A DNA stretch of 64,000 nt. Origin: an uncultured Aequorivita sp. (GTDB lineage Bacteria > Bacteroidota > Bacteroidia > Flavobacteriales > Flavobacteriaceae). Position 1 is the stretch's first letter, and each line of letters starts with the position of its first letter. The translations under genes were made by a program, and so were the position numbers. The stretch lies in NCBI GenBank assembly GCA_937125455.1, contig CAKZLK010000043.1:124001-188000 (forward strand), given 5' to 3'. Positions 1 to 64,000 of the stretch are shown one piece after another. The notes below the pieces were generated by a model. It ran no database searches. It was not told the DNA's origin and was given only the letters and a program-made list of their open reading frames with translations.

Positions 1-428
1 TAATGGTAGATTATTATGGAAGCCAGACCCCATTGAGCCAAGTTGCAAATGTTAGCACGCCAGATGGAATGACCATTTCTATCCAACCTTGGGAAAAAGG
101 AATGATTCCTGAAATTGAGCGCGGAATTCACTTGGCAAACATCGGTTTTAATCCAATGAATAATGGCGAGAGCGTAATTATATCTGTTCCACCTTTAACC
201 GAGGAGCGCAGAAGAGATTTAGCAAAACAGGCTAAAGCTGCTGCCGAAGAAGCAAAAATTGGAGTTCGTAACGATCGTAAAAATGCCAATAATGATGTAA
301 AGGGATTAGAAATTTCAGAAGATCTTAAAAAAAGCTTAGAAGAAGACATTCAGGAAATGACTGATCAGCATATTAAAAAAATTGATGAGATTTTGGCTAA
401 AAAGGAAAAAGAAATAATGACTGTATAA
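1..428 (+). CDS. frr: Ribosome recycling factor, 5'-truncated by the window edge
   Basis: C-terminal about 140 residues of RRF, which together with EF-G splits post-termination ribosomes in the cytoplasm. Diagnostic stretches are VDYYGSQTPLSQVANVS near the visible start, then PPLTEERRRDL and VRNDRKNANNDVK, matching the conserved RRF core and second half. The family is usually about 184 residues, so some 40 N-terminal residues lie outside the window. The ATG at position 3 is an internal Met (the common MVDYYG/VVEYYG segment), not the true start. A strong terminator follows, so the gene ends its transcription unit. Confidence 0.96.
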   Translation, partial: MVDYYGSQTPLSQVANVSTPDGMTISIQPWEKGMIPEIERGIHLANIGFNPMNNGESVIISVPPLTEERRRDLAKQAKAAAEEAKIGVRNDRKNANNDVKGLEISEDLKKSLEEDIQEMTDQHIKKIDEILAKKEKEIMTV

Positions 429-454
429 CAGACATTATCGTTAAACTAAATACA

Positions 455-488
455 ATAAAGCGGCAACTTTGCCGCTTTATTTTTACTT
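455..488 (+). terminator. Intrinsic terminator after frr
   Basis: A 12-bp perfect inverted repeat (ATAAAGCGGCAA / TTGCCGCTTTAT, loop CT) is followed by a T-rich run. It lies 27 bp after the frr stop and separates frr from the barrel gene downstream. Confidence 0.85.
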
Positions 489-521
489 TTAAGAAAACAG
501 AAACTTTTCCTAATATACCTT

Positions 522-1805
522 ATGCGCAAAATAATGTTCCTTCTTTTATTGCTGATTGGATTTTCGGCTTTTGCGCAAGAAACCAATGAAAAAAAGAATG
601 ATTCTATTTCTGAAATAACCGAAACGATTTCTGAAATATCTAAAGAAAAAGGACATCCACTAACCACAGGTTATTTTCCAGTTGGCTTTTTCGACATTGA
701 TCTTAAGACACTTTTTAAATATAACGCTCACGAGGGATTCCGTTTGGGCGTGGGAGGCGTTACCAATGACAAACTTTTTAAAAAATACAGACTGGGCGGC
801 TACATTGCATACGGGTTTAAGGATGAAGTTTTTAAGTATAGCATTGGTGGGAGTGCACTTCTGAACAAAGAAAAGAAGGCATGGTTGAGCTTGTATTATA
901 CAGACGACATTAAAGAGATTGGGACTTATGACTTTTTGACTGACGCCCGATTTTATTCACTTTTTGAACCACGCTTGCTAAATATCCTGCAGTTTTATAA
1001 TTACACGCAATGGCAGGCAAACATACAGAGTGAGTTTTCACCAAAAATACTTGCGGAGTTTCGAGTGGCGTATTCGGACGTTGGTAATTTTGAAAATTAT
1101 TTTTTTATAAAAGATGGCAAAGAATATCACGATTATCAACTATCAGAGGCCATTCTTTCTTTTCGGGTGAAACTGCGAACGGATTCTATTGTAAATGATG
1201 ACGGAATAAAAGTGGCTTCCGATCTTTTGCCGAAAGTGAGTGCGCAAATTACTAAAGGGTTTAAGGGAATTGAAGGCAGCGATTTTAATTATACAAAGTT
1301 TGGACTGAAGCTTGATTATGAAGTTGCGCGAAAGAACCTTTCTTCCACTAGTTTTTTACTCCAGGGTGAGCTTGCGACTGGTGATGTACCATTGACGCAC
1401 CTTTTTCACGCTTTCCCAAACCAGCCTACAAAAAGCACTATTACAAAACGGTTTTCGGTGGCGGGCGTGCAAAGTTTTGAAACGATGTATTTTGGTGAAT
1501 TTTATTCTGATAAATTGGCAATGCTACAGATGAAGCATATGTTTAGAAGGTTTAAGCTAGCTGAGAAGTGGAATCCGGAATTGGTGTTAATTTCCCGCCA
1601 CGCTATTGGCGATATGAGTAATCAAGATAGTCATTTTGGGATTCCTTTTGATAAGCTGGACCATTTTTACAACGAAGCGGGCTTGGAACTTAACAAGATT
1701 GCGCTTGGCTTTGGATTGAGCTTTGCATATCGTTATGGTTACTACAATCTGCCTAGTTTTGAGGATAATGTTTCCTTTAAGTTTACATTTAATTTGAAGA
1801 TTTAA
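522..1805 (+). CDS. DUF5686-like outer-membrane beta-barrel protein (short form)
   Basis: 427 residues with a clear signal peptide (MRKIMFLLLLLIGFSAFAQ, cut before ETNE). The remainder is amphipathic beta strands ending in FKFTFNLKI, typical of an outer-membrane barrel. The segment FRLGVGGVTNDKLFKKYRLG followed by GYIAYGFKDEVFKYSIGG resembles the barrel half of DUF5686 / carboxypeptidase-regulatory proteins of Bacteroidota. Those are usually about 800 residues with an N-terminal CarboxypepD_reg-like domain, which is absent here. It is either a short paralogue or a truncated but exported derivative. The ATG at 522 lies just after an AT-rich leader; a second in-frame ATG is at 534. Specific function unknown. 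Confidence 0.7.
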   Translation: MRKIMFLLLLLIGFSAFAQETNEKKNDSISEITETISEISKEKGHPLTTGYFPVGFFDIDLKTLFKYNAHEGFRLGVGGVTNDKLFKKYRLGGYIAYGFKDEVFKYSIGGSALLNKEKKAWLSLYYTDDIKEIGTYDFLTDARFYSLFEPRLLNILQFYNYTQWQANIQSEFSPKILAEFRVAYSDVGNFENYFFIKDGKEYHDYQLSEAILSFRVKLRTDSIVNDDGIKVASDLLPKVSAQITKGFKGIEGSDFNYTKFGLKLDYEVARKNLSSTSFLLQGELATGDVPLTHLFHAFPNQPTKSTITKRFSVAGVQSFETMYFGEFYSDKLAMLQMKHMFRRFKLAEKWNPELVLISRHAIGDMSNQDSHFGIPFDKLDHFYNEAGLELNKIALGFGLSFAYRYGYYNLPSFEDNVSFKFTFNLKI

Positions 1806-1902
1806 TTGATGGCTGACTGAGGGCGGAGCAGATTGCAAAAGTGAACTAGCAAGGGGATTGTACAACAGGTACTATTTTATCAATAATCACCGGATCCACT
1901 AT

Positions 1903-2251
1903 TTAAAGCAGCACTTCGTTGACTAATAATTTTTTCAACTTCACACGGATTTTCCCATTGCTACCATAGTTCGCTTTAGTTTTTATTTGTAATGAATAAT
2001 TGGATTGCCCTCCATGCCAACGAATCGATAATTTATTTAACCACCACCAGCCATAAGAATTAGAAACAGTATTAAATTTTCCCGAGCCGTAAGAATTAAT
2101 TGCTATTGAATGTATTACAGAATATCTACCGTTACCTTTATCTCCCTTAGAGTAACCAACAATTTCAAAGGGATAGTCCATCAAGATCAGAAATTAACGT
2201 TTGCCATTGACCATTGGCAGATAGCTCTATGCAATAATTTTCTAGTTCCAT
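1903..2251 (-). pseudogene. Hypothetical protein interrupted by a frameshift
   Basis: Two minus-strand frames join end to end. Frame one starts at an ATG at 2251 (MELENYCIELSANGQWQTLI, then SDLDGLSL) and stops at 2165. Frame two is open from 2184 (TTG, ATG) through DYPFEIVGYSKGD and a tryptophan-rich SYGWWWLNKLSIRWHGG to a TAA at 1903. A change of one extra nucleotide between about 2165 and 2184 would fuse them into a roughly 115-residue protein. Neither half has a recognised family. It sits alone in a 600-bp gap, so it may be a decayed gene; a sequencing error or a real short gene starting at 2184 are alternatives. Confidence 0.4.
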
Positions 2252-2383
2252 AATATTTGTCGCTTAACTTATTTAGATTCAAGATGATTATCTAGTTATC
2301 ACTGTAAATTTACAAAAAGGTTTATAAGGCTTTTAAACTATTAAAATACCCACAAAATAGATTCCTCACTTATCGGGAATCCT

Positions 2384-2391
2384 TACCTTTG
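2384..2391 (+). promoter_or_regulatory. -7 promoter element TACCTTTG for the MMPL gene
   Basis: Exact match to the Bacteroidota -7 consensus TAnnTTTG, 21 bp before the TTG start at 2413. It supports that non-ATG start with a short leader. No convincing -33 element was seen. Confidence 0.6.
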
Positions 2392-2412
2392 CCAAGTCTA
2401 TAAAAAATTGCT

Positions 2413-4803
2413 TTGAACAAACTTTTCAGTATTGGGTTTTGGGGCTGGGTAGCCCGCTTCATTTTACGAAACCGAACAGGGATTTTAATCGTTATAGCTG
2501 GTATTACCGTACTGCTTGCACTTCAGTGGAAAAACATGCGCTTCACCTACACCGAGGCCAATTTACTTCCTGATGACCACCCTGTTAATCTTCAATATGA
2601 TGAGTTCCTAAAACATTTTGGCGAAGAGGGCAACTTGATTGTTATTGGAGTGAAAGATTCTTCCATTTTTACGCCTGAGAAATTCAAGGCTTGGAACCAA
2701 CTTTCTGAAGACATTGGTAAGTTTAACGAGGTAGAACTCACGCTTTCTGTTGGCAATTTGAAAAAACTGGAGAAGAAAAAAGACACTACGGGTTTTGAAC
2801 TTGTGCCTTTTATTCATGATTCGGTTTTTACGGATGCAAAACTTGCAACATATAAAGATGAGCTATTTAACAAGCTTCCATTTTACGATGGGCTTATTTA
2901 TAGCCCTGACAAGCAGTCCATCCGCTCGGCAATTTATCTTAAAAAAGATATTGTAAACACTCCTGCACGAAAGGATTTTGTGATTGACGACCTAATCCCA
3001 CTCATTAAAAAGTTTGAGGCCGATACGGGCGTAAAAGTGCATACTTCTGGGATGCCGTATATACGTACGCTCAATTCACAAAACATTATTGATGAAATTG
3101 GGTTGTTCATTGGAGCGGCACTTTTGGTAACCTCGCTTATCTTTTTCTTCTTTTTTCGATCGTGGCGCGCTACTTTTATTTCTATGTGTACTGTGATTAT
3201 TGGGGTGATGTGGGCTTTCGGATTTTTGGGGTTAATGCATTATGAAATCACTGTGCTAACGGCTTTGATTCCACCTTTGATTATTGTGATTGGGATACCG
3301 AACTGTATTTTCCTTATTAACAAATACCAACAGGAGATAAAACTTCACGGCAACCAAGCAAAATCATTACAACGCGTAATCACAAAAGTTGGAAACGCTA
3401 CATTGATGACCAACCTGACCACTGCTTCGGGCTTTGCTACTTTTATATTGGTAAAGAGCGAGTTATTGAGTGAGTTTGGTATTGTAGCTTCTATAAATAT
3501 TGTGGCAATCTTTTTGTTGAGTTTGCTTATTATTCCGATTATTTACAGCTATATGTCTGTCCCTAAAGACAAGCATTTGAAGCATTTGAACAAAACCTGG
3601 ATAAATAAGTTTGTAAACTGGGTGGAGCGTATGGTTCGAGACCATCGAATTAGTATCTACATTATAGCGGTAGGGCTTCTCTGCATTAGCATTATTGGAA
3701 TATTCAACATTAAAATTTCGGGAAGTCTTATAGAGGATATGCCCAAGAACACTGGATTTTTTGATGATATTCGCTTTTTTGAAAAGGAATATGAAGGCAT
3801 TATGCCACTGGAAATAATGGTGGATACGAAGAAGAAAAAAGGCGTGATGAGCCTTGCCACTTTAAAACGTATTGACGAGTTGCAGGACCATATTAAGGAA
3901 ATACCTGAATTTGCGAAGCCTATTTCGGTAGTGGAGTTGGTGAAATATTCCAAACAAGCTTATTATAACGGCAATCCAGAATACTACCAACTTCCGAATA
4001 GCCAAGAGAAGAATTTTATACTGAGTTACGCCAAAAGCAGCAACACAAATACAAATTTGTTAAATAGTTATGTGGACAGTACCGGGCAATTTGCGAGGAT
4101 AACCACTTTTATGAAAGACACCAAGCCAGATAGGTTTGGACGAATTGAAGAAGATCTCCATAAAGAAATAAACAAAGTTTTTCCTCCAGAACGCTATAAT
4201 GTTTCAGTTACCGGAAAAGCATTGGTTTTTCAAAAAGGAACGCATTATCTGGTAAATAACCTGATTCTTTCGCTTTCACTCGCCATCTTTTTAATTGCGT
4301 TGTTTATGGCATGGATGTTCCGAAGTTTCAAAATGATTTTGATTTCGCTTATTCCAAATTTACTGCCGTTAATAATAACCGCTGGAGTAATGGGGTTTGT
4401 AGGCGTGCCCATTAAGCCTTCTACCATTTTGGTGTTTAGCATTGCGTTTGGAATTTCGGTCGATGATACTATTCACTTCCTCGCGAAATACAGGCAGGAA
4501 CTGATAGCCCACAACTGGAAGATCAAGAAATCTGTTTATGCAGCACTTCGCGAAAGCACTGTAAGTATGTTTTATACCTCCATTGTGCTTTTCTTTGGAT
4601 TTTCGGTATTTACCATTTCCAGTTTTGGAGGCACGGTAGCGTTGGGCGCATTGGTTTCAATAACATTACTTTTTGCGATGCTCTCCAACCTTTTATTGCT
4701 TCCCACACTCCTGCTTTCACTGGAACGAAATATTGCGAATAAAGAAACAATGAAAAAACCAGCAATTGAAATTTTGTCTAATGATGAAGAAGATGAGTCC
4801 TAA
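2413..4803 (+). CDS. MMPL/RND-superfamily exporter (Patched-like)
   Basis: 796 residues with the RND layout: one N-terminal membrane helix (residues 20-36), a periplasmic loop, about five helices (230-380), a second helix near 412-430, a second loop, and a final bundle (610-775). The second bundle contains GISVDDTIHFLAKYR, the acidic motif typical of MMPL/sterol-sensing-type permeases. Likely an inner-membrane, proton-driven exporter of lipids or hydrophobic compounds; the substrate cannot be told. The start is TTG: the next Met (about residue 42) would remove the first helix. It is monocistronic, with its own promoter, and asnS follows behind another promoter. Confidence 0.85.
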   Translation: MNKLFSIGFWGWVARFILRNRTGILIVIAGITVLLALQWKNMRFTYTEANLLPDDHPVNLQYDEFLKHFGEEGNLIVIGVKDSSIFTPEKFKAWNQLSEDIGKFNEVELTLSVGNLKKLEKKKDTTGFELVPFIHDSVFTDAKLATYKDELFNKLPFYDGLIYSPDKQSIRSAIYLKKDIVNTPARKDFVIDDLIPLIKKFEADTGVKVHTSGMPYIRTLNSQNIIDEIGLFIGAALLVTSLIFFFFFRSWRATFISMCTVIIGVMWAFGFLGLMHYEITVLTALIPPLIIVIGIPNCIFLINKYQQEIKLHGNQAKSLQRVITKVGNATLMTNLTTASGFATFILVKSELLSEFGIVASINIVAIFLLSLLIIPIIYSYMSVPKDKHLKHLNKTWINKFVNWVERMVRDHRISIYIIAVGLLCISIIGIFNIKISGSLIEDMPKNTGFFDDIRFFEKEYEGIMPLEIMVDTKKKKGVMSLATLKRIDELQDHIKEIPEFAKPISVVELVKYSKQAYYNGNPEYYQLPNSQEKNFILSYAKSSNTNTNLLNSYVDSTGQFARITTFMKDTKPDRFGRIEEDLHKEINKVFPPERYNVSVTGKALVFQKGTHYLVNNLILSLSLAIFLIALFMAWMFRSFKMILISLIPNLLPLIITAGVMGFVGVPIKPSTILVFSIAFGISVDDTIHFLAKYRQELIAHNWKIKKSVYAALRESTVSMFYTSIVLFFGFSVFTISSFGGTVALGALVSITLLFAMLSNLLLLPTLLLSLERNIANKETMKKPAIEILSNDEEDES

Positions 4804-4843
4804 TTCTTGATTCATACTTCTCAATTCAGAAATAAAAAAAAAT

Positions 4844-4851
4844 TATCTTTG
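4844..4851 (+). promoter_or_regulatory. -7 promoter element TATCTTTG for asnS
   Basis: Exact TAnnTTTG match ending 13 bp before the asnS ATG at 4865. Confidence 0.65.
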
Positions 4852-4864
4852 CTCCTCTTAAAAA

Positions 4865-6313
4865 ATGACCATGCAATACAAGACTATAGATGAATTGTTG
4901 AAAAGCGAACCAACACACCATGAAATAATTGTGCGTGGCTGGGTGCGCTCTTTTAGAAGCAATAGATTCATTGCCCTAAATGACGGATCAACTATTAAGA
5001 CGCTTCAATGCGTAGTAGATTTTGAGAATTTTGAAGAAGAGTTACTTAAAAAAGTAACTGTTGGCGCTGCCATCGAGGTTTCCGGATTACTTGTGGAAAG
5101 CCAAGGACAAGGGCAAACGGTAGAAATTCAAGTTTCAAAATTAACCGTTTTGGGAGAAGCGAATCCGGAGGAAGTTAAACTTACTATCCTTTCACCGAAA
5201 AGACATTCGCTTGAAACTTTACGCGAACAGGCACATTTGCGTATTCGCACCAATACTTTTGGCGCGGTGATGCGTACACGTTCCAAACTGGCTTTTGCCG
5301 TTCACGAATATTTTCAGAAAAATGGCTTTAACTATATGCATACGCCTATCATTACAGGAAGTGATGCCGAAGGCGCCGGCGAAATGTTCCGGGTTTCTGC
5401 TTTAGATGCTAAAAACCCGCCACTTGATGAAAACGGCAATGTAAACTACAAAGAAGATTTCTTCGAAAAAGAAACCAATCTTACCGTTAGCGGCCAGTTG
5501 GAAGCTGAAACTTATGCAATGGCACTTGGAAAAGTGTATACCTTCGGCCCTACTTTTAGGGCTGAAAACTCAAACACCAGCCGTCATCTGGCGGAATTTT
5601 GGATGATTGAGCCAGAGGTTGCCTTCAATGATTTAGATGCAAATATGGACCTGGCGGAAGATTTTATAAAGTATGTTGTAAACTACGCTTTGGAAAATTG
5701 TGCGGATGATCTTGAATTTCTTGAAAACCGTTTGCTGGAAGAAGAAAAAAACAAACCACAGGACGAGCGCAGTGAAATGAAACTGCGTGAGAAACTTAAA
5801 TTTATTTTGGAGAACAATTTCAAAAGAGTTAGCTATACTGAAGCAATCGATATTTTGAAGCGTTCCAAACCAAACCAAAAGAAGAAATTTAAATATATAA
5901 TCGAAGAATGGGGTGCTGATTTGCAAAGTGAACACGAACGGTTTTTGGTTGAAAAACACTTTAAATCGCCTGTTATTCTTTTTGATTATCCAGCAACTAT
6001 TAAAGCTTTCTACATGCGTTTGAATGACGACGGAAAAACCGTTCGCGCAATGGACGTGCTTTTTCCGGGTATTGGAGAAATTGTGGGCGGATCACAACGT
6101 GAGGAACGTTATGATGTGTTAAAACAAAAAATGGAAGCTATGGACATTAGCACAGAAGAATTGTATTGGTATTTGGACCTTCGTAAATTTGGGAGCGCCG
6201 TTCACAGTGGTTTCGGGCTTGGTTTTGAGCGTCTGGTTCAGTTTACAACGGGAATGGGCAATATTCGCGATGTAATCCCTTACCCACGAACTCCGGGCAA
6301 CGCGGAATTTTAA
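4865..6313 (+). CDS. asnS: Asparaginyl-tRNA synthetase
   Basis: 482 residues, class IIb aminoacyl-tRNA synthetase that charges tRNA-Asn in the cytoplasm. An N-terminal OB-fold anticodon-binding domain (about 18-110, IIVRGWVRSFRSNRFIALND) precedes the catalytic core. Motif 2 is FGPTFRAENSNTSRHLAEFW and motif 3 is GFGLGFERLVQFTTG near the C terminus. Full length for the family. A second ATG two codons downstream (4871) is an equally possible start. It converges on the YceI gene with only a 9-bp gap; no clear terminator was seen between them. Confidence 0.97.
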   Translation: MTMQYKTIDELLKSEPTHHEIIVRGWVRSFRSNRFIALNDGSTIKTLQCVVDFENFEEELLKKVTVGAAIEVSGLLVESQGQGQTVEIQVSKLTVLGEANPEEVKLTILSPKRHSLETLREQAHLRIRTNTFGAVMRTRSKLAFAVHEYFQKNGFNYMHTPIITGSDAEGAGEMFRVSALDAKNPPLDENGNVNYKEDFFEKETNLTVSGQLEAETYAMALGKVYTFGPTFRAENSNTSRHLAEFWMIEPEVAFNDLDANMDLAEDFIKYVVNYALENCADDLEFLENRLLEEEKNKPQDERSEMKLREKLKFILENNFKRVSYTEAIDILKRSKPNQKKKFKYIIEEWGADLQSEHERFLVEKHFKSPVILFDYPATIKAFYMRLNDDGKTVRAMDVLFPGIGEIVGGSQREERYDVLKQKMEAMDISTEELYWYLDLRKFGSAVHSGFGLGFERLVQFTTGMGNIRDVIPYPRTPGNAEF

Positions 6314-6322
6314 AAAAATCTT

Positions 6323-6865
6323 TTATTTTTTCAGAAGTTCAAAACTGAAGGCTATTTGCACTTCATCTGAAACTTTGCTTTGCACAATTTTTGGGATTTT
6401 AATATCAAAATCGGAAGGATGTGCGGTAAAGTGCCCAGATAAAATTATTTTATCATTGGCGTATTCCAAACTAACCGGAATTTTAGAGAATTGTTTTGTT
6501 ACTCCGTGAAATTCAAGTTCGCCTTCAATGAATAAATCATTTGTCGTGTTAAGCTTTTCAAAAGAGAATTCAATCAACTTTCCTTTAAAAGTGGCCTTGG
6601 GAAATTTATTAGATTCAGCATAATTTTCATTAAAGTGTTCTTCCATTAAAGCATTTTTAAATCGGAAAGCTTTAACAAGTGCTAGAGCTGCTATCTCGCC
6701 ATTTTCGATATTAATAATAACAGTTACAGAATTGTTTTTTGCCGCAACCTCCTCAAAAGACGGTACAGAGGCTTCAAAATTCAATGTACCCGTTTTGGTT
6801 ATAAATTTATTTTGACCAAAGGAAATGGTGCAAATAAATAGTGAAATGTAGAGTATCCTTTTCAT
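6323..6865 (-). CDS. YceI-family periplasmic lipocalin-like protein
   Basis: 180 residues with a signal peptide (MKRILYISLFICTISFGQ). The YceI fold is suggested by the segments FRFKNALMEEHFNENYAE, FPKATFKGKL and LEFHGVTKQFSKIPVSL. YceI proteins are secreted lipocalin-like barrels that bind amphiphilic molecules such as polyisoprenoids; the ligand here is unknown. It is the last gene of a six-gene minus-strand cluster, 5 bp after the haem lipoprotein gene. YceI and DUF5777 genes are often found near cytochromes in Bacteroidota, which fits this context. Confidence 0.85.
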   Translation of the reverse strand: MKRILYISLFICTISFGQNKFITKTGTLNFEASVPSFEEVAAKNNSVTVIINIENGEIAALALVKAFRFKNALMEEHFNENYAESNKFPKATFKGKLIEFSFEKLNTTNDLFIEGELEFHGVTKQFSKIPVSLEYANDKIILSGHFTAHPSDFDIKIPKIVQSKVSDEVQIAFSFELLKK

Positions 6866-6870
6866 AATTT

Positions 6871-7245
6871 CTATTCTTCTATTAATCCATCCTCATTCCA
6901 TTGAATGATGATATCTATTAAGTTTTGGGGCAATCTTTGTCCACCGAATGGCATCAGGAAAGCAGGATCTTGGCTGGAAATGCGGCCAATCAAGTTTCTG
7001 TTTTGAACTGCTTCCTTAACATTTTCGTAGCTAACTAAAGGCATTGGCGCACCATTTTGGGGTGGATTGGAATGACAAACAATACAATTATTGTCTATTA
7101 TAGGTTTTACATTCTGATTATAAATAAGCGTTTCAGGTATTGGAGTTGCATCAATTAAATCTTCCTCACTTGCGGCAGTACAACCCATTAAAATTATCAT
7201 TGAGCTTAACAGTATTATTTGCAATAAATTCCTTTTCATAGACAT
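6871..7245 (-). CDS. Small c-type haem lipoprotein
   Basis: 124 residues. A lipobox (LMGC) near residue 22 predicts acylation and export. A single CxxCH haem-attachment motif (CIVCHSNPP) lies at about residue 56. A later Met in DPAFLMPFGG could be the distal haem ligand, as in planctomycete-type or monohaem cytochrome c domains. It would act as an electron carrier in the periplasm or on the outer membrane. The gene is 5 bp downstream of the DUF5777 gene and directly upstream of yceI. Start may be ATG 7245 (MSMKRN) or 7239 (MKRN). Confidence 0.82.
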   Translation of the reverse strand: MSMKRNLLQIILLSSMIILMGCTAASEEDLIDATPIPETLIYNQNVKPIIDNNCIVCHSNPPQNGAPMPLVSYENVKEAVQNRNLIGRISSQDPAFLMPFGGQRLPQNLIDIIIQWNEDGLIEE

Positions 7246-7249
7246 GCTT

Positions 7250-8101
7250 TTAAAATACCCTGCTTAAATTAAATCCGAAATAAATATCACCATCTCCCCA
7301 ATCCCCAGAGGCTTGGCCCAAAAATCCATTAGTGTTCATAGGCTGTGCGTTTGTAAAATGCATTTGAAAAACGTGGCCTCCAGTTTCAAGATCTATTCCA
7401 ACTGACAATGGGTTTTTGAAAGGTGATGTACTGGCACGGTTTAAATGAATTCCATAATCCATATTAAGTGACCAGCGCTTTCCTAATTTGTAGCGCCCTC
7501 CCACTCCAATTGCAAACTGAGCGTTATCCTGTTCATTAATAGCAACATAATTATCATGAAAATATGTAGGTGCTATTTCCGCAGAAAAGTTGGTGTTCAA
7601 TTTTCGAGAAATTAGAACTTGGGTTGTATAAACCAGCCGATGTTTAAACTTCAATTTTGGAAGATTGTCTTTATCCAAAGCTGTATTAATCATCAAAGAA
7701 TTATACCCAACAACGGTAAATGGAAATCCATTTTCCTGTTGATTTACCAATCTGTATTTTAAAGAACCTTCATAAATTTTTTGATACGAGCTACGCGAAA
7801 CACCGATATTCAACCCATCAGAAATTCCATAGATAAAATTCAATCTAGTAACTGCGTCGTCGAGACCAAAAAAGCTATCGAAACCATTTTCAATACTTCC
7901 AAACCTGTGGGAAACTATAAGTGTAAGTTCCTTTTTAGCTACTAATTTTGTGGATTCAAAATTCACAATTTTAAGACCTTTAAAGGCAGCAGTTGTATAG
8001 TAGCCATCTGTTAAAGAGTCATTGTCAATTTCGGCAAGAAGGTCTTCTTGGGCAAAGGCCAAAACTGGTATCCACAAAATTAGCAGTAAAATGATTTTCA
8101 A
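7250..8101 (-). CDS. DUF5777-family beta-barrel protein
   Basis: 283 residues with a signal peptide (MKIILLLILWIPVLAFAQ). Strands alternate through SHRFGSIENGFDSFFGLDDA, YGISDGLNIGVSRSSYQKIY and a terminal IYFGFNLSRVF. This pattern is the DUF5777 outer-membrane barrel family of Bacteroidota. The function is not established; the conserved neighbourhood with c-type haem and YceI proteins suggests a role with an envelope redox system. It lies inside a tightly packed operon with 5-bp gaps on both sides. Confidence 0.8.
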   Translation of the reverse strand: MKIILLLILWIPVLAFAQEDLLAEIDNDSLTDGYYTTAAFKGLKIVNFESTKLVAKKELTLIVSHRFGSIENGFDSFFGLDDAVTRLNFIYGISDGLNIGVSRSSYQKIYEGSLKYRLVNQQENGFPFTVVGYNSLMINTALDKDNLPKLKFKHRLVYTTQVLISRKLNTNFSAEIAPTYFHDNYVAINEQDNAQFAIGVGGRYKLGKRWSLNMDYGIHLNRASTSPFKNPLSVGIDLETGGHVFQMHFTNAQPMNTNGFLGQASGDWGDGDIYFGFNLSRVF

Positions 8102-8106
8102 AAGAA

Positions 8107-8697
8107 TCAGTTTTTAATAAATCTTTCCGTTTGCATAGATTCACCTGAAACTACTTTTAAGAAATAGCTCCCTGTGTTCCAACTAGAGATATTTATTGCG
8201 ATGTTATCTTCTGATTCAAATTCTTGTGAATAGATCTGCTTTCCTAATAAATCATAAGCGGTTATTTGTCCTGTTTGCATATTTTTTGGCAATACCAAAT
8301 TTATGATTGAGGATGCGGGATTTGGGTAAATACTAATTTTATTCAATTCATTTTCTTCTACACCCAAAACTTCTAATACTGTAATATTTCCAGACATACT
8401 TGCTGCCCCATGAATTCCACAAAAATAGTTATTGTCGCCTACCACAGTAAAAGTATAGGAATAGGTTTCACCCATACCCGAAATAACCCCACTATTAAAT
8501 GTCTCAACAGAATTTCCAGCTTCATTTTCAACAGTATGGGGAACAGCATCCCCCCAAGTCCAAATAACGGTATCACCTTGATCAATGGTTAAATCTACAT
8601 TGGTTCCAATGCCCATAAACCAATCCAGGTTATAGGTAGTTTGAGCGTTTGTGGCAAAAAAGCCAAATAAGGTCAGTAGTAATAGTTTTGTTTTCAT
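8107..8697 (-). CDS. Plastocyanin-like cupredoxin with T9SS sorting domain
   Basis: 196 residues. Signal peptide (to about residue 18, ending TNAQ), then a cupredoxin domain (about 22-108). The apparent type-1 copper ligands are His in DAVPHTVE, Cys and His in YFCGIHG, and Met in AASM. A C-terminal type A sorting domain (about 118-196) begins ISIYPNPAS and ends FLKVVSGESMQTERFIKN. It is therefore predicted to be exported by T9SS and attached to the cell surface or released, as a copper electron-transfer or copper-binding protein. Gene 5 bp upstream of the DUF5777 gene. Confidence 0.88.
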   Translation of the reverse strand: MKTKLLLLTLFGFFATNAQTTYNLDWFMGIGTNVDLTIDQGDTVIWTWGDAVPHTVENEAGNSVETFNSGVISGMGETYSYTFTVVGDNNYFCGIHGAASMSGNITVLEVLGVEENELNKISIYPNPASSIINLVLPKNMQTGQITAYDLLGKQIYSQEFESEDNIAINISSWNTGSYFLKVVSGESMQTERFIKN

Positions 8698-8712
8698 AAT
8701 GTTTAGTTTTAG

Positions 8713-9090
8713 TTAATTAATAATACACTGGTCAAGTTTTATTTGTTCCAGCAAATCGTCATATCCTATAAATCGTCCTTTTACGGTGATTTTTGAATTT
8801 AGTTGTAATTCTTTTTGGGTAATTGGCTCTAAAAATTGGCAAAACACCAGATTGTCTATTGTGATTTCGGTTTCATTTATTTCTGAAACATGCCCAGAAA
8901 TTTCTATGGTTTTGTTTAGATATTTATTTTGTGAAACCTTTGAATCATTATTGAACTCCGAATAAATTTGTTGAGCTGTCAATGAATACTTTGCGTTTTC
9001 ACCTTCAATGTTGCGGTGGTCTTTATATAGATAGTTATATGTTATAAAAGCCACTATTCCTATTGCTATTAAAATCCAATATTTACGCAT
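8713..9090 (-). CDS. Membrane-anchored OB-fold (tRNA_anti-like) protein
   Basis: 125 residues. One N-terminal hydrophobic segment (WILIAIGIVAFITYNYLY) likely anchors it in the inner membrane. The rest contains an LTAQQIYSEFNND segment then NKTIEISGHVSEINETEITI and ITVKGRFIGYDD, the pattern of the tRNA_anti-like OB-fold family common in flavobacteria. The role is unknown; such domains often occur in envelope proteins rather than tRNA-binding ones. The gene lies 15 bp before the cupredoxin gene. Confidence 0.65.
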   Translation of the reverse strand: MRKYWILIAIGIVAFITYNYLYKDHRNIEGENAKYSLTAQQIYSEFNNDSKVSQNKYLNKTIEISGHVSEINETEITIDNLVFCQFLEPITQKELQLNSKITVKGRFIGYDDLLEQIKLDQCIIN

Positions 9091-9102
9091 TAGTTGTTAC
9101 TT

Positions 9103-10179
9103 TTAATTACAGTTGTTCACATAGCGAATTTGATCTTCACCTAAAATAAAGTCAACTTTTGTTCCGTCGGGATTTTCTTCAATTTCGTGTAAAGCCCATT
9201 CATTGTTGCAATCTGGAAGCGTTGGAATATCAATAACCACAATTATATTGTTTGCAGAGCCGCTGGCAGACCATGTTCCTTCATAAGTCCATACTGAAAA
9301 AATAGAAATTACTGTTCCGTCTGGGTAAAAATTAAACACATAGTCATCATAATAATCTTCAGTATTACTGCTATCGTCACGTCTTAGGCGATCTACTATC
9401 CAATCTTGACAGCCAGTTAAATAAGTCATTAATTGGTTGGTAGTACATTCATTACAATCATCGTCATCATAATTATTGTCGTCATCTTCGTCACAGCTAT
9501 CGCGATATGTATCTATTACTGTTTCCAACTCGTTAAGATTTTCAACGTTCGTGATAGTTCCATCAGCAAGTGAAACAACTATTGGAAAATCCATGGTAAC
9601 TATATCATATTGCTCAATTTCATCTATAAAGACATAAAATTCTTCATCAGTATTGAAGATTACAGTGTCAATCATTTCGTTGTTGGAATTGAATATGGAC
9701 GCTGTAATTGGATATTGAAGATCAACACATTCAATATCATCATCAGCGATGTTTTCTCCGTGGCAACTGCTTGAAAAGTTGGAGAGTTCAGTATAATTGT
9801 CAATGCTTACCTGAGAGTAATCTTCCAAAATAATAGTGATAGGGAAAGTTATTTCAATTACATCTTGATCATCATCAAACTCATCAAATACATCTTCAAT
9901 GGTTTCATAATTTGCTTCATTATTTACTTCAATTTCTATATTGTTTGCCGAAACCGTGACAGGCAATTTAACTTTGAAGCAATTGGCTTTATCAATTATA
10001 TTATCAACTGACCCATCATTACTGATTGTTTGTTTTATTAAATTGAAGGCGGGTGAATTCACGACTAAGGTTTCTTCCTCAGGTGGCTCAATAAGTTGTG
10101 TTTCCTCTTTTCGGCAAGAAGAAAGCATTAATAAAAATGAAAGCGTAAGTAATGCTATTTTTAAAGTTTTTATTTTCAT
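9103..10179 (-). CDS. Acidic secreted lipoprotein with an internal duplication
   Basis: 358 residues. Lipobox LSSC at about residue 22 (MLSSCRKEE). Two related units follow: about 66-140 (CFKVKLPVTVSANNIEIEV ... SSSC) and about 150-230 (CVDLQYPITASIFNSNNEMI ... RDSC). Each starts and ends with Cys and has a central FPI(T/V) strand, so this looks like a tandem duplication. An Asp/Asn-rich linker (DEDDDNNYDDDDC) precedes a C-terminal lipocalin-like domain (CQDWIVDRL, GTWSASGS). Similar lipoproteins are widespread in marine flavobacteria; function unknown. First gene of the minus-strand cluster, divergent from the ECF sigma gene. Confidence 0.7.
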   Translation of the reverse strand: MKIKTLKIALLTLSFLLMLSSCRKEETQLIEPPEEETLVVNSPAFNLIKQTISNDGSVDNIIDKANCFKVKLPVTVSANNIEIEVNNEANYETIEDVFDEFDDDQDVIEITFPITIILEDYSQVSIDNYTELSNFSSSCHGENIADDDIECVDLQYPITASIFNSNNEMIDTVIFNTDEEFYVFIDEIEQYDIVTMDFPIVVSLADGTITNVENLNELETVIDTYRDSCDEDDDNNYDDDDCNECTTNQLMTYLTGCQDWIVDRLRRDDSSNTEDYYDDYVFNFYPDGTVISIFSVWTYEGTWSASGSANNIIVVIDIPTLPDCNNEWALHEIEENPDGTKVDFILGEDQIRYVNNCN

Positions 10180-10290
10180 AAAATGCGGAATAAAAATGTA
10201 TTCTTTATATATAAAACAACTTAATTCAAAAAAATCCTGAAAAAAACTGAAAAAATATTTATATAACTTAGCCGAAGTAAAAACTCAATT

Positions 10291-10815
10291 TTGCCAAAAA
10301 AACTCGACAACAACATTTGTGAAGAAATTACTTTTGAGCGTATTTACAATAAATACGCAAAGGACCTTCGTGATTTTCTTTACTATAAATTCGGCGAACA
10401 ATTTAACCCAAGCGATAAAGCTCAAGATGCATTTATGAAGCTTTGGGACAATTGCAGGAAAGTTCCTGTTGAAAAGGCGAAATCATATTTGTTTACTATC
10501 GCAAACAATATGATGCTCAATGAGGTTAAGCATCAAAAGGTGGTTTTAAAGCATCAAAAAATAAAGACGGAAAATTATACCAATGAAAGTCCTGAATTCA
10601 TTTTGGAAAAGGAACAATTTCTGGAGCGATACCAAAAAGCTTTGGAAAAACTGAGTGAGGAACAACGCGTCGCTTTTTTGATGAACAAAGCCGAGGGGAA
10701 AAAACACGGCGAAATAGCAGAAATGTTAGGAGTAACTCGAAAAGTTGTGGAATACAGAATATACACCGCCTTTAGTTTTTTGAAAAACGAGCTTGAAGGG
10801 TTTAAAATAAAATAA
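10291..10815 (+). CDS. ECF-family RNA polymerase sigma factor (FecI-like)
   Basis: 174 residues: region 2 (about 15-80, RIYNKYAKDLRDFLYYKFG and DAFMKLWDNC) and region 4 with helix-turn-helix (about 115-168, LSEEQRVAFLMNKAEG and GEIAEMLGVTRKVVEYRI). The start is TTG at 10291; the next in-frame Met lies inside region 2. It is followed 47 bp later by a FecR-type anti-sigma gene and a TonB receptor with a signalling domain, the classic cell-surface signalling arrangement. It should direct transcription of that receptor and possibly the divergent cluster. Confidence 0.92.
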   Translation: MPKKLDNNICEEITFERIYNKYAKDLRDFLYYKFGEQFNPSDKAQDAFMKLWDNCRKVPVEKAKSYLFTIANNMMLNEVKHQKVVLKHQKIKTENYTNESPEFILEKEQFLERYQKALEKLSEEQRVAFLMNKAEGKKHGEIAEMLGVTRKVVEYRIYTAFSFLKNELEGFKIK

Positions 10816-10862
10816 TCAGGAGAAATACGGCTGAAGTTGTTATATACTAAAGTAATTGATTT

Positions 10863-11774
10863 ATGGAGAAAGAACTTTTAATAAAAAAATGGTTGAATAA
10901 CGAATTGAACGACTCTGAAAAAGTAGCGTTCGAAAAGCTTGATGATTTTAAAATAAATCAGGCTATTGTTGAGAATGCTGACTATTTTAAAGCTTCAGAT
11001 TTTTCTGAAATTGATGATTTTGAAACATTCAAAAAGCAATACAATTCCCATAGAAAACCAATTAAAAAACTGCAATGGCTAAACCCATTATTAAAAATTG
11101 CAAGTGTTTTGGTGGTAGCCTTTGGATTGTATTTTATGCTATTTCAAAATAATATAACTCAAGTTAAAACTGCCGCCGGAGAAAAAATTACTGTGGCATT
11201 ACCAGATGAATCGCAGGTAGTTTTGAACGCGCTTTCAAGCATTCAATACAATCCAAAACAGTGGAATGAAAAAAGATCACTCAGTCTTGATGGGGAAGCT
11301 TATTTTAAAGTGGCCAAAGGAGAAAGATTTGACGTGGTCACTGAAAATGGCGTAGTTACGGTAGTGGGAACACAGTTCAATGTAAAACAACGCCACAATT
11401 TTTTTGAGGTGAAATGCTTTGAAGGAAAAGTAAGTGTTGTTTCAGATACAATTAAAAGACTGTTGCATCCCGGGCAAACATACCGCATTATGAACCATAA
11501 ATTTTCTGAAGGAGCAACAACCGCAGCAACTCCAAAATGGGCAGATAATATGAGCGATTTTGAATCGGTACCATTCAAAGAAGTTTTGGCTGAAATGGAG
11601 CGTCAATATAATATTAAAATTATAAACAAGAATATGAATGTTGATAGGTTGTTTACCGGAGGTTTCGTTCACCATGATTTAGAAAGCGCACTTATTTCCA
11701 TTACACAACCTATGAATATGACGTATGAATTGAGTTCATCAAATCAAGTTATAATTCGTGGGAAAAATAATTAG
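10863..11774 (+). CDS. FecR-family anti-sigma regulator
   Basis: 303 residues. A short cytoplasmic N-terminal region (to about 72) that would bind the sigma factor is followed by one membrane helix (about 76-95, LKIASVLVVAFGLYFMLF). The periplasmic FecR domain (about 100-200) contains AAGEKITVALPDESQVVLNA and VVGTQFNVKQR, and a DUF4974-like C-terminal domain (about 225-300) contains VPFKEVLAEMERQYNIKI. It passes the receptor-loading signal across the inner membrane. Its stop codon overlaps the GTG start of the receptor by 17 bp, indicating coupled translation. Confidence 0.92.
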   Translation: MEKELLIKKWLNNELNDSEKVAFEKLDDFKINQAIVENADYFKASDFSEIDDFETFKKQYNSHRKPIKKLQWLNPLLKIASVLVVAFGLYFMLFQNNITQVKTAAGEKITVALPDESQVVLNALSSIQYNPKQWNEKRSLSLDGEAYFKVAKGERFDVVTENGVVTVVGTQFNVKQRHNFFEVKCFEGKVSVVSDTIKRLLHPGQTYRIMNHKFSEGATTAATPKWADNMSDFESVPFKEVLAEMERQYNIKIINKNMNVDRLFTGGFVHHDLESALISITQPMNMTYELSSSNQVIIRGKNN

Positions 11775-14259
11775 GCAATTAATTTTATTTTTTAGCTTAC
11801 TATTCTCTTTGAACAGTTTTGCACAAGAGAAGGAATCTCTTGCTTCAATAATTAATACACTTCAGGAAAAACACAATATTCAATTTAACTATGCAGAGGA
11901 TTTTGTTGCAGAAGTTTTTTTGAAACCACCCCCAAGAGTTTTTTCCCTAGAACAATCATTGCAATATTTAGAAAAAAACAGCAACCTATCATTCACAAAA
12001 ATGAACGATACTCTTGTTTTGGTAAAACAAAAAAAGACTCGATTTCTTTGTGGATACATTAAAGATAAAGAAACTGCAAAACCCTTAATATCTGCTACCA
12101 TTCAAAACAAAAAAAATTATGCGGTTAGTGATGAAAATGGTTTTTTTCAATTAAAACTCGAAAATGAAGACGAAATAATAAGCATTCGATTTTTGGGATA
12201 TAAGAGCCTTGACAGACCATTGAAAGATTTTAATAAAGGTGAATGCAATGAAATTCTTCTTCTTCCAAATTTTCAGTCGCTGCCCGAGGTATTGGTTTCC
12301 AATTATATTACTTCGGGCATCAATAAAATTAGCGATGGTTCATTTGTAATAGATTTTTCAGACTTCGGGATTTTACCTGGAGTTTTAGACAAGGATGTTC
12401 TTCAGGCAGTACAGGCTTTTCCAGGAATTCAGAGTATTAATGAAACTGTTTCAAACATCAATATACGGGGTGGAACTCATGACCAAAATTTAATAATGTG
12501 GGATGGAATAAAAATGTACCAGTCTGGACATTTCTTTGGCCTTATTTCTATGTATAATCCACAAATTATTCAGAAAGTTTCTGTTCTAAAAAACGGAACA
12601 GGCGTGTCATATACCGATGGTGTTTCGGGAACTATTGCTATGCATACCAGTGAAGATCTCACTTCAGATTTTAATGCAAATGTGGGTTTGAATTTGATAG
12701 ATGCAAATGCTTTTATCGACCTTCCCATTGGGGAAAAATCATCACTTCAAATTGCTGGCCGTAAAGCCCTGAGTGATTATTTTAAAACTCCAACCTACAA
12801 TGAATTTTTCGACAGAATTTCCCAAAATACAGAAGTTCAAAACAACATTGGAAATACTATCAATTCTGATAAAGCTTTTGATTTTTATGATGCTTCTTTG
12901 CGTTGGATTTATCAGATAAGTGAAAATGATATACTCCGTGTCAATTTTATAAATGTGTCCAACAATTTAGAATTCAATGAAAATGCCTTCATCAACAATG
13001 AGCAAAAGTCTCGAGAGAGCAGTCTGTCACAAAACAGTATTGCGGGCGCCATTTATTACAGTCACCATTGGAACAATAGCTTACAAACCACGTTTGAAGG
13101 ATATGAAACAGATTATAAATTGAAAGCCGTAAACGAGAATGTATTGGAAACTCAACGTTTCCTACAAGAAAATGCAGTTTCTGAAACAAGTTTAAAATTA
13201 AAATTGAATTATAAGTTCGATGAAAAATTCGATTTGTTGGGCGGGTATCAATTTGTGGAAACGAAAATAACCAATCTCGACGATGTTGACGACCCACTTT
13301 TTCGCTCTTTGGTTTCGGAAGTAGTGCGAAACCATAGTGCTTTTTCCGAATTAGGTTTCAAATCGGTGAGTAAGAATGCAAATATTAAGGGCGGGGTTCG
13401 TCTTAATTATATTGATAAGTTTAAAAAAACATTATTGGAACCTCGCTTAAGTTTTACCCAACGGTTTCTTGAAAATTTCACTTTTGAAATACTAGGAGAG
13501 TTTAAAAATCAATACACCTCGCAGATTATTAATTTTCAAAATGATTTTTTGGGAATTGAAAAACGTAGATGGCAATTATCTAATAATAGAGATATACCCA
13601 TTATTAGGAGTAAACAATTTTCCGCTGGAATAAACTTTACAAATAACGGTTGGCTTTTAAGCACAGAAGTCTATTACAAATATGTTGATGGAATTTCTGC
13701 CCAAAGCCAAGGATTTCAGAATCAATATGGTTTTTTAAAAGCTACAGGAAGCTATGATGTTAAAGGTCTGGATGTATTATTAAGAAAAAAGCTGAACAAA
13801 TTCAACTTTTGGCTGAGTTATTCGTTTATGGACAATCAATATACTTTTATTGATTTGCAGCCTAATGTTTTTCCTAGCAATTTTGATATTACCCACGCCA
13901 TTACTTTTGGCACAGCTTATTCCTCAAAAAATTTTAAAATATCAGCGGGCTTCAATTGGCATTCAGGAAAACCAAGCACTTCTCCTGTAATAGGTAATGA
14001 AATTTTGAACAATGAAATAAATTATACCACTCCCAATAGCTCTCGCCTGCAAATTTACATGCGGATCGATCTTTCGGCACGTTATAATTTTAATATTACC
14101 CAAAAGATAAAAGCAGATGCCGGCATATCCATTTGGAATATTTTAGACAGAGAAAATGAAATCAATAATTTCTATCATGTAGACAATGAAGATGTTATTG
14201 AAACCCAGCAACGTTCCTTGGGTATTACTCCAAATGCGGGGTTACGGGTCTACTTCTAA
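11758..14259 (+). CDS. TonB-dependent outer-membrane transducer with STN domain
   Basis: 833 residues: signal peptide (to about 22, NSFAQ), a secretin/TonB N-terminal (STN) signalling domain (about 25-90), a CarboxypepD_reg-like domain (about 95-170, CGYIKDKETAKPLISATIQ), a plug (about 205-310, with NINIRGGTHDQNLIMWDGI) and a barrel to the final GLRVYF. The STN domain is what contacts FecR in FecA-type transducers. No SusD-like lipoprotein follows, so glycan uptake is less likely than a siderophore, metal or peptide ligand. GTG start, overlapping fecR; terminator downstream. Confidence 0.9.
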   Translation: MGKIIRQLILFFSLLFSLNSFAQEKESLASIINTLQEKHNIQFNYAEDFVAEVFLKPPPRVFSLEQSLQYLEKNSNLSFTKMNDTLVLVKQKKTRFLCGYIKDKETAKPLISATIQNKKNYAVSDENGFFQLKLENEDEIISIRFLGYKSLDRPLKDFNKGECNEILLLPNFQSLPEVLVSNYITSGINKISDGSFVIDFSDFGILPGVLDKDVLQAVQAFPGIQSINETVSNINIRGGTHDQNLIMWDGIKMYQSGHFFGLISMYNPQIIQKVSVLKNGTGVSYTDGVSGTIAMHTSEDLTSDFNANVGLNLIDANAFIDLPIGEKSSLQIAGRKALSDYFKTPTYNEFFDRISQNTEVQNNIGNTINSDKAFDFYDASLRWIYQISENDILRVNFINVSNNLEFNENAFINNEQKSRESSLSQNSIAGAIYYSHHWNNSLQTTFEGYETDYKLKAVNENVLETQRFLQENAVSETSLKLKLNYKFDEKFDLLGGYQFVETKITNLDDVDDPLFRSLVSEVVRNHSAFSELGFKSVSKNANIKGGVRLNYIDKFKKTLLEPRLSFTQRFLENFTFEILGEFKNQYTSQIINFQNDFLGIEKRRWQLSNNRDIPIIRSKQFSAGINFTNNGWLLSTEVYYKYVDGISAQSQGFQNQYGFLKATGSYDVKGLDVLLRKKLNKFNFWLSYSFMDNQYTFIDLQPNVFPSNFDITHAITFGTAYSSKNFKISAGFNWHSGKPSTSPVIGNEILNNEINYTTPNSSRLQIYMRIDLSARYNFNITQKIKADAGISIWNILDRENEINNFYHVDNEDVIETQQRSLGITPNAGLRVYF

Positions 14260-14303
14260 TAACGGCCAAAACTTTCGAAACACAAACCTTAATTTTTAAT
14301 TAA

Positions 14304-14341
14304 AACTAGCTACTTAATTATTTTAGTAGCTGGTTTTTTTT
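14304..14341 (+). terminator. Intrinsic terminator after the sigma/FecR/TonB operon
   Basis: Inverted repeat AACTAGCTACT / AGTAGCTGGTT (11 bp with one G-T pair) followed by eight or more T residues. Confidence 0.75.
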
Positions 14342-14348
14342 AACTTTA
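14341..14348 (+). promoter_or_regulatory. -7-like element TAACTTTA for rpoN
   Basis: Matches TAnnTTT(G/A), 19 bp before the rpoN ATG, directly after the preceding terminator. Confidence 0.4.
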
Positions 14349-14367
14349 TGAGGTCGTAAACAAACCT

Positions 14368-15831
14368 ATGTTAAAGCAACAATTAAATTTTAAACTTTCT
14401 CAAAAATTATCGCCTCAACAGATACAGTTGATGAAGATGATCCAACTGCCTACGCAAGCTTTTGAACAGCGAATTTCACAGGAATTAGAGGAAAATCCAG
14501 CCCTGGAAAGCGGAAAAGAAGAAAGTGAAAACTTTGATGAAGAGTTTAACAATAATGAATTTGATGATAACTATGATGAAGGAAACGAAGTAATTGAAAC
14601 AGATATAAATGTTGACGATTACTTAAGCGATGACGAAGTACCAAGTTACAAGCTTTCCGCAAACAATTACAGTGCAGATGACGAGGAACGGCAAATGCCT
14701 TATGCCGCTGGAACTTCTTTCACCCAACACTTGATGCAACAATTGAACACGTATCGAATGGATGAGGAAGAAGAGGAGATAGCAAAATTTTTGGTGGGAA
14801 GCGTCGATGAAAGTGGCTACATACGCCGCGAGCTTCAGGATATTGTAGATGATTTGGCTTTCACCCAAAATGTTTACACAACTGAAGATAAAGTTGAAAA
14901 AGTTTTAAAAATAGTTCAAGAGTTGGATCCTGCCGGTGTGGCAGCACGTGATCTTCAAGAGTGTTTGTTAATTCAGTTAGAGCGAAAAGAACATACCCCA
15001 TCTGTATCATTAGCGATAAATATTATAGAGGATTCTTTTGACCATTTTAGCAAAAAACATTACAAAAAACTTATTCAAAAATTTGATATAACCGAGGATC
15101 AACTTCGCGATGCCATTCACGAAATAGAAGGGCTAAATCCAAAGCCAGGTGGAACCTACTCTGGGAACAATAGAATTGTGGAGCATGTTGTACCCGATTT
15201 TGCAATAAAAATCATTGATGGCGAATTGGACTTAACCTTAAATGGAAGAAACGCTCCCGAGCTTCACGTGAGTCATGATTACACCAATATGCTAAAAGGC
15301 TATAAAGAGTCCAAAGACAAATCGAAAGCGCAGAAAGATGCTGTTATGTTTATTAAACAGAAGCTAGATGCCGCAAAGTGGTTCATAGATGCAATAAAAC
15401 AAAGACAGCAGACACTTTTCGTTACAATGAATTCTATTATGCACCATCAGGAAGAATACTTTTTAACTGGTGACGAGCGGAAGTTGAAACCGATGATCTT
15501 AAAAGATATTGCAGACAAGATCAATATGGATGTCTCAACAGTTTCAAGAGTGGCTAATAGCAAATATGTAGACACTCCTTACGGAACAAAATTAATTAAA
15601 GAATTTTTCAGCGAATCGATGAAAAATGATCAGGGGGAAGATGTTTCTACAAAGGAAATCAAGAAAATTCTTGAAATAACAATTTCCGAAGAAAATAAAC
15701 GGAAGCCACTTACAGACGATAAGCTGGCCAAGATTTTATTAGAAAAAGGCTATCCTATCGCCAGAAGAACTATTGCCAAATATAGGGAGCAATTAGACTT
15801 GCCCGTGGCACGACTTAGAAAGGAAATTTGA
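14368..15831 (+). CDS. rpoN: RNA polymerase sigma-54 factor
   Basis: 487 residues. Region I is glutamine/leucine rich (LKQQLNFKLSQKLSPQQIQL, about 2-50), followed by an acidic region II, the core-binding domain (about 120-310) and the DNA-binding domain. That includes DIADKINMDVSTVSRVANSK and the RpoN box ARRTIAKYREQLDLP near the C terminus, which recognises the -24 element. Complete and of normal length for Bacteroidota. No bacterial enhancer-binding protein gene is present in this window, so its target genes are not evident. The next gene overlaps its stop (TGATG). Confidence 0.96.
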   Translation: MLKQQLNFKLSQKLSPQQIQLMKMIQLPTQAFEQRISQELEENPALESGKEESENFDEEFNNNEFDDNYDEGNEVIETDINVDDYLSDDEVPSYKLSANNYSADDEERQMPYAAGTSFTQHLMQQLNTYRMDEEEEEIAKFLVGSVDESGYIRRELQDIVDDLAFTQNVYTTEDKVEKVLKIVQELDPAGVAARDLQECLLIQLERKEHTPSVSLAINIIEDSFDHFSKKHYKKLIQKFDITEDQLRDAIHEIEGLNPKPGGTYSGNNRIVEHVVPDFAIKIIDGELDLTLNGRNAPELHVSHDYTNMLKGYKESKDKSKAQKDAVMFIKQKLDAAKWFIDAIKQRQQTLFVTMNSIMHHQEEYFLTGDERKLKPMILKDIADKINMDVSTVSRVANSKYVDTPYGTKLIKEFFSESMKNDQGEDVSTKEIKKILEITISEENKRKPLTDDKLAKILLEKGYPIARRTIAKYREQLDLPVARLRKEI

Positions 15832-16436
15832 TGAGACTATTTTTAAAATCTGCATCTTACATTTTTCATCCACTACTAATGCCTATTTTGGGAACCGTTC
15901 TTTATTACATTGTTACACCCAAGTACACAGATCCACAATTGGTGCGTGCCGAGCTTTTTGCGATTGCAATCCTTACCATTTTAATTCCAATAGTCATCTT
16001 TTTTCTTTTAAAAAATTTACGCGTTGTAGAATCCATTTATTTAACAGAAGTGAAGGAACGCAAATTTCCTTTAATGATACAGTGCATACTCTTGTTGCTT
16101 ATCATCAAAATGGTTTTTGATCCCTATGAAGATTCGGAGTTATACTATTTTTTTGTAGGCGTTCTTTTTTCAACCTTTAGCGCACTGATAATGGTATTAT
16201 TTAAAGTGAAAGTCAGTTTACACCAAATGGGGGTTGCTGGGATATTACTATTCCTCGTAGGGCTAAGTGTCCATTTCAAAATAAACATTTTAATCACTAT
16301 CAGTTTCTTTCTATTTGTCAATGGTTGGGTAGCTTCTTCGCGCTTAAATAGTGATTCACATAACTATGCAGAACTTGGTGCAGGGTTATTATTAGGAGCG
16401 TTGCCTCAATTAATTCTTTTCAACTTTTGGCTATAA
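15831..16436 (+). CDS. Integral membrane protein, possibly PAP2-like
   Basis: 201 residues with five or six predicted membrane helices (HPLLMPILGTVLYYIV, ELFAIAILTILIPIVIFFLL, MIQCILLLLIIKMVF, a helix near 105-120, GVAGILLFLVGLSVHF, ILITISFFLFVNGWV). The segment SSRLNSDSHNYAELGAG near the C terminus resembles the third motif (SR-x5-H) of PAP2 phosphatases, and HQMG lies upstream, but the PSGH motif is not obvious, so this is tentative. The ATG overlaps the rpoN stop by 1 bp, implying coupled translation. Converges with the next gene, overlapping by 6 bp. Confidence 0.6.
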   Translation: MRLFLKSASYIFHPLLMPILGTVLYYIVTPKYTDPQLVRAELFAIAILTILIPIVIFFLLKNLRVVESIYLTEVKERKFPLMIQCILLLLIIKMVFDPYEDSELYYFFVGVLFSTFSALIMVLFKVKVSLHQMGVAGILLFLVGLSVHFKINILITISFFLFVNGWVASSRLNSDSHNYAELGAGLLLGALPQLILFNFWL

Positions 16437-17135
16437 AAGATAGAACATCAAACCCACCTTTAGGGTTCTAAAATCTACGGAATCCCCAGTATCAGTAACA
16501 GCATTTTTAAAGAAAGGATTTATGCTATATGACGCAAAAAAGTTAAATGTATTATATCCAAAACTTAGTGTGGCGGACAATCGCAATGGGTCAAACTCTG
16601 GTATTTTTGATTGATTTACTTTATTTCCCGACTGTTTGAAGGTGGATTTATACCAATAAGCATAACCAACCCTAAAGCCCGCATAAACACGCCAAAATTT
16701 ATAGTCTGAAGGCGTAGAGGTTCGCCATCTAAATTCTAAAGGTGCTTCTACTATGGCCATACTGAAGCGGTTTTGGGTAAAATCCACATTTTGATCTAAA
16801 ACCCTGAATATTGTTTCGTTATTAAGCGTTTCACCAATAAAGAGGTTTTGTCCAAATTGATCAAAGGCAAGCCCTGCCCCAATGGAAACGGCTATATTTC
16901 TTTTTTTATTGATGGGCATATCTCTAACAAAACCGAATTGAAAGCCACCAGAAAGACCACGCGCATTAGATCCTGGAGGAAGGTTTAAAGGTATATTGTA
17001 TGTTACTCCAATATATATTTGATCTTCCCTATAAAGTGAATCAACAGCACTTTGGCGTATTGTATCCTGGGCCACAGTCGTAAATGAAACAAATCCAATA
17101 ATTATGATTAAGTAAGTTCTAACTATCTTTTGCAT
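16431..17135 (-). CDS. PorT-like outer-membrane beta-barrel protein
   Basis: 234 residues: signal peptide (to about 23, TTVAQ), then an eight-strand-type barrel (IYIGVTYNIPLNLP, GGFQFGFVRDMPINK, AVSIGAGLAFDQFGQNLF, ending LKVGLMFYLL). The layout and the internal EAPLEFRWR segment fit the PorT family, whose founding member is required for the type IX secretion system in Porphyromonas. Whether this copy works in T9SS or is one of the generic barrels of this family cannot be decided here. It is transcribed after the Exb genes but separated from them by a terminator. Confidence 0.75.
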   Translation of the reverse strand: MQKIVRTYLIIIIGFVSFTTVAQDTIRQSAVDSLYREDQIYIGVTYNIPLNLPPGSNARGLSGGFQFGFVRDMPINKKRNIAVSIGAGLAFDQFGQNLFIGETLNNETIFRVLDQNVDFTQNRFSMAIVEAPLEFRWRTSTPSDYKFWRVYAGFRVGYAYWYKSTFKQSGNKVNQSKIPEFDPLRLSATLSFGYNTFNFFASYSINPFFKNAVTDTGDSVDFRTLKVGLMFYLL

Positions 17136-17172
17136 AGTGATAAAGATATATGTATTTTCAGAATTAGGGAAA

Positions 17173-17210
17173 CAAAAAAACGCCTTGATGTATCAAGGCG
17201 TTTTTAAAAA
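17173..17210 (-). terminator. Terminator after the exb operon
   Basis: CGCCTTGA / TCAAGGCG stem with loop TGTA, flanked by A7 on the left and T5 on the right, so it can act in both directions. It ends the minus-strand exbB-exbD unit. Confidence 0.8.
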
Positions 17211-17226
17211 TAGTTAATTACTACTA

Positions 17227-17700
17227 CTATTGACTTATTTCGTTTCCAGGAGTGGTAATGTAAATAATCTTTAGCATATTAAGATCACGTAACTCCTGTT
17301 TAATGTCTGTAACCATTCCAGTATTAGTTTTTTCATCAACTTTAAGCGCAACCATTACTTTATCCTGAAGTTCAGGAAGTAGTTTTTGACGTGCTTCAGT
17401 TAATGCAAATTTAATATTAGAAATATCTGTATACTTATCGCCAATCTGTATTTTAGGCTCTGAACCATATTTATCAGCATATCTGGAACTTGGCTTTCCT
17501 GCATAAATATAGACTGATCGATCTTTCTTCAATTTCTCAACTTGGTCTGCCTTTGGTAATTTATTTTGAACCAACAAATTATCATCGCGCAATACTGTTA
17601 CCACCATAAAAAAGAATAGTAACATAAATACAATATCCGGAAGGGATGCTGTAGATATTGCTGGCAGTTCACCACTTTTTTTCTTTGTAAACTTTGACAT
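17227..17700 (-). CDS. exbD: ExbD/TolR-family biopolymer transport protein
   Basis: 157 residues with a single N-terminal membrane helix (LPDIVFMLLFFFMVVTVL) carrying the conserved Asp (LPD at about residue 22) used in proton coupling, then a periplasmic domain. With ExbB it forms the inner-membrane motor that energises TonB-dependent receptors, of which this window encodes two. Last gene of a four-gene operon, 10 bp after the other exbD. Confidence 0.9.
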   Translation of the reverse strand: MSKFTKKKSGELPAISTASLPDIVFMLLFFFMVVTVLRDDNLLVQNKLPKADQVEKLKKDRSVYIYAGKPSSRYADKYGSEPKIQIGDKYTDISNIKFALTEARQKLLPELQDKVMVALKVDEKTNTGMVTDIKQELRDLNMLKIIYITTPGNEISQ

Positions 17701-17710
17701 AGTTCTATTA

Positions 17711-18337
17711 TTATGATCCAGATTTTTTAGGTTCAGCTTCAGAAAGCTTCAATGGAAATAGCTTTTGAACATTCTCAAGTTTTTCTTGAAGTGCTTCTTT
17801 AGCTGCTTCCCCCTTTATCTTTCCTTCATCAAGGTCCTTGCTCTTTTCAGTAAATTTCCAACCGTAGAGTCTTTCAGATTCCCTGTCTCTTAAAAAGTTG
17901 TATGCTGCTACCAATTCATTTTGAACTGCAATATACATTTTATAGGAAGTAAGCCTGTCGTTCTGCACAGATATTACCGCCTTATCAGGATTATCTGAAG
18001 ATTCTGGGTCACGTTTTCCTTTGCAATAATTGCAATATTCTGGGCTTCCAGAGGGCGCTCCACCGTTATCAAGAAATGAGATAGCTGCTTGACGAAGATC
18101 TTTCAATTCCATCAATTTTTCCTCAACTAATAATTGATCACTCCGGTTCACATTAACTATGAACAGGTTTTTCTCTTTAATCTTCGGCGGGTCAACAACA
18201 TCTTCTTTAGGCGGCAACTGTCTTGCTATACCCTTGTCTTTTTCAATGGTAGTCGTTACCAAGAAAAAGATAAGCAGTAAGAAAGCGATGTCCGCCATAG
18301 ACCCTGCGTTTACTTCGGGTGTTGCTCTTCTTGCCAT
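17711..18337 (-). CDS. exbD: ExbD/TolR-family protein, longer paralogue
   Basis: 208 residues. The N-terminal helix (SMADIAFLLLIFFLVTTTI) again has the motor Asp (MAD). The periplasmic part is longer than in the neighbour and contains two CxxC-like cysteines (EYCNYCKGK, about residue 105), absent from the shorter copy. Two tandem ExbD proteins are usual in flavobacterial TonB motors. The start codon overlaps the stop of the upstream membrane-protein gene by 1 bp. Confidence 0.9.
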   Translation of the reverse strand: MARRATPEVNAGSMADIAFLLLIFFLVTTTIEKDKGIARQLPPKEDVVDPPKIKEKNLFIVNVNRSDQLLVEEKLMELKDLRQAAISFLDNGGAPSGSPEYCNYCKGKRDPESSDNPDKAVISVQNDRLTSYKMYIAVQNELVAAYNFLRDRESERLYGWKFTEKSKDLDEGKIKGEAAKEALQEKLENVQKLFPLKLSEAEPKKSGS

Positions 18338-18762
18338 TATTTAGTTACTTTTTTAATTCCGCTGAAAACCATTGAACCAACTGCTAGCACAGCCATTATA
18401 TAGAATGCATATAATCCTGTTCCAACCCATTTTGATCCACTGGCAGAAAGCATTTCGCCTTCTTGCATTGGCATAGGATTTCCATCTGCTAATACGTAAG
18501 AAATTACTACGATTAGCAAAAATGCTCCTACGGAGATTAGGGTGTTTTTAATGTTTCCTGCAAAAATTCCTTTTATTACAAAGAAGAGTACAAAAACAAT
18601 TGTAATAGCAAATATAATATAAGCAACATACAAGAAACCATCTACTCCTTCGCCTGTAGCAGCAACAGCTTCATCACCTTTTGCGATGATCATTGCAAGA
18701 AAAATAACTCCTGCAATGCTAAGAAGCAACGCTACTATTTTTAATATTTTATGTAATGCCAT
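18337..18762 (-). CDS. Small membrane protein of the ExbB/ExbD operon
   Basis: 141 residues with four predicted membrane helices (IVALLLSIAGVIFLAMII, VAYIIFAITIVFVLFFVI, TLISVGAFLLIVVISYVL, AFYIMAVLAVGSMVFSG). It sits between exbB and the exbD pair with 12-bp and 1-bp overlapping junctions, so it is very likely part of the same complex or its assembly. No enzymatic motif was recognised. Confidence 0.75.
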   Translation of the reverse strand: MALHKILKIVALLLSIAGVIFLAMIIAKGDEAVAATGEGVDGFLYVAYIIFAITIVFVLFFVIKGIFAGNIKNTLISVGAFLLIVVISYVLADGNPMPMQEGEMLSASGSKWVGTGLYAFYIMAVLAVGSMVFSGIKKVTK

Positions 18763-18774
18763 CTTGTGGTTTAT

Positions 18775-19584
18775 TTAGATTTTGTTTTTTGTTTTGTAGT
18801 CGAACAACATGTCGATCAAGGTAATGGAAGCATCTTCCATACTGTTTACGATACTATCAATTTTAGCGATAATATAGTTGTAGAAAATTTGAAGGATAAT
18901 AGCCACGATCAAACCGAATACGGTTGTTAAAAGTGCAACTTTAATACCTCCTGCCACAAGTGATGGATTCATATCACCCGCTGCTTGAATTTTATCGAAT
19001 GCAATAATCATCCCGATTACAGTACCCATGAAACCAAGCATAGGAGCCAATGCGATGAAAAGGGATATCCAAGAAACGTTCTTCTCAAGTTGACCCATTT
19101 GAACACCACCATAAGCCACGACAGCTTTTTCAGCGATGTCGATACCTTCGTGGGCACGGTCAAGACCTTGATAATAAATTGAGGCAACAGGACCTTTTGT
19201 GTTTCTACATACTTCTTTAGCTGCTTCAATACCACCGCTGTTTAAAGCATCTTCTACATCCTGAGCCAATTTTTGTGTATTGGTAGTAGAAAGGTTAAGA
19301 AAGATAATTCTCTCAATAGCAATAGCCAAACCAAGAATTAAACAAAGTAGTACAATACCCATAAATCCAGGACCACCTTCCACAAAGCGTTCTTTCAATT
19401 CTTGATGGAACCCTTTTTCTGTTTCGGCTGCAGGCGCCGCTTCATCTTGAATAATTGAAACTGTAGCTGCTGTCACCAGAGCTTGTGAACTGATTGGCAT
19501 AGTTTGCGCTGTTGCAGCGTTCGCGTTTAACGTGCCTACAAAAACGATTGCGGCAACCGCCATAATAGAAAATAATTTTTTCAT
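18775..19584 (-). CDS. exbB: MotA/TolQ/ExbB proton channel protein
   Basis: 269 residues. An N-terminal signal-like helix and an extension (to about 55) are followed by a membrane helix (about 73-93, PGFMGIVLLCLILGLAIAIE). The conserved MotA/TolQ/ExbB domain (about 125-250) contains APMLGFMGTVIGMIIAFDKI and a second long helix pair (VALLTTVFGLIVAIILQIFY). It forms the proton channel that drives TonB. First gene of the operon exbB-membrane protein-exbD-exbD. Confidence 0.93.
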   Translation of the reverse strand: MKKLFSIMAVAAIVFVGTLNANAATAQTMPISSQALVTAATVSIIQDEAAPAAETEKGFHQELKERFVEGGPGFMGIVLLCLILGLAIAIERIIFLNLSTTNTQKLAQDVEDALNSGGIEAAKEVCRNTKGPVASIYYQGLDRAHEGIDIAEKAVVAYGGVQMGQLEKNVSWISLFIALAPMLGFMGTVIGMIIAFDKIQAAGDMNPSLVAGGIKVALLTTVFGLIVAIILQIFYNYIIAKIDSIVNSMEDASITLIDMLFDYKTKNKI

Positions 19585-19620
19585 TGCTATCGACTTAAAG
19601 TTTGTTTTTAGTTAAAGGTT

Positions 19621-19628
19621 TAAAGATA
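19621..19628 (-). promoter_or_regulatory. -7-like element TATCTTTA for the exb operon
   Basis: On the minus strand, TATCTTTA lies 36 bp before the exbB ATG, giving a leader of about 30 nt. Last base differs from TAnnTTTG. Confidence 0.45.
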
Positions 19629-19705
19629 TAAAATAATTTAGTTAATCTGCAAGAATATTAATTGACTCTCTTAAACGAGCATTATAATAATCTAAATGTT
19701 TATCG

Positions 19706-19793
19706 CAGAGAGGAAGGGATTCGAACCCTCGATACGCTTGTGGCGTATACACACTTTCCAGGCGTGCGCCTTCGACCACTCGGCCACCTCTCT
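19706..19793 (-). tRNA. tRNA-Ser (anticodon GGA)
   Basis: An 88-nt class II tRNA on the minus strand. The acceptor stem is AGAGAGG / CCTCTCT, the D arm contains GGCCGAGTGGTCGAAGGC, the anticodon GGA is at 19757-19759 within CTGGAAA, a long variable arm (TATACGCC ... AGCGTATC region) is present, and the T arm contains GGTTCGAATCC. The discriminator is G and CCA is not encoded. It would read UCU/UCC codons. Confidence 0.95.
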
Positions 19794-19871
19794 ATTAATT
19801 TAGCCATTTTTTGAATGGAGTGCCAAATATCACAAAAAAAATAACGCTATAAAATTATTTAGTGTGTTAAT

Positions 19872-20900
19872 TTATTGCATTTCTCCGCGCAAAGAGGTTT
19901 CAAATATGGTTTTGAAGCTGTTAGCCGAAATTTTTTGTCCTAATAAGTACATTAATTTTGCCAAGGCAGCTTCTGTGGTACAGTCTTTTCCACTTATAAC
20001 CCCTATTTTTTTTAGTTCTGTACTGGTTTCATAAAGACCCATATTCACACTTCCACCTGAACACTGTGTTACATTTATAACGGGAATTCCTTTTTTTATC
20101 ACTTTTTTAAGCGAATTTATAAACCATTCGGCATTAGTGACATTTCCACTCCCATAGGTTTCAATGACCAATCCTTTCATCTCCGGATATTCAAAAAGAT
20201 ATTTTATGGTAGCCTCATCAATCCCAGGAAACATTTTCACCAAAAGAATATTACGCTCCAGCGTTTTGTGGACTTTTAGTTTTTTTCTTCGATTGGGCCT
20301 GTATAGCGCCTCATTATTAACGACCAAATGCACACCGCTCTGAACCAATTCCGGATAGTTAAGGGAGGCGAATGCTTCAAAATGTTCTGCATTAATTTTT
20401 GTTGTCCTGTTGGCTCTATATAATTTGTATTCAAAATAAAGACAGACCTCAGCAATTTTAGAAACCCCTTTTTCTTGCAATGAAGCAATCTGAATGGAAG
20501 TAATTAGATTTTCCTTGGCGTCTGTTCTTAAATCACCAATTGGTAATTGCGAACCAGTAAAAACAACTGGCTTGCCCAAGTTTTCTAACATAAAACTCAA
20601 GGCCGAGGCAGTGTAGCTCATGGTATCACTTCCATGAAGCACCACAAAGCCGTCCATTTTTTCATAATTATCTTCAATAATTGCTGCAATATCTATCCAA
20701 TACTTTGGATTCATATTGGAACTATCGATCGGTTTTTGAAATGTTGTAGTTGTAATATTGCAATCCAATAGTTTCAGTTCAGGGATGTGGTTGAGCAATT
20801 CATTGAAATTGAAATTGCGCAATGCGCCAGTTTCAAAGTCCTTTATCATCCCGATGGTTCCGCCTGTATATATAAGGAGTATGTTTGGTTTTTTTGTCAT
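19872..20900 (-). CDS. ansA: Type I asparaginase
   Basis: 342 residues, cytoplasmic-type L-asparaginase (no signal peptide) that hydrolyses asparagine to aspartate and ammonia. The first active-site motif is YTGGTIGM (about 11-18) with the nucleophile Thr, and the second is VVLHGSDTMSYTASAL (about 87-102) with the Thr-Asp pair; a Lys follows in the conserved position (DAKENL). Length agrees with bacterial type I enzymes. It follows tatD by 15 bp, so the two are probably one transcript. Confidence 0.92.
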   Translation of the reverse strand: MTKKPNILLIYTGGTIGMIKDFETGALRNFNFNELLNHIPELKLLDCNITTTTFQKPIDSSNMNPKYWIDIAAIIEDNYEKMDGFVVLHGSDTMSYTASALSFMLENLGKPVVFTGSQLPIGDLRTDAKENLITSIQIASLQEKGVSKIAEVCLYFEYKLYRANRTTKINAEHFEAFASLNYPELVQSGVHLVVNNEALYRPNRRKKLKVHKTLERNILLVKMFPGIDEATIKYLFEYPEMKGLVIETYGSGNVTNAEWFINSLKKVIKKGIPVINVTQCSGGSVNMGLYETSTELKKIGVISGKDCTTEAALAKLMYLLGQKISANSFKTIFETSLRGEMQ

Positions 20901-20915
20901 ATTGTTTATACCTAT

Positions 20916-21680
20916 TTATATACCAAAAACCTCTTTTGAATTTTTAGTAGTAACCCGAGCTATTTCTTCTTCCGAAACATAATAAATCTCCGAAAGCTTT
21001 TTGCAGACCAACCCTAAATAACTGCTTTCATTGCGTTTGCCCCTGTGTGGCACTGGGGCAAGATAGGGCGAATCGGTTTCCAAAACGATATGTTTCAGGG
21101 GAATTTGGTTCAAAAAAGTATCAATCTTTCCATTTTTAAAAGTAACCACACCGCCAATGCCAAGTTTCATATTAAATGAGATTGCCCGTTGCGCCTGTTC
21201 AAAAGTCCCGGTAAAACAGTGAAAGATTCCGAAGAGATCATCACTTTTTTCAGTTTCCAAAACTTCAAAAATTTCATCAAAAGCATCACGGCAATGGATA
21301 ACAATGGGCAGTTTGTATTTCTTCGCCAATTGAATTTGTTTTTTGAAAGCGATTTTCTGGATTTTCAAAGTAGATTTATCCCAATAAAGATCGATCCCAA
21401 TTTCCCCAACAGCATAAAAATTTCTTTTTTTGAATTGTTCGGCTACGTGCGCCAATTCTTCTTCATAATTTTCTTTTACAGAAGTTGGATGCAAGCCCAT
21501 CATTAAAAAAACGGTTGTAGGGAATTCTTTTTCCAAGGCATACATCGCTTCGGTATATCCGGAATCAATTGCTGGAATGAAAAAACGTTTTACACCTTTA
21601 TCAAAAGCGCGCTGCATCATTTCTGCACGATCTTCATCAAAGGCATCACTATATAAATGTGTGTGGGTATCGGTCAACAT
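20916..21680 (-). CDS. tatD: TatD-family metal-dependent deoxyribonuclease
   Basis: 254 residues from the ATG at 21680 (MLTDTHTHLYSDAF). The metal-binding residues are visible: DTHTH at the N terminus, Glu in GEIGIDLYWD, His in PIVIHCRDAF, His in FGIFHCFTG and Asp in LETDSPYLAP. Such TIM-barrel enzymes act on DNA ends or RNA in quality control. A longer reading frame begins at 21734, but that start overlaps the divergent promoter; the -7 element at 21686-21693 supports 21680 and an almost leaderless mRNA. Confidence 0.9.
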   Translation of the reverse strand: MLTDTHTHLYSDAFDEDRAEMMQRAFDKGVKRFFIPAIDSGYTEAMYALEKEFPTTVFLMMGLHPTSVKENYEEELAHVAEQFKKRNFYAVGEIGIDLYWDKSTLKIQKIAFKKQIQLAKKYKLPIVIHCRDAFDEIFEVLETEKSDDLFGIFHCFTGTFEQAQRAISFNMKLGIGGVVTFKNGKIDTFLNQIPLKHIVLETDSPYLAPVPHRGKRNESSYLGLVCKKLSEIYYVSEEEIARVTTKNSKEVFGI

Positions 21681-21685
21681 GGTTG

Positions 21686-21693
21686 CAAAGCTA
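21686..21693 (-). promoter_or_regulatory. -7 promoter element TAGCTTTG for tatD-ansA
   Basis: Exact TAnnTTTG on the minus strand, only 5 nt before the tatD ATG, so transcription would start at or next to the start codon. Confidence 0.55.
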
Positions 21694-21707
21694 CTTATTT
21701 TGTTTGC

Positions 21708-21715
21708 TATCTTTG
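21708..21715 (+). promoter_or_regulatory. -7 promoter element TATCTTTG for the aspartic protease gene
   Basis: Exact TAnnTTTG, 13 bp before the ATG at 21729; divergent from the tatD promoter. Confidence 0.6.
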
Positions 21716-21728
21716 CATAAAAAAGTTG

Positions 21729-22163
21729 ATGCAATTACGCAAATTTCTTGAAGCCCAAAGCTTTTATCGTATTCCCCTTAAAAAACTCGCTACGGGCCAC
21801 TATCTTTTTTCTGCAAAAATAAATAGTGTTTCTGGCAATTTTATATTGGATACAGGAGCTTCAACCAGCTGTGTTGGCTTTACAGACAGTGCGCATTTTT
21901 CGTTGATAAGCGAAGAAAGTTTAATTAAGGCTGCAGGAGCTGGCGCCATAAATATGGAAACCATGCTTTCCCGAAAAAATGAATTCTCCATAAAAAAATG
22001 GGAAATAAAAAATATGGACTTTGTTCTTTTTGACCTCTCTCACGTGAACGAAGCGCTATCACAGGTGAACGAAGGACCTGTGCATGGCATAGTTGGTGCT
22101 GATTTTTTAAAACAATACCGAGCGGTAATTGACTATGGCCGGAATTGCTTCTACGTAAAATAG
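21729..22163 (+). CDS. Retropepsin-like clan AA aspartic protease
   Basis: 144 residues from ATG 21729 (MQLRKFLEAQ). The catalytic signature is FILDTGASTSCVG (Asp at about residue 41) and the C-terminal half has the matching hydrophobic-Gly motif HGIVGADFLKQY. A single copy of the signature implies a dimeric enzyme, as in retropepsins. No signal peptide or membrane helix was seen. Substrate unknown. A start at 21657 was rejected because it lies upstream of the promoter. Confidence 0.8.
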   Translation: MQLRKFLEAQSFYRIPLKKLATGHYLFSAKINSVSGNFILDTGASTSCVGFTDSAHFSLISEESLIKAAGAGAINMETMLSRKNEFSIKKWEIKNMDFVLFDLSHVNEALSQVNEGPVHGIVGADFLKQYRAVIDYGRNCFYVK

Positions 22164-22230
22164 TATTTTGGGGATATGGTTTATTTCCAATAATTTAAGT
22201 ACTTTTATCTTCTTCTGAATTAATTTATTT

Positions 22231-24240
22231 GTGATAAACAAAACAGTAACTTTTCTCCTTATAATTACGTTTTCTCTAGTTTCGGGGTATTGTCAAAATA
22301 TTTCCCAATATGAAAAAAAATTAGCTAATGCCAAAAATAAGACTGAGCAACTAACAGCGCTAGACAGTCTATTGTCAAGAACATATCTTACCGACAGTAA
22401 CGCTTTTATTGAATATAGCATTCAGTATATAAATTTAGCGCAAGAAATAGACAGTATTGAATACGCTGCAAGAAAGGCAATGAACCTTCAATATACTCTC
22501 ACGAATTATGCAAACGACCCTCTTAATGCCATAACCATTATAAACAGTGTGCTTGCGCGTAAGTATAAAATAAAAGACAGCCTTTTGCTGGGCGGGCTTT
22601 ATATTAAACGCGGCAAGGCCAACACGAAAGTAGATCTTAAAAAAGCCATTGAAGATTATAATATGGCTCTTGAAAATTTTTCGAAGACAGATTCCTTAAA
22701 TATTGCGGACACCTATCTTTTTCGAGGGCAGGCATATTCAAATTTGGGGAAATTTGTATTAGCAGGAGAAGATTTTACAAGGGCATACACCATATATGAA
22801 GAAAAAAAAGAATATGATTATATGGTTTATGCCCAGCAAGGCATTATAAGCATGTTCAGCATGAATGGTTTCTACGAAAAATCCAAAGTAGAACGCGATG
22901 CACTTATTGATAAAATGAAAACCTTAGGGCTGAATAAATTTTTGTCCAATGAATATTACAATCAGGCGTTAGACTACAAAAAAATGGGAGAACGGGATTT
23001 GGAATACAAATCATTGTTAATGGCCGAAAAGATTTTTGATAAAAACCAATCGGAAGAATCCACATTTATTGGCATCCATTCAAGATTGATAGAATATTAT
23101 TGTGAACACAACCAACTTCTTGAAGCAAAAAAACACCTAGAACTTTTAGAGAACTTAGAATATGACTTGTCTGGAAATCCTTCGGCAGAACTTAATTTTT
23201 TGGGTGGAAAAGCAAAATATTTACAGACCACCGGCAATTATGAAGAAGCCCTAAAGCTTGCCCAAAAAAAACTAAATGTTGCTAAAAAGTTAGGAATGGA
23301 AGACGAAATAATGAGTTCATACTCTTTTCTTTCCGAACTTTATTATGATCTGGGAGATTTTAAAAAAAGTGTTGAAAATAATCATGCTTCCAATGAAATA
23401 AAAGATTCTATATATAACCGCAGCACCGCAAATGCACTTGCATATTATCAAACACTATACGAGACCGAAAAAAAAGAAAAAGAACTGGTAGAAAAAAGCA
23501 CAAGTATCAGTCTTCTTGAAAAAGATAATGAAGGTTTTAAAAAAGCCATGCTTTTTGGCGGTATTGCAATTCTTTTGGGTTTTGGACTGATTTTGCTTTA
23601 TCGCAATCAAAGACACTTAAAAAGTCACAAAATTCTTCAAGAAAAATTTAGCCAAGAACTTCTTATATCACAAGAAGGAGAGCGGCGAAGAATATCAAAA
23701 GATTTACATGACGGCATTGGCCAACAACTATTGGTTATCAAGAATAAGCTTATGGCAAGCGGCGATGATGACACAAAAAAAATGGTGGACCACACTATAG
23801 AAGAAGTTCGGACCATTTCCAGAGACTTGCATCCTTTCCAGCTTCAGGAGCTTGGTATAACAAAAGCCATTGAATATACCATAAACCTAATAGACGAAAA
23901 CACTTCGCTATTCATTTCTGCCGAAATTGATAACATTGATGATGTTTTTTCAAAGGAAGATGAAGTTAATATTTATAGAATTATCCAGGAAAGCCTCAGC
24001 AATATTTTGAAACATGCAGATGCGAAAGCGGGCAAAGTTTCTGTGAAAAAATTTACAAATAACATTCTTATCTCCATACGTGACAATGGTGTAGGTTTTG
24101 ATTTTGCAGAAAAATACCAAGACGTAAAGTCCTTAGGATTAAAGACACTTTTGGAACGAACCAAGTTCTTGAAAGGACAGATGAAAGTAACCTCTAAAAA
24201 AGATTCCGGCACTGTGCTGGAATTTCAATTTCCATTATGA
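22231..24240 (+). CDS. TPR-containing sensor histidine kinase (HisKA_3 type)
   Basis: 669 residues, GTG start giving a signal peptide (to about 21, SGYC). A periplasmic region with TPR-like helices spans about 50-390 (KIKDSLLLGGLYIKRGKANT, YLFRGQAYSNLGKFVLAGED and later units), followed by a coiled coil (about 395-430) and one membrane helix (about 438-457, AMLFGGIAILLGFGLILLY). The cytoplasmic HisKA_3 domain has the phospho-acceptor His in RRRISKDLHDGIGQQL (about 493), and the HATPase has an N box near NIYRIIQESLSNILKHAD and a G box DNGVGFDF. The next gene is its response regulator, overlapping by 4 bp. Confidence 0.92.
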   Translation: MINKTVTFLLIITFSLVSGYCQNISQYEKKLANAKNKTEQLTALDSLLSRTYLTDSNAFIEYSIQYINLAQEIDSIEYAARKAMNLQYTLTNYANDPLNAITIINSVLARKYKIKDSLLLGGLYIKRGKANTKVDLKKAIEDYNMALENFSKTDSLNIADTYLFRGQAYSNLGKFVLAGEDFTRAYTIYEEKKEYDYMVYAQQGIISMFSMNGFYEKSKVERDALIDKMKTLGLNKFLSNEYYNQALDYKKMGERDLEYKSLLMAEKIFDKNQSEESTFIGIHSRLIEYYCEHNQLLEAKKHLELLENLEYDLSGNPSAELNFLGGKAKYLQTTGNYEEALKLAQKKLNVAKKLGMEDEIMSSYSFLSELYYDLGDFKKSVENNHASNEIKDSIYNRSTANALAYYQTLYETEKKEKELVEKSTSISLLEKDNEGFKKAMLFGGIAILLGFGLILLYRNQRHLKSHKILQEKFSQELLISQEGERRRISKDLHDGIGQQLLVIKNKLMASGDDDTKKMVDHTIEEVRTISRDLHPFQLQELGITKAIEYTINLIDENTSLFISAEIDNIDDVFSKEDEVNIYRIIQESLSNILKHADAKAGKVSVKKFTNNILISIRDNGVGFDFAEKYQDVKSLGLKTLLERTKFLKGQMKVTSKKDSGTVLEFQFPL

Positions 24241-24875
24241 GCAACTCAACACCATCAATTATTATTGCAGACGACCACCCATTGCTTTTAAAAGGCCTCA
24301 GCGACTTTTTGATTGAAAAGGGCTATAATCTAATAGGAAGTGGCAACAACGGAAGGGAAGCTTACAATCTTATTACCAAGAAAAAACCAGATATTGCAAT
24401 TCTTGATATTCAGATGCCATACATGTCTGGGCTTGAAATAGCGCAACAGTGCAAAAGCCTTGATGTAGACACCAAAATTGTATTGATAACACTCCATAAA
24501 GAAAAAGATCTCTACCAAAAAGCGCAGGAGCTCAACATTTTTGGATATATATTGAAGGAATTTGCATTGGAAGAAATTGAAATCTGCATCAAAACCGTTA
24601 CCGAAGGCGTGCCTTTTTTTAGCGACCGGATAAAAGAACTTATAGGTGTTGTATTTGTTGACGACGGCGAACTTAACACACTTACTCCTTCAGAAAAAAA
24701 GATTTTAAAGTTAATTGCGCAAGACAAAACCAATAAAGAAATTGCCTCACAACTTTTTATATCATATAGAACTGTAGAAAAACACAGAAGTAATATAATT
24801 ACCAAACTCAACATAGAACCCAAAACAAATAGTTTGCTTATTTGGGCTAAAGAAAATCATGAAAAGCTGTTATAA
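24237..24875 (+). CDS. NarL/FixJ-family response regulator
   Basis: 212 residues. Receiver domain (about 6-120) with acidic pair ADDHP and phospho-acceptor Asp57 in ILDIQMP, Thr/Lys positions in LITLHK and LKEF. LuxR-type helix-turn-helix at about 148-205 (LTPSEKKILKLIAQDKTNKE, then RTVEKHRSNIITKL). It overlaps the kinase gene by ATGA, so the pair is translationally coupled. Target genes are not known; the small membrane peptide downstream is the nearest candidate. Confidence 0.93.
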   Translation: MSNSTPSIIIADDHPLLLKGLSDFLIEKGYNLIGSGNNGREAYNLITKKKPDIAILDIQMPYMSGLEIAQQCKSLDVDTKIVLITLHKEKDLYQKAQELNIFGYILKEFALEEIEICIKTVTEGVPFFSDRIKELIGVVFVDDGELNTLTPSEKKILKLIAQDKTNKEIASQLFISYRTVEKHRSNIITKLNIEPKTNSLLIWAKENHEKLL

Positions 24876-24903
24876 AATGACTTAAACTATTTTTTCGGAA
24901 AAT

Positions 24904-24919
24904 TACGTGTTACCACGTA
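24904..24919. promoter_or_regulatory. Inverted repeat TACGTG-TTAC-CACGTA
   Basis: A 6-bp perfect inverted repeat with 4-bp spacer lies 36 bp before the small membrane peptide gene and 28 bp after the response-regulator stop. It could be an operator for the adjacent LuxR-type regulator; no independent evidence. Confidence 0.3.
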
Positions 24920-24954
24920 TTTCAGATTTCTATTAAAAAACGGATATTTACACT

Positions 24955-25098
24955 ATGAAAGAATCAGTTTACGTAGAAGATGAAAAAAAAGATTATGAAG
25001 CTACCGCCACTTCCAATAAACCGGTAGTTATTGCTATAACTGTTTCAGTTGTATTGATTCTTTTACTCAACTTAATCAATACAATGTTTTTTTACTAA
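24955..25098 (+). CDS. 47-residue single-pass membrane peptide
   Basis: An ATG at 24955 opens a 47-codon frame: a charged N-terminal half (MKESVYVEDEKKDYEATATS) and then a hydrophobic helix (VVIAITVSVVLILLLNLI) ending NTMFFY, stop at 25096-25098. The clean polar/hydrophobic organisation, an A-rich start region and a terminator 25 bp after the stop argue that it is real. No family recognised. It follows the kinase/regulator pair and could be a small regulator or a membrane-complex subunit. Confidence 0.6.
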   Translation: MKESVYVEDEKKDYEATATSNKPVVIAITVSVVLILLLNLINTMFFY

Positions 25099-25120
25099 GA
25101 AGATGTTTCCTAACTAACCA

Positions 25121-25153
25121 AAAAAATCCGGCTCAAAAGGCCGGATTTTTTAT
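25121..25153. terminator. Bidirectional terminator between the small peptide and sucB
   Basis: AAATCCGGC / GCCGGATTT stem with a 7-nt loop; A run on the left and T run on the right serve both converging genes. Confidence 0.85.
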
Positions 25154-25170
25154 TTATCATTTTTTTTAGT

Positions 25171-26415
25171 TTATAATTCCAAAGCGTGCTTTACATTGTT
25201 GTTCATCAATAGCTCCTCAGGATTTTCCAGAGCTTCTTTTACAGCTACCAAAAATCCAACCGACTCTCTACCGTCAATAATTCTGTGGTCATAAGAAAGT
25301 GCTACATACATAACTGGTGCAACAACAATTCCACCATCGCGAACTATTGCTCGTTCAACGATATTGTGCATTCCTAAAATTGCAGATTGTGGTGGATTAA
25401 TAATTGGCGTTGAAAGCATACTTCCGAATACACCTCCGTTAGATATTGTAAATGTACCTCCAGTCATTTCATCAACGGTAATCTGGCCATCGCGCGCTCT
25501 AATAGCAAGTCTTTTTACTTCATCTTCCACACCCCTAAAACTTAGGTTTTCGGCATTTCTAATTACAGGAACCATCAACCCTTTTGGTCCAGAAACCGCT
25601 ATAGAAATGTCCTTAAAGTCATAAGTTATCATATAATCGCCATCAATCATAGAGTTTACGTCTGGATAAAGTTCTAGCGCACGAACCACAGCCAATGTGA
25701 AAAAAGACATAAAGCCAAGTCCTACTCCGTGCTTTTCCTTGAATTGTTCTTTGTATTGGTTTCTAAGTTCAAAAATTGCGGTCATGTCCACTTCATTGAA
25801 CGTAGTTAGCATGGCAGTTTCGTTTTTTGCCGATACCAAACGCTCGGCTACTTTTCGGCGAAGCATGGAAAGTTTTTTGCGTTCGCTTCCACGGCTTCCA
25901 GATCCTGGAGTACCCATAGAAGGAGCTGCACTCACAGCATCACTTTTAGTAATGCGGCCATCGCGTCCAGAACCTTTTATCTCTTTTGAAGACATTCCTT
26001 TTTCATCAAGAATCTTCTTTGCAGCAGGCGAAGGTGAGCCTGTAGCATATGTTTTTTTATCCTGTTCCTGATTTGGAGTGGAAGGTTTTGAAGGTGTTTG
26101 TTTTTTAGCTTCAAGCTTTTTTGAATCATCTTCTTTTTTCTCTTTAGAAGCTTCTTCTTTATCTCCACCAGGTTTTTTAGCATCTGTATCGATAATACAA
26201 ACTACTTCCCCAACAGCAACAGTATCTCCTTCTTCAGCTTTTAAAGTTATAATGCCGCTTGCTTCCGCAGGCAGTTCAAGTGTTGCTTTATCACTATCTA
26301 CTTCGGCAATTGCTTGGTCTTTTTCTACATAGTCTCCATCCGCTACCAACCAAGATGCTATTTCAACTTCGGTGATGGACTCTCCCGGTGACGGGACTTT
26401 CATTTCTAATGGCAT
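25171..26415 (-). CDS. sucB: 2-oxoglutarate dehydrogenase E2 (dihydrolipoyl succinyltransferase)
   Basis: 414 residues. N-terminal lipoyl domain (about 2-77) with lipoyl Lys43 in EVDSDKATLEL; a Lys/Glu/Pro-rich linker; the E1/E3-binding domain (about 126-160, SPAAKKILDEKGMSSKEIKG); and a catalytic domain (about 180-414) with the active-site motif DHRIIDG (His about 377, Asp about 381). Transfers succinyl groups to CoA in the TCA cycle. Co-directional with sucA, 87 bp downstream, probably one operon. One lipoyl domain, as usual for this complex. Confidence 0.96.
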   Translation of the reverse strand: MPLEMKVPSPGESITEVEIASWLVADGDYVEKDQAIAEVDSDKATLELPAEASGIITLKAEEGDTVAVGEVVCIIDTDAKKPGGDKEEASKEKKEDDSKKLEAKKQTPSKPSTPNQEQDKKTYATGSPSPAAKKILDEKGMSSKEIKGSGRDGRITKSDAVSAAPSMGTPGSGSRGSERKKLSMLRRKVAERLVSAKNETAMLTTFNEVDMTAIFELRNQYKEQFKEKHGVGLGFMSFFTLAVVRALELYPDVNSMIDGDYMITYDFKDISIAVSGPKGLMVPVIRNAENLSFRGVEDEVKRLAIRARDGQITVDEMTGGTFTISNGGVFGSMLSTPIINPPQSAILGMHNIVERAIVRDGGIVVAPVMYVALSYDHRIIDGRESVGFLVAVKEALENPEELLMNNNVKHALEL

Positions 26416-26502
26416 AATATTTTTATTTAGTATAAACCTTAGTCTATTAATCTTTAAATTTAATTTCTTTTCACTTTAATTTTAAATAAAGTTTCAGAAA
26501 AG

Positions 26503-29265
26503 CTACTCCATATTTTTATCAAAAACATTCTCAATCACTTTAGCGTGTCGTGCTTTGGAACGAACTGTGCTTCCTGCCGCAGGAGCTGCGTACATTTTTC
26601 TGCTGCACACCCTAAAATCTCTTGCTTCCTCAAAGTGCATCAAAATATGTGAATAAGCGCCCATGTTTTTCGGTTCTTCCTGAGCCCAAACCACGTCATC
26701 TGCATTTTTATATTTTTTGATGATTTTTTTCATCGCATCTGTTGGTAAAGGAAAAAGCTGTTCTATCCGAACCAATGCTACATCATCTCGTTTCAACTCT
26801 TCGCGTTTTTCAAGCAAATCATAATAAAACTTGCCCGTAACAAAAACGAGTGTTTTCACTTTTGCAACTTTTGCTTCCAAATCATCAATCAGCATTTGAA
26901 AAGATCCATTTGCAATTTCCTCTTTGGTTGAAACCACCTTGGGATGACGGAGCAAACTTTTTGGAGTGAATACAATCAGTGGCTTGCGATAGTTCACCTT
27001 CAACTGCCTTCTAAATAAGTGAAACAAATTGGCGGGTGTTGTAACATCTGCAATAAACATGTTATCGTTTGCGCACAACTGTAGATAACGTTCCATTCTT
27101 GCTGAAGAATGCTCTGCTCCTTGTCCTTCATAACCGTGTGGCAAAAGCATTACCAAACCGTTCTGTAACTTCCACTTGTCTTCGGCTGCAGAAATATATT
27201 GATCAATCATTATCTGCGCCCCATTACTGAAATCACCAAACTGTGCTTCCCAAATCGTTAATGTTTTGGGGCTTGCCATAGCATAACCATAGTCAAAACC
27301 AACAACACCGTATTCTGAAAGTAACGAATTGTAAATATAGAAGTCGCCTTGATCACCTTTCAAATTGTTCAAAAGAACCACTTCTTCTTCACTATCTTCA
27401 ACTTTTATAACTGCGTGACGGTGTGAAAATGTTCCGCGTTCCACATCTTGCCCACTCATGCGTACGTCGTGGCCTTCCTTTAATAATGTTCCATATGCAA
27501 GCAATTCACCCATCGCCCAATCAAGCTTGTTGTCCTCATAATACATGGTGTGCCTTGCTTCAACAAGTTTGGCTATTTTTCTTAGAAATTTTTTGTCTTT
27601 CGGTAATTGGGTAATTACTTCCGCAATTTCGTCAAGCTTCTTTATATCATATTTGGTATCGACCGCCTGCATCATTTTGTCCTCTTCGGCATATTCATAT
27701 CCTTCCCATTCATCTTTCATAAATGGAGTAATGGTGGTCTTATCTTCTTTTCTGGAGTCTTCAAGATTTTCCTCCAGTTTATCTTTGTACTCCTGCTCTA
27801 ATTTATCTGTATAGCCTTTTTCAATTATGCCTTCAGCGATCAGTTTTTCAGCATAAATATCTCTTGGGTTGTCGTGTTTTGCAATTGCTTTGTAAAGCTT
27901 TGGTTGCGTGAAACGCGGTTCGTCTCCTTCATTATGACCGTATTTTCTATAGCCCAATAAATCTATAAAAACATCACGGCCAAATTCCATTCTGAAATCT
28001 AATGCAAAGAGCATGGCGTGCACCACAGCTTCTACATCATCAGCATTTACATGTAATATAGGAGAAAGTGTTACTTTTCCCACATCGGTACAGTATATTG
28101 AAGAACGTGCATCTAAATAATTGGTGGTGAAGCCTATTTGGTTATTGACAACAATATGGATTGTCCCTTGTGTTTTATAGCCATCCAATTGTGCCATTTG
28201 CACAATTTCATAAACAATACCTTGTCCTGCAATTGCGGCATCGCCATGAACAATTATTGGTAAAACTTTATTTGGATTTGCTTTATGGTGGTCGTCTTGT
28301 TTGGCTCTTGTTATTCCTTCAACTACTGCGCCAACAGTTTCCAAATGTGAAGGGTTGGGAGCTATGTTCAGGTTAATTTCTTTTCCAGATTCGGTTTTTC
28401 TTTTTGAGGTCCAGCCTAAATGATATTTTACGTCACCATCAAAAATATCCTGTGCATAATCTTTGCCGTCAAATTCGCTAAAAATATCTTTTGCACTCTT
28501 TCCGAAGATATTCGTCAATGTACTCAAACGGCCTCGGTGAGCCATTCCCATTACAAAGTCTTCCACGCCTTTTTCAGCAGCATTTTCTATCAATGTATCC
28601 AAAGCGGGAATCAAGCTTTCGCCTCCCTCTAGGGAAAATCGTTTTTGTCCAACGTATTTTGTATGAAGAAAACTCTCAAAAGCCACTGCTTCATTCAGTT
28701 TTTTAAGAATATGTTTTTTGTGCTCTTTTGAAAATTTAGGTTGATTATCGTTTACATTCAACTTTTGTTGAATCCATTGAATCTCGTCCGGCTTGCGGAT
28801 GTACATATATTCAATCCCGATGGAATCACAATAAATACTTTCAAGGTGTTTTATAATTTCTTCAAGTGTAGTTTCACCTATACCCAAGATTTCACCAGCT
28901 TTAAAAGTAGCTTTAAGGTCATTTTGAGAAAGTCCGAAATTCTCTAAAGCTAGCGTTGGAGTATATTTTCTGCGCTCACGAACCGGATTGGTTTTAGTGA
29001 AAAGATGCCCGCGGGTTCTATAACCATCTATAAGTTTTACAACTTGGAACTCTTTTACCACATCTTCACAATTGGCGCCCTCAGCATATTGTGGTGCTTG
29101 ATTGGTGCCAAAAAACTCTTGAGCGCTATTCTCTGAACCAAAATCAAAGCCTTGGAAAAACGCTCTCCAACTAGGCTCAACGCTATCAGGGTATTGTAAA
29201 TATTTTTCGTAAAGTTCCGCGATGAAAGATGGGTGAACCGCGTTTAAGAAGGAAAATTTATCCAT
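26503..29265 (-). CDS. sucA: 2-oxoglutarate dehydrogenase E1 component
   Basis: 920 residues from the ATG at 29265 (MDKFSFLNAVHPSFIAELYE), the family's usual N terminus; the upstream extension to 29313 lacks similarity. Thiamine-diphosphate enzyme that decarboxylates 2-oxoglutarate. Signatures: FVMGMAHRGRLSTLTNIFGK (about 250), HGDAAIAGQGIVYE (about 360), then the transketolase-like segment HRHAVIK and LLPHGYEGQGAEHSSARMER, and a C-terminal AQEEPKNMGAY. It is expressed together with sucB. Confidence 0.96.
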   Translation of the reverse strand: MDKFSFLNAVHPSFIAELYEKYLQYPDSVEPSWRAFFQGFDFGSENSAQEFFGTNQAPQYAEGANCEDVVKEFQVVKLIDGYRTRGHLFTKTNPVRERRKYTPTLALENFGLSQNDLKATFKAGEILGIGETTLEEIIKHLESIYCDSIGIEYMYIRKPDEIQWIQQKLNVNDNQPKFSKEHKKHILKKLNEAVAFESFLHTKYVGQKRFSLEGGESLIPALDTLIENAAEKGVEDFVMGMAHRGRLSTLTNIFGKSAKDIFSEFDGKDYAQDIFDGDVKYHLGWTSKRKTESGKEINLNIAPNPSHLETVGAVVEGITRAKQDDHHKANPNKVLPIIVHGDAAIAGQGIVYEIVQMAQLDGYKTQGTIHIVVNNQIGFTTNYLDARSSIYCTDVGKVTLSPILHVNADDVEAVVHAMLFALDFRMEFGRDVFIDLLGYRKYGHNEGDEPRFTQPKLYKAIAKHDNPRDIYAEKLIAEGIIEKGYTDKLEQEYKDKLEENLEDSRKEDKTTITPFMKDEWEGYEYAEEDKMMQAVDTKYDIKKLDEIAEVITQLPKDKKFLRKIAKLVEARHTMYYEDNKLDWAMGELLAYGTLLKEGHDVRMSGQDVERGTFSHRHAVIKVEDSEEEVVLLNNLKGDQGDFYIYNSLLSEYGVVGFDYGYAMASPKTLTIWEAQFGDFSNGAQIMIDQYISAAEDKWKLQNGLVMLLPHGYEGQGAEHSSARMERYLQLCANDNMFIADVTTPANLFHLFRRQLKVNYRKPLIVFTPKSLLRHPKVVSTKEEIANGSFQMLIDDLEAKVAKVKTLVFVTGKFYYDLLEKREELKRDDVALVRIEQLFPLPTDAMKKIIKKYKNADDVVWAQEEPKNMGAYSHILMHFEEARDFRVCSRKMYAAPAAGSTVRSKARHAKVIENVFDKNME

Positions 29266-29302
29266 GATAAATATACAAATGGGTCTTTTTGATAAAACGG
29301 TA

Positions 29303-29310
29303 CAAAAATA
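29303..29310 (-). promoter_or_regulatory. -7 promoter element TATTTTTG for sucA-sucB
   Basis: Minus-strand exact TAnnTTTG, 37 bp before the sucA ATG, predicting a leader of about 30 nt. Confidence 0.5.
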
Positions 29311-29417
29311 CAATAATTATAGTAACTAGCTGACCGGATTAACCATATTTATAAGACTGGAAATCTTAAATTATTCACAAATAGATTCCTTCGAAAAAAT
29401 CGACTTCGCTTATAGTT

Positions 29418-30392
29418 TTAAACGTTTCGTTCCATTAAATCTTTTCCGAATTGACGGAACATTTCTTTCTTATCTTCAGAAATATTTATGCCTTCTAATA
29501 ATGAAAACGCATGATTGTTATATTTTTCTATCTCTTCGCGAGTAGCTTCAGCTGCTCCTGAGGTTAAGAAAATTTCACGCACAGTCGCTATTTTATCGGT
29601 TGGGTTTTTCGGGTTTATACTAAAAAGGTGTTCCAATTCTTCTGCTTGTGCCGAAGAACTTTGCCCAAGGGCCATCAAATACAAAATTGTTTTTTTATTC
29701 GAAATAATATCACCACCCACTTGTTTTCCAAAAGTTTCCGGATTGCCGAAAACATCTAAATAATCATCCTGCAACTGAAAAGCGATACCAAGGTTTTTCC
29801 CAAATTGGTAAATCTTGTCTTTATCACCTTCAGAAGCTTCGGTCACAATAGCTCCCATTTTCATTGCCGCTCCCAATAAAACCGCTGTCTTATGATCTAT
29901 CATCTGGATGTATTCAACAAGCGTAACGTTATCGCGGGTTTCAAAATCCATATCGTGCTGTTGACCCTCACAGACTTGTAGTGCCGTTTCACTGAAAAGT
30001 TTTGCAAGTTCTTGAAACATATATGGTTCGTAGTTTTCAAAAAAGCGATATGCTAAAATCAGCATTGCATCACCTGAGAGGATGGCCGTATTCACGTCCC
30101 ATTTTTCATGTACGGTTTTTTCACCCCTTCGCAATGGTGCATTATCCATAATATCATCGTGGATCAGTGAAAAGTTATGGAATAGCTCCACGGCAAGCGC
30201 AGCGTTCATCGCTTTTTTAAAATCTGAGCCAAAAAAATCACAAACCATCAAGGTAAGCGCCGGTCTAATGCGCTTTCCGCCCAATGAGAGTATGTATTTT
30301 ATAGGGTCATAAAGCTGGTGAGGCTCCTTGTGTGCAACAGCTTTACCAAGACATTCTTGAAGTGCTGTATTGTATTTTTTTAAAATTTCCAT
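29418..30392 (-). CDS. Polyprenyl (geranylgeranyl/farnesyl-type) diphosphate synthase
   Basis: 324 residues of the trans-isoprenyl diphosphate synthase family. First Asp-rich motif LIHDDIMDNAPLRRGEKTVH (about 83-102) and second Asp-rich motif FQLQDDYLDVFG (about 209-220), with GGKRIRPALTLM upstream for IPP binding. It condenses IPP with allylic diphosphates for menaquinone, carotenoid or lipid-carrier synthesis; the chain length cannot be fixed from the sequence alone. It has its own transcription unit, divergent from the TetR gene. dxs, which starts the same pathway, lies further along in the window. Confidence 0.9.
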   Translation of the reverse strand: MEILKKYNTALQECLGKAVAHKEPHQLYDPIKYILSLGGKRIRPALTLMVCDFFGSDFKKAMNAALAVELFHNFSLIHDDIMDNAPLRRGEKTVHEKWDVNTAILSGDAMLILAYRFFENYEPYMFQELAKLFSETALQVCEGQQHDMDFETRDNVTLVEYIQMIDHKTAVLLGAAMKMGAIVTEASEGDKDKIYQFGKNLGIAFQLQDDYLDVFGNPETFGKQVGGDIISNKKTILYLMALGQSSSAQAEELEHLFSINPKNPTDKIATVREIFLTSGAAEATREEIEKYNNHAFSLLEGINISEDKKEMFRQFGKDLMERNV

Positions 30393-30529
30393 CGCGCAAA
30401 AAATTTAGGCTAAAGTAAAACAAGCAAAGCAAAAGGCCACGATTTATTTTAAAAATAGCTGCCCTGTTAAGCTTGTGTTAAATAAAGCAAAACTTAGGAA
30501 ACTTTTTTTGTTTTAAAAGTTTCCCGCCC

Positions 30530-30537
30530 TATCTTTG
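30530..30537 (+). promoter_or_regulatory. -7 promoter element TATCTTTG for the efflux operon
   Basis: Exact TAnnTTTG, 9 bp before the ATG at 30547; the leader is very short. Confidence 0.6.
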
Positions 30538-30546
30538 CGCCCGATT

Positions 30547-31158
30547 ATGAGAAAAAAAATTATTCAAAAATCAACGGATCTTTTTTTAAGGCTTGGTTTT
30601 AAAAGTGTTACGATGGATGATATTGCCAATGAAATGGCCATTTCAAAAAAAACCATTTACACACATTTCAAAAACAAAACAGCTTTGGTTAAGGAATGCA
30701 CCCATAATATTCTGCATAACATTACTGCTGGCATTGATGAAATATGTTCCCTTGAACAAAACCCTATTGAGGAATTATTCGAAATAAAGAAGTTTGTGAT
30801 GGGTACAATTGATGCCGAACAATCTTCGCCCCAATATCAGCTTCAAAAGTACTATCCAGAAATATATGAAGGTATTAAGGAAAGCCATTTTGAAAAAATG
30901 ATGGAATGTACCCACACCAATCTTCGCAGAGGGATTGAAAAAGGACTTTACCGAAGCAACTTGGACATAGATTTTATTGCTCGCCTTTATTTTTTAGGAA
31001 TTCACGGCATAAAAGACCAAAACCTATTTCCAATTGAAAAATTTTCAACCGAGTTTCTAACCGAGGAGTATCTTGAATATCATATACGTGGAATTGTAAC
31101 ACCTGAAGGTTTCTTAACACTAAGAAAATTCATTAAAGAGCATCAAACCAATGACTAA
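30547..31158 (+). CDS. TetR/AcrR-family transcriptional regulator
   Basis: 203 residues from ATG 30547 (MRKKIIQKSTDLFLRLGFKS). The earlier TTG at 30535 falls inside the promoter and is rejected. The N-terminal helix-turn-helix (about 5-50) reads VTMDDIANEMAISKKTIYTH, typical of TetR proteins; the C-terminal domain is a helical ligand-binding region. It is first in a four-gene operon with tolC-, hlyD- and RND-type genes, so it probably autoregulates efflux. Its stop overlaps the TolC-type start by 8 bp. Confidence 0.93.
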   Translation: MRKKIIQKSTDLFLRLGFKSVTMDDIANEMAISKKTIYTHFKNKTALVKECTHNILHNITAGIDEICSLEQNPIEELFEIKKFVMGTIDAEQSSPQYQLQKYYPEIYEGIKESHFEKMMECTHTNLRRGIEKGLYRSNLDIDFIARLYFLGIHGIKDQNLFPIEKFSTEFLTEEYLEYHIRGIVTPEGFLTLRKFIKEHQTND

Positions 31159-32524
31159 AAAAATTTTAATATTCAGCTTTCTATTAATTGCTGCGCTGGG
31201 TTTTTCTCAGCAGCAGAAAAACTACACTTTCAGCTTGGAAGAGGCTGTAACTTTTGCACTCGATAGCAATTACACTTCCATAAATGCACAGCGCGATATT
31301 GCCAAAGCCATTAAACAGAAGTGGGAAACCACAGCACAAGGCCTTCCTCAGATAGATGGAAGTATATCCTACAACAATAATTTAAAACAACCCGTAACGC
31401 TACTTCCTGCTGAAATTACTGGTGGTGAACCAGGCACCTTTGTTCCCGTAACTTTTGGAACAAAGCAAAATGCAAATGCCGTAGCAACGTTGAATCAGCT
31501 AATTTTTGACGGAAGCTATCTTGTAGGTCTAAAAGCAGCAAAAGCATTTTTAAGGTATTCAGAAAATGCCAATGAAAAAACACGTTTGGAAGTCAGGAAA
31601 GGAGTAATCAATGCCTATGGCAGTGTTCTGCTGGCACAGGAATTAGTCGCAATTTTTGAAAAGAACAAAACGAACCTTGAGCAAAACCTCAACGAAACTC
31701 GAAAAATTTACGAAAACGGTTTGGGGGAAGAAGAAAGTGTAGAACAGCTTGAAATCACACTTTTAGATATTGAAACACAACTCAATAATGCTCGCAGAAG
31801 TCAGGCTATCGCTAAGCAAATGTTCAATCTTGCCTTGGGCATAGATGTGGAAGCACCAGTGGCACTGACCGATGGTTTAAATCAATTAGCTGATCAAAAC
31901 ATAAGCCTTTCACTTTTAGATTCTTCAATTAAAATTGAAGATAATGTGGATTATAAAATTGCTTTCAATCTTACCGAACAGCGCTATTTTGAAAATAGAC
32001 TGGAAAAGAGCAAATTCCTTCCTCGCCTTTCGGCTTTTGTGAATTATGGAACTTCTGCAAACAGTGATGATTTTAGCTTTTTTAGTGGCGATCAAAAATG
32101 GTATCAATCCTCTGTTTTTGGAGTGAGTTTAAATGTTCCAATTTTCAGTAGCGGCATGAGAAGTTCAGCCGCACAACGCACTAAAATTGCGTTGGACCAA
32201 GCAAAGACAGATTTAGACCAGACCAAACAACAAATAAAACTTGATCTCACAACAGCTCAAAGCAATTACCAATTTGCCATTGATAATTATGAAAATTCAA
32301 AGAAAAATCTTGCTTTGGCAGAGCGTATTGAAAAGAAAAATCAAATAAAGTTTACCGAAGGGCTTTCAACAAGTTTTGATTTACGTCAAGCCCAAACACA
32401 ACTATACACGGCCCAACAACAATATTTTCAATCTATGCTTCAAGTAATTAATGAAAAGGCGAATCTTGAAACCGTTCTCAATATTCCGCAGCTTAGAATT
32501 GATTCAAAAAATATAAAATATTAA
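31151..32524 (+). CDS. TolC-family outer-membrane efflux protein
   Basis: 457 residues with a signal peptide (to about 21, LGFSQ). Two repeated helical hairpins (about 30-250 and 265-450) contain alternating coiled segments such as NFQEAVTFAL-type openings (SLEEAVTFALDSNYTSINAQ), and LAERIEKKNQIKFTEGLSTS near the second hairpin. It forms the outer-membrane channel of the tripartite pump encoded here. Confidence 0.92.
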   Translation: MTKKILIFSFLLIAALGFSQQQKNYTFSLEEAVTFALDSNYTSINAQRDIAKAIKQKWETTAQGLPQIDGSISYNNNLKQPVTLLPAEITGGEPGTFVPVTFGTKQNANAVATLNQLIFDGSYLVGLKAAKAFLRYSENANEKTRLEVRKGVINAYGSVLLAQELVAIFEKNKTNLEQNLNETRKIYENGLGEEESVEQLEITLLDIETQLNNARRSQAIAKQMFNLALGIDVEAPVALTDGLNQLADQNISLSLLDSSIKIEDNVDYKIAFNLTEQRYFENRLEKSKFLPRLSAFVNYGTSANSDDFSFFSGDQKWYQSSVFGVSLNVPIFSSGMRSSAAQRTKIALDQAKTDLDQTKQQIKLDLTTAQSNYQFAIDNYENSKKNLALAERIEKKNQIKFTEGLSTSFDLRQAQTQLYTAQQQYFQSMLQVINEKANLETVLNIPQLRIDSKNIKY

Positions 32525-32558
32525 GTTTTAACGTATCGACTAAATAACAATATCAAAA

Positions 32559-33719
32559 ATGAAAAAATCACTTATACTATTAATGCTACTCGTAACCTTG
32601 ATTTCCTGTGGTGGCGACAACACATCGGTTGATTCCGTAATTGGTTCTGGCGATCTGACTGCTATAAAGGCTAAAAGAACTGAATTAAACAATCAGCAAC
32701 GCGACCTTAAGAGTGAAATTGATAAGCTAAATGCATATATCGATCAACACGAAAAAAAGGAACGCCCAGCTTTGATTACTGCAGAAATAATAAAAGACAC
32801 ACTCTTTAAACATTACGTTGAAGTTCAAGGCAATGTGGAAACAGATCAAAACGTGGTGTTAAACGCAGAATATTCAGGTGTACTTACCAATGTTTACGTT
32901 AAGGAAGGGCAGCGTGTTTCTAAAGGACAACGCCTTGCAAAAATAGATGACGGTGGTCTTTCCAGCCAAGTGGCCCAGCAAGAGTCCCAATTGGCCTTGG
33001 CAAAAACTACATTTGAACGCCAGCAAAGACTTTGGGAACAAAAAATAGGTTCTGAGATTCAATTCTTGCAAGCCAAAACCAACTATGAAGCTGCAAAAAA
33101 CATAACCAACCAGTTGCGTTCCCAGTTATCCAAAACTATCATCTCTGCCCCCTTTAGTGGCGTAGTAGATGATATTATTTCAGACCCAGGTCAAGTTGTA
33201 GTCCCCGGACAAACACCAGTTATTCGCTTGGTTAATTTGAGCAATATGTATGTGAAAGCTTCCATACCTGAAACCTACCTAAAAAACATTAAAAAGGGAA
33301 CACAAGTAAAAGTGAATCTTGCTTCTATAAATGAAGATTTCACCGGAACAGTGCGCCAAGTAAGTAATTATATCAATCCCAACAACAGAAGTTTTGAAAT
33401 ACAGGTTGAAATTCCCAACAAGGATGGGCTGGTAAAACCAAACCTTATCGCTACTGTAAAAGTGAATGATTACAGTGCAGAAGCAGCCATTACCGTTCCT
33501 GAAAACATTCTTATGGAAAATGCCGAAGGCGAAACAATTGCTTACATCTATCAACCCGTGAATGATTCAATAGGGATTGCAAAACGTGTGATTCTTAAAA
33601 CAGGTCTTTCTTATCAAAATCATACAGAAGTAAAATCTGGTCTTAAAAAAGGCGATACCATCATTAAAGAAGGTGCAAAAACCCTTCGTGATGGTCAAAA
33701 AGTAACCATCAAAAACTAA
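32559..33719 (+). CDS. RND efflux periplasmic adaptor (membrane fusion) lipoprotein
   Basis: 386 residues. Lipobox LISCGG at about residue 17. A coiled region (about 35-70) precedes the biotinyl-lipoyl-like domain (VVLNAEYSGVLTNVYVKEGQ and FSGVVDDIISDPGQVVVPGQ on either side of an alpha-hairpin at 130-190), a beta-barrel domain (about 235-300) and a membrane-proximal domain. It links the RND pump to TolC. Same operon, 34 bp after the TolC gene. Confidence 0.93.
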   Translation: MKKSLILLMLLVTLISCGGDNTSVDSVIGSGDLTAIKAKRTELNNQQRDLKSEIDKLNAYIDQHEKKERPALITAEIIKDTLFKHYVEVQGNVETDQNVVLNAEYSGVLTNVYVKEGQRVSKGQRLAKIDDGGLSSQVAQQESQLALAKTTFERQQRLWEQKIGSEIQFLQAKTNYEAAKNITNQLRSQLSKTIISAPFSGVVDDIISDPGQVVVPGQTPVIRLVNLSNMYVKASIPETYLKNIKKGTQVKVNLASINEDFTGTVRQVSNYINPNNRSFEIQVEIPNKDGLVKPNLIATVKVNDYSAEAAITVPENILMENAEGETIAYIYQPVNDSIGIAKRVILKTGLSYQNHTEVKSGLKKGDTIIKEGAKTLRDGQKVTIKN

Positions 33720-33734
33720 GAAACCTATTGCACC

Positions 33735-36700
33735 ATGAGCAAGAACCCGTATAAAGAATTTAGTATTTCGTCTTGGGCCATTGACAATAAAATGACGGTC
33801 TATGTAATTATGGCAATCATCCTGTTTTTGGGTGCTTTCGCCTATTACAGCATGCCCCGAGAGGCTTTTCCGGAAATTATTGAAACTAAAATTTACGTTA
33901 GCTCCGTAAACCCAGGAAACTCAGCTGAGGATGTTGAAAAATTCATCACCGAACCTTTGGAAGAGGAATTTAAAGACGTTGCTGGCGTAAAGGAAATCAC
34001 CTCCACAACACTTCAAGATTACTCTATAATTATAGTTGAATTTGAAGAAAGTGTAGAAATTCCAGTGGCAAAACAGTTGGTAAAGGATAAAGTTGATCAA
34101 GTAAAAGCCGAAACCACATGGCCCACATTAACCAATGGCGGTAAAGTAGAACCCAACGTTTTTGACTTAAACTTTTCTGAAGAAGTGCCCATCCTGAACA
34201 TTAACCTGACAGGAGATTATCCTGTGCAACAATTGAAGGATTATGCCGAATACCTCCAAGATAAGATTGAATTACTTCCACAAATAAAAGAAGCTACCGT
34301 TCGCGGGGCCGAGGAAAAAGAAGTAGAAATTGCGGTAGATATATACAAAATGACCGCTTCGCAAGTAAGTTTTGATAATATCATCAATGCTGTAAAAGGA
34401 GAGAACAATACAATTTCTGGTGGAAATATCATTACGAATGGGGTTCAGAAAAACATACGTATCACAGGTGAAATTGAAGATCCAAAGGAACTGGAAAATG
34501 TTGTTGTAAAAAAAGACGACGGGGTAATTTTCCTAAAAGATATTGCCGATATAAAATTTAAGGAAAAAGACGCTACTACCTATGCTCGCGAATACGGAAA
34601 ACCTGTAGTAATGCTCGACATAAAAAAACGTGCCGGAAAAAACATGATTGAAGCTGTAGAGCAGATCAAAAGAATTGTGGCCGAAGAGCAGGAAAATTAT
34701 TTACCGAAAACTTTGCATATTAGTCTGACGAACGACCAATCCATAAAGACTGAAAACCAAGTTAATGATCTGGTGAACAACATCATTTTTGGGGTTTTAT
34801 TGGTTGTCCTCGTTTTGATGTTTTTCTTAGGCTTCAGAAATGCGTTATTCGTAGGGTTCGCTATTCCACTTTCTATGCTTATGTCGCTCTTTATACTGTC
34901 AGCATTGGGCTTTACACTAAATACCATGGTGCTTTTTGGACTCGTTATGGGTCTGGGTATGTTGGTGGATAATGGTATTGTGGTGGTTGAGAACGTGTAC
35001 ACTTTAATGAGCGAAGGTATGCCCCCCCGAAAAGCAGCAAAACAAGGGATGGGCGAGATTGCATGGCCCATTATTGCCTCTACCGCAACTACATTGGCGG
35101 CATTTTTCCCACTTGGGCTTTGGCCCGGAACCATCGGTAAGTTTATGATTTATTTTCCAATCACACTTTCTGTGGTCCTTTCATCTTCGCTTTTTGTAGC
35201 ATTAATAATCAACTCTATGCTTACTTCAGAATTTATGAAAACTGAAGAAGAACCAATGACAAAAAAGAAGCTTATCCGCTGGAGTATGATTCTGTTAGGC
35301 GTTGGTATTTTGCTTTTGGTTTCAGGTTTTGCGATGGACATAGCCGCTTTCCGTGGTTTTGGAAACCTAGCTATTCTTACCGCTATTATGCTTTGGGTTT
35401 ACAAATACTTCCTAGCAGGAGCTGTGGATTATTTTCAGTATAAATCTCTTAAAAAGCTTGAGAATTATTACGAAAAAACGTTAAAATATGCATTACGCGG
35501 AAGGAAAGCCTATGTGTTTTTCTTTGGAACAATTATTCTGTTGATTTTGTCTTTCATTTTAGTGGGTATTGTACAACCAAAAGTGCTATTTTTCCCAGAA
35601 AACGAACCCAATCAGATTATTACCTACATAGAATATCCACAGGGAACTGATATTGAAAAAACCAACGAGCTTACCAAGCAAGTAGAAAAACGGGTTTTTG
35701 AAGCTATTTCAAAATATGACGATAACGGCTACAATTATATGGTAGAATCTGCCATTTCACAAGTAGGTCAAGGTGCCGGAAATCCACAGACTGATGGTGG
35801 CCAGAGCAATGAGATGCCACAAAAAGGTAAGATAACCCTCTCTATGCGCGATTTCCAGCTGCGTCGCGGTGTTAAAAGTAGTACCGTTTTGGAAGAAGTG
35901 CGAGATGCCGTTAAGGGATTTCCAGGGGCTTCCATTATTGTTGAGAAAGATGCCGCTGGCCCACCCGTAGGTTATCCTATTAATATCGAATTGAGCGGTG
36001 AGAATTATGAAGAAATGCTAATTCAAGCCGAAAACCTTCGCTCCTATATTGAAGGTCTGGGCATTAGTGGAATTGAGGAATTGAAGATAGATATAAACAA
36101 AAGCAAGCCCGAAATGGACGTGACCGTAAATCGGGAAAAAGCCGGCCAACTGGGTATTTCAACTGGACAGATTGGGCAAACACTGCGTCGCGCCATTTTT
36201 GGGGAAGAAGCCTCAACCTACAAAGAAGGCGATGATGATTATGAAATAAACGTTCGCCTTTCAGACAAGTCCCGTTATGACGAAAACGCGTTGTTCAATC
36301 AACCAATTACATTTAGGAATAATCAAGGAAAAATTGTTCAGGTGCCTATCTCGGCAATGGTTACCAAGAAGAATACAGCATCTTTCAGTGCTATTAAAAG
36401 GAAAGATTTAAAAAGAACAATTACGGTTTATTCCAACGTAATTGGTGGTTACAACGCTACTGAAATTGTAAACGATCTGAAAACCGAATTGCAGAATTAT
36501 GAACTTCCCAAAGGCATAAACCTTTCATTTACAGGTGAACAAGAAGAACAGGCAGACAACATGGGCTTCCTTCTCTTAGCATTGTTTTATGCACTTGGCG
36601 GCATCTTGCTTATTTTGGTGGCGCAGTTCAACTCGCTTTCCAAACCGATGATTATTTTAACTTCAGTAGTGCTAAGTCTGGCGGGTGTGTTCCTCGGTTT

Positions 36701-37232
36701 AGTGATTTTTCATATGGACTTTGTTATTATTATGACCATGATGGGTATTATCTCGCTTGCGGGAATCGTGGTGAACAATGCCATCGTACTCATAGATTAC
36801 ACACAGATTTTGATTGACCGGAAAATGAGCGCCCTAGAAATGGACGATGACGATATGCTCACCAAACGTCAGTATTTTGACATCATCGTCGCAGGTGGAA
36901 AATCGCGACTGCGCCCTGTATTGCTTACTGCAATTACTACCGTGCTCGGGTTGGTACCTTTGGCCATTGGTTTGAACATAGATTTCTTTGGACTGTTTAC
37001 GGACTATAGTCCAAACATCTATATTGGCGGTGACAACGTAATTTTCTGGGGCCCGCTGGCTTGGACGGTAATCTTTGGATTGATCTTTGCCACCTTCCTA
37101 ACCTTAATTGTAGTGCCGGTGATGTTCTATTTGGTGAACCGCGCCAAAATTAAATTCAGAAAAAAACGCAGGTTGAAGGAATTGAAGAAACTGAAGGCGA
37201 AACAAGCGTTAAATAATGAGCGGATTGCTTAA
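33735..37232 (+). CDS. AcrB-type RND efflux transporter permease
   Basis: 1165 residues, twelve-helix RND permease. Helix 1 is near residue 20-38; a first periplasmic domain precedes helices 2-6 (about 350-540). The motif VMGLGMLVDNGIVVVENVYT carries the proton-relay Asp pair region of helix 4. The second half repeats the fold with AGIVVNNAIVLIDYTQILID and a final bundle. Inner-membrane proton antiporter for drugs, detergents or metabolites. Last gene of the TetR-controlled operon; a 16-bp inverted repeat lies downstream. Confidence 0.93.
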   Translation: MSKNPYKEFSISSWAIDNKMTVYVIMAIILFLGAFAYYSMPREAFPEIIETKIYVSSVNPGNSAEDVEKFITEPLEEEFKDVAGVKEITSTTLQDYSIIIVEFEESVEIPVAKQLVKDKVDQVKAETTWPTLTNGGKVEPNVFDLNFSEEVPILNINLTGDYPVQQLKDYAEYLQDKIELLPQIKEATVRGAEEKEVEIAVDIYKMTASQVSFDNIINAVKGENNTISGGNIITNGVQKNIRITGEIEDPKELENVVVKKDDGVIFLKDIADIKFKEKDATTYAREYGKPVVMLDIKKRAGKNMIEAVEQIKRIVAEEQENYLPKTLHISLTNDQSIKTENQVNDLVNNIIFGVLLVVLVLMFFLGFRNALFVGFAIPLSMLMSLFILSALGFTLNTMVLFGLVMGLGMLVDNGIVVVENVYTLMSEGMPPRKAAKQGMGEIAWPIIASTATTLAAFFPLGLWPGTIGKFMIYFPITLSVVLSSSLFVALIINSMLTSEFMKTEEEPMTKKKLIRWSMILLGVGILLLVSGFAMDIAAFRGFGNLAILTAIMLWVYKYFLAGAVDYFQYKSLKKLENYYEKTLKYALRGRKAYVFFFGTIILLILSFILVGIVQPKVLFFPENEPNQIITYIEYPQGTDIEKTNELTKQVEKRVFEAISKYDDNGYNYMVESAISQVGQGAGNPQTDGGQSNEMPQKGKITLSMRDFQLRRGVKSSTVLEEVRDAVKGFPGASIIVEKDAAGPPVGYPINIELSGENYEEMLIQAENLRSYIEGLGISGIEELKIDINKSKPEMDVTVNREKAGQLGISTGQIGQTLRRAIFGEEASTYKEGDDDYEINVRLSDKSRYDENALFNQPITFRNNQGKIVQVPISAMVTKKNTASFSAIKRKDLKRTITVYSNVIGGYNATEIVNDLKTELQNYELPKGINLSFTGEQEEQADNMGFLLLALFYALGGILLILVAQFNSLSKPMIILTSVVLSLAGVFLGLVIFHMDFVIIMTMMGIISLAGIVVNNAIVLIDYTQILIDRKMSALEMDDDDMLTKRQYFDIIVAGGKSRLRPVLLTAITTVLGLVPLAIGLNIDFFGLFTDYSPNIYIGGDNVIFWGPLAWTVIFGLIFATFLTLIVVPVMFYLVNRAKIKFRKKRRLKELKKLKAKQALNNERIA

Positions 37233-37250
37233 GTAGCTTTTTCCCTTATA

Positions 37251-37289
37251 AATAATCCCTTTGTAACATAAGTTTACAAAGGGATTATT
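37251..37289 (+). terminator. Long hairpin after the RND efflux operon
   Basis: A 16-bp perfect inverted repeat (AATAATCCCTTTGTAA / TTACAAAGGGATTATT, 7-nt loop). The following T tract is poor, so it may terminate or stabilise the mRNA end. Confidence 0.65.
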
Positions 37290-37315
37290 TGTAATTTACA
37301 ATAAAGTTTACAAAA

Positions 37316-38017
37316 ATGAAACAGCTCTACCTGTTACTCGCCATTCTCATTTTTCAAACAAACCTTGCCCAAGACCTGCAACTTTTGGAAAACACTTGGT
37401 ATCTCCAAAATGTGATTATCGACGGTCAGGATAATTTTCCACCTTCAAATGATGAATTAATCTCTGTTCCCGCAATTTTTAATCAAGATGGATTTATTAC
37501 TTACGTATGTAATGAATTAAGCGGCTTTATAGAATATAATGGCGATACGTTCAATTTCCCACAACCATTGTCTACCACATTAATCGATTGCCAATATCAA
37601 ATTAACGAAGATTTTGAAATAATTTATTTCAATTTTTACGATAGTTCTCTAGGGAATCTATTTAACTATATTATTACAACAGATAGTAATGATAACAAAA
37701 CATTGGTAGTAACATCAAACACTGGCGACCAAGCGATTTACGGTGACCACCTTTTATCCAATCAAGATTTTTATAGTTCGCAATTTTCAATCCACCCCAA
37801 CCCCGCAATAGATAAACTGTATATTATCACAACAACCTCCAAAGAAAATCTAACCCTCAAAATCTTCAACCTAGAAGGTAAACTTTTAAGCACCCAAAAT
37901 TTAGAAGTTGCAAATCAAACCTCCATAAATGTTTCCCAACTGATTAGCGGTGTGTATTTTTTGAATATTGAAGATGAAAACGGTAATACAGGAGTGAAGA
38001 AGTTTATAAAACAATAG
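37316..38017 (+). CDS. Secreted protein with T9SS type A sorting domain
   Basis: 233 residues. Signal peptide (to about 18, TNLAQ), then a lipocalin-like beta domain of unknown role (about 20-150, ENTWYLQNVIIDGQDNF and DGFITYVCNELSGFIEY). The C-terminal T9SS sorting domain is at about 157-233, starting FSIHPNPAIDKLYI and ending GVKKFIKQ. Predicted to be exported across the outer membrane by T9SS. It sits alone between the efflux terminator and aspS. Confidence 0.82.
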   Translation: MKQLYLLLAILIFQTNLAQDLQLLENTWYLQNVIIDGQDNFPPSNDELISVPAIFNQDGFITYVCNELSGFIEYNGDTFNFPQPLSTTLIDCQYQINEDFEIIYFNFYDSSLGNLFNYIITTDSNDNKTLVVTSNTGDQAIYGDHLLSNQDFYSSQFSIHPNPAIDKLYIITTTSKENLTLKIFNLEGKLLSTQNLEVANQTSINVSQLISGVYFLNIEDENGNTGVKKFIKQ

Positions 38018-38074
38018 TTCTATAAAAATGGTTTGCAAAGTTTCCTTGCTTTTAAAATCTTTACTTTTACAATG

Positions 38075-38108
38075 AAAAAGGAGAACCTCTCAGTGAATCC
38101 TTTTTAAA
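38075..38108 (+). terminator. Possible terminator after the T9SS protein gene
   Basis: AAAAAGGA / TCCTTTTT stem (8 bp) with a 15-nt loop and a T run. Lies 57 bp after the stop. AT-rich, so weak. Confidence 0.35.
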
Positions 38109-38175
38109 ACCTTCGTGAATTCATTGAAACAAATAATAATCCCTTCAAAACCACTTCAATTCATTAATTACTTAT

Positions 38176-38183
38176 TAAATTTG
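38176..38183 (+). promoter_or_regulatory. -7 promoter element TAAATTTG for aspS
   Basis: Exact TAnnTTTG, 25 bp before the aspS ATG at 38209. Confidence 0.55.
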
Positions 38184-38208
38184 CACCCTTAATTTTTTTC
38201 AGAAGAAA

Positions 38209-39963
38209 ATGTACAGAACGCATAACAACGGCCAGCTTCGCTCGGCAGATATTAATAAGGAAGTAACCCTTGCGGGCTGGGTGCAGAAAACCCGCGACAA
38301 AGGCTTTATGGTTTGGGTAGACCTTCGCGACCGCTACGGCATCACCCAACTTATTTTTGACGAAGAACGGACTTCAAAAGAAGTAATTGAAAAAGCCACA
38401 AAACTTGGACGCGAGTTCGTAATACAAGTAAAAGGAACTGTCATTGAACGCGAATCCAAAAACCCAAACATGCCAACCGGCGATGTGGAAATTTTGGTTT
38501 CTGAACTTAATATTCTGAATGAATCGCTAACCCCGCCCTTCACCATAGAAGACGAAACAGATGGCGGCGAAGATTTGCGAATGAAATATCGTTATTTAGA
38601 CATTCGCAGAAATCCAGTTCGCGAGAATCTTATATTCCGTTCAAAAGTTGCTATGGCGGTTCGCAATTATCTTTCAAATGAAGGATTTATTGAAGTTGAA
38701 ACCCCCTATTTAATTAAATCAACTCCTGAAGGCGCGCGCGATTTTGTAGTGCCTTCCCGAATGAACGAAGGTCAGTTCTATGCCCTTCCGCAATCGCCAC
38801 AAACCTTTAAGCAATTGCTGATGGTGGGCGGATTGGACAAATATTTCCAAATAGTAAAATGCTTCCGCGATGAAGATTTGCGTGCAGACCGCCAGCCGGA
38901 ATTCACACAAATAGACTGCGAAATGGCTTTTGTAGAACAAGAAGATATTCTGAATGCTTTTGAAGGATTGACAAAACATTTATTGAAAGAGATTAATGGC
39001 GTTGAGATTTCCGAATTCCCAAGAATGACGTACGATGAAGCCATGGGGAAGTATGGGAATGACAAACCAGACATTCGCTTCGGAATGGAGTTTGGTGAGC
39101 TGAACGCTGTTGCACAGCACAAAGACTTCAACGTTTTTAACCAAGCTGAATTGGTTGTGGGAATAGCAGTCCCCGGCGGAAATGCCTTCACAAGAAAAGA
39201 AATAGATAATTTAATAGATTGGTTGAAACGTCCACAGATTGGTGCAATGGGAATGGTTTACGTTCGTTGCAACGAAGACGGTACTTATAAATCTTCCGTA
39301 GATAAATTTTACGACCAAGAAGATTTGGCAAAGTGGGCAGAAGCAACCAGAGCCCAAGCTGGCGATTTAATCTGTGTGGTTTCTGGAGCTAAAAACAAAG
39401 CCAGAACACAGTTAAGTGCATTGCGTATGCATTTGGCAGAGCAACTTGGTTTAAGGAACAATAATGAATTCGCCCCACTTTGGGTAGTGGATTTCCCGCT
39501 ATTGGAATGGGATGAGGAAACAAACCGATACCACGCCATGCACCACCCATTCACTTCTCCAAAACCTGGACAGCTTGAGCTTTTAGACACCAACCCTGGT
39601 GAGGTCAAGGCAAACGCTTACGACCTTGTTTTAAATGGAAACGAAATAGGCGGCGGTTCTATAAGAATACACGATAAAAAAACACAAGCCTTGATGTTTG
39701 ACTATTTGGGTTTCACACATGAAGAAGCGAAAGCACAGTTTGGCTTTTTGATGGATGCGTTTCAGTATGGCGCACCACCGCATGGAGGTATTGCATTCGG
39801 TCTGGACAGATTGGTTGCCATTTTGGGCGGACAGGAAACCATCCGCGACTTTATTGCATTCCCCAAAAACAACGCAGGTCGCGATGTGATGATTGACGCA
39901 CCAGCACCAATAGATGACAAACAACTACAAGAACTACATTTAAAAGTTGAATTAAAATCATAA
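38209..39963 (+). CDS. aspS: Aspartyl-tRNA synthetase
   Basis: 584 residues, class IIb synthetase of the bacterial type. N-terminal OB-fold domain (about 1-105, [20 protein letters not shown]); catalytic core with motif 2 [20 protein letters not shown] (about 215-235); the bacterial GAD insertion domain (about 290-400); and motif 3 [16 protein letters not shown] (about 530-545). The GAD domain marks the bacterial rather than archaeal form. Complete and of usual length; terminator follows. Confidence 0.97.
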
Positions 39964-39967
39964 TAAG

Positions 39968-39994
39968 AAATCCTGCTAACGCGGGATTTTTTAA
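39968..39994 (+). terminator. Intrinsic terminator after aspS
   Basis: AAATCCTGC / GCGGGATTT stem (9 bp with one G-T pair), loop TAAC, then a T run, starting 5 bp after the aspS stop. Confidence 0.8.
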
Positions 39995-40002
39995 TAGCTT
40001 TA
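39995..40002 (+). promoter_or_regulatory. -7-like element TAGCTTTA for the ClC gene
   Basis: TAnnTTTA variant ending 3 nt before the ATG at 40006, implying a leaderless transcript. Confidence 0.35.
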
Positions 40003-40005
40003 AAG

Positions 40006-41802
40006 ATGCCTACGCAAAAAAGAACATTACTTACTCGGTTTTTAATTTGGAGAATCAAATACATTTCTCATAAACAGTTTGTGCTGCTTTTAAGCATATT
40101 GGTGGGACTTTTGGCTGGAATGGGAGCCGTAGTTTTAAAAAACCTCACCCACCTAATACAACATTTACTCGAAGGCAGGCTAATTGCGGATTACCACACT
40201 GCATTCTATTTTATTTTCCCCATTATTGGTCTTACCTTGGCTTATTTGGCAATGCGGTATGTGATTCGTCACAAAGTGAGCCATGGAATTCCTTCTACAC
40301 TCTACGCCATATCAAAACGCAAGGGTTTTATGAAACCTTTTCAGATGTTCGGAAGCATAATTACCGCACCAATCACCGTCGGTTTTGGTGGTTCCGTAGG
40401 ATTGGAGGGGCCAACAGTTGCAACCGGAGCAGCGTTAAGTTCCAATCTCTCGAGACTTTTTCATATGAATCAGTCCACCCGCACCTTGTTGATAGGTTGT
40501 GCCGGAGCTGGTGCAATGTCTGCAATTTTTAAAGCACCTATTGCCGCCATTATTTTTGCAGTGGAAGTTTTCAGTTTGGATCTTACTTTAGCCTCAATGG
40601 TTCCGTTGCTTTTAGCATCGGTCTCGGCTATAACTACTTCCTATTTCTTTTTAGGGAGCGATGTCTTGTTACCTTTTAAAATCACGGATAAATTTGTTAT
40701 AAATGATCTTCCTTTCTATATCCTATTAGGCTTGGTCGCTTCTATGGTTTCCATCTATTACACAAAAATGTATTCCACCATTCAGGATTTCTTTGAAAAA
40801 ATTGGAAGCCCGGTTAAGCGATTGTTAATTGGCGGAATAGGTCTTGGTGTCATGGTCTATTTTATCCCACCACTTTATGGGGAAGGCTTTGATGTAATAA
40901 ACAACTTGGTTCAGGGAAATCCAAGAGCTGCCTTACAAAACAATTTTTTCAATCTGGATCTCTCCAGTATTTGGGTAGTCATTTTGCTACTTGCAGGTTT
41001 AATGGCCTTTAAAATTATAGCTAGTGCACTTACTTTTGGTGCAGGCGGTGTGGGGGGAATTTTTGCGCCAACCCTTTTTATGGGAAGTATTATGGGAAAC
41101 TGTTTAGCAAAGATTCTGAACAATATTGGTTTTTTAGACAATCCTGTTTCTGAAAGTAATTTTACATTGGTAGGAATGACTGGATTGATGGCCGGTGTAC
41201 TTCACGCCCCTTTAACCGCAATTTTCCTTATTGCAGAAGTCACGGGAGGTTATGAGCTTTTTATACCGCTAATGCTTACTGCGGCCATTTCGTTTTCGCT
41301 TACCAAATATTTCATACCCCACTCAGTTTATGCGATGGAATTAGGAAGAAAAGGCGATTTGATTACCCATGATAAAGATCATGCCGTACTTACATTAATG
41401 GACATTCACTCTGTCATAGAACGCGATTTTATAGCCATATACCCTCAAATGAATCTCGGAGAAATTGTGCATCAGGCTGTGGTAAAATCGAAACGAAATC
41501 TCTTTCCGGTTCTCAACAAGCAAACCAAAGCACTCGAAGGTATTATTCTGTTAGATGATTTACGCCCTGTTATGTTCGATCAGAATTTATACGATGAGGT
41601 AAAAGCCAGTGAACTTATGCACAATCCGCCAGGACTAATTGATTTAAATGAAGATAAAATGACTGACGTGATGAAAAAATTTCAAGATACTGGCGCTTGG
41701 AACCTTCCCGTTATTAATGATGGAAAATATTACGGTTTCGTTTCAAAATCAAAACTGCTAACGGCATACCGTAGAAAATTGATAGATTTTTCTGGGAAAT
41801 AA
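40006..41802 (+). CDS. ClC-family chloride channel/exchanger with CBS domains
   Basis: 598 residues. About ten to twelve membrane helices (30-440) contain the anion-selectivity motifs GFGGSVGLEGPTVATG (about 125-140) and FGAGGVGGIFAPTLFMG (about 345-361). The gating Glu is present in LEGP, which favours a proton-coupled exchanger over a passive channel. The C-terminal part (about 455-598) carries two CBS-like units (VKSKRNLFPVLNKQTKALEG and DTGAWNLPVINDGKYYGFVS) that usually bind nucleotides. Follows aspS behind its own terminator and promoter. Confidence 0.93.
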   Translation: MPTQKRTLLTRFLIWRIKYISHKQFVLLLSILVGLLAGMGAVVLKNLTHLIQHLLEGRLIADYHTAFYFIFPIIGLTLAYLAMRYVIRHKVSHGIPSTLYAISKRKGFMKPFQMFGSIITAPITVGFGGSVGLEGPTVATGAALSSNLSRLFHMNQSTRTLLIGCAGAGAMSAIFKAPIAAIIFAVEVFSLDLTLASMVPLLLASVSAITTSYFFLGSDVLLPFKITDKFVINDLPFYILLGLVASMVSIYYTKMYSTIQDFFEKIGSPVKRLLIGGIGLGVMVYFIPPLYGEGFDVINNLVQGNPRAALQNNFFNLDLSSIWVVILLLAGLMAFKIIASALTFGAGGVGGIFAPTLFMGSIMGNCLAKILNNIGFLDNPVSESNFTLVGMTGLMAGVLHAPLTAIFLIAEVTGGYELFIPLMLTAAISFSLTKYFIPHSVYAMELGRKGDLITHDKDHAVLTLMDIHSVIERDFIAIYPQMNLGEIVHQAVVKSKRNLFPVLNKQTKALEGIILLDDLRPVMFDQNLYDEVKASELMHNPPGLIDLNEDKMTDVMKKFQDTGAWNLPVINDGKYYGFVSKSKLLTAYRRKLIDFSGK

Positions 41803-41854
41803 ATAGTATTGATAAAGGAATCAGTTTTTTAAAAGTGAGTAAAAATAAAATAAG

Positions 41855-42100
41855 ATGAGATATTTTTTGACAATTCTGTTTATTTCAATTCTCATAGCTT
41901 TGGGTATCGGTTTTTATATTAAACCTGTGGATGAAGCCACTGGAAATTTGATTATTGGCCTTACGCTAATGGCTGGATTTTTTGTTTTAATGCCCCTGTT
42001 CATCTATCATAGATGGAAGAACAGGAGTGTAAAAGACTATATGCTCACAAAGGAAAACATTGAAAAAATGCAGGATTATCAAAAAGATAAAAACATATAA
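41855..42100 (+). CDS. Small two-helix membrane protein
   Basis: 81 residues: helices FLTILFISILIALGIGFYI and LIIGLTLMAGFFVLMPLFIY joined by a short loop, and a basic/polar C-terminal tail (HRWKNRSVKDYMLTKENIEK). No family recognised; similar small proteins are common near transporters in flavobacteria. It is 52 bp downstream of the ClC gene on the same strand and may be co-transcribed. Confidence 0.6.
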   Translation: MRYFLTILFISILIALGIGFYIKPVDEATGNLIIGLTLMAGFFVLMPLFIYHRWKNRSVKDYMLTKENIEKMQDYQKDKNI

Positions 42101-42154
42101 GTTTGGTGTAATTTGAAAAAATTTTGATTTCTTTAACATTTGAAATTATTATTA

Positions 42155-42162
42155 TACATTTG
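42155..42162 (+). promoter_or_regulatory. -7 promoter element TACATTTG for the cold-shock gene
   Basis: Exact TAnnTTTG, 31 bp before the ATG at 42194; the leader of about 25 nt is almost entirely A/T. Confidence 0.6.
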
Positions 42163-42193
42163 TATACTTATTATTAATTTATTTTTTTTTAAA

Positions 42194-42391
42194 ATGGAAG
42201 GAACAGTAAAGTTTTTTAACGAATCTAAAGGTTTTGGTTTTATCACAAATGATGAAACTGGAAAAGACATTTTTGTACACATAAGTGGCTTAAATGGCGA
42301 AGCACTTAACGAAGGCGACAAAGTAGAATATGTTGAAGAAGAAGGAAGAAAAGGAATAGTTGCGGGCCAAGTGCGCGTAATACACGACTAA
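42194..42391 (+). CDS. Cold-shock-domain RNA-binding protein
   Basis: 65 residues from ATG 42194 (MEGTVKFFNESKGFGFITND). RNP1 is KGFGFI and RNP2 is DIFVHIS, the two single-stranded nucleic-acid binding motifs of CspA-like proteins. The reading frame extends upstream to 42140, but that would add a non-homologous hydrophobic stretch and lies before the promoter. Acts as an RNA chaperone. A bidirectional terminator follows. Confidence 0.95.
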   Translation: MEGTVKFFNESKGFGFITNDETGKDIFVHISGLNGEALNEGDKVEYVEEEGRKGIVAGQVRVIHD

Positions 42392-42413
42392 AAATATATA
42401 CTTTGCAGATTTT

Positions 42414-42443
42414 AAAGCCTTTCATTTTTGAAAGGCTTTTTTT
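42414..42443. terminator. Bidirectional terminator between the cold-shock gene and tadA
   Basis: AAAGCCTTTCA / TGAAAGGCTTT stem, loop TTTT, then seven T residues. Confidence 0.85.
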
Positions 42444-42447
42444 CTGT

Positions 42448-42903
42448 TTAATTTAAGTTTCTTTTTTCAATAAAGAACCGCTTTAAGAGTTGCGATGCTT
42501 CTGCAGCCATTACTCCGCCCGTCATAGTAGTTTTAGGATGTAATTTTGTGTTTAAAAAAATACAGCCCCGTTGTTCATCCCTTGCCCCATAAACTATTTT
42601 TGAAATTTGACTCCAAAATAAAGCTCCTGCACACATTTGGCAAGGCTCTATGGTTACATATAGTGTGCAGTCTATTAGATATTTTCCCCCCAAGTAATTT
42701 GCTGCGGCTGTTATTGCCTGCATTTCCGCATGGGCGGTAACATCATTCAATGTTTCGGTTAGATTGTGCGAACGAGCAATAATTTGATTATTTATAACAA
42801 TTACTGCGCCTATGGGTATTTCTCCTTTCTCATAGGCAGTTTCGGCCTCTTGAAGGGCGCGCTTCATAAAATAGGAGTCATCGTAAGGGTTTATTATACT
42901 CAA
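42448..42903 (-). CDS. tadA: tRNA adenosine deaminase / nucleoside deaminase
   Basis: 151 residues of the cytidine/deoxycytidylate deaminase fold. Zinc site: HAEMQAI (His and catalytic Glu) and EPCQMCAGAL (two Cys). The start YFMKRALQEAETAYEKGEIP and PIGAVIVIN segments are typical of TadA, which converts A34 to inosine in tRNA-Arg(ACG). A guanine-deaminase-like relative is the main alternative. Divergent from dxs. Confidence 0.85.
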   Translation of the reverse strand: MSIINPYDDSYFMKRALQEAETAYEKGEIPIGAVIVINNQIIARSHNLTETLNDVTAHAEMQAITAAANYLGGKYLIDCTLYVTIEPCQMCAGALFWSQISKIVYGARDEQRGCIFLNTKLHPKTTMTGGVMAAEASQLLKRFFIEKRNLN

Positions 42904-42992
42904 GGTTTAAGGCTTTTGTTCAGAATTTAAAACAACGAAATTACGAATTAACAAATTAACGGATTCACCAATTAACAATTTCCCAATAACCG

Positions 42993-43000
42993 TATCTTTA
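42993..43000 (+). promoter_or_regulatory. -7-like element TATCTTTA for dxs
   Basis: TAnnTTTA variant ending 4 nt before the GTG at 43005, so the transcript would be essentially leaderless. Confidence 0.4.
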
Positions 43001-43004
43001 CACT

Positions 43005-44783
43005 GTGTTAGAAAATATTTTAAATACTATAAATTTTCCAGATGATCTTCGGAAAATTCCAAAGGAAAAATTGCCACAATTGGCGAAAGAACTACGTGAG
43101 TTTATAATAAATATTGTAGCTACAAAAGAGGGTCATTTGGGCGCCAGCCTAGGCGTTGTAGAACTTACCATCGCCCTGCATTATGTTTTTAATACTCCGG
43201 ATGATATTTTGGTTTGGGATGTTGGCCATCAGGCATATGGGCACAAGATACTTACAGGACGAAAAGAAATTTTTTATACCAATAGGCAATTAGGCGGCAT
43301 AAGTGGTTTTCCTAAAAGAAGTGAAAGTGAATACGACGCTTTCGGAGTTGGCCACAGCAGCACCGCTATTTCAGCAGCGTTGGGCATGGCAATTGCATCA
43401 AAGTTAAAAGGGGAAGTTCATAAGCAACACATAGCAGTTGTGGGCGACGCATCAATAGCAAGCGGAATGGCTTTTGAAGCCTTGAATCATGCGGGAGTTA
43501 CAGACACCAATCTTTTGGTTATCTTAAATGACAATGCCATCGGCATTGACCCAAGTGTTGGCGCTTTAAAAAATTATTTCACAAAAGTGAAATTAGATGG
43601 TGCGAAAGAAGCAGATAATATATTTGAAGCACTAAACTTTAATTACTCTGGACCAATTGACGGACATAACCTTAATCTTGTGATTTCAGAATTGGAGCGT
43701 TTGAAAAATGTTCCCGGCCCAAAACTACTTCATATAATTACAACAAAAGGAAAAGGGTTGCGGCAAGCCGAAGAAAACCAAGTACTGTACCATGCTCCAG
43801 GTAAATTTGACGCACTTACAGGAGATTTGGCTCCAAAAAACACCGAAATACAACCGCCAAAGTTCCAAGATGTTTTTGGCACAACGTTAGTTGAACTAGC
43901 TTCACTAAACAAAAGTATTATAGGAATCACTCCAGCAATGCCGTCGGGAAGTTCCTTAAAGTTTATGATGGATGCTTTTCCAGAAAGAGCTTTTGACGTG
44001 GGGATTGCTGAACAGCATGCAGTTACTTTTGCCGCAGGAATGGCAACACAAGGAGTTACCGTCTTCTGTAATATTTATTCTACATTTCTTCAACGCGCTT
44101 ACGATCAGATAATCCACGATGTTTGTTTGCAAAAAATCCCTGTAATTTTCTGTTTAGATCGCGCAGGCATTGTAGGTGAAGATGGTGCAACACATCATGG
44201 TATTTTCGATTTGGCATATTTAAACTGCATACCAAACCTCATCATTTTTGCACCTCGTAATGAAATTGAATTGCGAAATATAATGTTCACGGCCCAACAG
44301 GGGCTTGATTTACCTATATTTATTCGGTATCCACGAGGCAGAGGGAAAATTTTAGATTGGCAGCAACCATTCAATAGTATTGAAATAGGCAAAGCTGAAA
44401 TCTTAAAAGAAGGCTCTGAAATCGCCATTTTAAGTATGGGGACTATTGTCACTAATGTTTTAGATGCACTTGAAATGCTCCCAGCCTTGCAAAAAGAAAA
44501 AATCGAGGTAGTTGATATGCGATTTTTAAAACCTTTAGATGAAAAGATGCTGCACCAATTATTCAAAAAGCACAAAACAATTATTACTATTGAAGACGGA
44601 ACGATTATAGGCGGTTTGGGAACTACGATTGCCTCTTTCGCAGCAAAACATCAATATAAAAACTCTATTGAAATTTTGGGTGTTCCAGATGTTTTCCCTG
44701 AACACGGAACTATATCAGAATTGCAGAAAATTGTTGGGATTTCTTCAGAAAATATAAAACAAACCTTTCAAAAATACTTATAA
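43005..44783 (+). CDS. dxs: 1-deoxy-D-xylulose-5-phosphate synthase
   Basis: 592 residues, GTG start. Thiamine-diphosphate enzyme that joins pyruvate and glyceraldehyde 3-phosphate, the first step of the MEP isoprenoid pathway. N-terminal TPP domain with GHLGASLGVVELTIALHYVF (about 43-62), DVGHQAYGHKILTGR and GDASIASGMAFEALNHAG followed by LNDNAIGI. Transketolase-like central domain with GIAEQHAVTFAAGMA (catalytic Glu) and DRAGIVGEDGATHHG. Somewhat shorter than the 620-residue E. coli form but complete. Confidence 0.95.
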   Translation: MLENILNTINFPDDLRKIPKEKLPQLAKELREFIINIVATKEGHLGASLGVVELTIALHYVFNTPDDILVWDVGHQAYGHKILTGRKEIFYTNRQLGGISGFPKRSESEYDAFGVGHSSTAISAALGMAIASKLKGEVHKQHIAVVGDASIASGMAFEALNHAGVTDTNLLVILNDNAIGIDPSVGALKNYFTKVKLDGAKEADNIFEALNFNYSGPIDGHNLNLVISELERLKNVPGPKLLHIITTKGKGLRQAEENQVLYHAPGKFDALTGDLAPKNTEIQPPKFQDVFGTTLVELASLNKSIIGITPAMPSGSSLKFMMDAFPERAFDVGIAEQHAVTFAAGMATQGVTVFCNIYSTFLQRAYDQIIHDVCLQKIPVIFCLDRAGIVGEDGATHHGIFDLAYLNCIPNLIIFAPRNEIELRNIMFTAQQGLDLPIFIRYPRGRGKILDWQQPFNSIEIGKAEILKEGSEIAILSMGTIVTNVLDALEMLPALQKEKIEVVDMRFLKPLDEKMLHQLFKKHKTIITIEDGTIIGGLGTTIASFAAKHQYKNSIEILGVPDVFPEHGTISELQKIVGISSENIKQTFQKYL

Positions 44784-44784
44784 A

Positions 44785-44812
44785 AAAAGAGGCTCATTTG
44801 AGCCTCTTTTAT
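44785..44812. terminator. Bidirectional terminator between dxs and the M36 peptidase
   Basis: 12-bp perfect stem AAAAGAGGCTCA / TGAGCCTCTTTT with a 2-nt loop, flanked by A and T tracts, between converging genes. Confidence 0.8.
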
Positions 44813-44832
44813 ATTTAAAACTATTTTTAATC

Positions 44833-47433
44833 TTAGTTTATTATCAGTTTGGTAGTTTGCGAACGATCCGCTCCTTCAATCTGCATCAAGTAAATACCGG
44901 AAGTAAGACCAGAGGCATTAACCGTAGCGTTTTGATGAAGCTCAACTGTTTGATTGAAAACTTTTCTACCGTTCATATCAAAAATAGATATTGTAGCTTC
45001 TCCAACATCAAATCGTGATTTAATGTTAAGTTCTCCATTTGATGGATTTGGATAAACTATAAAGTTATTTTCAATACTTCCATTATCAGAAACACCTAAC
45101 TCACATCCTGCAGGAACATCAAAAGCTTCAGTTCCATCAGATTTGCTGTTAGTACTTCCCTGATCTGCACTTTCTCCAAGACCTCTCTTAGCGAAAGCTC
45201 TCCAAATAAGACATCTGTTAGCACCGCCATTTGCAAGTTGATCTGCTTCTAAAATAGCGTCACGTCCATCAACAAATCCAGGACTACAAGGCTGAAGTTT
45301 CATTGCATCCATAACAAGTTGAAGGGCAATGTTATTTCCACCAGTTCCGTTTTTGATATCTGGATCAAAACCATACTCGTCAATCAAATCCCAAGTTAAA
45401 TCCCAAAGCATTGTAGCCCATACTGAGCCTACTCCGTGTGGAGCAACTTGTGACTTAATACTATTGTAAGTAAAATTATTAACAGCGAAATCTGTATGGT
45501 AGTATTTGGTTCTCAAACCTCTTCCTCCAGTTCCTTGCCCAATTGCATAAGTACCAATACCACGATAATCATCTCTAGCATCACCAGGTTTCATAGTTAG
45601 GATCAATCCAAAATAATCACTCCATCCTTCTCCCATTTGCTCTTGATTACCTAAACAACCTGCAGCAGCAGCACCTCCAGTTAAACGGTTGGAAATACCG
45701 TGTCCATATTCGTGTGCAATTACCACATTGTCAAGATCACCATCTCTTTGGAATGTATCATTTCCTGAACCGTCATCACGCAATGTAGCATTAATAGTAT
45801 CGCCATTGAGAAGTGAAGCTATTAATGCCTCTCCGTCTGCTTTGTATATCATAATTGCTGGAATGGTGATAGATGATCCATTTCCTCCCATAGCAACAGG
45901 GTCTGCAGTAACATCATTTACAACAATTACCGCAAGAGCTCCAGCATCTTGTGCTGCAGCAACTTTTACATTATAACTACATTCACCTCTTCTTACTACC
46001 ACAATTTTTCCATTCAAATCGGCAGCATTTGTAATATTGTCGCAACCATCATAAGTATCAGTAGAAGGTCCAGAGTTATCATCTTCTATCACTACAAGAT
46101 CAGCTGTAATGGCTGTTGTAGGTACAGGTGGTGCAAAATTAGAGTCTATTCCATAATACGATCCAGATAAAGGCCCGTTGTTAACAGTTAAAAAAGTGCC
46201 TAAAACATTGCCTGGGGCACTCCAAAGATACATTTGCATTCTTGGATTACTTCCATCTGGAGGTGTTCCAAAGTTAGCGTTGTTTAATCCACTACCGTCC
46301 TGAGCATCTGCAACAACAAAGTCATTCCCAAGTCCAGGATTGCCGTAGTTGTTCTTTTGAAAGTTTCCACTTTCCTCGTCAAACCCATAATAGTACATAA
46401 TGTCATGCATCATATTGTTCATGTAGAACAAATTGGTAATTGCACCATCTAGAAAATTGTTTGGAGACTCAGGAAGGTTGAATGGAAAGTCAAAGGTAAG
46501 TGTTGGACCACCATCTGCAGTTGCACCACTTCCATTGTTTCCATTTTTATCTTCATTTGCTAAAACATTGTTTCCCTTAGTTACAGTAAAGTCTGCACCA
46601 GCCGTACCATCCCAATCATGCCATCCAAATGGAGAAGCAGTTGCATCAGATGGATCAGAAACTATTTGATCAGAACCATCGTTAGGACCTATCAAAGGCA
46701 ATGGAAAAACACGATATGAAGCGCCGTCACCAAGAGTTCTAGGTGCATTTTCAACTTTGTTGTTTGCAAAAAGAACACTGCTTGAATTAGAGTGTGAATG
46801 TAAACTTTCAAAATTACAGCTCACTACCCAATCGTTAGTGTCCAATAATTCACCTGTAAGAGCATCAATGCGAACACTATAATAATGCGAGGCATCCAAA
46901 AGATAAATACTCAAATCCCAAGCTAGTTTTAAAGCTCCAGTATCATCCATTTTTTGATAAACAAGTTGTACTGGAATATTTTCCATTGAAATATTTCCAT
47001 TGGAAAAAACATAGCTGTTACCAGAAATTGTTTCTAACAAATTAAGATTTGAAGGGCTTTGAAGACCTAGCGCGGTAGCTGCTTTTGATATTGCAGTGAC
47101 TGCAGATATAGAAGGTGTAGTGCTATTTATTTTTGCCGCAGCATTTTGGGTAAATGAAATATTTGCACTTACAACTGCTCCGTCTTTTATAACAAATGGA
47201 GAAACAGAATTGAACAATTTAATGCCCTGATAGCGTTGTTCCACATATACGTTTTGAACTTTCATGCTTTTTGAGAAAGTCTGTGAAGCGATTGTAATGT
47301 CCGATATATCCTGCTGTTGAAGCGAATACTGCGATCGGTTTTGTTGAAGGTACGATTTTACCACACTACTGTAATCCTGTGCGAAGGATACGTTTACAGC
47401 AAAAATGATAAGTAAGTAAAGAACTTTTTTCAT
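44833..47433 (-). CDS. Secreted M36 (fungalysin) metallopeptidase with T9SS sorting domain
   Basis: 866 residues. Signal peptide (to about 18, VSFAQ), a thermolysin/fungalysin propeptide (about 20-190), and the M36 catalytic domain. A protease-associated (PA) insert (about 430-535, RRGECSYNVKVAAAQDAGAL) lies within it. The zinc site is VIAHEYGHGISNRLTGG (HExxH at about residue 573) with the third ligand Glu in EGWSDYFG. The C-terminal type A sorting domain (about 795-866) runs from FIVYPNPSNGEL to TTKLIIN. It is a secreted protein-degrading enzyme exported by T9SS. Confidence 0.93.
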   Translation of the reverse strand: MKKVLYLLIIFAVNVSFAQDYSSVVKSYLQQNRSQYSLQQQDISDITIASQTFSKSMKVQNVYVEQRYQGIKLFNSVSPFVIKDGAVVSANISFTQNAAAKINSTTPSISAVTAISKAATALGLQSPSNLNLLETISGNSYVFSNGNISMENIPVQLVYQKMDDTGALKLAWDLSIYLLDASHYYSVRIDALTGELLDTNDWVVSCNFESLHSHSNSSSVLFANNKVENAPRTLGDGASYRVFPLPLIGPNDGSDQIVSDPSDATASPFGWHDWDGTAGADFTVTKGNNVLANEDKNGNNGSGATADGGPTLTFDFPFNLPESPNNFLDGAITNLFYMNNMMHDIMYYYGFDEESGNFQKNNYGNPGLGNDFVVADAQDGSGLNNANFGTPPDGSNPRMQMYLWSAPGNVLGTFLTVNNGPLSGSYYGIDSNFAPPVPTTAITADLVVIEDDNSGPSTDTYDGCDNITNAADLNGKIVVVRRGECSYNVKVAAAQDAGALAVIVVNDVTADPVAMGGNGSSITIPAIMIYKADGEALIASLLNGDTINATLRDDGSGNDTFQRDGDLDNVVIAHEYGHGISNRLTGGAAAAGCLGNQEQMGEGWSDYFGLILTMKPGDARDDYRGIGTYAIGQGTGGRGLRTKYYHTDFAVNNFTYNSIKSQVAPHGVGSVWATMLWDLTWDLIDEYGFDPDIKNGTGGNNIALQLVMDAMKLQPCSPGFVDGRDAILEADQLANGGANRCLIWRAFAKRGLGESADQGSTNSKSDGTEAFDVPAGCELGVSDNGSIENNFIVYPNPSNGELNIKSRFDVGEATISIFDMNGRKVFNQTVELHQNATVNASGLTSGIYLMQIEGADRSQTTKLIIN

Positions 47434-47601
47434 AAGGTTAAAATTAAATTTTTTTTAGGTGATTTAGGTCAATATACTTGATCCAGAAAATATCTATTTT
47501 AAAATCTTTAAAAATAGAATTGATAAAAATATCATAAAATTGACAATATAACCGCCTAAAATTCAATTTTTAACATTTTTAGACGCAACGCTCCCAAAAC
47601 C

Positions 47602-48930
47602 CTATAGATTTCCTTTTATTTTCTGAAAAATTTGAAGTGCATTCCCATCGGTCAACCTAGATACATAACTGCAACAATCCATTAAGTATTCATAAACCGA
47701 TTGGTTTTGGGAAAGGTCACCTTCAAACATTTGCAATATCAGCTTGTCATAATGGCGAGCTTTACCGTTTTGATGATTTTCATAAGCTGTGGTAGAGGCA
47801 TCAAGTAAAGTTGATAATATATTGTACCCGGCAATTTCCTTCTCCATCACTTCAGTACTTTGATAAATTTTTTCAATGCTTATCTTTATAATATCAGCAA
47901 TTTGGGCTTTGTATTGACTTCTATCCAACAACGCTTCTGAAAAAGCTCCTTTCAATATTTCTTCCTCGTTATCTATAAAAATAATTGCAGCTTCAGTAAT
48001 CAAGGTACTTATAGCGAGCGAGCGTAAATAAGCCAATCGATCTTGGGATGTTTTCAAACCAGAATAAACTTCTTTCTTCAAGTTATTTCGAACCAAATTG
48101 ATCAAATACTCCAAAGCAATATCTTCTTCAATCAACCCGAGGTTTATACCATCTTCAAAGTCAATAATGGTATAGCAAATATCATCTGCTGCTTCCACAA
48201 GAAACGTGAGTGGATGACGCGCGAAGCCGTTATTGTTTCGGTTTAATAGATCGAGTTCAGAAACCACTTTATTAAAAAAATCAGTTTCACTTTGAAAAAC
48301 ACCAAATTTTTTATCGGCAACATGTGCTGTAGGTTTCTTCGGAAGTGATTGTTTTGGGTATTTCATAAATGCGCCCAATGTTGCATACGTCAACCTTAAT
48401 CCGCCTTCAACGCCATTTTTGGATTCTGTCAAAATTTTGAAGCCGTTGGCGTTTCCCTCAAAATCTACCAAATCCTGATATTCCTTTTCAGTGAGTTGCT
48501 CTTTAAAACGCTTCCCATTTCCGTTTAAAAAATAATCGCCAATTGCTTTTTCGCCACTGTGCCCAAACGGCGGATTGCCAATATCGTGGGCTAAAGCAGC
48601 AGCAGCCACAATCGCACCAAAATCGTTGAATTGATACCCATGTACACTCTGTAATTGCGGATGTTTTTTCAATATTTCCTTTCCTACAATTCTTCCCAAC
48701 GAGCGACCCACTACCGAAACTTCCAAGCTATGCGTCAGCCGGGTATGAACAAATGAAGTCTTTGACAAGGGTATTACCTGTGTTTTGTCCTGTAAGCTCC
48801 TGAAAGCCGACGAAAAAATAACACGGTCATAATCTACCTCAAAACCCAAGCGAGTTTCGTTTTCTTCTATCCTAAGTCTTTTGTTTTTATCTCCGTGCTT
48901 TCTTAACGAGAGCAACTGTTCCCATTGCAT
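47602..48930 (-). CDS. dgt: Deoxyguanosine triphosphate triphosphohydrolase
   Basis: 442 residues from the ATG at 48930 (MQWEQLLSLRKHGDKNKRLR), chosen because this matches the family N terminus; an adjacent ATG at 48933 and an unlikely extension to 48981 also exist. HD-domain dNTPase: HTRLTHSLEVS (first His) and AALAHDIGNPPFGHSGEKA (HD pair) bind the metal, and FLVEAADDICYTIIDFEDG supplies the later Asp. Hydrolyses dGTP to deoxyguanosine and tripolyphosphate. Monocistronic, divergent from the TonB receptor gene. Confidence 0.92.
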   Translation of the reverse strand: MQWEQLLSLRKHGDKNKRLRIEENETRLGFEVDYDRVIFSSAFRSLQDKTQVIPLSKTSFVHTRLTHSLEVSVVGRSLGRIVGKEILKKHPQLQSVHGYQFNDFGAIVAAAALAHDIGNPPFGHSGEKAIGDYFLNGNGKRFKEQLTEKEYQDLVDFEGNANGFKILTESKNGVEGGLRLTYATLGAFMKYPKQSLPKKPTAHVADKKFGVFQSETDFFNKVVSELDLLNRNNNGFARHPLTFLVEAADDICYTIIDFEDGINLGLIEEDIALEYLINLVRNNLKKEVYSGLKTSQDRLAYLRSLAISTLITEAAIIFIDNEEEILKGAFSEALLDRSQYKAQIADIIKISIEKIYQSTEVMEKEIAGYNILSTLLDASTTAYENHQNGKARHYDKLILQMFEGDLSQNQSVYEYLMDCCSYVSRLTDGNALQIFQKIKGNL

Positions 48931-49003
48931 CATAATCTTGAAAATTTTGAAGCAAGATACCATTTTCAAAAAATAAAGCAATGATATTTTTTGGGTTGTT
49001 CCT

Positions 49004-49080
49004 TAACCTTTACCTAACACTATGATGAAGAATTGGTAATGACTAATTAACACCGACTTTACATTGTGCGAGTTCCTTTG
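49004..49080 (+). promoter_or_regulatory. Pho-box-like 11-bp repeat array and promoter of the TonB receptor gene
   Basis: Heptamers TAACCTT (49004), TAACACT (49015), TAATGAC (49037), TAACACC (49048) and TTACATT (49059) all start in an 11-bp register; the slot at 49026 is degenerate. They begin 73, 62, 40, 29 and 18 bp before the TTTG (49077-49080) of a weak -7 element TTCCTTTG. The 7+4 arrangement is that of PhoB/PhoP boxes; the binding protein is inferred, not shown. Confidence 0.6.
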
Positions 49081-49103
49081 CACAAATAAATCAAACGACA
49101 AAA

Positions 49104-51929
49104 ATGAAAACAATTATTAAAGTTTTATTCTTCTTTTTAACCTCCATTTCAATAGCGCAAACAGGCTCTATTGTTGGAAAACTAACCGATAAGGACTACA
49201 ATAACGAACCTTTACCTTTTGCAAATATTTTCCTGAAAGGAACTACGCAAGGGGTAACTTCAGACATTGATGGATTGTATTCTTTAGAAAACATTTCTCC
49301 TGGAACCTATACCGTGGTTTACAGTTTTGTTGGTTATGAAACCGTTGAAATTCCTGATGTTAAAGTAATTGCAGATAAAGTAACAAATATTGACGTACCA
49401 ATGGGTGCAAGTGCTGCCGCTTTAGATGAAGTGGTAATTAAAACCACAACCCGCAGAGAAAGTGCTGTTGCATTATTGCTAGAACAGAAAAAAGCTGTTG
49501 GCATTACACAGTCTATTGGCGCAGAAGATCTTTCAAGAAAAGGTGTTGGCGACGCCGAAGGCGCTGTAACCAAAGTAACTGGAATAAAAAAACAAGCTGG
49601 AATAAAAAACGTATTTGTTAGAGGTTTGGGCGATCGTTACAATTCTACCACTTTAAACGAACTTCCGCTTCCTTCAGAAGATCCTGAATACAAAAACATT
49701 TCTTTAGATTTTTTCTCTAGTGATGTTATTGAAAGTGTAGGGATAAACAAAACGTTTTCTGTGCCGCTATATGGAGATGTTGCCGGAGCTAACATTAATA
49801 TTGTTAGCAAAGAGCTTACCGGCCCTGGAAATTTACAATTTTCAATTTCGCCAGAAGTGAATTCACGGGCTATCGGAAAAAATTTCTTGATAATGGACAA
49901 CGCCAAGTACATTGGCAACATTTACAATACTCATGTTCCTATTACAGATTTGAACATACACGCTTTTGACAATGAATTTAAACCAAATACACAAAACGCA
50001 CAGCTTAACTCCAGCTACTCTCTTTCTGGTGGAAAGCGTTTCGATATTGGGAAAAATAGGTTGAGTCTTTTTTTTGTAGGAAATTTTGACAATAAATACG
50101 AGTACCGAAAAGGAGCTTCAGATAGAATAAATGCTGCTGGAGGATTTAACCAACAGTTTCAAAGGACTGAATTCAATTACAACGTTTCAAAACTGGCGAT
50201 GGCAAATATAAAATTCCGTTTTCAGGAAGGCGATTATATTGCCGCTAACAGTATGTTCATCAAAAACAATAGCCAAAGCGTTGCTGATTATTATGGGCTA
50301 AAAGCAGGTCTTACTGAAAATGACGAACCTGGAAATCCAGTTCGTGCTTTAATTAGAAGACAGCAGGAAAACGAAAACAATCTTTTTGTAAACCAGCTTT
50401 TAACTTCACTTACGCTAACTGAAAAATTGAGCTTGGAAGCTGGAGCTTCATACAATACTATCCGTGGTTACGAACCAGACCGAAGAACCAATACCTATGT
50501 TATTGATGTTAATGCTGATGTTGCAAGAGCTGCTTCAGGTAGTGCACTAAACAACCGTTTTTACTCCAACCTTGAAGAAAACGATTTGGCTGGAAAGCTT
50601 TATTTGGATTATGCCTTAAACGGAAAAAACGAAGACAGTAAAAACAGCAAGATCCGTTTGGGCTATAATTACAGAGATACGGACAGAACTTTCAGTTACA
50701 CCCAAATAAACTACATTTTTGACAGTCCAGCTGTTGTTGACATTGACAATCCAGATACTTCTCTATTTAACCAACAGTCTTTAAATGAAGGAATCTTCAG
50801 ACTTACCACAAACCGTGGGGACGGTCGTGATGGAAAAGATCCTTTCATTCCATTCACTTATGACGGGACCAGAACAATCCATTCAGGTTTGGGAGAAATA
50901 AGTTATGATTTTTCTAAAAGCTTTTCAGCAAACGTAGGTGTTCGTTACGAGAAAGTGAAACAGGAAGTTAATTTTGATACTAACCTAGCATCAACTAACG
51001 ACCCAAATACGGATCCTTCACTGATTGATGAAAATTTCATTCTTCCAAGTTTTAATTTGAAGTACAACTTCAATGATAACAGTATTGTACGCTTGGCCGG
51101 AAGTAAGACCTACACTCTTCCACAATTTAAGGAAGTAGCTCCGTTTCTTTATGAAGATGTAAGCTTCAACAGTTTTGGAAATCCAAATTTATTAACAGCA
51201 GAGAATTACAATTTAGACTTAAAGTACGAATATTACTTCAGCGCAGGTGAAATTGTTGCAGTTACAGGTTTCTATAAGAACATCAAAAACGCCATTAACC
51301 GTATTGAGGTAAATTCTGCAGCAGGGGAGCTTTCTTATGTAAATACTGGTGATGCAAATATTGCTGGAGTTGAACTGGAATTGAGAAAGAATATTCTGAA
51401 AATTTCAAATGACTCAAATACTGAAAAAACCTTGACTTTCGGATTGAACGCCTCCTATTTATATTCAAATCAAAAATTGGAAGACGTTCCAACGGATAAT
51501 CTTACTGTTCGTTTCACCAACAAAGAAGACGAGCTAGAAGGTTCTTCACCATTCATTTTAGGTTCAGATTTAACACTGAATTTGAAAAAGAAAAATAGCG
51601 GGATTACAAGCTCCGTGGTTTTCAACTACAACAGCAAGAGTATATACTCCCTAGGAACTGGTGGAGACGATGCAAATCCAGGTTCAGGAAAGAACAATAT
51701 TATGTTATCTGCCATTCCAACTTTAGATTTCATCAACAAAATTGCCATCAATGAAAACCTTGGAATCAAACTTAACATTAAAAACATATTAGATCCTGAG
51801 TATAAATTGACTCAAGATGTAAATAATATTGGAGTGCCAAATGCTTCACTTCCCGATGGACAGGAAGTTCCCGTAGAAACCTATAAAAGAGGTGTGGTAT
51901 TTAGTGCAGGTGTTTCCTATTCATTCTAA
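49104..51929 (+). CDS. TonB-dependent receptor with carboxypeptidase-like domain
   Basis: 941 residues: signal peptide (to about 18, ISIAQ), a CarboxypepD_reg-like domain (about 22-105, GSIVGKLTDKDYNNEPLPFA), a plug (about 135-240, GVGDAEGAVTKVTGIKKQAG and NVFVRGLGDRYNSTTLNELP) and a 22-strand-type barrel ending VVFSAGVSYSF. No SusD partner. The next gene encodes a beta-helix lipoprotein behind a promoter of the same architecture, and both precede phosphate porin and transporter genes. I infer uptake of a phosphorus-containing compound; the substrate is not shown by the sequence. Confidence 0.9.
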   Translation: MKTIIKVLFFFLTSISIAQTGSIVGKLTDKDYNNEPLPFANIFLKGTTQGVTSDIDGLYSLENISPGTYTVVYSFVGYETVEIPDVKVIADKVTNIDVPMGASAAALDEVVIKTTTRRESAVALLLEQKKAVGITQSIGAEDLSRKGVGDAEGAVTKVTGIKKQAGIKNVFVRGLGDRYNSTTLNELPLPSEDPEYKNISLDFFSSDVIESVGINKTFSVPLYGDVAGANINIVSKELTGPGNLQFSISPEVNSRAIGKNFLIMDNAKYIGNIYNTHVPITDLNIHAFDNEFKPNTQNAQLNSSYSLSGGKRFDIGKNRLSLFFVGNFDNKYEYRKGASDRINAAGGFNQQFQRTEFNYNVSKLAMANIKFRFQEGDYIAANSMFIKNNSQSVADYYGLKAGLTENDEPGNPVRALIRRQQENENNLFVNQLLTSLTLTEKLSLEAGASYNTIRGYEPDRRTNTYVIDVNADVARAASGSALNNRFYSNLEENDLAGKLYLDYALNGKNEDSKNSKIRLGYNYRDTDRTFSYTQINYIFDSPAVVDIDNPDTSLFNQQSLNEGIFRLTTNRGDGRDGKDPFIPFTYDGTRTIHSGLGEISYDFSKSFSANVGVRYEKVKQEVNFDTNLASTNDPNTDPSLIDENFILPSFNLKYNFNDNSIVRLAGSKTYTLPQFKEVAPFLYEDVSFNSFGNPNLLTAENYNLDLKYEYYFSAGEIVAVTGFYKNIKNAINRIEVNSAAGELSYVNTGDANIAGVELELRKNILKISNDSNTEKTLTFGLNASYLYSNQKLEDVPTDNLTVRFTNKEDELEGSSPFILGSDLTLNLKKKNSGITSSVVFNYNSKSIYSLGTGGDDANPGSGKNNIMLSAIPTLDFINKIAINENLGIKLNIKNILDPEYKLTQDVNNIGVPNASLPDGQEVPVETYKRGVVFSAGVSYSF

Positions 51930-51939
51930 AAAATACAAT

Positions 51940-51994
51940 TAACAGAACGATAATATTCACCTAAAAGTAACGCAACAGGGCATTTGTTTCTTTG
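51940..51994 (+). promoter_or_regulatory. Pho-box-like repeat array and promoter of the lipoprotein gene
   Basis: Heptamers TAACAGA (51940), TAATATT (51951), TAAAAGT (51962) and CAACAGG (51973) are spaced exactly 11 bp and lie 51, 40, 29 and 18 bp before the TTTG (51991-51994) of TTTCTTTG. Same register as the neighbouring promoters; individual copies are more degenerate here. Confidence 0.5.
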
Positions 51995-52023
51995 CATCAA
52001 ACTTTAAAACAAAAACAAACACA

Positions 52024-53292
52024 ATGAAAAAAATCCTTTTATCAAGCTTTGTAATCGCAACATTAGCCCTTACTGGCTGTAGTAAAGATGATAGCCCCAC
52101 ACCTGTGGCAGCTACTTGTAATGATGGAGTTCAAAACGGCGACGAAACTGGCATCGATTGTGGTGGTTCCGCATGTGAGCCTTGTGCAGTGCAAGCTGAA
52201 AAAGACGGTATAATCGCTTCTCAAGATGATCCAGATTTAGATCCAACAGATCTTAAAGGTGATGTTACAGCTGATGTATGCCTTACCAATGACACCGTCT
52301 GGATCCTTAGTGGCCCATTAAGCGTTAAAAATGGTGCAACTTTATGCGTTGACCCAGGAACAACTATTAAAGCTATCGCTGGAGGGACCAATGTCTATAT
52401 AGCAATAGAACAAGGCGCAAAAATTAATGCCGCTGGAACAGCAACATCTCCAATTAGATTTACTTCAAACGCAGCAAATCCAAGATCTGGAGATTGGGGC
52501 GGTATTCTATTGATAGGAAAAGCTCCTATTAGTGGCGGTGGAACAGCAACTACAGAAGTTGTTGATTTAACGTATGGTGGAACTTCTCCTAATGACAACT
52601 CGGGAGTTATGAAATATGTTGAAGCTTCATACACTGGCGCTCGTATCAATGGAGACAAGGAATTTAACGGAATCACCTTTTATGCAGTTGGAGATGCAAC
52701 AGTAGTTGAAAACGTAGCCGTATTTTATGGCGATGATGACGCCTACGAATTCTTTGGCGGAACCGTAAATGTGAAAAACTTAATGTCCGTAAATATTAAG
52801 GATGATATGTTTGACTGGACGCAGGGATGGACTGGTACCGCAACAAACCTTTATGGTTTAAGAGAAGCTAACTATACTTCTATTACAGAAGATCCTCGTG
52901 GATTGGAAGGTGATGGAAACCTTGACGGAAATTCTCCTGGTGATTCAGGTCAGTCAAATCCAACAATTAATGGATTGGTATTGATAAATGCTGGGGTTAT
53001 TGAAATGTCAGATATGATAAAAGTACGAAGAGGTAGTGGACTTACACTAACTAATGCATACGTAGGATTTGCAAATGCAAGCGCAAAAGCTGGAGATTTT
53101 ATAGACCTAACAGATTCTAAAGGGGATGCAAAAGGTTCTGCAGTTAATCTTTCTGTAATGGGAGATTCTTCAACTGGTCTTGATATAACAGATATCAAGA
53201 CAACTACTGGAGCAACTATAAATGTAACAGATGGAACCGTTCCAACAGTGAGCAGAGATTTGTTCAACTGGACTGGCTACGTTTTTGAATAG
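52024..53292 (+). CDS. Secreted beta-helix lipoprotein partner of the TonB receptor
   Basis: 422 residues. Lipobox LTGC at about residue 19. A Cys-rich segment NDGVQNGDETGIDCGGSACE with CPC-like spacing (about 36-60) resembles short metal-binding or EGF-like repeats in Bacteroidota surface proteins. The rest is a right-handed parallel beta-helix pattern (GATLCVDPGTTIKAI, GDWGGILLIGKAPISG, GTVNVKNLMSVNIKDDM). Related proteins commonly pair with TonB receptors of this type. It could be a surface ligand-binding or hydrolytic partner; no catalytic residues were identified. Confidence 0.7.
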   Translation: MKKILLSSFVIATLALTGCSKDDSPTPVAATCNDGVQNGDETGIDCGGSACEPCAVQAEKDGIIASQDDPDLDPTDLKGDVTADVCLTNDTVWILSGPLSVKNGATLCVDPGTTIKAIAGGTNVYIAIEQGAKINAAGTATSPIRFTSNAANPRSGDWGGILLIGKAPISGGGTATTEVVDLTYGGTSPNDNSGVMKYVEASYTGARINGDKEFNGITFYAVGDATVVENVAVFYGDDDAYEFFGGTVNVKNLMSVNIKDDMFDWTQGWTGTATNLYGLREANYTSITEDPRGLEGDGNLDGNSPGDSGQSNPTINGLVLINAGVIEMSDMIKVRRGSGLTLTNAYVGFANASAKAGDFIDLTDSKGDAKGSAVNLSVMGDSSTGLDITDIKTTTGATINVTDGTVPTVSRDLFNWTGYVFE

Positions 53293-53313
53293 ATAAGTGA
53301 ATTAGCAAAAAAT

Positions 53314-53348
53314 AAAAACCCCGGTTTCTTTCGAAATCGGGGTTTTTT
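53314..53348. terminator. Bidirectional terminator between the lipoprotein and MORN-type genes
   Basis: Stem AACCCCGGTTTC / GAAATCGGGGTT (12 bp, one G-T pair), 4-nt loop, flanked by A and T tracts between converging genes. Confidence 0.85.
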
Positions 53349-53364
53349 TATAAAATCTTTATTT

Positions 53365-53724
53365 TTAATTCACTACCACTTGGGTGTCTGAAGATTTCCA
53401 AGTAACTACTTTGGATAAACGAGCATCCATATAGCTTACTTCTTTAATATCGTTATTTGTAAAGAAATACCAAGTTCCTACTTTTTCACCATTATTGTAT
53501 TCTGCTACCGCAGTTTTGTTTCCATTTATGTCATAGCTTACCCATTCACCAGTAAGTTTGTTTTCTTTAGTATAATATCCAGTTTGTGCAACTATTCCAT
53601 TATCGTGATAGATTGTGGCCTCTATTACATCACCGTCTAAAAAATAAGTGTTTGTTTTATTTTCTTGAGCCAAAGTCACAGAAGTTATCAAAACGATTGC
53701 TAAAAGTGAGATTATATTTTTCAT
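53365..53724 (-). CDS. Exported MORN-like (YwqK-type) repeat protein
   Basis: 119 residues with a signal peptide (to about 19, VTLAQ). Three or four repeats of the MORN/YwqK pattern: IYHDNGIVAQTGYYTKENKL, TGEWVSYDINGNKTAVAEY, NNGEKVGTWYFFTNNDIKEV. Such repeats are often annotated as YwqK antitoxins, but export makes an antitoxin role unlikely here; a surface or periplasmic scaffold role is more plausible. It has a perfect -7 element and its upstream region contains an 11-bp repeat array. Confidence 0.72.
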   Translation of the reverse strand: MKNIISLLAIVLITSVTLAQENKTNTYFLDGDVIEATIYHDNGIVAQTGYYTKENKLTGEWVSYDINGNKTAVAEYNNGEKVGTWYFFTNNDIKEVSYMDARLSKVVTWKSSDTQVVVN

Positions 53725-53753
53725 AATATAGTATTTTAAGATTTTGGAATATT

Positions 53754-53808
53754 CAAAGTTACAAAATTAACCATTATGAAACTATTACATAACGTTATGA
53801 TAACATTA
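53754..53808 (-). promoter_or_regulatory. Promoter of the MORN-type gene overlapping an opposed 11-bp repeat array
   Basis: Minus-strand -7 element TAACTTTG at 53754-53761 is an exact TAnnTTTG. Directly upstream, read on the plus strand, are TAACCAT (53768), AAACTAT (53779), TAACGTT (53790) and TAACATT (53801), four copies in perfect 11-bp phase but pointing away from the MORN gene. A 12-bp palindrome CATAACGTTATG is at 53788-53799. The array may therefore act on this promoter from the opposite orientation. Confidence 0.45.
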
Positions 53809-53869
53809 ACCTTGTATTTATCTGATTGCAAGATGTTTAAATTTATATAAAATGATAAACAACGTAAGT

Positions 53870-53924
53870 TAATGATTTGATAAAGGTAAATTTACACTAA
53901 TTAAACATCTAGGTATTTTCTTTG
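53870..53924 (+). promoter_or_regulatory. Pho-box-like repeats and promoter of the candidate small RNA
   Basis: TAATGAT (53870), TAAAGGT (53881), TTACACT (53892) and AAACATC (53903) lie 51, 40, 29 and 18 bp before the TTTG (53921-53924) of TTTCTTTG, the same -7 octamer used at 51987-51994. No protein-coding gene follows before the terminator at 53987-54019. Confidence 0.45.
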
Positions 53925-53928
53925 TAAC

Positions 53929-54019
53929 TGCCTTAAAAGAGGCAATTTTAAAATCGTTTAGTTTTTGTCGACTAGATTTTAAAACTGGGCTGCGTTTCAA
54001 TATGCAGCCCTTTTTTTTT
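53929..54019 (+). ncRNA. Candidate small RNA with three stem-loops
   Basis: A region without an ORF that carries a promoter-like element ending at 53924 and an intrinsic terminator. Predicted transcript about 90 nt. Stem 1: TGCCT / AGGCA (53929-53944). Stem 2: TTTTAAAATC / GATTTTAAAA (53946-53984), 10 perfect pairs, with a TAGT / ACTA pair inside. Stem 3 is the terminator. The loop of stem 2 includes TTTAGTTTTTGTCG (53957-53970), the exact reverse complement of 54086-54099 at the expected 5' end of the porin mRNA. An alternative is a 5' leader with an attenuator for the porin gene. Confidence 0.55.
53987..54019 (+). terminator. Strong intrinsic terminator upstream of the porin gene
   Basis: GGGCTGC / GCAGCCC stem (7 bp, G-C rich, 10-nt loop) followed by nine T residues. 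No annotated plus-strand gene precedes it within 690 bp, which is the reason for proposing a small RNA or attenuated leader. Confidence 0.85.
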
Positions 54020-54048
54020 CTTAAAAATACTAATTCTATACCATTTCT

Positions 54049-54081
54049 TAACATTCACGTAACATTAAAAGCGGTTCTTTG
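54049..54081 (+). promoter_or_regulatory. Pho-box-like repeats and promoter of the porin gene
   Basis: Two identical heptamers TAACATT at 54049 and 54060 (11-bp spacing), 29 and 18 bp before the TTTG (54078-54081) of GTTCTTTG. A further near-copy TACCATT starts at 54039. Expected transcription start about 54086, with the ATG at 54111. Confidence 0.65.
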
Positions 54082-54110
54082 TCATCGACAAAAACTAAAA
54101 ACGACTTTAA

Positions 54111-55337
54111 ATGCAACGCAAGCACTTCCTTTTCAGTGTCTTGGCGCTTTCTTTTATTACTACATTCTCCCAGGAAGCACCCAAAAATCCTTTTTACTTT
54201 AAGTGGGACAACGGCTTTAAACTAGAAAGCCAGGACAAACAATTCGCTTTAAAGTTTGGAGGTCGTATTATGATCGATCACGCCTACTTTTTCCAAAATG
54301 ATGAATTGGACACCAATTATGGCCCATTACTCTCCAAGAGTGGAACAGAGTTTAGGCGCGCACGTATATTTATGTCCGGAACCGTTTATAGCAATGTTGA
54401 ATTCAAACTACAGTTTGACTTTGCAGGCGGGGAAGTTGCTTTTAAAGATATGTTTATTGGCATTACGGATATTCCCAAAATAGGCAATATTCGCATCGGC
54501 CACGTAAAAGAGCCGTTCCGCTTAGATGCTTTGACTAGCAGTAAATATATAACTTTTATGGAGCGTGCATTTAATCAAGATTTTTCGCAGGATCGTAACA
54601 ATGGTATATTAATATTCAATGATTTTTTTGGAAAGCGTCTTTCAGCACAGGCTGGTGCTTTTAGAATGGCCACCAACAACGGAAATGATATACTTGCTGA
54701 TGACGGATATGCGCTTACTGGAAGAATTACGGGATTAGCACTCCAAAATACCGAAAAAAAACAATTGCTTCATCTTGGTGTAGGATACAGTTATAGAAAA
54801 CCAGAAAATAAAATCTACAATGTTGCTTCAAGGCCCGAAGCACATTTAGAACTAAAATATATTAATACTGAAAATATTCAAAACGTAGACAATATTAACC
54901 TCGCAAATTTTGAAGCAGCTTTCGTTAGTGGACCTTTATCATTTCAAGGAGAATATTTAACCGCAACAGTGAATAATAATATTGAAGCTACTTTTAAAAA
55001 ATATAACTTTGAAAGTTACTATGGGCAATTAAGCTACTACATAACCGGTGAAAGCAAAAATTATAAAGGTTCATACGAAGGTTTTGACAGAGTAAAGCCC
55101 AAAAAGAATTTTGGCGGAAAAGATAAAGGCACTGGAGCCTGGGAAGTGGCACTGCGTTATTCAAGTTCAGACCTTAACAATAATGATGTTTTGGGAGGGC
55201 AACAATCTGATATCACTTTAGGGTTAAATTGGTATCTAAATCCAGTAACCAGAATAATGATAAATCATGTGTGGGCTAATATAAAAGATAAAGGCAACGC
55301 AAGTATCTTGCAAGGTCGAATACAAATAGATTTTTAA
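54111..55337 (+). CDS. OprP/OprO-type phosphate-selective porin
   Basis: 408 residues: signal peptide (to about 20, TTFSQE), then a 16-strand-type barrel of the Porin_O_P family. Conserved segments include FALKFGGRIMIDHAYF, GTEFRRARIFMSGTVYSNVE, FKDMFIGITDIPKIGNIRIG and HVKEPFRLDALTSSKYITFM, and it ends LQGRIQIDF. Such porins pass phosphate or polyphosphate across the outer membrane and are induced by phosphate starvation in Pseudomonas. The next gene is a PiT phosphate transporter, which supports the assignment. Its expression is probably controlled by the repeats at 54049-54066. Confidence 0.88.
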   Translation: MQRKHFLFSVLALSFITTFSQEAPKNPFYFKWDNGFKLESQDKQFALKFGGRIMIDHAYFFQNDELDTNYGPLLSKSGTEFRRARIFMSGTVYSNVEFKLQFDFAGGEVAFKDMFIGITDIPKIGNIRIGHVKEPFRLDALTSSKYITFMERAFNQDFSQDRNNGILIFNDFFGKRLSAQAGAFRMATNNGNDILADDGYALTGRITGLALQNTEKKQLLHLGVGYSYRKPENKIYNVASRPEAHLELKYINTENIQNVDNINLANFEAAFVSGPLSFQGEYLTATVNNNIEATFKKYNFESYYGQLSYYITGESKNYKGSYEGFDRVKPKKNFGGKDKGTGAWEVALRYSSSDLNNNDVLGGQQSDITLGLNWYLNPVTRIMINHVWANIKDKGNASILQGRIQIDF

Positions 55338-55347
55338 ACAATACAGT

Positions 55348-55391
55348 TAACAATTTGGTAACAATCAATCCTATTTAATATGGGAAATTTG
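55348..55391 (+). promoter_or_regulatory. Pho-box-like repeats and promoter of the PiT gene
   Basis: Two identical heptamers TAACAAT at 55348 and 55359 (11-bp spacing), 40 and 29 bp before the TTTG (55388-55391) of GAAATTTG. Start codon at 55415. The porin gene lies directly upstream with no terminator seen, so read-through is also possible. Confidence 0.65.
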
Positions 55392-55414
55392 CACCAATTT
55401 AATCGATAGAAAAA

Positions 55415-57658
55415 ATGGATAATATTTATTTATTAATGATAGTTGCCCTCTCAGCTTTAGCCATAGCAGATTTGGTTATTGGAGTTAGTAATGACGCTGT
55501 GAACTTTCTGAACTCAGCTATTGGCTCAAAGGCAATTTCTTTTAAAACCATCCTGATAATTGCGAGTTTGGGAATTTTCATTGGCGCTGTCTTTTCCAGC
55601 GGAATGATGGAAGTGGCTCGAAAAGGAATCTTCGTACCTGGTGAATTCTATTTCGACGAAATCATGATAATTTTTATGGCAGTAATGATTACCGATATTC
55701 TGCTGCTCGATTTTTTCAACACTATTGGTTTACCAACATCCACAACCGTTTCTATTGTTTTTGAACTTTTGGGAGCTGCCGTTATTATGGCATTAATTAA
55801 AATTGGCCATTCAGATACCGAGACAATTTCTTCAATAACAAAATATATTAATACAGACAAAGCCCTGGAAATTATTTCAGGAATTGTTATTTCGGTAGGT
55901 GTAGCCTTTTCGGTCGGGATTATAGTGCAATATATTTCTAGACTTATTTTCACTTTTCATGCTGAACAAAAAATGAAGTATTTTGGCGCCATCTTCGGGG
56001 GGGTAGCTTTAACTGCAATTAGCTACTTCATCTTTATGAAAGGGCTAAAGGGAACTCCTTTTTACGGAGATTTTAAAGGTATTGTTGAAAATGATACTTC
56101 GCTTATAATTGGCGTAAGCTTTGTTGTCTTGACCGTTTTCTCACAGCTCTTTATGATGATATTTAAAAAGAGTATTCTTATAATAGTAATTGCCGTGGGT
56201 ACTTTCAGTCTTGCCTTGGCCTTTGCAGGAAATGATTTGGTAAACTTTATCGGGGTTCCAATGGCGGCATATCATAGTTTTGTTGATTGGTCCGCATCAG
56301 GGGTAGCTGCTTCAGAGTATAGTATGAATAGCCTTGCCGAACAAGTTCCAGCAGAACCATTGCTGCTTTTTATTGCAGGGGGTGTTATGGTACTTACTCT
56401 ATGGTTTTCCAAAAAAGCTAGAACGGTTTCCGATACCGAAATAGACCTAGCCCGCCAAGGCGAAGGTCATGAAAAGTTTAGTCCGAATATGCTTTCCAGA
56501 TTTTTGGTTAAATCATCAACACAGCTATCAACTTATTTTAATTATATCATTCCTCAGCCACTTCAAGAGAAAATAGACAAACGATTTGAAAAACCGGTTG
56601 TTAACCTACCAAAGCACAAAACCTATGAGCTGCCTGCATTCGATATGATTCGCGCATCCATTAATCTTGTTGTTGCTGGTATCTTGATCGCAACTGCCAC
56701 ATCTATGAAACTTCCGCTTTCCACAACGTATGTAACATTTATGGTGGCTATGGGTACATCATTGGCCGATAGAGCATGGGGCCGAGAAAGTGCTGTTTAC
56801 AGAGTTGCTGGAGTACTTAACGTGATTGGTGGTTGGTTCTTTACGGCTTTTGTAGCCTTTGCTGCGGCAGGGACATTAACATACCTAATTTTTATTGGAA
56901 GGGGCGCAATGATTGCTGTATTGTTGTTATTGGCCATTCTACTATTGGTAAGAAATTATCTGTCACATAAAAATAAAGTCAAAATTAAATTGAGTAAAAG
57001 CGGTTTAAAGAAAACCGAAAGCAAAACTGTGCAAGGTATTATTCAGGAAAGTGCAGAAAACATAAGCAATGTAGTTTCGCGCTCAAACAAAATATATAGC
57101 GATATGCTTCGCGGTTTGGCCAAACAAGACACTAAAAAACTCAAAAAGAGCAAAAAAGGTGTAAACAAACTGAATGATGAAGTAGAAGAATTGCGCGACA
57201 ATATTTTCTATTTTATTAAAAACCTTGATGACACCAGTGTTCGTGGAAGCAATTTCTATATTGTGATTCTCGGTTACTTAACTGATGTAGTTCAATCTTT
57301 GGAATTTATTTCAAAAGCCAGCTATAAGCATGTTAACAACAACCACAAAGCACTTCGTTTCAACCAAATAAAAGATCTGCAGGAAATAGACCAACACCTG
57401 GAAGAGCTTTTTAATGAAATCGAGGATATTTTCCATAAAAAAGAATTCCAGCGAATTAAAAACGTCCTTAATAAAAAAGAAGAGGTTTTCGCTAGTCTTT
57501 CAAACAAGATTGAGAAACAAATAGCCCGAACCCGAACTGAAGAATCTAGTCCTAAAAACACGACTTTGTACTTCAGCCTGCTACTTGAAACCAAAGATTT
57601 GGTGACGGCTTTAATGAATTTGATGGAGGAGTATTACTCTAGTTATAAAAAGGCCTAA
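55415..57658 (+). CDS. PiT-family inorganic phosphate transporter with C-terminal PhoU-like domain
   Basis: 747 residues. The membrane part (about 1-525) has two PiT halves; the signature GVSNDAVNFLNSAIGSKAIS is at about 23-42, and the second half contains TSMKLPLSTTYVTFMVAMGT with an inward-facing repeat. From about 545 to 747 a helical region (SENISNVVSRSNKIYSDML, KKGVNKLNDEVEELRDNIFY, HLEELFNEIEDIFHKKEFQR) resembles PhoU/DUF47 and probably regulates transport. Inner-membrane phosphate uptake driven by cations. Together with the porin it makes a two-membrane phosphate route. Confidence 0.92.
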   Translation: MDNIYLLMIVALSALAIADLVIGVSNDAVNFLNSAIGSKAISFKTILIIASLGIFIGAVFSSGMMEVARKGIFVPGEFYFDEIMIIFMAVMITDILLLDFFNTIGLPTSTTVSIVFELLGAAVIMALIKIGHSDTETISSITKYINTDKALEIISGIVISVGVAFSVGIIVQYISRLIFTFHAEQKMKYFGAIFGGVALTAISYFIFMKGLKGTPFYGDFKGIVENDTSLIIGVSFVVLTVFSQLFMMIFKKSILIIVIAVGTFSLALAFAGNDLVNFIGVPMAAYHSFVDWSASGVAASEYSMNSLAEQVPAEPLLLFIAGGVMVLTLWFSKKARTVSDTEIDLARQGEGHEKFSPNMLSRFLVKSSTQLSTYFNYIIPQPLQEKIDKRFEKPVVNLPKHKTYELPAFDMIRASINLVVAGILIATATSMKLPLSTTYVTFMVAMGTSLADRAWGRESAVYRVAGVLNVIGGWFFTAFVAFAAAGTLTYLIFIGRGAMIAVLLLLAILLLVRNYLSHKNKVKIKLSKSGLKKTESKTVQGIIQESAENISNVVSRSNKIYSDMLRGLAKQDTKKLKKSKKGVNKLNDEVEELRDNIFYFIKNLDDTSVRGSNFYIVILGYLTDVVQSLEFISKASYKHVNNNHKALRFNQIKDLQEIDQHLEELFNEIEDIFHKKEFQRIKNVLNKKEEVFASLSNKIEKQIARTRTEESSPKNTTLYFSLLLETKDLVTALMNLMEEYYSSYKKA

Positions 57659-57683
57659 TGCCCTTAAAATAATTTATTAAACC

Positions 57684-57720
57684 AAAGCCCCAATATCTTA
57701 ATAATATTGGGGCTTTTTTT
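57684..57720. terminator. Bidirectional terminator after the PiT gene
   Basis: 13-bp perfect stem AAAGCCCCAATAT / ATATTGGGGCTTT, 7-nt loop, long T tract. Serves the PiT gene and the converging CPBP gene. Confidence 0.88.
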
Positions 57721-58483
57721 ATAGAAACAAATCTTTTAGTGGGTCATTCTGGAAATAATAGTAGTCTATCATTAAAATCAAAAAATTGTGAATAAAATGC
57801 ACAATAATTCCCAACCAAAGGGTTTTATAACGATGCCTTAAATAGCCAAGAACCAATCCAAAAGGAAATATCCATAAAATAGAAAGAAAAGAAAAATGAA
57901 CAAGCGCAAAAATAAATGCCGTAGCTATAATGGTTACCCAAGGATTGGCGAAGTTTCTTAATTGATTGAACAAGAAACCACGAAATGCGAGTTCCTCAAA
58001 AATCGGTGGAAAAATTGCGGTAAATAAGACAGCCCAAAACAAAGAATTTGTATAGCTGGCATAGTCGTAAAAAATATTATCTATTTCTTCAAATAATAGC
58101 TTATTTAGCCCATCCATACCTACGTAAACTATCGCAGCCGTAAAAATCGGAAAGACAATTGCAAACGTCAAATTCTGCCATGAAATGTATTTTGTATTAT
58201 ATAAACGCAGAATATTTTTGGCGTCGAAGAAACTGAAAAGTAGTGTTAGGGCTATAAAAACCGATTCTATTATTATTTCGGTCCTGAGAGAAATTATTTC
58301 ATTCTTATAAACTATAAACGTAGCTATTGAATAAAGCAAAAAAGTGATGTAAAAAGCAATTACCAGATGTACGCTTCGACTTTCTATTAGTTGATTGTCT
58401 CGTTCAATAAGCTTTCCACAATCACCACAATATTTGGCAGTTTGGTTTAGGGAAGCACCACAATATTTACAGTTTTGCAACAT
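57719..58483 (-). CDS. CPBP-family intramembrane metalloprotease with N-terminal zinc ribbon
   Basis: 254 residues. A zinc ribbon at about 5-23 (CKYCGASLNQTAKYCGDCGK) precedes about eight membrane helices. The CPBP/Abi motifs are EELAFRGFLFNQL (EExxxR, about 162-175), FALVHFSFLS and a late HFIHNFL. Such enzymes resemble CAAX prenyl proteases (Rce1); bacterial members serve in bacteriocin immunity or peptide processing, unknown here. It lies 4 bp after a second zinc-ribbon membrane protein gene, so the two are probably an operon. Confidence 0.85.
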   Translation of the reverse strand: MLQNCKYCGASLNQTAKYCGDCGKLIERDNQLIESRSVHLVIAFYITFLLYSIATFIVYKNEIISLRTEIIIESVFIALTLLFSFFDAKNILRLYNTKYISWQNLTFAIVFPIFTAAIVYVGMDGLNKLLFEEIDNIFYDYASYTNSLFWAVLFTAIFPPIFEELAFRGFLFNQLRNFANPWVTIIATAFIFALVHFSFLSILWIFPFGLVLGYLRHRYKTLWLGIIVHFIHNFLILMIDYYYFQNDPLKDLFL

Positions 58484-58487
58484 CTAT

Positions 58488-58985
58488 TTATGCATTGCGA
58501 AGTTGTAATGCTGAATTTATTCCTTTCGACAAATAACCTAAAATAAAAATCTTGATCAATATGCCTTTATAAATTGTTGTGGGGTCGAGTAAACCATTTA
58601 TAACTATCGTGGTAAGGTAAACCAACAAAGCTAAAATCAATGCCACCAAGGGTCGTTTTTGTGACCAGAAACCCAATAATAAATAACACAACGAAAGAAT
58701 TGTATTTACTATTAAAATAGAAGAATCCTCAAGTTTAAAATAATAATATATACCAGATAAAAATGCGATCGCCGCAACTACAAAAATGCTGTTTCTTGCT
58801 TTTTTAATCTGGGAGGAAGCTTCAGCCTGTTCTCTCTTTTTTATCACCTGCTTTGCATGAAATCCTGACTGTTCCTGCTCTGTACCTCCTTCTGGATATC
58901 CACAGTCATTACAATATTTCTGCACTAATTGTATTTCAGAATTACATTGTGAACAGGTTTTCGGGGCAATAAGTAGGTCTTCCAT
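58488..58985 (-). CDS. Zinc-ribbon membrane protein
   Basis: 165 residues. N-terminal zinc ribbon at about 11-35 (CSQCNSEIQLVQKYCNDCGY), a polar linker, then four membrane helices (NSIFVVAAIAFLSGIYYYF, ILIVNTILSLCYLLLGFW, PLVALILALLVYLTTIVI, GILIKIFILGYLSKG). The ribbon matches the one on the downstream CPBP protease, suggesting that the two partner through it. Function unknown. Confidence 0.68.
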   Translation of the reverse strand: MEDLLIAPKTCSQCNSEIQLVQKYCNDCGYPEGGTEQEQSGFHAKQVIKKREQAEASSQIKKARNSIFVVAAIAFLSGIYYYFKLEDSSILIVNTILSLCYLLLGFWSQKRPLVALILALLVYLTTIVINGLLDPTTIYKGILIKIFILGYLSKGINSALQLRNA

Positions 58986-59022
58986 ATTTCAATTTAAAAA
59001 AAGCTAATATAAAATAATCCAT

Positions 59023-59051
59023 AAAAAAAGGAAGACAAATGCCTTCCTTTT
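59023..59051 (-). terminator. Terminator after nrdA
   Basis: AAAAGGAAG / CTTCCTTTT stem (9 bp, 8-nt loop); read on the minus strand it is followed by a T run. Confidence 0.75.
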
Positions 59052-59071
59052 CAAAAACTTTATGCTTCAAG

Positions 59072-61486
59072 TTAAGATCCGCACATCAAGCAATCGTCAT
59101 CTGCGGCATTTTTAGACTGTGCCAGCATTTCACGTAATTCCTGTGGTGTCATTGGTTTTGCTGAAACATTGTCGGCTACTATTGCTCCAACTTCCGCCCC
59201 TACAGCTTCTTTTTTCTCTTCTTTTTTAAGGGTAAATTTAATCGCATCTACAGCACTTTTCGTTCTTAAATAATACATTCCTGTTTTCAAGCCGCTCTTC
59301 CAAGCATAGAAATGCATGGAGGTAAGTTTTGCCATGTTTGCGTTTTCCATAAATAGGTTCAAAGATTGGCTTTGATCAATGAAATAGCCACGTTGGCGAC
59401 TCATATCAATAATGTCTTTCATAGAAAGCTCCCAAACCGTTTTATACAATTCCTTTAAATCCTGTGGAATTATTTCCACATCCTGAATGGAACCGTTGGC
59501 GCGCATAATCTCTTCCTTTAAATCTTCGTTCCAAAGTCCAAGTTCAACTAAATCTTCCAAAAGATGTTGATTCACAACAATGAATTCCCCAGAAAGAACG
59601 CGACGTGTATAAATATTTGAAGTATAAGGTTCAAACGCTTCGTTGTTACCAAGTATTTGCGAGGTAGATGCAGTTGGCATTGGAGCAACTAAAAGGGAGT
59701 TTCTAACGCCGTGCTTCTTTATATCTTTTCGAAGTTTTCCCCAATCCCAACGACCACTTAATTCTTCGTCTTTTATTCCCCATAAATTATGCTGAAAAAG
59801 TCCTTCGGAAATTGGCGAGCCTTTATAAGTTTCATAAGCTCCATCTGCTTTTGCTTCTTCCATAGAGGCAGTAACTGCAGCAAAATAAAGCGTTTCAAAA
59901 ATTTCTTGGTTCAGTTTTTTGGCTTCATCACTAGTAAACGGCATTCGGAGCATAATAAATGCATCTGCCAATCCTTGAATTCCCAATCCAATTGGACGGT
60001 GGCGGAAGTTTGAATTCTCCGCTTCAATCACTGGATAATAATTTCTGTCAATAACGCGGTTTAGGTTTTTGGTAACACGTTTGGTTACTCTGAAAAGTTC
60101 TTTATGGTCAAATTCGTTATTTTTAATAAACATCGGTAATGCTATGGAAGCCAAATTACAAACTGCAACTTCGTCTTCAGAAGTGTATTCCATAATTTCA
60201 GTACACAAATTTGAAGAACGGATGGTTCCCAAATTTTTCTGGTTGCTTTTGCGGTTTGCAGCATCTTTGTAAAGCATATACGGCGTACCAGTCTCAATTT
60301 GTGATTCAAGGATTTTCTCCCAAAGTTCACGCGCTTTTATAGTTTTTCTACCTTTATTTTCTGCTTCATATTTGTGGTAAAGTGCTTCAAATTCTTCACT
60401 GTGGCATTTATAGAGGTCTGGGCATTCGTTCGGACACATCAGCGTCCATTCTGCATCAGCCTGTACTCTCTCCATGAATAAATCTGGAATCCACATAGCG
60501 TAAAAAAGATCGCGGGCGCGCATCTCTTCTTTTCCGTGGTTTTTCTTCAAATCAAGAAAATCAAAAATATCCGCATGCCACGGCTCTACATAAATTGCAA
60601 AAGAACCTTTGCGTTTTCCTCCACCTTGATCAACGTAACGTGCTGTGTCGTTAAAAACGCGAAGCATTGGTACAATTCCGTTTGAAGTTCCATTAGTCCC
60701 AGAAATATAGGATCCTGTTGCGCGAACATTGTGAATTGACAAACCTATTCCACCGGCAGATTGTGAAATTTTTGCAGTCTGTTTCAACGTATCATAAATT
60801 CCATCGATGCTATCGTCTTTCATTGCAAGCAAAAAGCAGGAAGACATTTGTGGTTTTGGAGTTCCACTGTTGAAAAGCGTTGGTGTAGCATGTGTGAAAT
60901 ATTTCTTTGACATCAACTCGTAGGTTTCCTTTACCGCAGCTAAATCATCCAAATGAATCCCCACGGAAACACGCATCAACATATGTTGTGGACGTTCCGC
61001 TATATTACCGTTCAGTTTCAATAAATAGGAACGTTCCAACGTTTTAAAACCGAAATAATCATATCCAAAATCACGGTTATAGATTATTGTTGAGTCAAGT
61101 TCTTCTGCATTATTTTTTATTACTTCAAAAACCTCATCGCTCAACAATGGTGCTTTTTTTCCAGTACGCGGATTTACATATTCGTAAAGATCCGTCATCA
61201 CTTCCGAAAATGATTTTTTGGTGTTTTTATGAAGGTTAGAAACAGAGATGCGTGCCGCCAAACGCGCATAATCAGGATGCGAGGTAGTCATTGTAGCTGC
61301 AATTTCCGCAGCCAAATTATCAAGCTCGCTAGTTGTAACGCCGTCGTAAAGCCCTTCAATAACGCGCATTGAAATTTTTACGGGATCTACCAATTCGTTC
61401 AAACCATAGCAAAGCTTGCGCACGCGAGCCGTGATTTTATCAAACATCATTGGCTCTTTTCGCCCATCTCTTTTTACTACATTCAT
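59072..61486 (-). CDS. nrdA: Ribonucleoside-diphosphate reductase, alpha subunit (class Ia)
   Basis: 804 residues. N-terminal ATP-cone (about 1-92, [20 protein letters not shown]) provides dATP inhibition. The catalytic barrel includes [20 protein letters not shown] with the first redox Cys, the radical Cys in [12 protein letters not shown], a second redox Cys in [12 protein letters not shown], and [18 protein letters not shown] near the substrate site. The C-terminal CLMCGS carries the thioredoxin/glutaredoxin-reducible pair. Makes deoxynucleotides aerobically. Downstream of nrdB in the same direction. Confidence 0.96.
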
Positions 61487-61603
61487 AATTTTTAATTTAA
61501 ATGGTTAGAAATTTTAGCTAAAAAACTTTAGGCGCAAATAGCAATTTGCACTGGATGAGTCTTTTAACAAAAAATATTTTTTATTTGTTGAAAGCGATGC
61601 TCT

Positions 61604-62581
61604 CTAAAAATCTGCGTCGAAACTGATTTTATTGGATTCTTTGTCTTTATTGGTAACTCCCGCTTTTTGGTATTCGCCAACGCGCTTTTCAAAGAAATTT
61701 GTTTTTCCCTGAAGTGAAATCATATCCATAAAATCAAAAGGATTGGTAACGTTGTATTCCTTTTCACAATCAAGTTCCATTAAAAGTCGATCGGTTACAA
61801 ATTCGAGGTATTGCGTCATCAATTTTGAATTCATACCAATCAAACTTGCAGGAAGTGACTCGGTGATGAATTCGCGTTCAATATTCAATGCGTCAACTAA
61901 TATTTCACGTATACGTTCTTTGGGAACTTTATTTATTAAGTGATGGTTGTGAAGATGAACGGCAAAATCGCAGTGAACCCCTTCATCACGTGAAATTAAT
62001 TCATTTGAAAAGGTTAGGCCCGGCATTAAGCCACGTTTTTTCAACCAAAAAATAGAGCAGAAAGCTCCTGAAAAGAAAATTCCTTCAACCGCTGCAAAAG
62101 CTATTAATCGTTCAGCAAATGAATCACTTTCAATCCATTTTAATGCCCAATCTGCTTTCTTCTTAATTGCCGGAAATGTTTCAATAGCATTGAAAAGTTG
62201 GTCTTTTTCCTTTTCGTCTTTAACGTAAGTATCAATTAGCAACGAATAAGTTTCGCTGTGGATGTTTTCCATCATAATTTGGAAACCGTAGAAGAATTTT
62301 GCTTCACTGTATTGTACTTCGTTTACAAAATTTTCGGCAAGATTTTCGTTTACAATTCCATCGGAAGCAGCAAAAAAAGCAAGAATGTGTTTTATGAAAT
62401 AACGCTCATCAGCATTCAGTTTTGTAGTCCAATCGGTAAGATCTTGGTGCAAATCAATTTCTTCGGCCGTCCAAAAACTTGCTTCGCTCTTTTTATACCA
62501 CTCCCAAATATCGTGATGTTGAATTGGGAATATTACGAATCTGTTTTTGTTTTCCTGTAAAATTGGTTCAAGTGCACTCAT
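61604..62581 (-). CDS. nrdB: Ribonucleoside-diphosphate reductase, beta subunit
   Basis: 325 residues, diferric-tyrosyl radical subunit. The radical Tyr is Tyr98 in [20 protein letters not shown], and metal ligands are visible in DLTDW, the His of NIHSE and later [16 protein letters not shown]. This sequence style is closer to eukaryote-type R2 than to the E. coli form. Complete. First gene of the nrdB-nrdA unit (117-bp gap before nrdA). Confidence 0.96.
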
Positions 62582-62911
62582 ATGTCCTTTGTTTTTAGAT
62601 TAAAATTTGCCGCCGCTCGGGACTAACAAATATGAAGAAATTTAAAGGAAATCGAGGCTTAAAAAATATTAGTTTTTTAACAAAGTTTTCAACACGTGAT
62701 AATCAATTGTTTACAAAAAAAAATAAAAATTAATTTTCAAAACACTGATTTATAATACTTTATATTGTTTTTGTTGACTTCGCAAAGAGAAAAAGTTTAC
62801 AAAAAATGAAAACTATAAGCGAACTTTTTTAACATTTTGAAATACTTTAGAAACACCTGAAAAGACTATTCTTTCTGAAGAAACAGGGCTTTGAATTCAC
62901 AAATAAAAAAA
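62582..62911. other. AT-rich intergenic region upstream of nrdB
   Basis: 330 bp between the serS stop and the nrdB start. It should contain the nrdB promoter; CATATTTG on the minus strand (near 62628-62635) is a one-mismatch -7 element. No convincing NrdR box, structured RNA or protein-coding frame was found; an 8-codon plus-strand ORF at 62806-62832 is not credible. Confidence 0.5.
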
Positions 62912-64000
62912 TTAGTTTATAAAATCGAATCCGCAATACGGAACCAAAACTTCTGGAACTTTAATACCATCTTCTGTTTGGTAATTTTCAAGAATTCCAG
63001 CCAAAACTCTTGGTAAAGCCAAAGAGCTTCCATTCAATGTGTGTGCAAGTTTGTTTTTTCCATCAGTATCTTTAAACCGAAGTTTTAAACGATTGGCCTG
63101 AAAAGTTTCAAAATTTGAAACCGAAGAAATTTCCAACCAACGATCCTGTGCTGTTGAAAATACTTCAAAATCATAAGTCAAAGCTGAAGTGAAACCTAAA
63201 TCACCCCCGCAAAGACGAAGAATTCGGTACGGCAACTTCAACTCGCGAAGAATATCTTTTACGTGTGCCACCATTGCGTCCAAAGCAGCGTATGAATTGT
63301 CCGGATGCTCAATACGAACAATTTCTACTTTATCAAATTGATGCAAACGGTTTAATCCGCGAACGTGTGCTCCGTAACTTCCAGCTTCACGACGAAAACA
63401 AGGCGTGTAAGCCGTACAAGTAATTGGTAAATCAGCGTGGTTCAACAAATCGCCACGAAACATATTAGTAACAGGAACCTCAGCAGTTGGAATTAAATAT
63501 AAGTCGTCAATACCAACATGATACATCTGTCCTTCTTTATCGGGCAATTGCCCAGTTCCATAGCCTGAAGCTTCGTTCACCAAATGTGGCACTTGATATT
63601 CGGTATAGCCTGCAGAAGTGTTTTTATCTAAAAAATAAGAGATCAAAGCACGTTGCAAACGCGCACCTTTTCCTTTATAAACAGGAAAACCAGCACCAGT
63701 GATTTTTACGCCAAGTTCAAAATCTATCAAATCATATTTTTTGGCGAGCTCCCAATGGGGAAGCGCACCTTCAACCAATTTTGGAATCTCCCCTTCTTTA
63801 TAAACTTCTTCATTATCATTCTCGTCGGTTCCAGCTGGCACCAAATCATTCGGGATATTTGGAAGCGTGTAAAGTAGTTGTTGCAACTTTTCAGCAGCGA
63901 CCAACATTTGTTCATTCAGCTGTTTTGAAGATTCCTTCAATTCAACTGTTTTTTTCTTTAATTCGTTTGCTTTTTCAGTTTCACCACTTTGAAAAAGTTT
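62912..64000 (-). CDS. serS: Seryl-tRNA synthetase, 5'-truncated by the window edge
   Basis: The 362 visible residues are the C-terminal part of class IIa SerRS. A coiled-coil arm (KANELKKKTVELKESSKQLN) runs off the window. The core contains motif 2 TACTPCFRREAGSYGAHVRG-type sequence and HQFDKVEIVRIEHPD, and motif 3 ALPRVLAGILENYQTEDG. The usual length is about 420-430, so some 60 N-terminal residues are outside. The TTG at 63940 is not the start because the frame stays open with family-like sequence upstream. Confidence 0.96.
   Translation of the reverse strand, partial: KLFQSGETEKANELKKKTVELKESSKQLNEQMLVAAEKLQQLLYTLPNIPNDLVPAGTDENDNEEVYKEGEIPKLVEGALPHWELAKKYDLIDFELGVKITGAGFPVYKGKGARLQRALISYFLDKNTSAGYTEYQVPHLVNEASGYGTGQLPDKEGQMYHVGIDDLYLIPTAEVPVTNMFRGDLLNHADLPITCTAYTPCFRREAGSYGAHVRGLNRLHQFDKVEIVRIEHPDNSYAALDAMVAHVKDILRELKLPYRILRLCGGDLGFTSALTYDFEVFSTAQDRWLEISSVSNFETFQANRLKLRFKDTDGKNKLAHTLNGSSLALPRVLAGILENYQTEDGIKVPEVLVPYCGFDFIN

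Follow-up and report, generated by a model that had tools for sequence, protein, structure and literature searches.

The DNA analysed here (the window) is a stretch of 64,000 nucleotides from an uncultured Aequorivita sp. It is AT-rich (36.8% GC) and contains an island with genes for a TonB-dependent receptor, a putative lipoprotein, a small MORN-like protein, a porin and a PiT-type transporter, together with a candidate small RNA. Its features are listed below, with distances counted between the initial base of each heptamer and that of TTTG.

49004..49080, + strand: TonB-receptor promoter; TAACCTT (49004-49010), TAACACT (49015-49021), TAACACC (49048-49054) and TTACATT (49059-49065), 73, 62, 29 and 18 bp before TTTG (49077-49080)
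49104..51929, + strand: TonB-dependent receptor with a CarboxypepD_reg-like domain (PF00593, PF13715, PF07715)
51940..51994, + strand: lipoprotein promoter; TAACAGA (51940), TAATATT (51951) and TAAAAGT (51962), 51, 40 and 29 bp before TTTG (51991)
52024..53292, + strand: putative lipoprotein without Pfam match, adjoining the TonB receptor
53365..53724, - strand: small MORN-like protein (PF07661, below cut-off)
53790..53807, strand unassigned: sixth box, TAACGTT-ATGA-TAACATT, near-palindromic, between the MORN-like gene and the small RNA
53870..53924, + strand: small-RNA promoter; TAATGAT at 51, TAAAGGT at 40, TTACACT at 29 and AAACATC at 18 (degenerate) before TTTG (53921)
53929..54019, + strand: candidate small RNA with a hairpin and a terminator; putative ends
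54049..54081, + strand: porin promoter; exact TAACATT twice (54049 and 54060), 29 and 18 bp before TTTG (54078)
54086..54098, + strand: porin leader CGACAAAAACTAA, of which the loop of the small RNA is the exact reverse complement
54111..55337, + strand: Phosphate-selective porin O and P (PF07396, E 2.6e-52)
55348..55391, + strand: PiT promoter; exact TAACAAT twice (55348 and 55359), 40 and 29 bp before TTTG (55388)
55415..57658, + strand: PiT-type phosphate transporter (PF01384, E 7.1e-27)

An earlier note on this DNA had proposed that the five promoters share TAACAnT-like repeats in an 11-bp register, and the counts bear this out. Among the heptamers of these promoters within one mismatch of TAACAnT, 12 of 15 fall in a single one of the 11 residue classes before TTTG, as do all five exact ones, whereas 3000 dinucleotide shuffles never placed more than five (up to one mismatch) or three (exact) in any class and thus never reached the observed values (0/3000). 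The small-RNA promoter is the weakest of the five, TTACACT at 29 being its single heptamer within one mismatch. The two identical pairs already pointed out, at the porin and PiT promoters, were found to be the sole exact pairs in the 3.73 Mb genome, and all five -7 elements keep TTTG and lack the TA of TAnnTTTG, as had been stated. As for control promoters, TAnnTTTG was sought upstream of 37 window gene starts, chosen without regard to gene name, and found at five. Four of these (2413, 4865, 21734 and 38209) are not in the island and have no in-register heptamer; the fifth, that of the MORN-like gene, has the 53790 box. With a looser anchor (any TTTG), one in-register heptamer each was observed at two further window promoters.

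The register was then compared across the window and 33 related loci, in 99 Pho-type and 93 other promoters. Promoters were anchored by a rule blind to heptamers: the TTTG had to lie 15-90 nt ahead of the gene start and no nearer than 40 nt to the beginning of the upstream sequence. Promoters without such a TTTG were left out, and length and locus served to label the second porin type. In this set, where loci of one genus are not independent sequences and many of the other promoters are not real ones because any TTTG served as anchor, 205 of 248 heptamers were in register in Pho-type promoters versus 23 of 103 in the others, and of these 23, ten belong to the MORN-like gene, which shares its box, and six to two genes of G045, a genome from another family. 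At least two in-register heptamers were present in 79 of the 99 Pho-type promoters and in 3 of the 93 others (two of the three being phosphate-type genes of G045). A lack of enrichment at phosphate genes, which would have spoken against the earlier reading, was thus not observed. No in-register heptamer was seen in 13 of the 99 Pho-type promoters. Heptamer pairs are most often spaced by 11 bp (93 pairs), followed by 33 (23 pairs) and 22 (15 pairs), and TAnnTTTG is found in 5/99 Pho-type versus 39/93 other promoters. Chance or AT-richness as the origin of the register is ruled out by the shuffles and by the other promoters of the same loci.

Individual offsets were displayed in rows of Pho-type promoters for which the TTTG scoring best for the register served as anchor; since this choice favours the register, the rows are illustrative and the counts above come from the heptamer-blind rule. 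For PiT, rows L168 and L169 are mis-anchored there because their core has TTTC. At the receptor promoter, the unit positions are kept in the rows of the genus (some units with two mismatches) and in L197, L198 and L199 from other genera; conservation in relatives extends to the C of TAACA and to the distant units at 73 and 62. The lipoprotein promoter has 11 rows, all of them with no more than one mismatch in the unit at 40 and 8 of them in the unit at 51. In the small-RNA promoter of relatives, TAA, TAA and T are invariant at 11-bp steps. Across the genus the porin box stands at 29/18 or 40/29, with all three positions occupied in two loci, and it is kept where another porin replaces the gene (PF07396 for the one tested). 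The pstS promoters of G004, G011 and G013 have the layout of the porin promoter.

The same register was found further away. In G045, pstS has units at 62/51/40, a Na/Pi cotransporter at 40/29/18 and a weakly porin-like protein at 51/40/29. In Flavobacterium, where loci were obtained for 30 of 62 matches, DUF47-Pit has units at 39/28 or 40/29, Porin_O_P at 40/29/18 and PHO4 at 40/29; for the TonB receptor that diverges from phoB, 29 of 34 heptamers are in the class (9 scorable of 10 loci, L350 being without TTTG). PiT promoters sampled class-wide have 20 of their 24 heptamers in register, base shuffles giving a mean of 1.0 and a maximum of 7 in 5000; this set holds 15 loci, L394 (E 9.7e-4) being excluded, and an in-register heptamer is absent at 4 of the 15, two of them without TTTG by the rule. 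The part of the suggested check that concerns phased repeats at phosphate genes of relatives was positive for porin, PiT, pstS, Na/Pi cotransporter, DUF47-Pit and the phoB-linked receptor, and negative for PhoX: among 30 PhoX (PF05787) loci, a box was present in none with up to one mismatch and in 5 with two. The PF05787 matches are a mixed set, and a PhoX box is not obligatory for every Pho regulon. In the same way, phoB promoters of the genus have no in-register box, their conserved TAACAAT lying out of register at 44-46 before TTTG; phoB autoregulation is not a must for every Pho regulon. A clear in-register array at the receptor is absent in F. aquicola (L350), G030, G058 and G060, and the receptors of G036, G037, G039 and G046 have two-mismatch pairs or nothing.

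Genome-wide over-representation of the pattern was not found, the reversed control being about equally common or commoner in all three sets. The two-copy pattern with up to one mismatch has 35 matches in the 3.73 Mb genome versus 71 for the control; exact matches in 28 genomes number 44 versus 42, and matches in 12 Flavobacterium genomes 62 versus 58. Of the 35, four map to the 6.4-kb segment with the five promoters, both exact ones among them and each on the + strand, and of the other 31, 26 were inspected, 17 of which lie within an ORF of at least 100 aa. Of the 44 exact matches in the genus, 25 are in the window or in annotated islands and three more (G005, G014, G019) are at PiT-type sequence without annotation; the remaining 16 are without gene assignment, and the seven of them that were read (L200-L206) do not match the reference proteins used.

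In several genera of Bacteroidota, the promoters of phosphate-uptake genes thus have (T)TAACAnT-like units with an 11-bp period. There are usually two to four units, separated by one or more whole helical turns, with their first base 18 + 11n before a TTTG that is kept while the TA is rarely present. The units run head to tail with about seven conserved and four free bases and a fixed helical phase to the core promoter, all of them properties of a Pho box. The E. coli PhoB box is alike, being described in the available part of PMC4415409 as an 11-bp unit of seven conserved and four less conserved bases arranged head to tail. It differs by its core, CTGTCAT instead of (T)TAACAnT followed by a flavobacterial TTTG element, and the units here are often more than two, at several whole-turn offsets. 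The PhoP box of Bacillus subtilis is made of TTAACA-type repeats in multi-unit arrays, its core word being nearly that found here; that bacterium belongs to another phylum with another promoter type, and the likeness concerns core word and array. For marine bacteria, PMC4796936 mentions putative Pho boxes close to plcP. The term 'Pho box' is absent from the main text of PMC8812569, and the literature searched yielded no operator sequence for the Bacteroidota phosphate response.

The repeats are very probably a Bacteroidota Pho box, bound by PhoB and activating phosphate-uptake genes. The sequence comparisons support a reading of the island as a putative phosphate-starvation regulon under a PhoB-like regulator, and we infer from them that PhoB is the binder and that the repeat-bearing genes respond to phosphate. 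At low phosphate, the kinase PhoR would phosphorylate PhoB, whose subunits would line up head to tail, each bound to an 11-bp unit and all on the helix face that presents them to RNA polymerase, and would replace the missing promoter contacts by class II activation, as E. coli PhoB does. The regulon would comprise the TonB receptor and lipoprotein, the phosphate porin, the PiT transporter and the small RNA; pstS was not found in this genome. The genome encodes a candidate PhoB (G000:C17:134432-135085) with receiver and winged-helix domains that keeps the RT-DVHIR-LR core of the E. coli protein. It has 73-76% identity to the PhoB whose gene neighbours the boxed receptor in Flavobacterium, and its homologs adjoin pst or the boxed receptor in relatives. 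The candidate scores 215.8 bits against NCBIfam TIGR02154, under the cut-off of 296.2, which is passed in 0 of 28 genomes, its own included, and in 0 of 10 Flavobacterium genomes.

This score leaves, together with the presence in the genome of further PhoB-like regulators (30 matches in all, the second being G000:C17:181449-182105 with E 4e-58), some room for another response regulator of the OmpR family acting on the same arrays, and PhoB as binder is itself a prediction. OmpR-family regulators commonly bind 11-bp direct repeats. Such a regulator is nevertheless improbable, since the box lies in the phoB-receptor intergenic region of Flavobacterium and between phoB and pstS in G045, and the boxed gene types are PhoB-dependent in B. 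fragilis. There, according to the available part of PMC3547664, pstSCAB, the PiT transporter BF3715 and porin O BF0375 depend on PhoB, which binds the pstC promoter, so that the PhoRB regulon holds the same gene types (pst, PiT, porin) as the window and its relatives. The same text does not list BF3715 as changed at low phosphate in wild type, yet it is PhoB-dependent, and gives BF2289, another porin, and BF4351, a Na-dependent phosphate transporter, as down at low phosphate. The words 'motif' and 'consensus' are absent from its main text, and hence no B. fragilis box seems to be defined there.

A still less probable explanation is that one promoter was copied among the porin, pstS and receptor genes, the repeats reflecting common descent and not necessarily a regulator site. 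The porin and pstS promoters do have spacer and core sequence in common (CACGTAACAT...CGGTTCTTTG). However, unit number and position (73/62/29/18, 51/40, 40/29, 29/18), spacer and core differ between promoters while the register is kept, also in other families and at other genes. Finally, DNA can be bent by AT-rich tracts phased at 11 bp, and in this AT-rich window phased TAACA tracts acting without protein, by curvature or as an RNA polymerase upstream element, could be imagined, but the register is missing from other promoters of the same loci and the conserved C of TAACA and distant 73/62 units are not needed for curvature, which makes this the least credible reading.

A Pho box recognized by PhoB is also consistent with the F. 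johnsoniae PhoBR operon (Fjoh_0541-0549), which holds, like the island, a TonB receptor with a lipoprotein and OprP, there linked to phoBR (PMC8115612). The window lipoprotein probably resembles the FII lipoprotein Fjoh_0546, judging from its place beside the TonB receptor (PMC8115612, Table 1). On Pi depletion, Fjoh_0545 and Fjoh_0546 are up (FC 8.02 and 9.91) and OprP (Fjoh_0542) is not induced (FC -1.3) (PMC8115612). The words 'promoter' and 'motif' are absent from the main text of that paper. F. johnsoniae is not among the 80 loci obtained and is represented by its relatives, in which the box is at the phoB-linked receptor. Phosphorus in soil and sea is recycled by flavobacteria. If the box is defined and its register strict, Pho regulons could be predicted from sequence, uncharacterised receptor-lipoprotein pairs would gain a lead to their function, and activator action at the TTTG promoter of this phylum would have a testable rule.

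The segment 53929-54019 is a candidate conserved, intrinsically terminated small RNA, predicted to be antisense to the porin leader. It has a 5' hairpin, the stem TTTTAAAATC/GATTTTAAAA with a loop containing TTAGTTTTTGTCG (53958-53970), and the terminator GGGCTGC/GCAGCCC followed by a T-run. The loop and the porin leader are the two exact copies, with no others in the genome. At the Rfam gathering threshold, a tRNA is the single match in the window and the small RNA is unmatched. In relatives, 94.0% of the cells are paired and 11 of 19 pairs changed on both sides, which 0/500 shuffles reached. Complementarity between loop and porin leader is also conserved; both sides changed in two cells, both from L198, a value reached by 37/500 shuffles. 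L176 has neither the porin nor the small-RNA core. The loop may tune porin output by pairing with the translation start. More tentatively, with the chances slightly against it, a Bacteroidota-wide Pho box, with units any whole turn from a TA-less -7, might also drive this small RNA, which would pair with the porin start and, in pst-bearing relatives, with the pstS leader, so that PhoB would switch on both the porin and its antisense brake. If true, this would be an incoherent feed-forward loop capping the outer-membrane phosphate porin after a first burst.

The sixth box (53790-53807), overlooked in the earlier note, can be read from both strands. The MORN-like gene reads it from the minus strand, with the -7 element TAACTTTG and TAACGTT 40 before TTTG, and the box is conserved in many loci of the genus, those having the MORN-like gene.

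Five promoters of the island, those of a TonB receptor, a lipoprotein, a small RNA, a porin and a PiT transporter (TTTG of the -7 element at 49077, 51991, 53921, 54078 and 55388), are preceded by TAACAnT heptamers, all of which were found where an earlier note had placed them. When every heptamer with at most one mismatch lying 14-80 bp before the chosen TTTG was counted, the five promoters contained 15. Twelve of them began 18+11n bp before the TTTG (the in-register class), the other three being spread over three different classes, and all five exact heptamers were in register. In 3000 dinucleotide shuffles the fullest class held at most 5 heptamers (at most 3 exact ones), which bears out the exact 11-bp register claimed in that note. 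The exact pair TAACANT-n4-TAACANT occurs twice in the window and nowhere else in the 3,734,439-base genome. The small-RNA promoter is the weakest of the five, with a single heptamer within one mismatch; across a 16-locus alignment its TAA, TAA and T, spaced in steps of 11 bp, never vary. The TA of TAnnTTTG, described earlier as lost, is indeed missing from all five promoters.

For a blind count anchored on the TTTG nearest the start codon, 99 promoters of phosphate-type genes from the window and loci L167-L199 of related genomes were compared with 93 others. In-register heptamers made up 205/248 of the total in the former versus 23/103 in the latter, and at least two of them were present in 79/99 versus 3/93 promoters. 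Pairs were most often spaced by 11 bp (93 times), then by 33 bp (23) and 22 bp (15). TAnnTTTG with its TA was found in 5/99 phosphate-type promoters versus 39/93 others, 17 of these 39 belonging to a MORN-like gene. Ten of the 23 in-register heptamers at other promoters belong to the same gene, and six to two genes of G045, a genome from another family of the order; Pfam assigns one of the two to a PhoU-domain Na/Pi cotransporter and, with a score below cut-off, the other to a beta-barrel porin. The enrichment anticipated at phosphate genes of relatives was observed for porin, PiT and pstS but not for PhoX, where 30 loci gave no box with at most one mismatch and five with two. Three features lie between the lipoprotein and the porin:

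53365-53724, minus strand: small MORN-like protein, with a consensus TAACTTTG promoter
53790-53807: near-palindromic conserved box, 40 bp upstream within the MORN-like gene's promoter
53929-54019: candidate small RNA, downstream of the TTTG at 53921

The MORN-like gene's heptamer (TAACGTT, 40 bp before TTTG) belongs to the 53790 box as seen on the minus strand. This gene is possibly a sixth regulon member, or its box may be shared with the small-RNA side.

Pfam identified the receptor (PF00593/PF13715/PF07715), the porin (Porin_O_P, PF07396) and the PiT transporter (PHO4 family, PF01384), and gave no match for the lipoprotein; neither a PF12849 phosphate-binding protein nor a PF05787 PhoX was found in the window's own genome. 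The order dgt, receptor and lipoprotein, MORN-like gene, small RNA, porin, PiT was seen, with some variation, in the 20 loci read from the genus. The MORN-like gene is missing from some, and in G004, G011 and G013 porin and PiT are separated by pstS plus four other ORFs. In L168 (G013) and L192 (G030) pstS lies immediately 3' of the porin, the place held by PiT in the window genome, and uptake modules appear to have been swapped downstream of promoters of one type. Only one of the 20 loci (L176 of G001) lacks a porin in the interval from lipoprotein to PiT; its small RNA is also missing, as if both had been lost together.

Box positions are conserved in the genus at 73/62/29/18 bp before TTTG for the receptor, 51/40 for the lipoprotein, 29/18 for pstS and 40/29 for PiT, some units having two mismatches. 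The porin box is found at 29/18 in some species and exactly one 11-bp turn further upstream, at 40/29, in others; two loci have all three units (40/29/18). It persists where a different protein, without BLAST match to the original porin at 1e-8, has taken that porin's place; the one replacement tested is also PF07396. A distant receptor-lipoprotein pair in opposite gene order (G013, G018, G012, G022; receptor 27-30% identical) retains the 73/62/29 units, while its unit at 18 has two mismatches in three genomes and is missing in G013.

Outside the genus, G045 has units at 62/51/40 (pstS), 40/29/18 (Na/Pi cotransporter) and 51/40/29 (porin-like gene). The receptor array is retained in genera G032, G062 and, more weakly, G063, and the PiT box in G032 and G062. 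The array was looked for and not seen at the receptors of G030, G058 and G060, and those of G036, G037, G039 and G046 had two-mismatch pairs at best, or none. In a survey of 197 genomes sampled from the class, PiT relatives were present in 17, own included. Promoters were read for 15 of the 16 others, two from the window's family and the remainder from several other families; 13 had a TTTG by rule, and none had served to define the motif. These 13 held 20/24 heptamers in register; in 5000 base shuffles of the upstream sequences the count averaged 1.0 and never exceeded 7.

Twelve named Flavobacterium genomes were scanned for a heptamer pair followed by TTTG within 8-36 bp, giving 62 matches, many of them orthologous copies that leave only a few independent cases. 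Where both heptamers were strict, 20/26 lay at 28, 29, 39 or 40 among 29 possible distances. One family, grouped by sequence, recurs in 10/12 genomes, upstream of a 214-aa protein in all five read (PF01865 DUF47 in the one scanned, followed 3' by an ORF that we take to be PitA-like). A second family lies upstream of a TonB receptor (Pfam on L329), and F. aquicola and strain NRK F7 have 40/29/18 at a Porin_O_P gene and 40/29 at a PHO4 gene, respectively. Strongly box-like sequences, TAACAATTT(C/G)GTAACATTGAA...CTTAACATTG, also occur out of register upstream of aspS-like ORFs in two genomes (L321, L332), where the distance to the next ORF is 156 and 498 nt; they may serve a transcript that is not annotated. 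In L322, L330 and L344 a conserved palindrome, TTGTATATACAA, follows TAACA repeats, ahead of the gene for a protein of 151-153 aa that resembles MarR-type regulators; the palindrome is probably an operator for autoregulation and has no connection to Pho.

The best TIGR02154 match in the own genome (G000:C17:134432-135085; receiver and winged-helix domains) scores 215.8 bits against a cut-off of 296.2, which none of 28 genomes, nor any of 10 Flavobacterium genomes, passed. It shows 73-76% identity with the Flavobacterium PhoB adjoining a boxed receptor and shares with the E. coli PhoB domain the RT(I/V)DVHIR(K/R)LR core, whose residues would read the box as they do in PhoB. The best match is divergent from a TonB receptor gene in the 10 Flavobacterium genomes; nine of these receptors were scorable (L350 has no TTTG) and held 29/34 heptamers in register, typically at 73/40/29, with a unit at 18 in L349, L352 and L353. 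Their neighbourhood suggests that they are orthologs of Fjoh_0545. According to PMC8115612, this F. johnsoniae receptor (FC 8.02) and the lipoprotein Fjoh_0546 (FC 9.91, as tabled), both listed within the PhoBR operon, go up when phosphate is depleted, as does phoB (3.06); the OprP Fjoh_0542 does not (FC -1.3). For B. fragilis, PMC3547664 reports pstS/C/A/B, permease BF3715 and porin O BF0375 as PhoB-dependent, with PhoB binding the pstC promoter in gel shifts. In its changed-gene list for wild type at low phosphate, BF3715 and pstC/A/B are absent, and BF2289 (a second porin O) and BF4351 (a Na-dependent transporter) go down.

The window repeats very probably represent a Pho box bound by PhoB, a confidence lowered slightly because some receptors lack the array. 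Genus phoB promoters carry a conserved TAACAAT 44-46 bp before TTTG in 15/18 loci (L048-L069; two others lack the anchor and one the heptamer); as it lies outside the register, it lends no support to phoB autoregulation through this architecture, and it is perhaps another regulator's site. Phased 11-bp Pho boxes are already known (PMC4415409), and PMC4796936 describes putative ones near plcP; no published Pho box for Bacteroidota was found in the literature searched, which includes few subscription papers. The probable box described here keeps one strict register while occupying several offsets, and its putative regulon includes a candidate antisense RNA.

This conserved RNA element, without Rfam match at gathering threshold, comprises a 5' hairpin, a stem with TTAGTTTTTGTCG in its loop and a terminator. 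Covariation is seen in the middle stem and the terminator (94.0% of cells paired, 11/19 pairs changed on both sides, shuffles as high 0/500), with most of it in the latter. Over 13 nt the loop matches exactly the reverse complement of the porin leader (54086-54098), just 5' of the start codon; the genome holds no further exact copy of this 13-mer and eight one-mismatch copies. The loop core was present in 23/24 loci examined (20/21 of the genus plus L192, L197 and L198), and the leader GACAAAAACT is kept in 22 of these 23 despite differing porins, having diverged in L185 (G021). Loop and leader pair in 88.8% of cells (9/500 shuffles as high). Pairing between them is likely, short of proof because intermolecular covariation is weak (two cells, both in L198; reached by 37/500 shuffles). 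The pstS leaders of G004, G011 and G013 contain CAAAAACTAAA, a piece of the same complement to the loop.
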